Virus record (IMG/VR): IMGVR_UViG_3300022749_000029
Location: 1 to 32,557 of that record
Strand: one strand, 5' to 3'
DNA length: 32,557 bases
DNA from: a virus
The notes under the pieces were generated by a model. That model saw only the letters and a program-made list of their open reading frames with translations, did not search any database and was not told where the DNA came from. The position numbers were made by a program, and so were the translations under genes. Shown here one piece after another: positions 1-32,557 of the stretch (position 1 is the stretch's first letter; every line of letters begins with the position of its first letter).

Positions 1-264
1 CTGGGTATCACGCCCGCCAATGCTGTTCCTCGCGAGCCATCATGCCTTAAAGCAACAAATGCCGAGAATACATCTCGACTTGTCGCGCAATGCAAAGCAA
101 TTTCGGAACCGAACCGGCCTTCATCAGCTTGCAGTTCGCAAAAATCTTGCACGGTCATCATCCGCGAGATCATAAGGCTCTGCAACAATCACCCCAGCGG
201 CCGTTCCTACGTGAAGGATTTCTGCAAAGATTATCCCGCAGATATGGGGCTGCCCGAGGATTGA
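1..264 (+). CDS. 3' end of an unknown gene, cut by the left window edge
   Basis: Frame 1 is open from the first base to TGA at 262-264, giving the last 87 residues of a protein that starts outside the window. The C-terminal half is the most protein-like part (IIREIIRLCNNHPSGRSYV, then KDFCKDYPADMGLPED) and there are six cysteines. I recognise no family. The composition is less GC-rich than the phage genes, as is the whole 1-900 stretch, which suggests an acquired island. The next gene (283-630) converges on it after 18 bp. No start codon is visible because the gene is partial. That it is coding is inferred from the open frame and the coherent C-terminus. Confidence 0.5.
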   Translation: MGITPANAVPREPSCLKATNAENTSRLVAQCKAISEPNRPSSACSSQKSCTVIIREIIRLCNNHPSGRSYVKDFCKDYPADMGLPED

Positions 265-282
265 TACGCCCTTTTGCTGCGC

Positions 283-630
283 TCATTGAGAACCGCGCAT
301 GAACTCGGAGCGCAACGCAAATCCGGGATCGCACGCGTTGCACGGGCTGACCCAGACATATGGCGTCCCTGTCGCGGCACCGAGCAGAACCATGATTGCT
401 CCGCGATCATACGATCGGAGCAATCTCGCACCCGATTTGGGTGCATTGTAAACACGCACCGTCGATCCCGTCGTATATAATTTACCACCACCTCTTCTAT
501 CAACTTTGTACTTCGTTTTTGGTGGATCGAATGACGGTCTATCGTTCGCTTCATCGTATGCCGCAAAAGTGGCGGCTGGCAGAACAAGCCAAATCACCAA
601 CGCTAAGAATGCCGTTAGCCGCATCATCAC
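283..630 (-). CDS. Secreted protein with an SH3-like domain
   Basis: The protein has 115 residues. It begins MMMRLTAFLALVIWLVLPAA and has a clear Sec signal peptide with a likely cleavage near TFA/AYDE, so it is exported to the periplasm or outside. The mature part contains GSTVRVYNAPKSGARLL followed by a run with two nearby cysteines (SPCNACDPGF). This resembles bacterial SH3 domains, which bind peptides or cell wall. I chose the GTG start at 628-630 because GGAG lies 7 bases upstream (637-640 on the plus strand). The ATG codons at 627 and 624 are alternatives. It is probably a host gene, not a phage gene. The SH3 assignment is tentative; the signal peptide is clear. Confidence 0.65.
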   Translation of the reverse strand: MMMRLTAFLALVIWLVLPAATFAAYDEANDRPSFDPPKTKYKVDRRGGGKLYTTGSTVRVYNAPKSGARLLRSYDRGAIMVLLGAATGTPYVWVSPCNACDPGFALRSEFMRGSQ

Positions 631-917
631 TTTTCAACTCCATTCAATTGGAGAGCGTCTGGTAGGCTATTGCTTCGATGATGTTCACAAAGAGCACATG
701 TCAGTTGTGATTATTGTCAAGGACGCGAGATGACAGGTCCATGGTGCGACATATTGTCAGCAATTTAGCAGGCCGAAGATAACGTGACACAACAATACAT
801 AACTTAGGACAAAAAAGCGCATTGACTGTTCGCCTCCCCATTTGCGGCAAGGGCTTTCTGAATTGGCATGAAAGAACCAAGGTATTAGCTACGCAGTGAT
901 TGAGGCGCAGCCACATC
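631..917. other. Intergenic region with no recognisable gene
   Basis: These ~290 bases lie between divergent genes and are noticeably less GC-rich than most of the window. They must hold the promoters of the secreted protein on the left and the small ribbon-helix-helix gene on the right. I could not place -35 and -10 boxes with confidence. Short reading frames here look like chance. Confidence 0.4.
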
Positions 918-1136
918 ATGACCAATACTCTTCGTCGAGATGCTTTGCTCCGGCTGAAGGTCGAAACCGACCTCGCCCAAGCGGTGGAAGCCACGGCCCG
1001 CCAGCGCGGCCAGACCATGTCTGAGTTCACGCGCCTGAGCCTGCGCGCTCATCTCGCCCGTCATGGTGTCCGGCTCGGCCCGGATGATGGCCCGCGCACC
1101 CCGCCGGCTGCTCCCGCTCTCGCTCGCGCGGCTTGA
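918..1136 (+). CDS. Small ribbon-helix-helix DNA-binding protein
   Basis: The protein has 72 residues. The core LRRDALLRLKVETDLAQAVE followed by RQRGQTMSEFTRLSLRAHL matches the CopG/Arc layout: a short beta strand, then helix, turn, helix. Such proteins dimerise and bind operators, often as antitoxins or autoregulators. The ATG at 918 is preferred over TTG at 900 because it begins a more usual RHH N-terminus, and GAGG lies 12 bases upstream. The next gene starts 12 bases downstream, so the two are probably co-transcribed. No toxin partner is recognisable, and the tail after residue 55 is rich in proline and alanine. Confidence 0.6.
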   Translation: MTNTLRRDALLRLKVETDLAQAVEATARQRGQTMSEFTRLSLRAHLARHGVRLGPDDGPRTPPAAPALARAA

Positions 1137-1147
1137 GGGAGACCGGC

Positions 1148-1840
1148 ATGAACCTCCCCGTCGCCAACATCCGCCACGACCGCCACGTCGCCCCCTTCGC
1201 CAGCCTCGGCCGCAGTCGTCCCAACCTGCAGGCGGTCCCACAGATTGGTCCGCGGACCTCGACGCAGATCCACGCCGAGCGTGATGCCGCCCAAGCCGAA
1301 CGCGAGGCTCTGGAAGCCAGCCGTCCGGACGTGCTTCTGAACGGCACCGCCGACGACGTGGCCAACCTCGACCACCGTGTCGCCCTCACCAAGATCCGGC
1401 TCGACCAGCTGGATGTTCAGCACGCCGCTGCAGTGCTTGCCGAGGCTGAGGCTAAAGCTGCTCACGAGGTCGAACAGAAGCGCCGCCGGGATCTGCACCG
1501 CAAGGCCATGAAGGCTTCAGCCGAGGTCGAGAAGCTGGCTGCCGAGTACGTCACCGAGGCGCAGCGCCTTGTGCCGCTGTTGGAGCGGATCCGGGAGCGG
1601 GCAGCGCTGATCGAGGCTGCCAACTACGCCTTGCCCAACGGTGTCGAGCCGGTTCCGACCGGCGAGCCCCCCTGCCGCTGGGAGGGCCGGCCCGATCAGC
1701 CGCACGCCTCAATCGCTGGCCGCGATCGGCATTACCGGTCTCGGCGCGGGCGTGGCCGTGGCCGTGGCCGTGGCCGGCGTCGTCTCGGCGCTCAATTCGC
1801 TCGGCAGCAATCTGTCTACTCTAGGGGTGCTGGGCCGTGA
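1148..1840 (+). CDS. Unknown coiled-coil protein, 3' end probably altered
   Basis: The ORF has 230 residues, with ATG at 1148 preceded by GAGGGAGA at good spacing. Residues 1 to about 175 look genuinely coded and are rich in Ala, Glu, Arg and Leu with helical, coiled-coil character (for example AEAEAKAAHEVEQKRRRDLH). From about base 1665 the frame turns into an Arg/Gly run caused by out-of-frame reading of GTGGCC repeats and of the tape-measure fragment. The natural C-terminus was therefore probably lost where older sequence was deleted and joined. I recognise no function. It sits in a small cluster with the RHH gene and the tail relic, so it may be phage-derived. Confidence 0.5.
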   Translation: MNLPVANIRHDRHVAPFASLGRSRPNLQAVPQIGPRTSTQIHAERDAAQAEREALEASRPDVLLNGTADDVANLDHRVALTKIRLDQLDVQHAAAVLAEAEAKAAHEVEQKRRRDLHRKAMKASAEVEKLAAEYVTEAQRLVPLLERIRERAALIEAANYALPNGVEPVPTGEPPCRWEGRPDQPHASIAGRDRHYRSRRGRGRGRGRGRRRLGAQFARQQSVYSRGAGP

Positions 1841-3065
1841 AACCGGCATGGCGGCAGACCAACTCAGAGTTTTTCAAAGCGTTGCTAGCAAGTTTGGTGT
1901 TTCCGGAGATGCCTCTTCGGCTGCAGCGAAGACCTTCTCACAGAACATGCGCGACATCCGCCGCGGCGTCGGCGAAACGATGGGCTTCCTGCAGTCGCAG
2001 AACCAGATCGTAGCGCAGTTCGCGATCAAGCTGAAGGGCACGACAAACAACGACGAAGCCCTCAAGATGGCTGAGGAGTTTCTGGAGCAAATCCCGAATG
2101 CGGTGGATCGCGGGCGGTTCGCTGAGAAGCTATTCGGCAACATGGACCTGGGGCGGCTTGGTGATAAACATCTCGGCTCTATCCGGGACCTGAACGCCAA
2201 GACGGCTGAAAAGCTAGGTTCCCTTGATCCGAAAACTGTTGAGAGCGCCGAGAGGTACGAAAGAGCGCTGGATAGCCTCCGCTCCTCAATGCAGAAAGTC
2301 GGCACGGCTATTGCCACGGAGCTTATGGCGCCGGCAGAGCAGTTTGCGACGTGGGTTGATGATATCGCCTCTGGCAAGCGGAAGGATCTGATTGAGAGCC
2401 TGCGTCAGGCAATGCGCGACATCGGCGCGGAGCTGGGCAAAATCGACTGGGTGACCGCCGGTAAGAGCGCTGAGCAAGGCCTGAAGGACGCGGGTGAGGT
2501 AGTCAAGTCGCTGGCTAAAGGCGTGAAAGAAGTAGCTGAAGCTATTCGTTACATGCGAGAAGGCGAAGCCGCGCGGGTCGGACGCAGCCTTGATGGGGCC
2601 TCCGGCCCGCTACCCCGCAAGCTTGCTCCTCGGGTTGGCGATGATGGAATTGCGGCCAAGGAAGAGATTGAGGTCTTTCGCAAGCAGATCAAAGACCCAT
2701 CCTTTTATGATTTTGAGAGTGGGACATCCGTCAATTTGTCTTCGCAGAATGGAGAGCGTCAAAAGCAGCTGGAGACGGCAGAAGCACGCCTGAAGGCTCT
2801 GCAAAATCGCATCCCCGAGCAACGCCAGAAGGATTTCGAGTCCAGCGAGAAGCTGCGCCGCTCGATTGACGGCCTGTCGGAGCAGCTGAAGCAGCAGCAG
2901 AACGGCAAGGATGCGACCGCGCAGAAATCGAGCCTGGACGCTGACGAGCTGTTCGGTGGCGCCCGGATCCAGGCCGCCTCGCTCGGCGCGGCTAGGATCT
3001 ACGGTGGTCAGGCTGAAGCTCTGGCAGCTCGGGCGGAACTGCCGTCGCTGGCAGCAATGCGGTGA
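1641..3065 (+). pseudogene. Truncated phage tail tape-measure protein, relic of an older prophage
   Basis: From about base 1710 the frame reads as the middle and end of a siphovirus tape-measure protein. There is a Gly/Ala/Val-rich hydrophobic stretch (LAAIGITGLGAGVAVAVAVA). It is followed by LGRETGMAADQLRVFQSVAS and an 'F-GVSG-DASSAAAKTFSQNM' type helical segment, both common in tape-measure proteins of Methylobacterium-type prophages. Long helices and a Gln-rich coiled coil follow (about residues 370-430). The N-terminal part is missing, and the nominal GTG start at 1641 lies inside the preceding gene, so the gene is a decayed fragment. No other tail genes adjoin it. Expression is doubtful. 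Confidence 0.6.
1752..1775 (+). repeat. Four tandem GTGGCC hexamers
   Basis: Four exact copies of GTGGCC lie in tandem and encode Val-Ala repeats inside the hydrophobic stretch of the tape-measure relic. Because the unit is six bases, copy-number change would keep the frame. Confidence 0.8.
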
Positions 3066-3073
3066 GACGTTGA

Positions 3074-3276
3074 CGAAAACTTTTCGCCGACGTCGGCGCC
3101 AAGTTGGCGGTCACGTTTCTCGTCAAGTTGGCGACTTACAGGAGTGGTCAAGTTGGCCACTCCACGGGCTGCAGGCGCAAAGTTTGCGTCTGCAGCCCGC
3201 GCAAGCGCAAACTTTGCGGTCGCGTTCGATCAAGCGGCCAAGTTGGCCACATGAACCGTGTCGCCAAGTTGGCGAC
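3074..3276. repeat. Array of eight regularly spaced odd-length palindromes with AA-S-TT centres
   Basis: Eight palindromes, each with a single unpaired central base, have centres at 3080, 3103, 3127, 3152, 3182, 3212, 3242 and 3268. Intervals are 23, 24, 25, 30, 30, 30 and 26 bp. All share AA-G-TT or AA-C-TT at the centre. The arms differ: CGAAAA (3074-3086), CGCCAA (3097-3109), TCGTCAA (3120-3134), GGAGTGGTCAA (3141-3163), a 16-base arm (3166-3198), CGCAAA (3206-3218), GGCCAA (3236-3248) and GTCGCCAA (3260-3276). The three longer imperfect ones have only T/G mismatches, which still pair as RNA. A further perfect palindrome, CGCCGACGTCGGCG, lies at 3085-3098. No credible gene covers the array. 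Its function is unknown. Confidence 0.85.
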
Positions 3277-3328
3277 TTGGTCGGCCGAGTCTCGTCGGCT
3301 TGGTGAGGGCCAGCTCAAAGCTGAGGCG

Positions 3329-3493
3329 TCAGTCCAACGCTGCCATCAACGTAGGTTCGGCGCTTTGCTCCACCTGATAGGACATCGCGATGTTCGCTCC
3401 GTGGCTGATGAGCTGAGCCTGGCCGAGCAGCATCATCAGAGCGAACAAGCCCCAGATTGCGACGAATTTAATTGGAGGGCCGTCGTTGATCAT
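3329..3493 (-). CDS. Small single-pass membrane protein
   Basis: The protein has 54 residues and starts at the ATG complementary to 3491-3493, preceded by AGAGGAG at 8 bases. A polar N-terminus (MINDGPPIKF) leads into one transmembrane helix (VAIWGLFALMMLLGQAQL). A polar tail of about 25 residues follows. I recognise no family. The longer in-frame extension upstream to 3649 has no comparable ribosome binding site and is probably not translated. Confidence 0.55.
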   Translation of the reverse strand: MINDGPPIKFVAIWGLFALMMLLGQAQLISHGANIAMSYQVEQSAEPTLMAALD

Positions 3494-3721
3494 TTTCGTC
3501 GCTCCTCTGTGGCGAGCAGAGAAAACTGTAATCTCGGAAGCGCAACCGAGCCTCCCCCAAACAGGGTAGACGCAGTGGAAGCCTGGATCTTCGCGGCTGG
3601 TATATTGAATGTCCCAGAGCGAAAACTGTTTAGCCTGCGAGATTATCAAATTTCCGTGAAACGGCCGCCTGCGCTTTTCCGGAAATCCCTCACGAACACC
3701 GCTCGGGTATCCTCCGCGGAC
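3494..3721. other. Intergenic region without a supported gene
   Basis: This stretch lies between two small minus-strand ORFs. It is of mixed composition, and I see no reading frame with a ribosome binding site or coherent protein. It presumably holds the promoter of the 54-residue membrane protein. Confidence 0.35.
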
Positions 3722-3892
3722 CTACCCCTTCGCGACACACACCGTGACTGCGGTAGCGCCCGCTAAGGGGCGGCCGGTGTCGGCAATCGCCTTCGCTGCC
3801 GCTTGGCATGCTTCCTTGGTGGTGAACTCGACGGATCCAACCGACGCGCCTGATCCGGATCCGGCCAGCATGATGATGAGCACGTAGACCAA
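3722..3892 (-). CDS. Small protein of 56 residues with hydrophobic N-terminus
   Basis: A TTG start (complement of 3890-3892) lies 5 bases after a perfect AGGAGG. The product begins MVYVLIIMLAGSGSGASVGS, then VEFTTKEACQAAAKAIADTG, and ends TVCVAKG. The short hydrophobic start may be a weak signal or anchor. The two cysteines flank a helix and could pair. The layout 'EFTTKEACQAAAKA ... VCVAKG' is typical of small uncharacterised proteins common in Methylobacterium and Bradyrhizobium genomes. Function is unknown. Confidence 0.55.
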   Translation of the reverse strand: MVYVLIIMLAGSGSGASVGSVEFTTKEACQAAAKAIADTGRPLAGATAVTVCVAKG

Positions 3893-3976
3893 CGCAGCCT
3901 CCTCGGTTCGAGGTTGTCACCTAGCCAAAGAACGCTGCTCGCGCATCCGGTGTGGGCGGCAGGTCGCGCGGTGGAG

Positions 3977-4108
3977 CTACGCAATCCAGCCGAGCACCGC
4001 CACCAAGTGATCAGCTTGGGCTCGGGTCAGGCCAGAAGCGATAGCGGCGCCGTTGCGACAGACCGCATAGGTCCCGTCAGCGGACAGGCGGATTTTGATG
4101 GAGGCCAT
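3977..4108 (-). CDS. Small protein of 43 residues
   Basis: The ORF begins MASIKIRLSADGTYAVCRNG and continues AAIASGLTRAQADHLVAVLG. This is a compact fold-like pattern of two strands and one helix, with high-GC third positions. There is no strong ribosome binding site before the ATG at 4106-4108. Function is unknown. It reads in the same direction as the two other small ORFs to its left, and lies between the att site and the palindrome array. Confidence 0.4.
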   Translation of the reverse strand: MASIKIRLSADGTYAVCRNGAAIASGLTRAQADHLVAVLGWIA

Positions 4109-4366
4109 GGAGCAAATTCCGCGACTGTATCGCGGCTGATGTCGAAGGCTCAGGACGAGCGGGCAGGGATGTGGTCCCGTCTTCGAAGGAATGAAATGCG
4201 GCGGACAGCCTCAGCGTCGGGGTAGTCCGCTCAGTTCTGAGCAAAACCTGACGAACGCCGCTCACGCATCCGGTGCGAGTGGCAGATCACGATAGCGTGA
4301 AGGTCTCTGTTACCCAACACGTTACCCAGAAGCTTTTTGGAGAGCCCGAAAACCGAGCTAAGTGAC

Positions 4367-4411
4367 TGGTGCTGCGAGAGAGGATTGAACTCTCGACCTC
4401 TTCATTACCAA
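4367..4411 (-). other. Prophage attachment site: 3' part of tRNA-Thr(GGT)
   Basis: On the minus strand these 45 bases read from the anticodon loop (TTGGTAA), through the 3' anticodon stem (TGAAG) and the T-arm (GAGAG-TTCAATC-CTCTC), to the acceptor end TCGCAGCA and CCA. This matches the 3' portion of alphaproteobacterial tRNA-Thr with anticodon GGT. Bases to the right (4412 onward) do not pair with the anticodon stem, so the 5' half is absent and no tRNA is encoded here. The integrase gene begins 128 bases to the right. The geometry (phage, tRNA 3' end, host) implies that the intact tRNA-Thr lies past the far end of the prophage. Confidence 0.85.
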
Positions 4412-4507
4412 AAGGGTGCACCTGGCCAACTTCTGGCTTCGTTTGCACCATGATCGTGATCCGTTCCGCCCGCTCCGCGCTCTTGAACCCCGGTTTTCGG
4501 GTTCGCA

Positions 4508-4521
4508 GGTTCACGTGAACC
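4508..4521. promoter_or_regulatory. 14-bp perfect palindrome in the att-integrase interval
   Basis: GGTTCACGTGAACC is a perfect palindrome. Next to it, 4483-4503 carries GAACCC and CGGGTTC as a further inverted pair. Repeats of GGTTC/GAACC between the attachment core and the integrase gene are the expected place for arm-type integrase or excisionase sites. That role is inference. Confidence 0.4.
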
Positions 4522-4539
4522 CGTGAGCACTTCATAACT

Positions 4540-5604
4540 TCAGCCTGCCGGACGGGGGCCGCCGATCTCCAGCGAGCCTGCAGCCTTTCGCAGATGCGCG
4601 GGCGAGAAGCGGGCGTAGACGCGCTGGGTGATGATCGCGTCGGCATGGCCGAGGTAGGCGGCGATCTCCTCCATGCGCACGCCATCTTCCGCCATCCATA
4701 CGGCAGCCGAGTGCCGAAGCATGTGCGGCGTGACTTTCGGCAGGCCGGCGCGCTTCACGGCCTTCCCGAGAGCGGTGCGCACGCTCGCCACCGGCTCGCC
4801 GGCCCAGGTGATGACGCGGTCGCCCCGACGGTAGGCGAGAGCGTCGGAAAGGGCAGCGCGCAGGGCGTTCGTCATGGGGACCGTTGCACGACCCTTCTGC
4901 GGCCGCAGCACGTGGCGCGGCCCGAGGAACACCAGACCGCGCTCGAAATCGACCCGGTCCCAGGTCAACTCCAGGAGCGCGGCGTTGCGGCCGGCCGTCG
5001 AAATGGCGAGGAGCAGGTAGAGGCGCAGGTGCGGGGTCTCGGAGGCGTCGAGCAGTCGCTCGAACTCACGCCGGGTCAGGTGCCGTTCCCGCGCGACCGG
5101 TGCGCTCGGCATCTCGATCGCGGGGGCCCGCCCGATCATCCGGCGCTTCTCCGCCCAGAGCAGGGCGGCGCGCAGTTGATTGAGCTCGGTTCGGATCGTG
5201 CCGTCGGCCACCCCGAGGGCAGGGGGCTTCCCGGCTGCCTCTAGGCGAGCCTGCTGCGCCGCCGATCCCCGCTTCGCCGAGCGGCGCGTCGCGACATAGG
5301 CCCGACAGGTCTTCTCGCTGATCGCATCCGGCTTGAGGTCGCCGAAGAACGGCAGGACGGCTCGGCCGGTCCAGCCCATGTTCTCCGCGATCCGGCGCCC
5401 CGCCTTGTCGGCCACATAGGCGTTCCAGATCGTGCGGACGTCCGGGTCTACCGGCCGCTCTGCCTCCGCGACAAGGCGGCTGAACTCTGCTGCCGCGCCC
5501 GCTGCATCGCTGCATTCAAGCCGACGACGGCTGACCCGCTTTCCATCCTCGTAGGCTGCGATGCTCCATCCTCCGCGGAGACGCTGGAGCCTGTATTCTG
5601 GCAT
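4540..5604 (-). CDS. int: Phage tyrosine integrase
   Basis: The protein has 354 residues, usual for tyrosine recombinases. It has an N-terminal arm-binding/SAM-like part (about residues 55-165) and a catalytic domain from about 175. The expected active-site residues are all present: Arg206 (AISTAGRNAALLEL), Lys237 (RPQKGRATV), His294 and Arg297 (HMLRHSAAVW), His320 (YLGHADAI) and the nucleophile Tyr330 (TQRVYARF). It should integrate and excise the prophage at the tRNA-Thr site lying directly downstream. The start overlaps the excisionase gene by 157 bases. AGGA lies about 9 bases before the ATG. It is the last gene of the leftward operon from PL, so it is probably expressed on induction as well as from any local promoter. 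Confidence 0.93.
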   Translation of the reverse strand: MPEYRLQRLRGGWSIAAYEDGKRVSRRRLECSDAAGAAAEFSRLVAEAERPVDPDVRTIWNAYVADKAGRRIAENMGWTGRAVLPFFGDLKPDAISEKTCRAYVATRRSAKRGSAAQQARLEAAGKPPALGVADGTIRTELNQLRAALLWAEKRRMIGRAPAIEMPSAPVARERHLTRREFERLLDASETPHLRLYLLLAISTAGRNAALLELTWDRVDFERGLVFLGPRHVLRPQKGRATVPMTNALRAALSDALAYRRGDRVITWAGEPVASVRTALGKAVKRAGLPKVTPHMLRHSAAVWMAEDGVRMEEIAAYLGHADAIITQRVYARFSPAHLRKAAGSLEIGGPRPAG

Positions 5605-5756
5605 CGCTCATATTCCTCGAGGTCCGCTTCGCGGATCCGGAGCAGCTTCCCGCCGGCTCGGAACGCGGTCAACTCGCCGTTGTCGATCATCTTCCGCACG
5701 AGGTTGGCCGAGCACTTCCAGCGCTGCGCAACCTCCGCCGGCGTGTAGCAGATCAC
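5448..5756 (-). CDS. xis: Excisionase-family DNA-binding protein
   Basis: The protein has 102 residues. It starts with a winged-helix excisionase/MerR-type motif: YTPAEVAQRWKCSANLVRKM, then GELTAFRAGGKLLRIREADL. The motif directs integrase toward excision. The GTG start is preceded by GGAGG at 6-7 bases. The C-terminal 50 residues are Ser/Arg/Ala-rich and are encoded in the 157-base overlap with the integrase, an unusually long overlap. Directionality control is known for the family; its action here is inferred from position. Confidence 0.82.
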   Translation of the reverse strand: MICYTPAEVAQRWKCSANLVRKMIDNGELTAFRAGGKLLRIREADLEEYERCQNTGSSVSAEDGASQPTRMESGSAVVGLNAAMQRARQQSSAALSRRQSGR

Positions 5757-5810
5757 GACCTTCCTCCTTCGGTGGGGTAGGGGGATTCGTTCCGGGATAG
5801 AGAGCGGACG

Positions 5811-6134
5811 CTACGCGGCACTGCCCCCTCCCTGCTCCTTCAGACCGGCGACAGGCAGCGCACGGATCGCTCGGGCGATGTCGATCACGTAGCTGTCCCA
5901 CTCGGGATAGATCTCCCACTGCTTGGCGAAGTCGCTACGGCAGTCGTTCCGTGCGATCGCGGCAGCTGCCTCTCGCATCGCTTCGGCGCCGGCAGCCCAA
6001 GCAGCCGCCTCCACCCGCGCCCAGATCGCCTTCACCTCCGGCGTCAGGCTGTCCCACGGGTCGAAATCGCGCGGGCCATGGTCGGCGAAGCGGGCTTCGT
6101 AGGCCGCGCGGCCGGGGTCGTGACTCTCAGCCAT
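5811..6134 (-). CDS. Hypothetical phage early protein
   Basis: The protein has 107 residues from ATG at 6134 (MAESHDPGRAAYEARFADHG). It contains a Trp-rich helical core, 'EVKAIWARVEAAAWAAGAEA', and ends in a disordered Gly/Ser tail. Its start overlaps the stop of the gene upstream by 8 bases, as in most of this operon. Similar short acidic 'AAYEARF...W..L.P' proteins occur in other Methylobacterium-type prophages, but no function is known to me. Confidence 0.65.
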   Translation of the reverse strand: MAESHDPGRAAYEARFADHGPRDFDPWDSLTPEVKAIWARVEAAAWAAGAEAMREAAAAIARNDCRSDFAKQWEIYPEWDSYVIDIARAIRALPVAGLKEQGGGSAA

Positions 6135-6711
6135 GCGCCGCCTCCTCATGCTCCTGGTTCCAGTCCGCGGCGATGCGGTCCCAGGCGGCGCCGTCCTCGC
6201 CTATCTGCCGGGCAAGATCCGCCATTCGCTGGACGTGCGACTCCGGCGTCATGCCGACGACCGCCAGCGCTTCAGCCCACTCAGAGTCGCTGATTTCGAC
6301 CGGCCTCTCGCTCCACCACACGACGTCCTGAAGAATGTCGTAGGTGGTCCGCTCATCCCATTCCGGCTCGTAATAGCCGGACATGGCGCCGATCATCGGT
6401 GTGCCGGGCAACACGCTCGAGCAGCGAAGGCACCAATCGTCTGACCGATCCGCGCAGTCGCATCGGATCCGCAGCCCATGCGGGCTGTCGCCTTCGGACA
6501 GGAACACCTCGCCGTAGATGTTCTCGGGCCAGTGCTTCTCCAGCGCCACCAGCGCACGCTCGGACCAGGTCTTCAGATCAGCCAGCGTCGGCAAAGGGCG
6601 CGGGATCGCCGGCATGGGCGCGGCAGGAACGCTTGCTCCCGCCGGCAGCCCAGCAACGACAGCGGCAGCACTGGCAGCCGAGAGGAAGGCCCTGCGGCTG
6701 ACCGCGCTCAT
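6127..6711 (-). CDS. Phage protein with a twin-arginine (Tat) signal
   Basis: The protein has 194 residues from ATG at 6709-6711, overlapping the upstream stop as ATGA. The N-terminus MSAVSRRAFLSAASAAAVVA fits the Tat consensus S-R-R-x-F-L, followed by a hydrophobic core and an AxA-type site (PAGASVPAAP), so it is probably exported folded. The mature part has a cysteine cluster (IRCDCADRSDDWCLRC), suggesting bound metal or disulphides. It then has acidic helical segments with DVVWWSERPVEI. I recognise no catalytic family. A Tat substrate among phage recombination genes is unusual. The alternative is that the hydrophobic start is an inner-membrane anchor. Confidence 0.65.
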   Translation of the reverse strand: MSAVSRRAFLSAASAAAVVAGLPAGASVPAAPMPAIPRPLPTLADLKTWSERALVALEKHWPENIYGEVFLSEGDSPHGLRIRCDCADRSDDWCLRCSSVLPGTPMIGAMSGYYEPEWDERTTYDILQDVVWWSERPVEISDSEWAEALAVVGMTPESHVQRMADLARQIGEDGAAWDRIAADWNQEHEEAAHG

Positions 6712-7487
6712 GCCGCCCCCGCGATGTCGAGCGCGTCGGCCGGGGCGAGCTGGTCGATGTTGCGCGTGTGGACGGAGAAGCTGACGGCGACGACCCACGG
6801 ATTCCGGAGCCACGCGCCCTCACCGTGGATGCTGTCCCAGAGCAGCCAGAACGCGCGGACCGGGTGCTGTGCGTTGACCAGCCCAGGAATGCCGAAGTCG
6901 GAATGCTCGGGCGTGCGCAGGTCCTGGATGCCCTCGGCGATCGCGTCGGCCGGGCTCATCTCATTCAACCGCTCGACCCGCACGTCCGTCACTAGGAGCG
7001 TGAGGCGCGAGGCCCAGCGCGGCATGTGAATCGAGGGGCGCCAGCGGGGCTTCGATCGATCCCAGCCCGCGGCGTAGATGGCGGCTTGGTCGCGATCCGC
7101 TGGGTTGATGGTCTGCTGAACGCCTTCACTCATCCGGTAGGCGGATGACGGCACGAGGGCGTGGTTCTCGCGGACATAGAGGCGGTCGCCGACGCTGATG
7201 ATCGGGTCGACGCGGTAAATGGCGTCGGCTTCCATGCCGTTCGCTTCGTCGTCCGGATGGACCCACGGCACAGCAAGGTGAGGCCGCGGGCCGCCGCTAA
7301 TCGGGCTCTTGCTTCGAGCCGTTGCTTTGTCGAACTTTAGACCGGTCCAGGCGGGGCTCTTCGCCGTGACGCGCGATCCGAGGACGTCGCACGTGCCCGG
7401 GGTTACGAGGCGGCGCGTCTGCATCTTCCGGCCGGCGAGCAGCGCCTGAACCATCGGCGCCGAGAAGATCATGGGACGGTCAGCCAT
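6708..7487 (-). CDS. ASCH/PUA-like domain protein of phage type
   Basis: The protein has 259 residues from ATG at 7487 (MADRPMIFSAPMVQALLAGR), with GGAG 9 bases upstream. The pattern includes 'FSAPMVQALLAGRKMQTRRL', then GDRLYVREN and WRPSIHMPRWASRL. It ends with LLVTDVRVERLNEMSPADAI. This is characteristic of a family common in prophages and related to ASCH domains, whose fold resembles RNA-binding PUA domains. The precise role in phages is unknown; nucleotide or RNA binding is a family-level inference. It lies 2 bases after the stop of the gene upstream. Confidence 0.75.
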   Translation of the reverse strand: MADRPMIFSAPMVQALLAGRKMQTRRLVTPGTCDVLGSRVTAKSPAWTGLKFDKATARSKSPISGGPRPHLAVPWVHPDDEANGMEADAIYRVDPIISVGDRLYVRENHALVPSSAYRMSEGVQQTINPADRDQAAIYAAGWDRSKPRWRPSIHMPRWASRLTLLVTDVRVERLNEMSPADAIAEGIQDLRTPEHSDFGIPGLVNAQHPVRAFWLLWDSIHGEGAWLRNPWVVAVSFSVHTRNIDQLAPADALDIAGAA

Positions 7488-7489
7488 GG

Positions 7490-7783
7490 TCAGGCGCTCC
7501 CCTTCGTGCCGCCCCAATATTCAGTCGGCATCTCCAGCCGCCGGTCGATCGCACGCTTCAGGGCCTCGGCTACGAGCGCATCGCCGTAGTTCGCCCGCCA
7601 GAGATCCACGGCGGTCACGACCATCACGTGGGCGGCGATGTCGGCCTGCATGCCTTCGCTGAAGGGCTTCTCCAGCAGGTCCATAATCCCGCGGGCGAGT
7701 TCGGTGACGTGCCGACCCGAGACGTTCGCCATGCCTTCCGGCGGGACGTGGCCGGCCGCGGCCTTGCGCTTCTGCTCACCCAT
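7490..7783 (-). CDS. Hypothetical phage early protein
   Basis: The protein has 97 residues. The N-terminus is basic (MGEQKRKAAAGHVPPEGMAN) and the rest is helical, including ELARGIMDLLEKPFSEGMQA and 'VDLWRANYGDALVAEALKRA'. There is no signal peptide or membrane segment and no recognisable family. It overlaps the start of the neighbouring membrane peptide gene by 8 bases and is clearly part of the operon. Confidence 0.65.
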   Translation of the reverse strand: MGEQKRKAAAGHVPPEGMANVSGRHVTELARGIMDLLEKPFSEGMQADIAAHVMVVTAVDLWRANYGDALVAEALKRAIDRRLEMPTEYWGGTKGSA

Positions 7784-7895
7784 GGACGTCTCCCAAGAAA
7801 ACTGACGCCAGGAAGGCGAGGAACGCGAGGCAGGGCAGCACGACGCAGCAGAGGCCGGTCGCGCAGAGCAGGAGGATGCCGAGGGTCTCAGCCAT
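7776..7895 (-). CDS. Tiny hydrophobic membrane peptide
   Basis: The product has 39 residues, MAETLGILLLCATGLCCVVL then PCLAFLAFLASVFLGDVHG. It is almost entirely one or two membrane-spanning stretches and has four cysteines. Its start and stop overlap both neighbours by 8 bases, a spacing used repeatedly in this operon, which supports real translation. Such peptides in phage early operons may alter the host envelope or secretion. There is no direct evidence for a role here. Confidence 0.6.
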   Translation of the reverse strand: MAETLGILLLCATGLCCVVLPCLAFLAFLASVFLGDVHG

Positions 7896-8229
7896 GGGCG
7901 CCGCCAGTCGCAAGCGCAGAAGCGTCGAGCGGATGGACGGCGGTCTCGCCGCTTCCGCGGATGACCTCAATGGCCTCGCCGTAGTGGGACCGCAGGGCGT
8001 CGCTGAGCGCCTCATGCTGGCCGGCAGCGCACTCGACCGGCATGTCGGGGAACTGCGCCAGCACGGCCTCGCGCATCTTCGGCAGCAACGCCGGGAACTG
8101 GTGCGTCCAGACAGGGTGCCCCATGATCCATTCGGCTGCCTCATGAGCGAGGCTGAACGGTGCCACGAGCAGCGTGCCGGTGCTCAGGGTCGCGATAACG
8201 GCGGGGTCGAAGCTCTTGGTCTCAGCCAT
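7888..8229 (-). CDS. Hypothetical phage early protein
   Basis: The protein has 113 residues, beginning MAETKSFDPAVIATLSTGTL and containing EAAEWIMGHPVWTHQFPALL. It looks like a soluble alpha/beta protein with conserved-looking Trp and His residues. I recognise no family. Its start overlaps the stop of the 162-residue gene upstream by 8 bases, and its stop overlaps the membrane peptide start by 8. Confidence 0.65.
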   Translation of the reverse strand: MAETKSFDPAVIATLSTGTLLVAPFSLAHEAAEWIMGHPVWTHQFPALLPKMREAVLAQFPDMPVECAAGQHEALSDALRSHYGEAIEVIRGSGETAVHPLDASALATGGAHG

Positions 8230-8710
8230 GACGGGCGCCTCCCGTCGCGAGGGCGGCGGTCAGCTTGGCGACTTGGCGCGAGAGCCAGCGAATCCGGTCC
8301 TTCGCCGTCGCCAGCATCGCCTCATGCTCAACATCGTTGCGACCGAGCATGCCGACGTTGAAGGCCACCTGATCGTCTGTGAGGTGGCCGCCGCAGAGGT
8401 GTTCGCGAGGGCGATCATAGCGGTCACCGTGCGGGTCCGGCTCGCCACGGGCGCGCCAGCCAGCGTTGCGGACCGATTCCTCGCCCCAGGCCTTGATGCC
8501 GGACAGCGCGAAGTCACGAAACGCATCCTTCTCGACGTCGCGCGCCCAGAGCAGCCATTGCGGCTCCGGGTGCCACTCGTTCGACCGGAGCCCGATCGAG
8601 GACGGGGTGATCCGGCGAACGGCCGTCTCGCCGCGCCAGTTCGTGTAGAGGATCGGAACCACCACAGGTCCGTCCTCGCCCTCGCGCGTGATGGTGCTGG
8701 ACTCGGCCAT
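8222..8710 (-). CDS. Protein with a WYL-like N-terminal domain
   Basis: The protein has 162 residues from ATG at 8708-8710. Residues 15-75 show a WYL-like pattern: VVPILYTNWRGETAVRRITP, then an 'EWHPEPQWLLWARDVEKDAF' segment and RDFALSGIKAW. WYL domains bind nucleic acid or ligands in bacterial regulators. This stand-alone version is common in alphaproteobacterial phages. The C-terminal half has helical CGGHLTDDQVAFNVGMLGRN and a coiled coil. No HTH is attached, so a co-regulatory or RNA/ssDNA-sensing role is only a guess. Confidence 0.65.
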   Translation of the reverse strand: MAESSTITREGEDGPVVVPILYTNWRGETAVRRITPSSIGLRSNEWHPEPQWLLWARDVEKDAFRDFALSGIKAWGEESVRNAGWRARGEPDPHGDRYDRPREHLCGGHLTDDQVAFNVGMLGRNDVEHEAMLATAKDRIRWLSRQVAKLTAALATGGARHG

Positions 8711-8714
8711 GGGG

Positions 8715-9053
8715 CTACTCCGCGATGAGGGGACGGGCGGCGCGCTCAGCCTCGCGCCGACGGCGGGCGGAGGCGTGCAGGTACTTGTCGGGCCGGTCGT
8801 CCTGGCCCTTGGCGATGCGTTCGCGGAGCAGGCGCTCCCGCATCTCGTCGTCGGCCCGGCGGCGCTGCTTGCGCTCCCAGGCACGCTGCTCGTGATTGCG
8901 CTGTTCGCGACGGCGACGTTCCTGCTCCCGACGCCGCTCGCGCTCTGGGTCAGTCGGGATGCCACGGATCGGATCCCGCAATCCTGGGCCGTCCAGCAGG
9001 CCGAGCGCCGCTGCGGCCACCAACATGCGCATGCTTCGAACGCCGCCAACCAT
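8715..9053 (-). CDS. Highly charged helical protein
   Basis: The protein has 112 residues from ATG at 9053, with GGAG 7 bases upstream. A short hydrophobic start (MRMLVAAAALGLLDGPGL) is followed by a long Arg/Glu-rich helix, about residues 38-105 (repeats of RER and REQ). Such a stretch is likely a single coiled-coil or RNA-binding helix. The hydrophobic start could be a signal or anchor, but there is no clear cleavage site. Function is unknown. Confidence 0.6.
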   Translation of the reverse strand: MVGGVRSMRMLVAAAALGLLDGPGLRDPIRGIPTDPERERRREQERRRREQRNHEQRAWERKQRRRADDEMRERLLRERIAKGQDDRPDKYLHASARRRREAERAARPLIAE

Positions 9054-9057
9054 GTCG

Positions 9058-9270
9058 CTACTCCGCGCTCACCAGCGTCTGGCGGAGATCGCCACACAGC
9101 CGGCAGTTCAGGGTGATGTCGGTTCGGGTGATGGTGATCGCGCCGGAGCACTGATGCGCTCCGGCCTTCCGTTCGCAGTGAGAGCGGATCAGCGTGTCGC
9201 GGAGGCTGCGGTAGATCTCGGCCTCGGAGCGCCGGGCCGGAGCGGGCATGTGGCAGGCGTTCGGCTTCAT
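9058..9270 (-). CDS. Small zinc-ribbon-like protein
   Basis: The protein has 70 residues, beginning MKPNACHMPAPARRSEAEIY. A pair of Cys/His sets (HCERKAGAHQC and CRLCG) is spaced as in small zinc-binding folds. Zinc binding is inferred from the cysteines; the function is unknown. Start and stop overlap or abut its neighbours (4 bases with the gene upstream as ATGA). Confidence 0.6.
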   Translation of the reverse strand: MKPNACHMPAPARRSEAEIYRSLRDTLIRSHCERKAGAHQCSGAITITRTDITLNCRLCGDLRQTLVSAE

Positions 9271-9470
9271 TCGTCCGCCTCGCTCAGCACATCGTCGAGG
9301 TAAGTGCTGCGGAGCGCCTCATAGGCAGCAGCCGCGAGGTGCCACATCATCCGCTCCTGCGGATGGTGAGCCTTGTCGAAGCGGTAGCCCTCCGGCGCCT
9401 CGTAATCGTGGAGCGCGTAGAAGGTCCGGGCGAGTTCGTTCGCCTCGCGGATGATCTCGGGCGCGTTCAT
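9267..9470 (-). CDS. Hypothetical phage early protein
   Basis: The protein has 67 residues: MNAPEIIREANELARTFYAL, then HDYEAPEGYRFDKAHHPQER and a helical end. A common phage pattern, 'FYxLxGYxxPEGYRFDxAxHPQE', fits small conserved hypotheticals of this phage group. It overlaps both neighbours by 4 bases (ATGA). No function is assigned. Confidence 0.65.
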   Translation of the reverse strand: MNAPEIIREANELARTFYALHDYEAPEGYRFDKAHHPQERMMWHLAAAAYEALRSTYLDDVLSEADE

Positions 9471-9757
9471 GCCTCCGCTCCCTCGCCGCTCGCCGGGGCG
9501 GAGGCGCTGTCTTCGGCGTCTCGGCTCAAGCTGTTCCGGTGATCGAAGAGCCGCAGCATCAGCTCGGTGTTGGCGGCGAGGTCCTTCTTGATCTCAGCGA
9601 CGACGATCTCGGCCCCAGGCAGGTCCTTTCCTTCGAGGTCCCGCAGCCAGGAGATGTGGCGGCGCAGCGCGTCCGTGTGGTCCCTGGCCCAACCGAGAAT
9701 TCGGACCGTCTCGGGGAGCGAGAGGGCGATGCCTGGCGCGTTCTGGCCCTCAGACAT
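9467..9757 (-). CDS. Hypothetical helical phage protein
   Basis: The protein has 96 residues from ATG at 9757 (MSEGQNAPGIALSLPETVRI). It is mainly helical, including LRRHISWLRDLEGKDLPGAE, with a disordered Ala/Ser/Glu tail. No family is recognised. The start overlaps the upstream stop by 8 bases. Confidence 0.6.
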   Translation of the reverse strand: MSEGQNAPGIALSLPETVRILGWARDHTDALRRHISWLRDLEGKDLPGAEIVVAEIKKDLAANTELMLRLFDHRNSLSRDAEDSASAPASGEGAEA

Positions 9758-10016
9758 CGAACATCTCCGCAATGTCGCGATCGACAGGCAGGCCCATGGC
9801 CCGGTTGAGGTGCGCTTCGACGACGAGGTCGGCCATGCTGGGTTCGGGGTTGCGGCCCTGGCTCCGGGCGCGGCGCTCAGCCTCGCGGACCATCGTCGGG
9901 TGATCCGGCACGCAGGCGCGGGCGGCCTTCAGCCCGTGCTTCGCCTTCACGTGCGAGAACAGCGCCTCGGTGTCGGCGAGCGTGCGGGTGCAATGGGGGC
10001 AAGACAGGCGCGCCAT
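9750..10016 (-). CDS. C2H2-type zinc-finger-like phage protein
   Basis: The protein has 88 residues. It opens with CPHCTRTLADTEALFSHVKA and KH, that is C-x2-C-x11-H-x4-H, close to a classical zinc finger. The rest is basic, then acidic and helical. It may bind DNA, RNA or protein. The start is the ATG at 10014-10016, overlapping the previous stop by one base (TGATG). A GTG one codon upstream is an alternative. Confidence 0.6.
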   Translation of the reverse strand: MARLSCPHCTRTLADTEALFSHVKAKHGLKAARACVPDHPTMVREAERRARSQGRNPEPSMADLVVEAHLNRAMGLPVDRDIAEMFDV

Positions 10017-10321
10017 CACGCCGCCTCCCGCCCGCCGGCTGCCCGGATCGCCTTGTCGAGCGTGTCGAAGCTGATCTCGGTGTTCACGGCGACCATGCCG
10101 CCGTGCCGGGTCATGTCGCTGTGTAGGTCCCGGGCGGCAGCCTTCGCTGCGGCCAGGATGCCCGAGTCATGCGGGGCGCCAGCCTCCGCGAGTTCGATCT
10201 CGCGCGCCAGGATCCGGTGCGCCTCGAGCGTCTCGTCGACGACGAGGCCGCCCTTCTCCATGTCGATCCGGAAGAAGCGGTTCAGGCGGTGGGCTGCCGT
10301 GAGGAGGGTCTCGGCGCTCAA
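10016..10321 (-). CDS. Hypothetical phage protein with TTG start
   Basis: The protein has 101 residues. The TTG start at 10319-10321 overlaps the stop of the gene upstream (TTGA), with GGGGAG 8 bases before it, so translation is probably coupled. The sequence begins LSAETLLTAAHRLNRFFRID and is helical throughout. No ATG start exists in the coherent part of the frame. Function is unknown. Confidence 0.6.
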   Translation of the reverse strand: MSAETLLTAAHRLNRFFRIDMEKGGLVVDETLEAHRILAREIELAEAGAPHDSGILAAAKAAARDLHSDMTRHGGMVAVNTEISFDTLDKAIRAAGGREAA

Positions 10322-10698
10322 AACGGCATCTCCCCAGGCTGTGGCTCGCCGCGCGCTTCGGCGATCGCGTCGATCAGCGCGAGCCGCAGATCTCGCGTCC
10401 GGTTCACGCCCATCGGGTGCGAGTCGCTGTCGTCCGGACGGGCGGCCATGAAGCCGCGAGCCCAGCACAGCAGGTCGGCCATGCCGGATGTGAAGCTCTC
10501 GGCCTGCGCGACGCTTATCGGCAGGAGGATCCCGGCCGGCCGCTTGGGCTGGATCGTCGCGAGGCGGGCGGCCGCGACCTGCAGGACGCGGTCGATCTCG
10601 TCGCCGTCGAGGGGCTCTGCCCCCTCCGTGAGGATGTGCCCGCGCGCCCGCCGCAGCGACGTGGTCAGTTCGGCGATAAGTTGCTCATCGGAGGCCAT
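10318..10698 (-). CDS. Hypothetical phage early protein
   Basis: The protein has 126 residues from ATG at 10696-10698 (MASDEQLIAELTTSLRRARG), overlapping the preceding stop as TGATG. It has a helical body with 'SGMADLLCWARGFMAARPDD' and ends GEPQPGEMPF. I recognise no family. It lies directly after the CtrA-like gene and is co-transcribed with it. Confidence 0.6.
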   Translation of the reverse strand: MASDEQLIAELTTSLRRARGHILTEGAEPLDGDEIDRVLQVAAARLATIQPKRPAGILLPISVAQAESFTSGMADLLCWARGFMAARPDDSDSHPMGVNRTRDLRLALIDAIAEARGEPQPGEMPF

Positions 10699-11126
10699 CA
10701 CGCGGCCCTCCCGACAGGCCACCGCGCCCGGTCTGCTGCCACGAGCTCGTCGAACCGCGCGCAGCTCTCCGCCGCCATCCGCCAGCCGCGGCCCCAGACC
10801 GTCTCGATCGTGATCTGCGCCTGCGCGCGCTGGAGCTTGCTCCGGATCTTGCTGATCCAGACGTCGATGATCTTCTGCTCGGGCGCGTCGTCCCACGTAC
10901 CGTAGAGCGTGAGCATCGCCCGCTCGTGGTGCAGCACGTTCGGCCCGACCGCGCGCAGCGCGCGAAGCAGGCGCTCCTTGGTATCGGTCAGCCGCCAGGC
11001 CTGCGGCAGCAGCGCCGGCGGGGCGAGCGCCTCCTCAAGCAGGCGCACGTGTTCGCGCAGGGTATCTCGCTCCTCCAGGAGAGCGATGACCTGCTCGCGG
11101 GTGAGGTGATGATCTCGGACGGCCAT
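10698..11126 (-). CDS. CtrA-type DNA-binding protein without receiver domain
   Basis: The protein has 142 residues from ATG at 11126. Residues 1-40 form a coiled-coil-like start (LTREQVIALLEERDTLREHV). Residues 42-118 are an OmpR/PhoB winged helix that follows the CtrA cell-cycle regulator closely: LYGTWDDAPEQKIIDVW (75-90), ISKIRSKL (91-98) and IETVWGRGW (107-115). Compare the CtrA pattern LYG..DEPE.KIIDVFI.K.R.KL ... IETVWGRGY. The phosphorylatable receiver is absent, so it should bind without phosphorelay control. It may occupy CtrA-type sites on phage or host DNA. That target choice is inference; the domain assignment is strong. Confidence 0.83.
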   Translation of the reverse strand: MAVRDHHLTREQVIALLEERDTLREHVRLLEEALAPPALLPQAWRLTDTKERLLRALRAVGPNVLHHERAMLTLYGTWDDAPEQKIIDVWISKIRSKLQRAQAQITIETVWGRGWRMAAESCARFDELVAADRARWPVGRAA

Positions 11127-12064
11127 CACGCGTCGGCCCCCTCACGCTCGCGGGCGGCGACGCCATCGCGATGGCCGGCTGTCCAGTTTGCCAGCCGGGC
11201 AGGGTCATTCCGGATCTCATCGCTCAGGCACTTCTTCGTGCCGGCCTCGCCGTCGCGGAATCCGCGGTCGTAGTCTGGGCTGGCCGGATTGATCGCGGCC
11301 TCGTCCTGTGCCTCCTCGCCGGCCGCGGCCTGAGCTTCCAGATCGTCGGCAGCCTCACCCTCCTCGGCTTCCTGAGCCGTGGGCTTGCCGGCCAGCGCAT
11401 TGAGGCGCGCCGAGAGGCCCCGGGCCGGCGTGACATCGCGGGCGTGCGCGGCGCCGGGCGGCGGCGGGGCGAGCTCGTCCTCGCCGTAGACGCCGAGCAG
11501 CACGTCCGGGAAATGCCGGCGGCACAGGGCACGGCCCGAGTAGTAGGCGTGCTGCTGATCCGGGTCGGCCTTCCAGAGCGGCGAGTTCTTCGGCGTGATC
11601 AGACCGAACTCGGGCGAGATGTACTCGGCGATCTCATCCGGATCGTCCGCGAGCCGGGCCCAGGCGCGGCAGACCCGCTTCACTCCGGTGCCGGTGAACT
11701 CGAACTTGATCCGCCCCTTGATTGGCGCCCGCTTCAGGATCACCGCCTGGACGAGTTGCGACTCAAACGCGATCTGGTCGTTGACGAAGTAGCTCTTGTT
11801 GGCCACCGCGAACGGGGACATGCCCCACTCGACGGCCTGGGTGCAGATCGCGAGACAGGCGCCGACGTTGCCCCTCAGGTGCTTCCGCACGCCGCTATTG
11901 GCCACGGCCATCATCTTCGCGAAGTTCATCACCTCGGAGGCGCTGGCGAAGGCGAGACCGCCGGCCTGCGACGACACCGCAAGGGTGTCCATCCCGCGCT
12001 GATCGATGCGCTCCGCGATGCGGGTCTCGGTCTCGGACAGGGCGAGTGCGTTGCCGGTGCTCAT
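11126..12064 (-). CDS. recT: RecT-family single-strand annealing protein
   Basis: The protein has 312 residues from ATG at 12062-12064, overlapping the exonuclease stop as ATGA. The core (about residues 40-200) matches RecT-type recombinases: ASEVMNFAKMMAVANSGVRK, then 'GMSPFAVANKSYFVNDQIAF' and CRRHFPDVLLGVYGEDE. It coats and anneals single strands produced by the adjacent exonuclease, for recombination and repair of phage DNA. The C-terminal 110 residues are acidic and low-complexity, as is usual for the family's partner-binding tail. Its operon neighbour is the YqaJ nuclease, the standard pairing. Confidence 0.88.
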   Translation of the reverse strand: MSTGNALALSETETRIAERIDQRGMDTLAVSSQAGGLAFASASEVMNFAKMMAVANSGVRKHLRGNVGACLAICTQAVEWGMSPFAVANKSYFVNDQIAFESQLVQAVILKRAPIKGRIKFEFTGTGVKRVCRAWARLADDPDEIAEYISPEFGLITPKNSPLWKADPDQQHAYYSGRALCRRHFPDVLLGVYGEDELAPPPPGAAHARDVTPARGLSARLNALAGKPTAQEAEEGEAADDLEAQAAAGEEAQDEAAINPASPDYDRGFRDGEAGTKKCLSDEIRNDPARLANWTAGHRDGVAAREREGADA

Positions 12065-13002
12065 GCTGCGGCCTTCCTGGCGTTGCGAATGCGGATGACG
12101 GGGAAGCTCGTGGCCTTCATCGTGAAGGCGTTCCGGTGCTGCATCGTCCGAGTGATCTCGCGCCCGTCGGCGAGGCGCCCGACGGTGGCACCGGCCAGCT
12201 TCGCGACGATCTCGGCGTCGATGGCGGTACGGCGCGCCTTGTCGGCCTTGGCGCGCGCGGCGATCTCGTCCCGTTCGTCGAGCAGGACCGGGAGGTGGTT
12301 CTCGGCCGTGAGGTCGGCTGGCTCGGCGTCGGCGTTCGGCGGCCACAGTTCGGCGATCGTGTCGCCGTCGCGGGCATAGTCGGCGGCCGGCGGCTCTCCG
12401 CTCTCGACCCGGTCCCAGAAGGCGCCGGCCTCATCGACGAGCCGATCCCAGATCCCGGCATGAAGCGGGATCTCGATCACGTGCAGGTCGAGGCCATAGC
12501 CAACGACGAGGAGCGCCACGCAGGCCCAGCTCGCGCCGGTCAGCTTCGCCTCGACGATGGCCTGCACGGCGATCCAGAGCGGCAGGCGCACGCCGCCGTC
12601 CTCGTCCTTCCACTTCCGGCGGAAGATCAGGTCCGAGGTCGTCTTCACCTGCACGACGCCGCGGCCCGCACGCTCCGGGTCGATGGCGTATGCGTCCGGC
12701 GTGCAGCCGATCCGGGCGGCCGGAGCGCGCAGGTACTCGTTGCCGCCGGCCTCGACACGCCACATCGGCCGGTCCTCGGCCAACATCTGCAGTGCATCGT
12801 CCTCGAGAAGACGGCCGCGGCGCATGGCCGGTGTCTCGGTCGGATCCTCGGCGAGCAGGCCGCTCTTCAGCGCCCACAGCTCGAAGGCGGTCATGTACTC
12901 GTGCTCGCCCAGCAGCGCGCCAGCGGTCGACGCGGTCACGTCCTGCGAACGGGCAGCGAGCCAGTCCTCACGCGTCGTGAAGGGGATGCGTTCAACCTTC
13001 AT
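12061..13002 (-). CDS. YqaJ-type (lambda Exo-like) exonuclease
   Basis: The protein has 313 residues. Motifs of the PD-(D/E)XK exonuclease fold are present: GRLLEDDAL with Glu67, GCTPDAYAID with Asp103, and GVVQVKTTSD with Lys120. It should resect double-stranded ends 5' to 3' to feed the RecT protein encoded next. The usual catalytic Glu of the E-x-K motif is Gln118 here. Some alphaproteobacterial phage homologues appear to have the same, so it may be tolerated, but it deserves a check. The start overlaps the preceding gene by 11 bases. Confidence 0.85.
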   Translation of the reverse strand: MKVERIPFTTREDWLAARSQDVTASTAGALLGEHEYMTAFELWALKSGLLAEDPTETPAMRRGRLLEDDALQMLAEDRPMWRVEAGGNEYLRAPAARIGCTPDAYAIDPERAGRGVVQVKTTSDLIFRRKWKDEDGGVRLPLWIAVQAIVEAKLTGASWACVALLVVGYGLDLHVIEIPLHAGIWDRLVDEAGAFWDRVESGEPPAADYARDGDTIAELWPPNADAEPADLTAENHLPVLLDERDEIAARAKADKARRTAIDAEIVAKLAGATVGRLADGREITRTMQHRNAFTMKATSFPVIRIRNARKAAA

Positions 13003-13390
13003 GGTCGAGCTCCAGGGGCCCCATGAACCCGGGCCGGTAGCGCCGGCATTCGAGGGAGCGCCCGACGCGCTCGGCCTCGCGGGTGATCAGCTCGAGGTGC
13101 TGGCGGACGGCCGCGAAGTCAGCTCGGCGCGCCGGCAGGTCGCCGAAGCGCGTGCCGGTCCCCTCGAAGGCCTTCATGATCGCGACGGCGAGGTCCTCCT
13201 CCCGCCGCGGCATCGTCGCGGTGACGTAGCCCTGGTCGTAGAGGCGCAGCGCGACGTCGCGCGGGGTGATGAGCGGCGCGGGTTCGGCACGCGCGGCGGC
13301 GCGGGGCATGTCTGCCTCCTGAGGGGTGAGCACGGCGCCGAGAAGCGCGAGCGTGGCGGCGTCGAAGGGGGAGAGGATCACCGCGGTCAC
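12992..13390 (-). CDS. Hypothetical phage early protein
   Basis: The protein has 132 residues from GTG at 13388-13390, which overlaps the upstream stop as GTGA. A second possible start, ATG at 13307-13309, has a perfect AGGAGG 5 bases upstream and would give 105 residues (MPRAAARAEPAPLITPRDVA). Both may be used. The body includes 'ALRLYDQGYVTATMPRREED' and LAVAIMKAFEGTGTRFGDLP. No family is recognised. It is encoded immediately upstream of the exonuclease and overlaps it. Confidence 0.6.
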   Translation of the reverse strand: MTAVILSPFDAATLALLGAVLTPQEADMPRAAARAEPAPLITPRDVALRLYDQGYVTATMPRREEDLAVAIMKAFEGTGTRFGDLPARRADFAAVRQHLELITREAERVGRSLECRRYRPGFMGPLELDHEG

Positions 13391-13758
13391 TCCGTCTGGA
13401 GATCGTCGACGATGGCGGCGCGCTCACCGGTGTCTGCTGCCAGGCGGTGGACGTGAAATTCCGTGACGCTCTTCGGCCGGCCGCTGATGAAGGCGCGAGC
13501 TGCGGCGAGGTCGATGCAGGCCTCGACCCGCACCAGCTTGGCGATGCCGTTGTCGTTCCCGATGCCGTCGCGGCGGACCGCGATCACCACCGCCTCGAGC
13601 AGTTCCTCGGCGTCGATCGTCCGGGAGTCGTGGATCCCGACGACGTACCGGCGGCCGGACCTGCCACGCCAAGCGGACAGCGGCAGAGCGGGCGCGCCGC
13701 GCAGGCCGCGGCTCGACTTGAGCATCTCTTCGCGCGGGAGAGCCTGAGCGGCCGACAT
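13387..13758 (-). CDS. Hypothetical phage early protein
   Basis: The protein has 123 residues. It starts with a basic, Leu/Arg-rich segment, then 'RYVVGIHDSRTIDAEELLEA' and VTEFHVHRLAADTGERAAIV, suggesting a small alpha/beta fold. No known family is recognised. Its ATG overlaps the upstream stop by one base (TAATG). Confidence 0.6.
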   Translation of the reverse strand: MSAAQALPREEMLKSSRGLRGAPALPLSAWRGRSGRRYVVGIHDSRTIDAEELLEAVVIAVRRDGIGNDNGIAKLVRVEACIDLAAARAFISGRPKSVTEFHVHRLAADTGERAAIVDDLQTE

Positions 13759-13964
13759 TACGCGGCCTCGCGGTATTCGGCGGCCTCGAAGTCCGCCTGC
13801 GCGGCCGCCTCAGCCTCTTCCGCGTCGAGCAGATCGTGGGCGTAGCCGTAGGCGGCGGCCTCGCAGTCGAAGCCGTCCTCGACCAAGTCCGTGCCGAGCC
13901 AGAGGGCGAAGCCGCGGCCGCGCTGTGCGACGGCGTAGGGTGCGATGTCGAAGAAGGCGCGCAT
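13758..13964 (-). CDS. Hypothetical acidic phage protein
   Basis: The protein has 68 residues. MRAFFDIAPYAVAQRGRGFA leads into LWLGTDLVEDGFDCEAAAYG, and the C-terminal third is an Ala/Glu helix. Acidic composition is common among small phage inhibitors of host enzymes, but nothing specific supports such a role. Its start overlaps the stop of the first gene of the operon (TGATG). Confidence 0.6.
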   Translation of the reverse strand: MRAFFDIAPYAVAQRGRGFALWLGTDLVEDGFDCEAAAYGYAHDLLDAEEAEAAAQADFEAAEYREAA

Positions 13965-14125
13965 CAGCGGGCCGCCCGGTAGGCGGCGACGTGATCAACG
14001 ATCAGGCCGGGAGCGAAAGGTCCCAGGCCTAGCACCAACATGGCCAGGCCGACGTAGGTCAGCACCTCGGGCAGCGGCGCGGTCGAGAGGTAGAGGTCGA
14101 GGGCTTGGAACACGGTGCGCTCCAT
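13964..14125 (-). CDS. First gene of the PL operon: small membrane protein
   Basis: The protein has 53 residues. MERTVFQALDLYLSTAPLPE is followed by a membrane helix (VLTYVGLAMLVLGLGPFAPG) and the tail LIVDHVAAYRAAR. The ATG at 14123-14125 lies only about 11 bases from the predicted start of transcription at PL and has no ribosome binding site, so it may be read from a near-leaderless message. Being first after PL, it would be made earliest on induction. Function is unknown. Confidence 0.6.
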   Translation of the reverse strand: MERTVFQALDLYLSTAPLPEVLTYVGLAMLVLGLGPFAPGLIVDHVAAYRAAR

Positions 14126-14143
14126 CGCGGCGGGCGATGGAGT

Positions 14144-14173
14144 AAATTAGCCAAATGGCAAAAGCGGCGTCAA
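14144..14173 (-). promoter_or_regulatory. Leftward early promoter PL
   Basis: On the minus strand, TTGACG (complement of 14168-14173) is followed after 18 bases by TAATTT (complement of 14144-14149). One operator lies in the spacer and a second just upstream of the -35 box, so bound repressor would block RNA polymerase directly. The first gene of the leftward operon starts 19 bases beyond the -10 box. Confidence 0.75.
14150..14159. promoter_or_regulatory. Operator OL1 in the PL spacer
   Basis: GCCAAATGGC is a near-palindrome (GCCA-AA-TGGC) flanked by A/T runs. It is the same sequence, read on the other strand, as the sites at 14183 and 15342. The centre is 33 bp from OL2, about three helical turns, so dimers would lie on the same face. 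Confidence 0.75.
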
Positions 14174-14182
14174 GCGATTTTT

Positions 14183-14192
14183 GCCATTTGGC
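14183..14192. promoter_or_regulatory. Operator OL2 upstream of the PL -35 box
   Basis: GCCATTTGGC with flanks TTTT and GAAAT. It is the same core and flanks as the site at 15342-15351 and is the predicted repressor site of PL. Confidence 0.75.
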
Positions 14193-14221
14193 GAAATTAG
14201 TCGGGCGCTATGGCCCGCCCG

Positions 14222-14452
14222 TCAGTTCAATGGTTCCTGGCGGATGCTGACTAGGGTCGCAATCGGCGCCTCGCATTCAGAGCAGCCGAAGTTCTGCCGC
14301 TGAAGCCAAGCGCTCTCCAGCAGCTCATCCACGCTACAGGGGGCGTCTTCCAGGTCGGGCGACTCGATCGTCCGCTTCGTCATGTGGTGGCAGTTGTGGC
14401 ACCGCAGGCGCATCGTGAACCGCGCCCGAATCGTCGACACCTCAGCGAACAT
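14222..14452 (-). CDS. Zinc-ribbon-like protein in the lambda rex position
   Basis: The protein has 76 residues from ATG at 14450-14452, with GGAGGAG 7 bases upstream. Three cysteine sets (RCHNCHH, APCSV and FGCSECEAP) suggest a zinc ribbon. It lies downstream of the repressor on the same strand and ahead of the PL operators, as rexA/rexB lie after lambda cI, so it may be expressed in the lysogen with the repressor. A lysogenic role such as exclusion or host benefit follows from position only. A longer frame to 14497 exists but lacks this ribosome binding site. Confidence 0.6.
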   Translation of the reverse strand: MFAEVSTIRARFTMRLRCHNCHHMTKRTIESPDLEDAPCSVDELLESAWLQRQNFGCSECEAPIATLVSIRQEPLN

Positions 14453-14570
14453 CCGTAGGCTCCTCCTTCTCGGATGTTCGCACTTTGTTCCGCTCATGAG
14501 GCGGAGTCGAGGGCAGCCTCAACCTGCGGTTCGGTCTGTGGATAGCGGGGGAAAGGCGTCGTCGCTACGA

Positions 14571-15272
14571 CTACTCGAACCTGCGCCGTAGGTTCGGCCG
14601 CACTCGCATGGAGACGTCGCGCACCAAGCCGATCACCTCCATTGAGTTCCATTCTACCGTCTGCGGGTTGTTCGGCACCTTGATCGGCTTGTGCTTCTTG
14701 TTGGTTGAGCGCGGACAGAACCAGACTTCGTCCTCGTGCAGCTCTACCTCTTTCACCGACCATTCGCGCAGATGGCCTCCTTCTCGAGTCCGCTGGAGGA
14801 CAACGATCATACCGTCGAGGAACGGCTGGCCAGTCTGCTCGAAGTCGACACAGATCACACGGCTACCGTCGGGGATCGGCGGATCGGCCGAGTTCATGCT
14901 GTCGCCTTCAACAGTCAGAGCGAACCGGCGCGCCTTCGGAAAGTCCTCGTCTTCCGGCTCGAACACGTATTCCGGCTCCGCGTCATCGAACTCGACAACC
15001 TCACGGAATACGCCTGCGGCCGTGCGGCCCGCCACCGGGATAGGGAGAAGGCTCTCGTAAACCGGCGCAACCGGCGCAGGCTCCGCCCCCATCAAATCAG
15101 AGACCGAGCATTCGAGGACGTGCGCCAGGTTCTCTAGATCGATCTTCCGCGGCTCGCGCTCTCCGGTCTCGAAGCGCTGCACCTGCGAGATTGATAGGCC
15201 AACCATCGCCGCAAGCTTCTCAAGCGAGAGCTTGCGCGCCTTCCGACGCCTCTTGAGTTCCGGCATAGCCAT
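14571..15272 (-). CDS. CI-type phage repressor with S24 self-cleavage domain
   Basis: The protein has 233 residues from ATG at 15270-15272 (a second ATG is at 15266). Residues 3-60 are an XRE helix-turn-helix (LSLEKLAAMVGLSISQVQRF). The rest is a LexA/CI peptidase domain with a cleavage pair Ala86-Gly87 (AGRTAAGVFREV), catalytic Ser125 (VEGDSMNSADPPIPDG) and Lys174 (EWSVKEVEL). All parts needed for RecA-stimulated autocleavage are present, so the prophage is probably inducible by DNA damage. It should bind the GCCAWWYGGC operators at PL and PR. One operator (15268-15277) overlaps its own start codon, giving autoregulation. There is no ribosome binding site before the start. Confidence 0.9.
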   Translation of the reverse strand: MAMPELKRRRKARKLSLEKLAAMVGLSISQVQRFETGEREPRKIDLENLAHVLECSVSDLMGAEPAPVAPVYESLLPIPVAGRTAAGVFREVVEFDDAEPEYVFEPEDEDFPKARRFALTVEGDSMNSADPPIPDGSRVICVDFEQTGQPFLDGMIVVLQRTREGGHLREWSVKEVELHEDEVWFCPRSTNKKHKPIKVPNNPQTVEWNSMEVIGLVRDVSMRVRPNLRRRFE

Positions 15273-15277
15273 TCGGC
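15268..15277. promoter_or_regulatory. Operator over the repressor start codon
   Basis: GCCATTCGGC is a degenerate copy of the operator that overlaps the repressor start codon at 15270-15272. Occupation would reduce repressor synthesis. Confidence 0.55.
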
Positions 15278-15309
15278 GAAGTTGAGGGGATGCAAACCGG
15301 CTCTCCAGA

Positions 15310-15319
15310 GCCAATCGGC
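15310..15319. promoter_or_regulatory. Middle operator between repressor and Cro-like gene
   Basis: GCCAATCGGC followed by AAAT is a degenerate operator copy. Its centre is 42 bp from the left site and 32 bp from the right site. Confidence 0.6.
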
Positions 15320-15329
15320 AAATCGCCCG

Positions 15330-15357
15330 TTGACTTTTTTCGCCATTTGGCAAAATC
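15330..15357 (+). promoter_or_regulatory. Rightward early promoter PR
   Basis: TTGACT at 15330-15335 is a good -35 box, and the weak AT-rich AAAATC at 15352-15357 is the best -10 candidate (spacing 16). The operator at 15342-15351 fills the spacer, the same layout as in PL. The ATG of the Cro-like gene at 15365 would be at or next to the transcription start, so its message is probably leaderless. Confidence 0.65.
15342..15351. promoter_or_regulatory. Operator in the PR spacer
   Basis: GCCATTTGGC with flanks TTTTC and AAAAT is identical in core to OL2 and sits between the -35 and -10 boxes of PR. Confidence 0.75.
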
Positions 15358-15364
15358 ATGAGGC

Positions 15365-15583
15365 ATGGACCTCGCCGCCTATCTCGCTGAGCGCAACATC
15401 AAGCCCGCGACCTTCGCGGGCGAGATCGGTGTTCCGCCCTCCACCATCACGCGCATCCTTCGTGGCGAGCGAGATCCGCGCGGGGCCACAATCCGGAAGA
15501 TCGTTGCCGGCACGGGCGGGAAAGTCTCCGCCGCTGAGCTGATTGCCGGCCCAATCGCTTCCAGAGAGCCGGAGGCCGCCTGA
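15365..15583 (+). CDS. Cro-like XRE repressor
   Basis: The protein has 72 residues, one helix-turn-helix domain: LAAYLAERNIKPATFAGEIG, then VPPSTITRILRGERDPRGAT. This is the usual size of Cro. It is divergent from the CI-type gene across three operators and is first in the rightward operon, so it should oppose the repressor during lytic growth. No ribosome binding site precedes the ATG. Translation may be leaderless. It ends as TGATG with the next gene. Confidence 0.85.
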   Translation: MDLAAYLAERNIKPATFAGEIGVPPSTITRILRGERDPRGATIRKIVAGTGGKVSAAELIAGPIASREPEAA

Positions 15584-15927
15584 TGCGCGCCCTCCTCGCC
15601 ATCCTCCGCGCGCCGTCCCGCTGGCTGGACCGGCGGATCGACGCGCGGATCGAAGCTCGAGAGAACGCGGCCATCGGTAAGCTGATCGATGCCGCTAACG
15701 GACTTGCCGACACGGCGAGATCCGCCATCGACCGTCAAAACGCGTCGCTTGAAGACGCGGCGCAGGCGTGCCGCAAGCTGGACGCCGCGCAGAGTTTCGG
15801 TCGCGTCATTCATCGGGAGGCGGCTCGCCAGCAAGGGCTTGGTGCAGCGCGCGGATCGTTAGGATCTGCCCAGCATGGGCGTTCTGACGACGCTGGCTCT
15901 CCTCGTGGAGACGGAGATCCGCGATGA
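15583..15927 (+). CDS. Hypothetical early protein; 3' part uncertain
   Basis: The ORF has 114 residues, with ATG overlapping the Cro-like stop (TGATG). The first ~75 residues look coded: MRALLAILRAPSRWLDRRID and ENAAIGKLIDAANGLADTAR, amphipathic and helical. After about base 15805 the residues become Gly/Arg/Ser-rich and lie opposite a plausible minus-strand gene, so the natural end is unclear. Function is unknown. Confidence 0.45.
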   Translation: MRALLAILRAPSRWLDRRIDARIEARENAAIGKLIDAANGLADTARSAIDRQNASLEDAAQACRKLDAAQSFGRVIHREAARQQGLGAARGSLGSAQHGRSDDAGSPRGDGDPR

Positions 15928-16045
15928 GCTGTTCGCGCGGCAGAACGTCAGCATCGGCCAGAATTACATACAGGCTGCGGACGATGACTTGCAGCCCCGA
16001 CACTTGGGCGCGCAACTCCTCAATCGTTTCGCGGTCGCTTTCCAT
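15806..16045 (-). CDS. Small helical protein encoded against the early operon
   Basis: The protein has 79 residues from ATG at 16043-16045, preceded by GGAG at 6 bases. MESDRETIEELRAQVSGLQV is followed by IVRSLYVILADADVLPREQL and a helical end (RQNAHAGQILTIRALHQALA). This is a coherent coiled-coil-like protein, more convincing than the plus strand here. It is transcribed against the rightward operon, so it may be expressed in the lysogen or act partly as an antisense transcript. No family is known. Confidence 0.55.
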   Translation of the reverse strand: MESDRETIEELRAQVSGLQVIVRSLYVILADADVLPREQLIADLRLHEESQRRQNAHAGQILTIRALHQALAGEPPPDE

Positions 16046-16144
16046 TCTCAGCTCCATCGGTTTGGTTCGCACCTCCGATGTAGCGCGCGCGGCCGCGGTG
16101 GCGCCTCACCGTGCGTCGCGCGTCGCCATTCGGAGTAGCGCGCG

Positions 16145-16294
16145 ATGACCGCCGCCCTCCTCCTCTTCCAGGTCTGGACGCTCTGCTGCGGCGCTGTCGG
16201 CGCAGCGATCCTGCTCGGCATCGATGCGCGCCGGATGGTTGTGGCCAGCCCCGTGCTCGCCGCCGCCTTCCTCGCCCTTCGAGTGCTGGTCTGA
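16145..16294 (+). CDS. Small two-helix membrane protein
   Basis: The product has 49 residues. MTAALLLFQVWTLCCGAVGA and AILLG form the first hydrophobic helix. A short basic loop (IDARR) separates it from a second (MVVASPVLAAAFLALRVLV), giving a hairpin membrane topology. It ends in TGATG shared with the HTH gene downstream. Two-helix membrane peptides in phages can be holin-like or envelope-modifying. This early position argues against a holin. Confidence 0.5.
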   Translation: MTAALLLFQVWTLCCGAVGAAILLGIDARRMVVASPVLAAAFLALRVLV

Positions 16295-16743
16295 TGGCTG
16301 GCCGGATCGACAAGGCGGAATGCCGGGTGCTCCGAGCAAAGGGCTGGACGCTCAAGCGGCTGGCCGAGCGCTACGGTGTCTCGAAGCCGGCGGTCTGCAA
16401 GGCATGTGAGGGCATCACGTGCGGCATCGACCATAGCTTGGTCGGCGCGCGTGCCAGTATCGCCAAGCGCAGCGCTGCGCGGGTCCAGAAGCGCGATCGT
16501 GCGCGCCTCCTGTTCGAGGATGGCTACGGTCCGAGAGAGATTGCGCCGATGGTCGGCTGCTCCGTCTCCCTCGTCTACGACTATATTCGGGACCTGCGCT
16601 TGAAGCAGGCGCCCATCCAGGTCCCGGCCTGGGTGCCGGCCGATCTCCGTGACACCTTCGAGAAGATGGGGCGCCGTAGGGGCGAGGAGGTTGCAGCCTC
16701 CTTTGTCCGACGCCTGAAATCGGAGGCCGCCGCATGTCGGTAG
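16294..16743 (+). CDS. Phage protein with two helix-turn-helix motifs
   Basis: The protein has 149 residues, with ATG at 16294 overlapping the preceding stop. The first HTH is KGWTLKRLAERYGVSKPAVC (about residues 15-35) and the second is DGYGPREIAPMVGCSVSLVY (about 74-94). The arrangement resembles resolvase or Hin-type DNA-binding tails without a catalytic domain. It is probably a regulator or replication accessory factor of the rightward operon. A terminator-like hairpin lies 79 bases beyond its stop, so it may be the last gene made before antitermination. Confidence 0.65.
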   Translation: MAGRIDKAECRVLRAKGWTLKRLAERYGVSKPAVCKACEGITCGIDHSLVGARASIAKRSAARVQKRDRARLLFEDGYGPREIAPMVGCSVSLVYDYIRDLRLKQAPIQVPAWVPADLRDTFEKMGRRRGEEVAASFVRRLKSEAAACR

Positions 16744-17011
16744 CCTCATCAGCTTCGCGCGCATCGCGCGATCATGGGCCCCGCGAGGGGCGCACTCTGC
16801 TGAGTGTTCCTCCCCATGACTGCCGGAGCCTTCGGGCTCCGGCCCTTTCTTCCGCATCCCTGCCTGTGTGCTGCCAGGCCCCCGGCCGGGATGCTCTGTG
16901 CGTGCCTGCGTACCTTCATCGTTCGCAGAGAGTTCGCTGATGTCGGCCGCCTCCTGCATTCCCGGCCAGTCCTCGTCGTCCTCCTCGATGTTCGCAGCAT
17001 CGAGGAAAGAC
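16744..17011. other. Intergenic region with terminator, no supported gene
   Basis: About 270 bases without a convincing gene. It contains a strong hairpin (described separately) and short GC-rich inverted repeats. Reading frames on both strands are open by chance. The first ~35 codons of the minus strand from 17013 (MSFLDAANIEEDDEDWPGMQ) have good codon use, but that frame has no stop before crossing several real genes. Confidence 0.4.
16822..16850 (+). terminator. Strong hairpin terminator inside the rightward early operon
   Basis: A 9-bp perfect stem GCCGGAGCC/GGCTCCGGC is closed by the very stable TTCG loop and followed by CCCTTTCTT. It is in the sense orientation for the rightward operon and splits it into a short immediate-early part and the replication genes, much like lambda tR1. 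The T-run is impure, so read-through may be partial. Confidence 0.7.
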
Positions 17012-17371
17012 ATGGGAAAGTCTGGACAGGTCGTGGGAAGGGTTTCACCTTCCGATGACCGAACATTCGCAGAACGCGTGTCGACGTTCCTGCGCAGGAT
17101 GCACCCGGTCAAGACGGCTCATTGCGTCGAGGTCGAGGCCGGGATCCCGGCGACGACCGTCCGGAAGTGGCTGGAGCAGGGCTGCGCGCCGAGCGGCAAG
17201 CACACCGCCGCGCTGGCCCGCCGGTACCGCGGCTTCCTCTGGGCGGTCTTCCCGGACGCCGAGAACGAGTGGGTCGCGGAAGTCGCGCGCCAAGACGAGC
17301 TCGAGCGCTTGGAGCGGCAGGCCGCCACGATCCGTCAGCAGATGTCCGACGTGCTCAGGGGGCGCCTGTGA
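17012..17371 (+). CDS. Hypothetical early protein of a common alphaproteobacterial phage family
   Basis: The protein has 119 residues from ATG at 17012, with GAGGA 6-7 bases upstream (an earlier in-frame ATG at 16940 lacks this). SDDRTFAERVSTFLRRMHPV, then KTAHCVEVEAGIPATTVRKW and LEQGCAPSGKHTAAL form an HTH-like helical domain seen in many rhizobial and Methylobacterium prophages. The C-terminus is a coiled coil (ELERLERQAATIRQQ). DNA binding is likely; the target is unknown. It shares GTGA with the next gene. Confidence 0.65.
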   Translation: MGKSGQVVGRVSPSDDRTFAERVSTFLRRMHPVKTAHCVEVEAGIPATTVRKWLEQGCAPSGKHTAALARRYRGFLWAVFPDAENEWVAEVARQDELERLERQAATIRQQMSDVLRGRL

Positions 17372-17568
17372 TCTGGCTCGCCCGCCTCGCCCGTCTGGCT
17401 GGCTTCGCGCTGCGCATCCTCTCGCTGCCGTTCCTGGCGATCGGCTGGCTCGCTACTCCGATCCTGTGGGGCGCGCGGGTCTGCCTCGACCGCGCCCGCG
17501 AATGGGACCCGCGCCTATGGGACCGCGACCACGACCCGCGCAGCGACACCCGGGAGCGCCGGCCGTGA
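17368..17568 (+). CDS. Small membrane protein with charged tail
   Basis: The protein has 66 residues from GTG at 17368, overlapping the upstream stop (GTGA). About 33 hydrophobic residues (MIWLARLARLAGFALRILSL and PFLAIGWLATPILWG) precede a strongly charged, Trp-containing tail (WDPRLWDRDHDPRSDTRER). It is probably an inner-membrane protein with a cytoplasmic tail. Function is unknown. Confidence 0.55.
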   Translation: MIWLARLARLAGFALRILSLPFLAIGWLATPILWGARVCLDRAREWDPRLWDRDHDPRSDTRERRP

Positions 17569-17643
17569 CGCGCCTCCCCATCCGCTTCCCCGGCTGAAAG
17601 GCCCGCCCACGCGGGGCGCTCCCGCGCGACCAGGAGGCCCGCG

Positions 17644-18045
17644 GTGGCCGAGAAGCTGAAGAACACCAAGGCGAAGGCTGGCATCCACCCCGAGGTGCTG
17701 AAGTCGCTCATCTCCAAGTGCGACAGCATGAAAGCCGACATGGACGAGTCCCGCGGCGAGCTGGGCGCGGCCGTGAAGGATGCCGAGGAGGTGCACGGCA
17801 TCAACCGGAAGGCATTCAAGCTGGTCCTGTCGCTGAAGCGCATGGAGCAGGACAAGCGGGACGAGTTCCTGAAGTCGCTGACCGACTACGTCGAGAAGCT
17901 CGACCTCGGCCCGCAGGCGGATCTCTTCGACGAGGGCGACGAGGCTGGCCGACGTGCTGGTCAGGACGCCGCGGCCGCCACAGACGACCAGGCCGCCGAG
18001 AACACCCGTCGCCTCAAGGGCGGCATCAAGCAGCTGGCGCACTGA
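17644..18045 (+). CDS. Helical protein with GapR-like layout
   Basis: The protein has 133 residues from GTG at 17644, with AGGAGG about 7 bases upstream. Residues 18-90 are helical: LKSLISKCDSMKADMDESRG, then GINRKAFKLVLSLKRMEQDK and FLKSLTDYVEKLDL. The order resembles GapR (DUF2312), an alphaproteobacterial nucleoid protein that clamps overtwisted DNA ahead of forks (GapR pattern: LKS-II...GFDVKVLKKVVR-RKQD...). The match is a layout, not strong identity. An acidic tail follows. If real, it would fit the replication genes downstream. The alternative is an unrelated coiled coil. Confidence 0.5.
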   Translation: MAEKLKNTKAKAGIHPEVLKSLISKCDSMKADMDESRGELGAAVKDAEEVHGINRKAFKLVLSLKRMEQDKRDEFLKSLTDYVEKLDLGPQADLFDEGDEAGRRAGQDAAAATDDQAAENTRRLKGGIKQLAH

Positions 18046-18048
18046 GCC

Positions 18049-18561
18049 ATGGCGCTGCCGAAGATCCTCGCTCTCGACCTCGCCACCCGCCTCGGGTGGG
18101 CCTGCGGCTCTCCAGACGGCGAACCGACCTATGGCTCGAAGCTGCTGCCGTCGACCGGGCCCGAGATCGGACGCTTCGGCGACGCCTATGACGAGTGGCT
18201 CCTCGACATGATCACGCTGGAGAGCCCGGCGCTGGTCGTGTTCGAGGCGCCGTTCGTTGGCGGCACCGGCAACGCGAACACGGCCCGCAAGCTCATGGGC
18301 TTGTGCTGGCAGACCGAGCTCGCCTGCTACCGCCGGCAGATCCGGTGCATGGAGCACGGCAACACCAGCGTGAAGAAGCTCTTCGCCGGCAGCGGCCGCG
18401 CCGAGAAGCACGAGATGATCGCCGCGGCGCGGCGGCATGGCTGGGATCCGAAAGACGACCACGCTGCAGATGCCCTGGGCCTATGGGCATGCGCGGTCCA
18501 CGAGAAGGCGCCGAAGTACTCGCGCCTAAAGCTCGGCGCCCTCGGAGGCCGGGCGGCATGA
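18049..18561 (+). CDS. RuvC-like Holliday junction resolvase
   Basis: The protein has 170 residues. The RNase H fold acidic residues are visible: Asp10 in ILALDLATRLGWA, Glu66 in ALVVFEAPF, and Asp136/Asp137/Asp141 in KDDHAADALGLW. Phage RuvC-like enzymes resolve branched DNA before packaging. It is followed by the methylase gene with an ATGA overlap. Confidence 0.8.
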   Translation: MALPKILALDLATRLGWACGSPDGEPTYGSKLLPSTGPEIGRFGDAYDEWLLDMITLESPALVVFEAPFVGGTGNANTARKLMGLCWQTELACYRRQIRCMEHGNTSVKKLFAGSGRAEKHEMIAAARRHGWDPKDDHAADALGLWACAVHEKAPKYSRLKLGALGGRAA

Positions 18562-19124
18562 CGTGGCCCTTCGGCGATCTGCAGCCCTTCGGCTTCGACA
18601 TGCTCATGGTGGATCCGCCGTGGGCCTTCGCGCTGCGCTCCGAGAAGGGCGAGGCCAAGAGCCCCCAGGCGCAGTACGCCTGCATGCCGCTCGACGCGAT
18701 CAAGGCTCTGCCGGTCGCGCAACTCGCCCGCGGAGACGCCTTCCTCTGGCTCTGGGCCACCAACCCGATGTTGCCGCAGGCGCTCGCGGTGATGTCGGCA
18801 TGGGGCTTCACATTCTCCACCTCCGGCACGTGGGTGAAGACCACCTCTGGCGGCAAGCTCGCGTTCGGCACCGGCTACGTGCTGCGCAGCGCCTCCGAGC
18901 CGTTCCTGATCGGGCGCCTGGGCCGGCCGCGCGCCGGGCGCGCCGTTCGCAGCGTCATCATGGCGCCGGCGCGCGAGCACAGCCGGAAGCCCGACGAGGC
19001 GTATGCGGCGGCTGAGGCGCTTCTGCCTGGCGCCCTTCGCCGCGCGGACCTGTTCAGCCGCGAGACCAGAAGTGGTTGGGAATCCTGGGGTTCAGAGCAG
19101 GGGAAATTCGATGCCGCTGCTTAA
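18558..19124 (+). CDS. MT-A70-type DNA adenine N6-methyltransferase
   Basis: The protein has 188 residues. Asp-Pro-Pro-Trp at 19-22 (LMVDPPWAF) is the catalytic motif of MT-A70 methyltransferases. LARGDAFLWLWATNPMLPQA, an 'AWGFTFSTSGTWVKT' segment and a cofactor-site region follow in the family order. It should methylate adenine in phage and perhaps host DNA, as protection from restriction or as a regulatory mark. Specificity cannot be read from the sequence. The last 12 residues (WGSEQGKFDAAA) resemble the tail of the HNH protein encoded next, and local base use drops in GC there. This suggests that the HNH gene was inserted near this gene's 3' end. Confidence 0.85.
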   Translation: MTWPFGDLQPFGFDMLMVDPPWAFALRSEKGEAKSPQAQYACMPLDAIKALPVAQLARGDAFLWLWATNPMLPQALAVMSAWGFTFSTSGTWVKTTSGGKLAFGTGYVLRSASEPFLIGRLGRPRAGRAVRSVIMAPAREHSRKPDEAYAAAEALLPGALRRADLFSRETRSGWESWGSEQGKFDAAA

Positions 19125-19755
19125 GACCTGCACCGCCTGTGGCGTCAGCAAACCCGAAGACGTCGCGCATTTCTTCACGCACAAAGAGTGCCGTGGCGGC
19201 TTGGACACGGCCTGCCGAGTTTGTCGACAGGCGGAGCGCAGAGCTTGGCGTCGACGTAACGCTGAGCGTCTCGCGACACGACGGCGTGCTGTCTATGCTG
19301 AGCAGAACGGTGAGCGTCACAAGGCGCTGGAGGCTGCTCGGAAGGAGCGTCACCCGTTCCGCGTGACGGCCGAGAACCTCATTGGTGGGCTGCGTGATCG
19401 TGCCAGCAAGCATGGGCATGAGCTAGCACCGGAGTTGCGCACGAAGGCTTACGTCGAGGCGTGGCTTCGTCGTCAGCCGCACTGCGAGTGTTGTGGCGTG
19501 GAGTTGCTCTACGGGCCGAAGTCCGGCCAGAAGCATGACGCCTCCCCGAGCTTCGACAGGTTCGACCTCGCCGAGGGATACACTCTGCGAAACACCGCGC
19601 TGATCTGCTGGCGCTGCAACAACATTAAGCGGAACTACCGCGAGCAGGATCTGCGCCTTGTTGCCGACTGGATGGAGCAGCGCCGCCTGACCGCCTGGGG
19701 CCACGAGGCCGGGAAGTTCGACCCGGCCGCGCCGCTCCCGATGGCAGCGGAGTAG
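19111..19755 (+). CDS. HNH endonuclease-like protein
   Basis: The protein has 214 residues from ATG at 19111, with AGGGGA about 7 bases upstream. An N-terminal zinc module (CTACG ... CRVC) precedes an HNH-like domain. That domain has CECCG at 125-129, SFDRFDLAEGYTLRNTALIC and WRCNNIKRN, with the second zinc pair Cys166/Cys169. It is probably a homing nuclease. Codon use is less GC-rich than in its neighbours up to about base 19650, then typical again. Its tail (AWGHEAGKFDPAAPLP) looks like a methylase C-terminus. It overlaps the methylase by 14 bases. Confidence 0.75.
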   Translation: MPLLKTCTACGVSKPEDVAHFFTHKECRGGLDTACRVCRQAERRAWRRRNAERLATRRRAVYAEQNGERHKALEAARKERHPFRVTAENLIGGLRDRASKHGHELAPELRTKAYVEAWLRRQPHCECCGVELLYGPKSGQKHDASPSFDRFDLAEGYTLRNTALICWRCNNIKRNYREQDLRLVADWMEQRRLTAWGHEAGKFDPAAPLPMAAE

Positions 19756-19759
19756 CGCG

Positions 19760-19999
19760 ATGGCGGATTTCCACGACCTCGACGAACTCATCGCTGATTT
19801 GATGGTCGACGCGCTCGGCGACTACGCCGCGAACCAGGAGCTGCAGGACTGCTTAATCGCTGCGCTGGGCAATGCGATCGCGTTCCAAGCCGACGGCGAC
19901 ACTGCACTGGCCGACCGGCTGTGCGAGCGCGCCAGCATTCAGATCATCGAAGCAGCGGCCCTGTCGGCCACCTTCCAGGGCACGGCGGGCCGGCCATGA
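19760..19999 (+). CDS. Hypothetical acidic early protein
   Basis: The protein has 79 residues: MADFHDLDELIADLMVDALG, then DYAANQELQDCLIAALGNAI, fully helical and acidic. It stops as ATGA within the helicase start. Helicase-adjacent small acidic proteins can be loaders or regulators, but nothing specific is visible. Confidence 0.6.
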   Translation: MADFHDLDELIADLMVDALGDYAANQELQDCLIAALGNAIAFQADGDTALADRLCERASIQIIEAAALSATFQGTAGRP

Positions 20000-21450
20000 G
20001 GAACGACCCCGACAACGTCCTCCCGTTCCGCCCGTCCGACGCGCCGGCCGCGCCGCCGCATAACATCGAGGTCGAGCAGGCGCTGATCGGCATCCTGATG
20101 CAGAAGCCGGATCACGTGCCGGCCGTCGCGCAGCTCGTCCGCCCAGAGCACTTCTACTTCGCCGACCACCAGGAGGTGTTCGCGATCATCGAGGCGCTCG
20201 TGGCAGCTGGCAATTCGCCGACGCCGATGGCGGTGAAGGGCTACCTGCAGCGGCCGAACATCGGCGATCGAGCGGCCATCCTCTACCTTACCGCTTGCAC
20301 GGCGGACCTGCTGAACTGGGACGCCGCCGGCCATGCGCAGATCGTGCGTGACCTCGCATCCCGCCGGGCCTTGATCGAGATCGCCGACGCGTTGGCCGAG
20401 AAGGCGCGCACGTCCATCCCGGGTACGCTGGCGCAGGGGATCATCGACGAGACCGAGCAGGCGCTGCTCGACGTCCGCGCGATCATTCCTCAGGCGCATC
20501 TGGCCGGCCAGACCGCCGAGCAGGGCACCGCCTGGATGCTGGAGCGGATCGCTGGGCTTCGGTCCGGTCTGCTCGAATCCACCGCGGTGAGCTCCGGCAT
20601 TCCCGACCTCGACCGCGTCACAAGCGGCGGCTTCCAGCGGGGCCAACTGTACCTGCTGTCCGCGCGCCCCGGCATGGGCAAGACGGTCGCCCTGACCTCG
20701 CTCTCTCGCCTCGCGGCCCGGGATGCCGGCGTGCTCGTGTTTCAGTGCGAGGTGACCCGGGACCAGCAATGGGCCCGGTATCTCGCCGACCTCTCCTACG
20801 TCCACAACCGGCCGCTGACGTTCGGCAAGATCATGGCCGGCGCCGATCTCGACGACGAGGAGGTCTGGCGCTTGGAAGACGCGGCCAAGCGGCTCGACCG
20901 GTTGTATCTCAAGGTCGAGTGCGAGCCCTCGATCAGCGTCGCGCAGATCACGTTCGGGGTGAAGCAGGAGAAGCGGCGCCTGGAGAAGCTCGGCGTCCGC
21001 CTCGGCGTCGTGTTCATCGACTACCTGAAATACATCAAGGCGTCGGACCGCTATCAGGGCAACCGCGTCCTGGAGATCGGCGAGATCTCAGGCTCGCTGA
21101 AGCAGCTGGCGAAGGCCGAGGACATCTGCATCGTCCTGCTGACACAGCTCAATCGCCAGGTCGAGGCCGAGGGCCGTACCGATCGCCGCCCCGGCCTCGC
21201 AGACCTCCGGGACTCGGGCGAGCTGGAGCAGGACGCCGACACGGTGATCTTCCTCTACCGCGAGGCCTACTACCTCGAGAAGAAGTTCAAGGCGACCGGC
21301 GACGCTGAGATCGGCACCCGTCTGATCGAGCGCCAGAACAGCCTCGAGATGATCCTCGGCAAGAACCGCTCCGGCCCGACAACGACCCTGGATCTATGGG
21401 TCGACGTGGCCTCCTCCAAGATCGCTCCAACCACGCAGGGGCTCGCCTGA
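19996..21450 (+). CDS. dnaB: DnaB-type replicative helicase
   Basis: The protein has 484 residues. It has an N-terminal DnaB domain (NIEVEQALIGILMQKPDHVP at about 23-42) and a RecA-like ATPase with Walker A SARPGMGKT (222-230). Walker B-like VVFIDYLKYI, sensor LTQLNRQVE and LADLRDSGELEQDADTVIFL follow. It is full length. It unwinds DNA at the phage fork and is encoded immediately before the initiator gene, as helicase and initiator are paired in many phages. Carrying its own helicase removes the need to recruit host DnaB. Confidence 0.92.
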   Translation: MRNDPDNVLPFRPSDAPAAPPHNIEVEQALIGILMQKPDHVPAVAQLVRPEHFYFADHQEVFAIIEALVAAGNSPTPMAVKGYLQRPNIGDRAAILYLTACTADLLNWDAAGHAQIVRDLASRRALIEIADALAEKARTSIPGTLAQGIIDETEQALLDVRAIIPQAHLAGQTAEQGTAWMLERIAGLRSGLLESTAVSSGIPDLDRVTSGGFQRGQLYLLSARPGMGKTVALTSLSRLAARDAGVLVFQCEVTRDQQWARYLADLSYVHNRPLTFGKIMAGADLDDEEVWRLEDAAKRLDRLYLKVECEPSISVAQITFGVKQEKRRLEKLGVRLGVVFIDYLKYIKASDRYQGNRVLEIGEISGSLKQLAKAEDICIVLLTQLNRQVEAEGRTDRRPGLADLRDSGELEQDADTVIFLYREAYYLEKKFKATGDAEIGTRLIERQNSLEMILGKNRSGPTTTLDLWVDVASSKIAPTTQGLA

Positions 21451-22412
21451 TGGCCCGTATCCGCACGATCAAACCCGAGTTCTGGACATCGGAACAGGTG
21501 ATGGAGTGTTCCGCGAATGCTCGCTTGCTGTTCATCGGGCTCTGGAACTTCTGCGACGACGTTGGCCGGATGGCGATGTCGCCGAAGCGGATCAAGGCGC
21601 AGATCCTCCCGTCGGACGACGTTACGTCTTCTGACGTTCTTGGAATGCTCCAGGAATTATCTGCGAATGGCCTAATTCGGTTCTATACAGTTGATGGGAA
21701 AGACTATTTGGCCGTAACCGGCTGGCAGCATCAGCGTATCGACAAGCCGCAAAAGCCACTTACACCCGATCCGCCCGACCCCCATTCGCCGAACGATCCT
21801 GGAAGATTCAGCGCTGGAAGGGAAAAGGAAAAGGATAGGAAGGGAGATAAAACCGGCGGCGGCGGCTCACCCCCGCGCGAGCCCTTGCGCGAGGCCCCGA
21901 CCCGCCACCAGTCCGCAGCGGCCCCGGCGGAAGCAGGCGCCGCCGCCGCGCCGCCTACCGATCGCGAAACCTACGATCGCATCGAGCGTCGATGCCGGGC
22001 CTTGCTGCCAACCGACTGGGTGAATGACGCCTACGCCGGGCCGATGGTGAAGCTGGTGGCTGACGGCGCGGACCTCGAACGGGAGGTCGCCCCGGCCGTG
22101 CTCGATATCGTCGTCGGTCGTCGCTCACCGATCCGGACATGGGCACTGCTCGCCAACGCGGTCGCAGAACGGATCGCGGCACAGCGGAAGGTTCGGGTCG
22201 CAGATGGCCTCTCGGCCATACCGGCCGCACCAGTCGCCGAGGAGGACAAGATCGACCTCGGGTCGCCCTTCGGTCGCTGGCCGGAGACGGCGCTCCGTGC
22301 CGCAGTCGCCAAGCACCGCGAGATGGGTGGTTGGGTCGACCACGTGTTCGGGCCACCGCCCGGCCAGCCCGGATGCCGAATCCCGCCCCGCCTCTTGCTC
22401 GAGGCTGCGTGA
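21450..22412 (+). CDS. O/DnaD-like replication initiation protein
   Basis: The protein has 320 residues, with ATG overlapping the helicase stop. The N-terminus MARIRTIKPEFWTSEQVMEC and NARLLFIGLWNFCDDVGRMA are the hallmark of phage replication proteins with a DnaD/O-type winged helix (about 1-100). A charged linker (about residues 110-170) and a helical C-terminal domain (ETYDRIERRCRALLPTDWVN) follow. It should recognise the phage origin and load the helicase. Bases 21630-21720 and 21816-21852, inside the gene, are AT-rich or purine-only, like an internal lambda-type origin. Confidence 0.78.
   Translation: MARIRTIKPEFWTSEQVMECSANARLLFIGLWNFCDDVGRMAMSPKRIKAQILPSDDVTSSDVLGMLQELSANGLIRFYTVDGKDYLAVTGWQHQRIDKPQKPLTPDPPDPHSPNDPGRFSAGREKEKDRKGDKTGGGGSPPREPLREAPTRHQSAAAPAEAGAAAAPPTDRETYDRIERRCRALLPTDWVNDAYAGPMVKLVADGADLEREVAPAVLDIVVGRRSPIRTWALLANAVAERIAAQRKVRVADGLSAIPAAPVAEEDKIDLGSPFGRWPETALRAAVAKHREMGGWVDHVFGPPPGQPGCRIPPRLLLEAA
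21616..21852. other. Candidate phage replication origin inside the initiator gene
   Basis: This part of the initiator gene departs from local composition. GACGTT repeats and an inverted ACGTC pair occur at about 21617-21635, an AT-rich stretch runs to about 21715, and a 37-base purine run with only two T residues lies at 21816-21852 over the protein's linker. In lambda the origin lies in the O gene linker. I see no clean iteron set, so this is an inference. Confidence 0.35.
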
Positions 22413-22993
22413 TGGGCCGCCCGGCAACTCGCCCCGCGCCGAAGTCGGGAATTGCGCTGCGCTACCAGCGGCAGCTTCGAGAGGCGGCAGCGGCGCTCGC
22501 CGCCCAGGCCGGGCAGTTCCGCGAGATCCGGGCTGTGCAGGCCGGGGCAGTCGAGCCTGCGTCGACACCCCTGTCCGGTGCGGGAGACGGCGCTGCCGAA
22601 TCCGTCATCGGTATACCGATATCGGAACAAGATCAGCGGGTTGAGGTGGCGCCGGAGGCGCGGGTCAAACCCCGAAAAGCCGCCCGGAATATGCACGCCG
22701 CTATGTCGGCTGAGCCGGAGGCCGAGCCCTCAAACGTCCCGGCAAAAATTAGCGTGCCGCCGCTCCAGCCCGGCACTTGGCCGATCGCCGACCTCCGCGA
22801 AGGCCAGTGCCGATTCGCCTGCACGCCGCACGGCGCTCGGCCGGAAGATCACCGGTTCTGCGGCGAGCCGGTCGCTTGGAAGGGCGGCAAGCCAACCAGC
22901 TGGTGCCGGGAGCACCTGCCGGTGATCAGCGGCGCGCCAGGCCGATCGCCCGGTGGCGCCAGCGAGGCGGATCTCGAACGGGAGGCACGATGA
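22412..22993 (+). CDS. GcrA-like protein with only the sigma-interacting zinc domain
   Basis: The protein has 193 residues. The C-terminal part (about 121-172) carries [26 protein letters not shown] and [10 protein letters not shown], the Cys...FCG...(Y/W)C.xH pattern of the GcrA C-terminal domain. In Caulobacter that domain binds sigma70, while the N-terminal domain reads methylated GANTC. Here the N-terminus is an unrelated helical, then disordered, region, so DNA-reading is missing. The protein may bridge sigma70 to another DNA binder, or sequester sigma. It is encoded directly before the NusG-like protein and ~850 bases before a cluster of GANTC sites. Confidence 0.68.
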
Positions 22994-23820
22994 CCAACCG
23001 GCTGACGAAGAAGCAGCGCCAGAAGCTGAAGCGGGAGACCGAGGCCGCCCACAAGCGGTTCATGCGGCGGGGCGAGATCCTGCACGAGGAGCGGGCCGCG
23101 CGCGACGCGGCCGACGCCGCCAAGCCGGCCGAGAGCCCGCGGGAGCGCCACCAGCGGGAGCAGCGCGAAAAGGAGGCTGCACGGATCGAGGCGCGCCGCG
23201 CCGAGCACGCGCTGCCCGAGGGCAAGGTCTGGGCGATGGTCGAGGCCTGCGTCGGCCGGACCGGCGAGCTGTGCGAGAAGCTCCGGAAGGCCGAGATCCC
23301 GTTCTTCCGCCCCCGGGACGAGATCGAGCAGGTCCTGCACTCCGGCCGTGTCCGCCGGGTGCAGGTGGCGCTGTTCGACCGCACGGTGTTCGTGGGCCTG
23401 AAGGAGCGGGGTCAGCTCGAGGAGCTCGCAGCCGCTTACCCCTGGCTGATGGAGCGGCGGGTTTACGGGCCGATTCCGGGCATGCGCCACGACCGGGAAT
23501 GGACCTGGGACGTTGAGCAGGTCGAGCGCCGCGAGGTCGGCCGTGACGAGGACGGCAACCCGGTGATCCTGGCGCGCACCATTCCCGACAGCGAGATGCG
23601 CGAGTTCGCCGACGTGCTGATCGGCGCGGCCCCGCTGTTCGACGTGGATGCGCCCTACGAGATCGGCGAGGCGGTGCGCGTCACCGACGGTAGCTTCGCC
23701 AGCTTCCCCGGCGTGGTCGAGGAGATCGATGCCAGCCGCGGTCGGGTGAAGGTCGCGGTCTCGATCTTCGGTCGAGCCACGCCGGTCGAGCTGGAGTTCG
23801 GACAGGTCGAGCGGCAGTAG
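22990..23820 (+). CDS. NusG-like phage antitermination protein
   Basis: The protein has 276 residues, with GGAGG just before the ATG and an ATGA overlap. Residues 1-75 are a basic, charged helix. Residues 78-160 match the NusG N-terminal domain ([52 protein letters not shown]). Residues 226-275 are a KOW domain ([33 protein letters not shown]). NusG-type proteins ride RNA polymerase and control pausing and termination. As the last early gene, before the late block, it sits where lambda has Q and is the best candidate for the late-gene switch. Confidence 0.78.
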
Positions 23821-23830
23821 AAGTTTTCCA

Positions 23831-23862
23831 CAGACCCGGTTTGACTCCGGGAATCGGGTCTG
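23831..23862 (+). promoter_or_regulatory. Two mutually exclusive inverted repeats after the NusG-like gene
   Basis: CAGACCCG (23831-23838) can pair with CGGGTCTG (23855-23862). CCCGG (23835-23839) can instead pair with CCGGG (23847-23851). The two share bases, so only one can form. There is no T-run. It could be an antitermination or pausing element, or dyads for a DNA-binding protein over the candidate late promoter. Confidence 0.45.
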
Positions 23863-23869
23863 AATCTAT
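23841..23869 (+). promoter_or_regulatory. Candidate late promoter with three GANTC sites
   Basis: TTGACT at 23841-23846 is a good -35 box, with a weak -10 in the region 23862-23869. GANTC occurs at 23843-23847 (in the -35 box), 23851-23855 (spacer) and 23862-23866 (-10 region). GcrA-activated promoters of Caulobacter have CcrM GANTC sites in just these places. The promoter call is inference; the three sites are plain to see. Confidence 0.5.
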
Positions 23870-23946
23870 GGCCCCGCACCACGCGGTGCCGGACGACCGC
23901 CCCTTGTACTCCCCGTTTTCGGGTCGAAGGATGAGCAGGCGGCCCG

Positions 23947-23972
23947 GAGGGAGGTTTCGGACCCCCTCTTTG
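23947..23972 (+). terminator. Terminator-like hairpin upstream of the late genes
   Basis: GAGGGAGGT (23947-23955) pairs with ACCCCCTC (23961-23968) with one bulged A, a TTCGG loop and a following TTTGCT. It lies about 75-95 bases beyond the candidate late promoter, comparable to lambda tR', where paused polymerase is released by Q. Confidence 0.5.
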
Positions 23973-24009
23973 CTACGAATCTGCCCCCAGTCACGATGCC
24001 GAGGCTGCG

Positions 24010-24120
24010 ATGCCCGATCCCCGCCTCATCGCCTACGCCAACCTCTGCCACGCCGTCATGACCGCAGGCTTCGTGCTGTGGCTCGATCTGGTGGGTGAGA
24101 TGCTGATGGGGCGGCGGTGA
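24010..24120 (+). CDS. Possible tiny hydrophobic protein
   Basis: A 36-residue ORF, MPDPRLIAYANLCHAVMTAG then FVLWLDLVGEMLMGRR. It has one amphipathic to hydrophobic helix and good third-position GC. No strong ribosome binding site is seen. It would be the first gene of the late transcript. Confidence 0.35.
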   Translation: MPDPRLIAYANLCHAVMTAGFVLWLDLVGEMLMGRR

Positions 24121-24127
24121 TGGGCGG

Positions 24128-24418
24128 CTATTGCTGCCCTGAGGTGGGCGGCATCGCTGCCATCAGAAGCTGATCGATAGTGTCGCGGAGGCTGGTCATC
24201 GCTCGCAGGCTGCCCCGCAGGTGAGCCGTGATCACGTGTTCGGCTGAAATCGTCCCATCGTCATTGGTCTGCGCGAAGACTTGCGCAGCTATTGTCAAAC
24301 GACCGACGCCGTCCATGGTGCCAAAGAACGGAACCTCATCGAAGCTGATGATGGGAGCGTGATCGGCTTCGACGAAGCTGATCTTCGGCTTCGGGGTGGT
24401 AGCGGCTGGCTTCGACAT
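24128..24418 (-). CDS. Possible moron gene on the opposite strand
   Basis: The protein has 96 residues, MSKPAATTPKPKISFVEADH, then APIISFDEVPFFGTMDGVGR and LTIAAQVFAQTNDDGTISAE. It reads as a coherent beta-rich soluble protein with a lower-GC composition than the neighbouring phage genes. It is the only minus-strand gene between the early and late blocks and has its own intergenic start region. Such inserted, opposite-strand genes (morons) are often expressed in the lysogen. I recognise no family. Confidence 0.6.
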   Translation of the reverse strand: MSKPAATTPKPKISFVEADHAPIISFDEVPFFGTMDGVGRLTIAAQVFAQTNDDGTISAEHVITAHLRGSLRAMTSLRDTIDQLLMAAMPPTSGQQ

Positions 24419-24508
24419 GGAAGTACCTCGTCATGCTCGCGGGCATAATGCGGTGCGCTTTGTGGCGGTCGAAGGGCGTTCGGTTCAGGGCTTGCAGCGG
24501 ACGGTGCC

Positions 24509-25108
24509 GTGCCCGTTAGCTTCGACATGCGGGAGTTCGAGCGGGCTGCCTCTGGCATCGGTGCCCTGCAGGATCAGATCCCATTCGCGCTGAGCCAGTC
24601 GCTGAATGATGGCGTCGATGCGGCTCGCGACTACCTGATCACGCACACGTGGCCAGCGCACGTTTCGGTCCGCGATGCGAACTTCATGAAGGCGTCGCTG
24701 ACCACTAAGGGCTCTAGGGCGACGAAGAAGAACTTACGCGTCGAGCTTTACGACAAGCTTGGACGCGGCCACCTGAAGCTCCACGAGACCGGTGGCACGA
24801 AGCGACCGAGCAAGTCGAAGATCGCGATCCCTGATCGCAAGCTCCTCGATAGGCGCACCGCGCGGGGTGTCCCCAAAGGCACGCGACCGGGCAAGGCCCC
24901 GAACACCTTCCGCAAGGGCGACGTGATCTACCAGGTCACGGGCGGCAAGAAGAACCGGAAGCTGAAGCTGCTCTACACGCTGAAGGCCAGCGCACCGATC
25001 AAGGGCGTCGTGCCTTTCCATGCGGACTTCGACGCAGTCATGCGCCGCGAGGTGGCGCGGTCATTCCCGAACCGGATCCGGGCGGCAATGGCGTCGAGGC
25101 GGCGATGA
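24509..25108 (+). CDS. Phage tail-completion or neck-like protein
   Basis: The protein has 199 residues from GTG at 24509 (ATG at 24527 is an alternative). It is basic: DQIPFALSQSLNDGVDAARD, LKLHETGGTKRPSKSKIAIP, VIYQVTGGKKNRKLKLLYTL and VVPFHADFDAVMRREVARSF. The order matches a family of alphaproteobacterial phage proteins that look like minor tail or head-tail closure proteins (compare lambda Z). It is unusual that it lies before the terminase genes, apart from the tail block. GC is lower than in the terminase genes, so it may have moved. Confidence 0.55.
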   Translation: MPVSFDMREFERAASGIGALQDQIPFALSQSLNDGVDAARDYLITHTWPAHVSVRDANFMKASLTTKGSRATKKNLRVELYDKLGRGHLKLHETGGTKRPSKSKIAIPDRKLLDRRTARGVPKGTRPGKAPNTFRKGDVIYQVTGGKKNRKLKLLYTLKASAPIKGVVPFHADFDAVMRREVARSFPNRIRAAMASRRR

Positions 25109-25305
25109 GCCTGTACGACGAGACGCTCGAACGCCTGATGGCTATGGCCGATGCCCTGGCCGTGAAGGGCTACGACAAAGACTGGCTCTGCCTTGATGGC
25201 GATGAAGCACATGCGGCGCGCCTCGACCTCGAAGCGCTTCAGCACGCGATCGCCATGATGAAGGATGAGCGGCGGCTGCATAGGAAGGCCGTACAGGCTA
25301 CCTGA
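25105..25305 (+). CDS. Small hypothetical protein
   Basis: The protein has 66 residues, overlapping the preceding stop (ATGA). MSLYDETLERLMAMADALAV is followed by an acidic stretch and LEALQHAIAMMKDERRLHRK. It is soluble and helical. It is coupled to the tail-like gene; function is unknown. Confidence 0.6.
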   Translation: MSLYDETLERLMAMADALAVKGYDKDWLCLDGDEAHAARLDLEALQHAIAMMKDERRLHRKAVQAT

Positions 25306-25325
25306 GCGCCGAGGCTGGGTTGCGA

Positions 25326-25357
25326 GGCAGGGAGGGCCCACGGCCCTCCAGCCTGCC
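25326..25357. promoter_or_regulatory. GC-rich hairpin upstream of terminase: terminator or packaging site
   Basis: GGAGGGCC (25331-25338) and GGCCCTCC (25342-25349) form an 8-bp perfect stem with a CAC loop. It is extended by GGCAG/CTGCC across a 3-base bulge. It lies in the only sizeable gap (25306-25479) before the small terminase gene, where cos or pac sites usually lie. There is no T-run. A smaller inverted repeat with GGGG/CCCC arms is near 25405-25420. Confidence 0.4.
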
Positions 25358-25479
25358 CCCGGCCCCACGAGGAGGGTGCTCAGTTCCTCGGGTCCTTCCA
25401 CGGGGGTACCACCCCAGAGGTAACGCGCGAGGCTCGGGCCTTTCCCAGCGATGAAACAGCGTAAGGGGACGTCAGCAGC

Positions 25480-26013
25480 ATGGCGACGGTAGGCCAAGCG
25501 GCGGCCCATGTGTTCCTTGCAGAGCGGAACTTCTACGAGCTGCTCGACCGCGGCGTCGTCGAACGGCAGCCCGCCGGCGAGTATGACCTCGACATCGTTC
25601 GCGAGGAGGTGATCCGGCAGCTCCGGGCGGCCGCATCTGGCCGCGAGAAGAAGCCCGGCGCGCTGGACGGCGAGTTCGAGAAGGCCCGCAAGGACAAGGA
25701 ACTGGCGGATCGCACCGCGCTGCAGAACGCGGTCACGCGCGGCGAGCTCGTCGCGATCGAGGAAGTCGGGAAGCAGGTCGAGCGCGAGTACGCTGTGGTG
25801 CGCGAACGCCTCCTGGGCATCGCCGGCAAACTCGGCTCGGACCTGACGCCGAAGCAGGTCGCGCGCATCGAGGCTGAGATCCGCGACGCCCTGGAAGAGT
25901 TGCATGACCCAGGCGACATCGCACGACGGCTCCCTCAGCCTGACGACGAGGCTGGCGAGGGCGAGGACGATTTTGAGGCCGCCGCCCCGGCTCGACCTGG
26001 TCGAGTGGGCTGA
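25480..26013 (+). CDS. Terminase small subunit, lambda Nu1 type
   Basis: The protein has 177 residues. An N-terminal winged-helix part (VGQAAAHVFLAERNFYELLD, then RGVVERQPAGEYDLDIVREE) is typical of Nu1. A coiled-coil region (EKARKDKELADRTALQNAVT) and an acidic tail follow. It binds the packaging site and the large subunit. Its 3' end overlaps the large subunit gene by 110 bases. Confidence 0.85.
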   Translation: MATVGQAAAHVFLAERNFYELLDRGVVERQPAGEYDLDIVREEVIRQLRAAASGREKKPGALDGEFEKARKDKELADRTALQNAVTRGELVAIEEVGKQVEREYAVVRERLLGIAGKLGSDLTPKQVARIEAEIRDALEELHDPGDIARRLPQPDDEAGEGEDDFEAAAPARPGRVG

Positions 26014-28045
26014 CACCTACCGGCGCGTTTCGGCGAAGAACTCTGCAACGCCGGGTCGGTGGCGCACGGCGGTCCAGCCCGCGGCGCTCGGCCCGATGCG
26101 GGCGGTCACCGATCCGGAAACGCACATCGTCACGGTGGTGGCGGCCACGCAGGTGCTCAAATCCGAGCTCCTGATGAACACGGCCTTCTATTTCATCCAC
26201 CTCGACCCCTCGCCGATCCTCTTCGTACAGCCGTCGCAGAAGGCGGCCGAGAGCTTCTCGAAGGAGCGCTTCCAGCCGACGGTCGCCGAGACGCCGGTCC
26301 TGCGCGAACTGATCAAGGCGCCGAAGGCCCGCGGCTCCGAGAACACGATCACCCACAAGGATTACCCGGGCGGCTCGCTCGACTTCGTCGGTTCGGAATC
26401 GCCGACCGATCTGGCCTCCCGCCCGAAGCGCGTGGTCCTGTGCGACGAGATCAACAAGTACCCGCCGAGCGCCGGCAAGGAGGGCGATCCGCTCCTGCTC
26501 GCCGAGGAGCGGGCGTCGACCTACAAGGACGTGCGCCGGCACAAATTCGTGCGGGTCTGCTCCCCGACGGTGAAGGACGCCTGCCGGATCACCGGCGAGT
26601 ACGAGAAGAGCGACCGGCGCCAGTGCTTCGTCGCCTGCCCGCACTGCGAGCATAAGCAGACGCTGGCCTGGGCGCAGGTCCGCTGGGTGAAGGTTCTGGC
26701 CGACGGCTCGGAGACCTTCGACCCGCCGCCGAATGCCGAGGTGGTCTACCACAAGGCCGAGACGGCGGTGATCACCTGCCGGGAGTGCGGCGAGCCCTGG
26801 ACCGAGACCGAGCGGCGCGAGGCGTTGCGTGCGCTCGAGCACCGGTCCGACTACGGCTGGCGGCAGACGGCGCGGTTCACATGCTGCGGCGAGGAACAGT
26901 CGCCGGAGACCTGGGACGATGAGGGCCGGTCGCGCTGCAGCCATTGCGGCGAGCGCTCGGCCTACGATGGGCATGCCGGCTTCCACGTCTCGAAGCTGCT
27001 CTCGGCCCGGCACCGCCTCGCCGACGTGGTGCGCGAGTTCGTGCAGGCTCGGAAGGATCCCGAGGCCCTGCGGAAATGGACGAATACCGGCCTCGCCGAA
27101 ACCTGGGAGCACCAGGCCGGCGAGGGCATGGACGGCTCGCACCTGATCAACCGAGCGGAGCCCTACGGGCCGGACGATCTCCCCGACGCCGTGCGTATCA
27201 TCACCGGCTTCTGCGACGTGCAGGGCGATCGCCTCGAGGTGCAGCTCGTCGGCTGGGGCCAGGACGAGGAGGCATGGCCCTTCCTCTACGAGGTGATCAG
27301 CCTCGACCCGGCCGAACCGCAGGCCTGGCGCGAGCTTGATGCGCTTCGGGCGCGGGTGTTCACGACGACGGCGGGCCGGAAGCTGCGCATCGCAGCGTTC
27401 GGCGTCGACGTCGGTGGTCTCAACCACGCGGCCCAGGCGGTCGCCTACTGCCGCCGCCGTCGCGGGCAACGGGTGTTCGCCACCATCGGCCGCGGCGGGA
27501 AGTATCCGATCTGGCCTATGCGCTCGTCGCGCTCGAAGGCCAACGACAAGATCTGGCTGATGGGCGTGGATGCCGCGAAGGATGCGATTTACGCCCGCCT
27601 GAAGATCGAGCCGCTGGCCCATCCCGAGGACGGGTCGGCGCCAAAGCCTCACCCGGGCCTGATCCACTTCCCGATGGCGGACGGATTCGGGCCCGACTAT
27701 TTCGCCCAGCTGACCGCGGAACGGCGCGAGGTGCGGCGCCGGCTCGGCCAGCAGGTGGTGGTGTGGGTCACCCCCAAGGGCAAGCGCAACGAGGCGCTCG
27801 ACACCTTCGTCGGCTGCCTCGCGGTTCGGAAGGCGCTGCCACAGCGGATTGAGCGCGGCCTCGAATACGGGGTCGGCAGTCCGGTCAATGAGCCCGCGGC
27901 GCCGCCGCGCCCCGCCTACGTCCCGCCCGCGCACGTGGTCGAAGCCGCGCGCGCCGCCCCCGAACAACGACGACCCGAGCAACCGCAGACCCGGCGGCCC
28001 GCGCAGATGCCGCGGCGTTCCGGCTGGCTGTCACCGAGGAGATGA
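25904..28045 (+). CDS. Terminase large subunit, lambda gpA type
   Basis: The protein has 713 residues, near the usual gpA length. The N-terminus is LDLVEWADTYRRVSAKNSAT. Then come a variant Walker A (AATQVLKSELL, 80-90) and Walker B with catalytic Glu (RVVLCDEIN, Asp181/Glu182). Cysteine pairs CPHCEHKQ and CRECGEPW follow, then a nuclease domain (DVDVGG-like, FGVDVGGLNH). It translocates DNA into the prohead and cuts the concatemer. The tail is disordered and Pro/Arg-rich. Confidence 0.93.
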   Translation: MTQATSHDGSLSLTTRLARARTILRPPPRLDLVEWADTYRRVSAKNSATPGRWRTAVQPAALGPMRAVTDPETHIVTVVAATQVLKSELLMNTAFYFIHLDPSPILFVQPSQKAAESFSKERFQPTVAETPVLRELIKAPKARGSENTITHKDYPGGSLDFVGSESPTDLASRPKRVVLCDEINKYPPSAGKEGDPLLLAEERASTYKDVRRHKFVRVCSPTVKDACRITGEYEKSDRRQCFVACPHCEHKQTLAWAQVRWVKVLADGSETFDPPPNAEVVYHKAETAVITCRECGEPWTETERREALRALEHRSDYGWRQTARFTCCGEEQSPETWDDEGRSRCSHCGERSAYDGHAGFHVSKLLSARHRLADVVREFVQARKDPEALRKWTNTGLAETWEHQAGEGMDGSHLINRAEPYGPDDLPDAVRIITGFCDVQGDRLEVQLVGWGQDEEAWPFLYEVISLDPAEPQAWRELDALRARVFTTTAGRKLRIAAFGVDVGGLNHAAQAVAYCRRRRGQRVFATIGRGGKYPIWPMRSSRSKANDKIWLMGVDAAKDAIYARLKIEPLAHPEDGSAPKPHPGLIHFPMADGFGPDYFAQLTAERREVRRRLGQQVVVWVTPKGKRNEALDTFVGCLAVRKALPQRIERGLEYGVGSPVNEPAAPPRPAYVPPAHVVEAARAAPEQRRPEQPQTRRPAQMPRRSGWLSPRR

Positions 28046-28551
28046 CCATGACCACGTCCAAGGCTGACTTCCAGGCGCTCGCCGACAAGGGCGCCGGTTC
28101 GCTCATCAAGGTGGGCGGCGTGTGGAGCTACCCCGGCGCGCCGGTGGACACCTCCGGCACCAACCTGCAGCTGCCCGTCGAGTACGTCTCGGACGCCGAC
28201 GTGCAGGAAGCCCTGCGCGATGGCACGCTCGTCGCCGCGGTCAACGATCCCTACGGCAACGTCAGCGCCGTCCGGATCGCCCAGGAAGGCGTGACCGTCG
28301 TCCCGGCCGGCCTCACCGGCACCGCCGAGATGGGCACCGAACTGCCGCCGGGCTCTCGCCCCAAGCACGACGCCGGCCGCCGGGTCGTGACGCAGGCCGA
28401 GGCTGAGCGGCAGACGGTCGCCGGACTGCCGGGCGAGGGATCGGAAATCCAGGGCCGCCAGTCGGCAGAGGATCCGAACCGCACCGATGGCCTGACCGGT
28501 TCGTTCGGCAAGGAGAAGACCCAGGACGCCGGCGCGCGTCGCGGCCGCTGA
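28042..28551 (+). CDS. Hypothetical late protein between terminase and gpW
   Basis: The protein has 169 residues from ATG at 28042 (ATGA overlap; a second ATG is at 28048). The first half is a small beta-rich domain (GVWSYPGAPVDTSGTNLQLP and VQEALRDGTLVAAVNDPYGN). The second half is polar and likely disordered. It may be an accessory head protein. Position is the only support for that. Confidence 0.6.
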   Translation: MTMTTSKADFQALADKGAGSLIKVGGVWSYPGAPVDTSGTNLQLPVEYVSDADVQEALRDGTLVAAVNDPYGNVSAVRIAQEGVTVVPAGLTGTAEMGTELPPGSRPKHDAGRRVVTQAEAERQTVAGLPGEGSEIQGRQSAEDPNRTDGLTGSFGKEKTQDAGARRGR

Positions 28552-28565
28552 TCCCGAGAGCCGCC

Positions 28566-28784
28566 ATGGCGCTCGACGTCGTCCAGACGCAGATCCTGAC
28601 CGCGCGGCTCGCCTCGATCGAGACCGCTATCGCGTCGGGGGTCACGCGCGCCTCCTATGAGGGCAAGTCGACCGAGTTCCGGTCGCTGGCCGAGATGCGC
28701 TCGGTGCGGGACGAACTGCGCCGTCAGCTCGGGCTGGCCAGCCGCGGCCGCCGCACGGTCGCGGGCTTCCGGTCTGGGTTCTGA
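28566..28784 (+). CDS. gpW-like head-tail connector
   Basis: The protein has 72 residues. LTARLASIETAIASGVTRAS, YEGKSTEFRSLAEMRSVRDE and a final RRTVAGFRSGF match lambda gpW in size and pattern (helix, hairpin, helix, then an R..GF end). gpW sits under the portal after packaging and stabilises filled heads. The order terminase, W, portal is as in lambda. Confidence 0.83.
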   Translation: MALDVVQTQILTARLASIETAIASGVTRASYEGKSTEFRSLAEMRSVRDELRRQLGLASRGRRTVAGFRSGF

Positions 28785-28787
28785 GCC

Positions 28788-30326
28788 GTGCAGCAGACGA
28801 ACCTGATCGACCGCGTCATCGGCTATGTGGCGCCCCAGCGCGCCGAGAAGCGGATCGCCGCCCGCCAGCGTATCCAGCGCATGGCGACCGCGCGTAACCT
28901 CTACGACGCCGCCACGCTCGGCCGCCGCGCGAACGGCTGGCGCCGGATCTCGACCGACGCCAACGCCGAAAACCGCTACGCCCTGCGCCTCCTGCGCGAC
29001 GCAGCGCGGGACATGGTCCGGAACAACGCCTTCGCGTTCCGGGCGAAATCGACGATCAGGCATAACGTCGTCGGCGCCGGGATCCTGCCGCAGGTCAAGG
29101 CGACCCGGCCCGAGCGTAAGCAGCAGATCACCGACCTGCTGAAGCTGCACTTCGACACCACCGATATCGACGCCGACGGTCGGACCAACCTCTACGGCCT
29201 TCAGTCCCTGGTGATGGCCACTGTCGCCGAGGCGGGCGAGTGCCTGATCCGCAAGCGGGTGCGGCGGACGACCGACGGCTATGCCCTGCCATTCCAGATC
29301 CAGGTCCTTGAGCCCGATTTCCTCGACACGAACTTCGACGGACCGCTCGCGAACGGCAACACCTGCATCCAGGGGATCGAGTTCGACCTGCGCGGCAAGC
29401 GCGTGGCCTACTACCTCTACGATCAACACCCGGGCGCCGTGTTCGGCGGTGCCGTGAGCCTTCCCCGCGGTCGGCGCGTCTCGGCCGATTTCGTCGCCCA
29501 CATCTACCGGGTCGACCGGCCCGGCCAGGTTCGCGGCGTCTCGTGGTTCGCGCCTGTCATGGTGCGGATGCGCGACTTCGCCGACTACACCGACGCGCAG
29601 CTGATGCGCCAGAAGATCGCCGCCTGCTTCGCCGCCTTCATCACCTCGGAGGACGACTTCGACGCCGGCGCGGCGATCGGCGAGGACGGCACGATCAGCG
29701 CCAACGACGGCGCGAGCCCGTACCCGGTCGAGAGCTTCGAGCCGGGCATGATCGAGCGGTTGCGGCCGGGCGAAGGTGTCGTTTCTCCGGCTGTTCCGAC
29801 CACGCAGGATTTCGCGCCTTACTGTTCGACGACCCTGCACGAGATCGCGGCCGGGCTGAATATTCCTTACGAGTCGCTCACCGTCGACCTGAGCGAGGTC
29901 AGCTTCATCAGCGGGCGGCTCGGTCGGATTGAGTTCCACACGTCGGTCGACGATTGGCGCTGGAACATGCTGATCCCGCAGATGATGGGACCGCTCACCG
30001 CCTGGACCCTGGAGGCGGCCGCCGTCGCCACCGGGTCGAGCGAGCCGTTCACCCTCGGGTGGACGCCGCCGCGGTGGGAGATGCTGGATCCAGCCGCCGA
30101 GGTCGCGGCCTCCAGTGCCGCCATTCGTAATGGCCTCACTTGGCGCAGCGAGGAACTGCGCAAGAATGGAATCGATCCGGACGACTGGCTGGCCGGCATG
30201 ATCGCCGACAACGCCTTGGTCGACGCCAACGGCATCGTCCTCGACTCGGATCCGCGGACCACCACCCTGCGCGGCGCCCAGCAGAAGTCCGACAACGCGA
30301 AGCTGCCGGACGCGCTCGCCCCCTGA
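28788..30326 (+). CDS. Portal protein, lambda gpB type
   Basis: The protein has 512 residues from GTG at 28788. WRRISTDANAENRYALRLLR, RDMVRNNAFAFRAKSTIRHN and VVGAGILPQVKA are typical of the lambda portal family, as are the later VSWFAPVMVRMRDFADYTDA and AGLNIPYESLTVDLSEVSFI. Twelve copies form the ring through which DNA enters. It follows gpW directly. Confidence 0.92.
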   Translation: MQQTNLIDRVIGYVAPQRAEKRIAARQRIQRMATARNLYDAATLGRRANGWRRISTDANAENRYALRLLRDAARDMVRNNAFAFRAKSTIRHNVVGAGILPQVKATRPERKQQITDLLKLHFDTTDIDADGRTNLYGLQSLVMATVAEAGECLIRKRVRRTTDGYALPFQIQVLEPDFLDTNFDGPLANGNTCIQGIEFDLRGKRVAYYLYDQHPGAVFGGAVSLPRGRRVSADFVAHIYRVDRPGQVRGVSWFAPVMVRMRDFADYTDAQLMRQKIAACFAAFITSEDDFDAGAAIGEDGTISANDGASPYPVESFEPGMIERLRPGEGVVSPAVPTTQDFAPYCSTTLHEIAAGLNIPYESLTVDLSEVSFISGRLGRIEFHTSVDDWRWNMLIPQMMGPLTAWTLEAAAVATGSSEPFTLGWTPPRWEMLDPAAEVAASSAAIRNGLTWRSEELRKNGIDPDDWLAGMIADNALVDANGIVLDSDPRTTTLRGAQQKSDNAKLPDALAP

Positions 30327-30340
30327 ACACGGACCACAGC

Positions 30341-32512
30341 ATGACCAAGCCACGCAGGCCCGTGAAGGGCACCGGCGCGCGCGCCGACATGCAGGGCACG
30401 CGCTCGCTCGTGATGAACGGCGAGCTGATGCTCTACGGCGTCGTCGACAGCTACCTCGACCCCTACGACCCGGTCGGCGCCATCGTGCGCTCGCTCGACG
30501 TGATGGGCTCTATCATCGAGCTTGCCGACCAGCCGCGGCTCAGCGTGCGGATCAACTCCCCGGGCGGCAACGTCATGGAGGGCCTGTCGATCTTCAATGC
30601 CCTGCGCAATGCGGGCAAACCGATCGACGTGCACATCGACGCCATGGCCGCCTCGATCGCCTCGGTAATCGCGATGGCCGGCGACACGATCACGATCGCC
30701 GACACCGGCACGATCATGATCCACAACCCCTGGGACGTGGCCGTCGGTGATGCCGAGGACATGCGCCAGCGTGCCGACGAGATCGACCGGCTGAAGGCGA
30801 TCGTCGTCGACATCTACGCCAAGCGCACCGGGCTCGACCCGGCCGAGATCGACGCGATGATGACCGCTGAGACCTTCATGTCGGCGGACGATGCGGTCGC
30901 GCGCGGCTTCGCCGACGAGGTCGAGCAGGGCTTGGCAATCGCCGCGTGCGCGCGGCTCACCCGAGAGGATCTGGGACGTCTCAACGCCCCGGTGTCGGCC
31001 CGCGCGGCGCGCGGCTCGACCGTCACGGCTGCCGCCCCGGCGGTGCAGCCTCAACCTGCGGCCCCCGCCGCGCCCCCCGAGGAGAAGCCCGCGATGGCTG
31101 ACAACACCCCCGCCGGCGGCTCCGCTGCTCCGGCCGTTCCCGTGCATACCCCGGTCCCCGCTCCGGCGCCGGCCGTCGATCAGGGCGCGCTGCGCCGCGA
31201 GGCGACTGAGGCCGAGCGCGGCCGCGTCACCGGCATCCTGGCCGCGGCCCGCTCCGCGCGCTTGGATCCGACCGACGCCTTCGTCACCGGGCTGATCCAG
31301 AAAAGCATCGACCTGCAGGCGGCCCGCAGTGCCATCCTCGACCGCTGGTCCGAGACGCAGAACGCCCGGGTGGACAACCCGGCCGGCGGCGAGCGCCCCT
31401 CTGGCATCGAGGTCCAGGCCGACGCGGTCGACCGCTGGGCCGAGGGCGCCGAGCGCGGCCTTCTGATCCGCACGGGCCTCGCCCGCGCTGAGGACAAGGA
31501 CCGCGGCAACGAGTTCGTCGGCCTGACCCTGGCCGAGCTCGCCCGCTCCTCGCTGACCGTCCGCAACATGAAGTCCGGCGGCGAGAACCGCATGGCCATG
31601 GTCGGCCGCGCCTTCACCGTCCGCAACAGCGGCCCCGGCTTCCACTCGACCTCGGATTTCCCGAGCATCCTTCAGAACGTAGCCTACCGCGCCGTGCTGA
31701 AGGGCTACCAGGAGGTCGACGAGACCTTCCCGCTCTGGACCGGCAAGGGTACCGCGTCGGACTTCCGCCCGATCTCCCGCGTCGACATGGGCCTGTTCCC
31801 GTCGCTCGGGAAGGTCGAGGAGGGCGCCGAGTACACCTACGCCACCATGGGCGACACCGGCACCGTGGTGCAGGTCGCGACCTACGGGCGCCTCTTCGCC
31901 ATCACCCGGCAGGCGATCATCAACGACGACCTGCAGTTCTTCCAGCGGGTGCCGGAGCGGATGGGCCGGGCTGCCAAGCGCACGATCGGGAATCTCGTCT
32001 ACGCGGTGCTGAACGGCAACCCGACCATGCAGGACGGCGTCGCCCTGTTCAACGCGGCGCACGGCAACCTCGCCACGGTGGCAGGCGTCCCGAACGTCAC
32101 CAACCTGGCGGCCGCCATGGCGGCCATGCAGGTGCAGACGGACACGAGCGGAATCGGCACCGGCGGCGGCGTCATGCCGAAGTTCGTGCTGACACCGCCC
32201 GCCCTGTGGATGCCGGCCAAGGTGGCGATCACCTCAGCGAACTACCCGGGCGACCCCGCCTCGGTGGCCAACCCGATCCGGGACATGTTCACCCCGATCG
32301 CCGACAGTCGCCTGAGCGGCACGTCCTGGTACATGGCGGCGGATCCGAACCAGCAGGACACGATCGAGGTGACCTACCTCGACGGCGTCGAGGAGCCCTT
32401 CCTCGACCAGAAGGACGGCTGGACGGTCGACGGCACCGAGATGAAGGTCCGGATCGACGCGGGCGTGAAGGCGCTCCACTGGCGCGGCCTCTACCGCAAC
32501 GTCGGCGCCTGA
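30341..32512 (+). CDS. Prohead protease, scaffold and major capsid in one polypeptide
   Basis: The protein has 723 residues. Residues 25-200 are a ClpP/S49-like protease with INSPGGNVMEGLSIFNALRN, nucleophile Ser105 (AMAASIASVIAMAGD) and His128 (GTIMIHNPW). Residues 215-285 form a Pro/Ala-rich linker. About 285-375 is a helical, scaffold-like part. From about 380 to the end is an HK97-fold capsid (GKGTASDFRPISRVDMGLFP, YGRLFAITRQAIINDDLQFF, LTPPALWMPAKVAI). Such protease-capsid fusions are known in some phages. An internal ATG at 31094 with GAGGAG 9 bases upstream could give a protease-free form. Confidence 0.9.
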   Translation: MTKPRRPVKGTGARADMQGTRSLVMNGELMLYGVVDSYLDPYDPVGAIVRSLDVMGSIIELADQPRLSVRINSPGGNVMEGLSIFNALRNAGKPIDVHIDAMAASIASVIAMAGDTITIADTGTIMIHNPWDVAVGDAEDMRQRADEIDRLKAIVVDIYAKRTGLDPAEIDAMMTAETFMSADDAVARGFADEVEQGLAIAACARLTREDLGRLNAPVSARAARGSTVTAAAPAVQPQPAAPAAPPEEKPAMADNTPAGGSAAPAVPVHTPVPAPAPAVDQGALRREATEAERGRVTGILAAARSARLDPTDAFVTGLIQKSIDLQAARSAILDRWSETQNARVDNPAGGERPSGIEVQADAVDRWAEGAERGLLIRTGLARAEDKDRGNEFVGLTLAELARSSLTVRNMKSGGENRMAMVGRAFTVRNSGPGFHSTSDFPSILQNVAYRAVLKGYQEVDETFPLWTGKGTASDFRPISRVDMGLFPSLGKVEEGAEYTYATMGDTGTVVQVATYGRLFAITRQAIINDDLQFFQRVPERMGRAAKRTIGNLVYAVLNGNPTMQDGVALFNAAHGNLATVAGVPNVTNLAAAMAAMQVQTDTSGIGTGGGVMPKFVLTPPALWMPAKVAITSANYPGDPASVANPIRDMFTPIADSRLSGTSWYMAADPNQQDTIEVTYLDGVEEPFLDQKDGWTVDGTEMKVRIDAGVKALHWRGLYRNVGA
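31094..32512 (+). other. Possible nested product: scaffold and capsid without protease
   Basis: ATG at 31094 (Met252 of the fusion) begins MADNTPAGGSAAPAVPVHTP just after the protease domain. GAGGAG lies at 31079-31084. This is analogous to lambda Nu3, which starts inside gene C. Use of this start would give capsid in excess over protease. It is inferred from the ribosome binding site and logic only. Confidence 0.4.
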
Positions 32513-32519
32513 TCGCCGC

Positions 32520-32544
32520 GCGGCCGGCCGCCATAGCCGGCCGC
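32520..32544 (+). terminator. GC-rich hairpin after the capsid gene
   Basis: GCGGCCGGC and GCCGGCCGC form a 9-bp perfect stem with a 7-base loop, starting 8 bases after the capsid stop. There is no T-run, so it may be a partial terminator or an mRNA-stabilising end for the abundant capsid message. Confidence 0.5.
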
Positions 32545-32557
32545 ACCCTCACCCATC

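Follow-up and report, generated by a model that had tools for sequence, protein, structure and literature searches.

What does a tight cluster of GANTC methylation sites do between a putative regulator gene and the packaging and head genes of a phage? We analyzed the whole stretch of 32,557 nucleotides of viral DNA in which this cluster lies (hereafter the window). A sequence-only reading of it had reported three GANTC sites within 24 bp and a fourth at 23977, and a check of the letters places all four exactly there: GACTC at 23843-23847 and GAATC at 23851-23855, 23862-23866 and 23977-23981 (starts 23843, 23851, 23862 and 23977), the first three together covering exactly 24 bp. The reading's expected frequency of about one GANTC per 300 bp is close to the value of about one per 330 bp given by base composition, which predicts ~99 sites in the window. 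The observed count is 40, and dinucleotide shuffles of the window predict 172; most genomes of the promoter-bearing relatives described below are GANTC-poor as well. When 40 sites were placed at random, so tight a triple arose in 1.1% of trials (probability 0.011, a figure for the window alone, with all other possible places to look uncounted). Judged from the window alone, the triple is notable and not decisive. The combination of TTGAC with a GANTC 15-17 nt further on occurs only once in the whole window, at this cluster.

The gene content of the window is that of a temperate phage, with an integrase and an S24-type repressor on the minus strand, followed on the plus strand by RuvC-like, MT-A70 methylase and DnaB genes. 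The genes that matter for the cluster are listed here.

18558-19124, plus strand: MT-A70 adenine methylase, between RuvC and DnaB.
22412-22993, plus strand: gene immediately preceding the NusG-like gene, with a Cys/His-rich C-terminal domain (about 22770-22930) and an uncertain start codon.
22990-23820, plus strand: putative NusG-like late antiterminator, 276 aa, with a C-terminal KOW domain (PHROG 6386 'transcription antiterminator', E 4e-20; KOW PF00467).
24509-32512, plus strand: the whole block of late genes (Pfam and PHROG matches), to which the next five lines belong.
24509-25108, plus strand: tail completion/minor tail gene.
25480-26013, plus strand: TerS.
25904-28045, plus strand: TerL (gpA).
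28788-30326, plus strand: portal.
30140-32512, plus strand: protease-capsid.

Membership of the 276-aa protein in the NusG family is indicated by the PHROG 6386 profile match and the KOW domain, both of which are present; the NCBIfam nusG model aligns with its C-terminus only and under the model cut-off. A -35 box begins 21 bases past the stop of this gene (23820), and the elements around it are as follows.

23824-23832, plus strand: DnaA-box-like element TTTTCCACA, just upstream of the -35 box, with the core TCCACA (23827-23832) fixed in relatives.
23841-23847, plus strand: -35 box TTGACT (23841-23846), overlapping GANTC site 1 (GACTC, 23843-23847); TTGAC is kept in all aligned loci.
23851-23855, plus strand: GANTC site 2 (GAATC), which lies in the spacer and precedes site 3 by one helical turn; not fixed in relatives.
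23861-23870, plus strand: -10 region TGAATCTATG, overlapping GANTC site 3 (GAATC, 23862-23866), placed by comparison of loci.

The good -35 box claimed by the sequence-only reading is present, but the accompanying -10 box is poor, and for this reason a standard sigma70 promoter scan called no promoter in the 23841-23870 region; the -10 hexamer (TGAATC, 23861-23866) was set by comparison with relatives and not by likeness to TATAAT. The setting, with the NusG-like gene before the element and a leader and terminase/head genes after it, makes the proposed assignment hold: the element at 23841-23870 is, with high probability, the late promoter of this temperate phage and presumably a working one. 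An 11-12 bp inverted repeat around the promoter (23831-23862) was set aside since it is absent from relatives, and an Rfam search returned no match.

Close relatives were first gathered by searches with TerL and neighbouring genes. In three of four, the NusG-like stop is followed by TTGACT and, spaced as in the window, an 'ATC' -10; they have two, one or no GANTC. An exact scan for the pattern TTGACTC-N11-TCTGAATCTATG found 14 stretches in IMG/VR, and the promoter motif pattern was absent from 385 alphaproteobacterial genomes. Because such a scan selects for GANTC, the search was repeated blind to the promoter, using the C-terminus of the NusG-like protein. It yielded 12 distinct contigs that carry the element in addition to the window, always at most 1252 nt from the NusG-like stop and at some loci behind an inserted small gene. 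Among these 13 loci, which were grouped for carrying the element and whose common ancestry inflates the figures, GANTC is present at offset 21 (in the -10) in 13/13 and at offset 2 (in the -35) in 12/13, the window included, and promoter GANTC is 47 times over background. L057 has lost the -35 site and has a spacer site. Given this inflation, it is safer to rely on the contrast with the spacer, drawn inside one set of sequences: column identity is 100% at G21, A22, T24 and C25, 72% at N23 (where only A or T is found) and 40% across the spacer. Moreover, the two GANTC boxes keep a fixed spacing of 19 bp, the inner pair is often 11 bp apart, and GANTC sites occur within the spacer itself (offsets 7-17) five times versus 0.27 expected.

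Where a locus extends far enough upstream of the element, an HMM nearly always detects a NusG-like gene there. The terminase downstream is of the GpA type in the window and belongs to phrog_38, phrog_2 or phrog_9/7622 elsewhere, so the element appears to travel with the regulator cassette and not with one genome type or packaging module. The N-terminus of the NusG-like protein had no match in the 385 alphaproteobacterial genomes, a search of genome contigs gave no relative with the NusG-like protein and distant relatives only with TerL, and searches of plasmid DNA gave no close match. None of the papers searched joins prophage, GANTC and late promoter.

Conservation of the sites at the same position in relatives, by which the sequence-only reading could be judged, is thus largely borne out: it holds within the clade, but phages outside it lack the double site. 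In five phages (L028, whose TerL is 95% identical to that of the window, L075, L088, L095 and L106) the TTGAC element that follows the NusG-like gene has no GANTC inside; L027 has the spacer GANTC only and L064 the -35 GANTC only. Since the promoter of some sister phages does without GANTC, the sites are not universal and the architecture is wider than the GANTC feature. Rhizobial relatives keep AATC after the NusG-like stop, with the G lost in several loci. As the 'ATC' of the -10 is also partly common to phages without GANTC, some letters of the GANTC may simply belong to the core promoter.

These relatives bear directly on the strongest rival explanation, in which the GANTC sites are a by-product: TTGACTC and TGAATC would be the -35 and -10 preferred by host sigma70 in this clade, antitermination alone would control the late genes and methylation would have no role. 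It would account for the universal TTGAC of the aligned set, for sister phages that lack the -10 GANTC and retain TTGACT with 'ATC' at the same -10 position, and for the rhizobial AATC. It does not predict the variation at N (offset 23) amid invariant G, A, T and C, nor the excess of spacer sites, nor the retention of a spacer site in L057, where the -35 site is missing. In addition, the rest of the -10 (TATG) is altered in the two GATTC loci, so that little sigma70 consensus is left there. We consider this explanation rather unlikely.

A different, rhizobial-type leader follows the NusG-like stop in L071, L074, L079, L086 and L101 and has its own recurring GANTC. One such GANTC lies in GANTCAGGG, which could pair with an upstream CCCTGA and would then reflect RNA structure.

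The likeness to GcrA/CcrM-controlled promoters noted in the sequence-only reading stands as regards position: relative to the -35 box, the window sites start at offsets 2, 10 and 21, inside the -35 to -10 region, as they do in such promoters. Caulobacter ctrA P1, podJ P2 and mipZ and Brevundimonas promoters share GANTC in or between the -35 and -10 boxes; mipZ has two neighbouring sites, and phage promoters of the window type have two to three, in and between both core boxes. A timed class of Caulobacter promoters is characterized by GANTC between -35 and -10 (PMC4287350), and changing GANTC to GCNTC lowers several promoters by 60-80% (PMC3667746). GcrA binds fully methylated DNA best, and for ctrA P1 it has been suggested that the half-methylated form is the active one (PMC3667746). 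The closest precedent is a 26-gene prophage operon of Brevundimonas subvibrioides (TerL GpA, portal and prohead genes), a late-type operon that is directly activated by GcrA and was left unexplained by its authors (PMC7987155). The extended GcrA motif YGAKTCK has no match at the window sites; GcrA of B. subvibrioides shows no preference for it (PMC7987155), so this motif is not a strict requirement. The window promoter nevertheless differs from those of Caulobacter and Brevundimonas in belonging to a phage, in being tied to a NusG-like gene and in not matching YGAKTCK.

Pfam searches detected no GcrA and no CcrM-type (N6_N4_Mtase) gene in the window, and no GcrA over cut-off in 17 records; we assume that the host carries both CcrM and GcrA, of which the scarcity of GANTC would be an indirect sign at most. 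Alphaproteobacterial phages are known to encode GANTC-specific methylases, among which PhiLM21_p027 is proven (PMC5537653). L045 and L049, both with a GANTC late promoter, encode homologues of it at 52-53%, located as follows.

L045 record, G390:C1:3124-3741: PhiLM21_p027 homologue.
L049 record, G392:C1:7115-7726: PhiLM21_p027 homologue.

The MT-A70 enzyme of the window was rejected as a GANTC methylase, having no homology to the proven GANTC methylases of phiLM21 and phi3LM21. These two Sinorhizobium phages, which encode GANTC-specific methylases, share with the window the order DNA methylase, replication genes, NusG-like gene and terminase, but they have no double-GANTC promoter of the window type after the NusG-like gene (checked for phi3LM21). 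The Dam-dependent mom promoter of phage Mu likewise links phage transcription to host adenine methylation; it differs from the window promoter in relying on GATC, Dam and OxyR and in serving one late DNA-modification operon instead of packaging and head genes. Putative GcrA/CcrM control of the late promoter fits by position and has published precedent; dependence of the promoter on methylation is plausible, and half-methylated DNA as the trigger of late transcription is speculation.

Downstream of the promoter, a consensus fold of eight leaders predicts three hairpins.

23876-23889, plus strand: predicted transcript start region and leader hairpin 1 (GCACC...GGTGC).
23909-23928, plus strand: leader hairpin 2, around the near-invariant GTACTCCCCG...GGGT.
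23945-23972, plus strand: terminator-like hairpin 3 (CGGAGGGAGG...CCCCCTC, then TTTG), a candidate antitermination target.
23977-23981, plus strand: GANTC site 4 (GAATC), within the leader; many relatives have a GANTC near the corresponding position, with differing letters at N.

The transcript start was placed from the -35/-10 spacing. Hairpin 3 has a GC-rich stem followed by a T run, which is so short that the hairpin stays under the rule of a terminator scan. Covariation in the eight leaders is slight (5 compensatory pairs), and the structure of the leader, instead of methylation, may account for site 4. The arrangement resembles lambda Q, pR' and tR', where a regulator gene also lies directly upstream of the late promoter, followed by a terminator-like leader hairpin and the late genes; here, however, the regulator is of the NusG family (PHROG 6386/KOW) and not of the Q family, and the promoter carries GANTC. 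With the specialised NusG paralogs RfaH, LoaP and UpxY the window shares a NusG-like protein encoded beside a long operon with a structured leader, but the similarity of the window protein to them is weak, C-terminal only and below curated cut-offs. The setting of a late promoter with antitermination is well supported at the sequence level, and the NusG-like protein probably acts in the leader. A gate of the λ pR'/Q type is at least as well supported as GcrA/CcrM control.

We therefore favour, with confidence that is evenly balanced, a late promoter in a portable cassette whose GANTC sites in both core boxes allow tuning by CcrM and GcrA and whose output is gated by NusG-like antitermination. 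The parts of the cassette, in order, would be the NusG-like antiterminator gene, the promoter, a leader that folds and contains a terminator-like hairpin, and last the genes for packaging and head. Transcription would start near 23876 at modest strength and then halt in the leader; once loaded on RNA polymerase, the NusG-like protein would permit readthrough into the late genes, like Q at lambda pR'. The -35 and -10 would be retained as GANTC so that host CcrM methylates both, and host GcrA on sigma70 would read this methylation and tune how often the weak -10 opens, with methylated GANTC raising the use of the promoter. We infer that methylation and GcrA act on the promoter; because GANTC is kept in the core boxes while the intervening DNA has changed, virion production may respond to DNA methylation. 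Such a mechanism would offer an explanation at the level of sequence for the GcrA-activated Brevundimonas prophage operon and a reason for the GANTC methylases of alphaproteobacterial phages. If true, the epigenetic state of the host would set virion production across phages with different packaging modules.

Two neighbouring features could extend this scheme. First, TCCACA occupies offsets -14 to -9 in all seven loci with native upstream DNA, with its flanks randomised, and L034, L039 and L048 carry TGATCCACA at this position, which is the Caulobacter DnaA G-box (PMC4285127). A phage DnaA C-domain was considered as its reader and rejected, being found only in phiLM21 and absent from the clade. 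Second, the Cys/His-rich domain adjoins the NusG-like gene in eight phages (the window, L025, L030, L038, L044, L045, L053 and L063; for example, L025 3489-3992, L053 824-1402 and L063 2032-2763) and had no match in L031, L032, L033 and L052, clade members with enough upstream DNA. Its profile aligned by hhalign with GcrA C-termini at a probability of 80% (E 1.4e-5; reversed control 0.1%), and at 57% (E 1e-4) with other alignments. The domain may correspond to the C-x-W...FCG...YCxxH sigma-binding domain of GcrA, for which an AlphaFold model (pLDDT 49.5) is too poor to judge; the 22412-22993 product has no Pfam GcrA match, and an N-terminal DNA-binding domain was not found. The possible resemblance to the sigma70-interacting C-terminal domain of GcrA is a lead only. 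A mobile cassette with three gates, namely replication-linked GANTC methylation with the DnaA-box-like element beside it, a phage-borne sigma70-binding GcrA piece and the NusG-like antiterminator, would let the replication state of the DNA decide when the virion genes are opened; we regard this version as unlikely.

The same features can be read in another way, in which a phage-encoded late activator or repressor uses the GANTC boxes as its operator and binds them whatever their methylation. The fixed 19-bp spacing with an inner pair often at 11 bp, the additional fixed TCCACA box upstream and the conserved Cys/His-rich gene next door would suit such an operator. But such an operator predicts neither that the boxes should coincide with the site recognized by CcrM nor that GANTC should be scarce in most of these genomes, and we hold this explanation to be highly doubtful. 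A meaningless chance cluster in a single phage could draw on the figure of 0.011 for the window alone, which leaves the other places to look uncounted, but it is refuted by the recurrence of the same offsets in 12 other contigs found blind to the promoter, with the spacer randomised.

Two further observations concern the surroundings of the promoter. A small ORF on the minus strand (24128-24418), past the leader and ahead of the first late gene, opposes late transcription. Small inserted genes, several with low GC3, separate the NusG-like gene from the late promoter in L043, L044, L045, L049, L052 and L053; they resemble cargo (moron) genes that share one fixed point of insertion.
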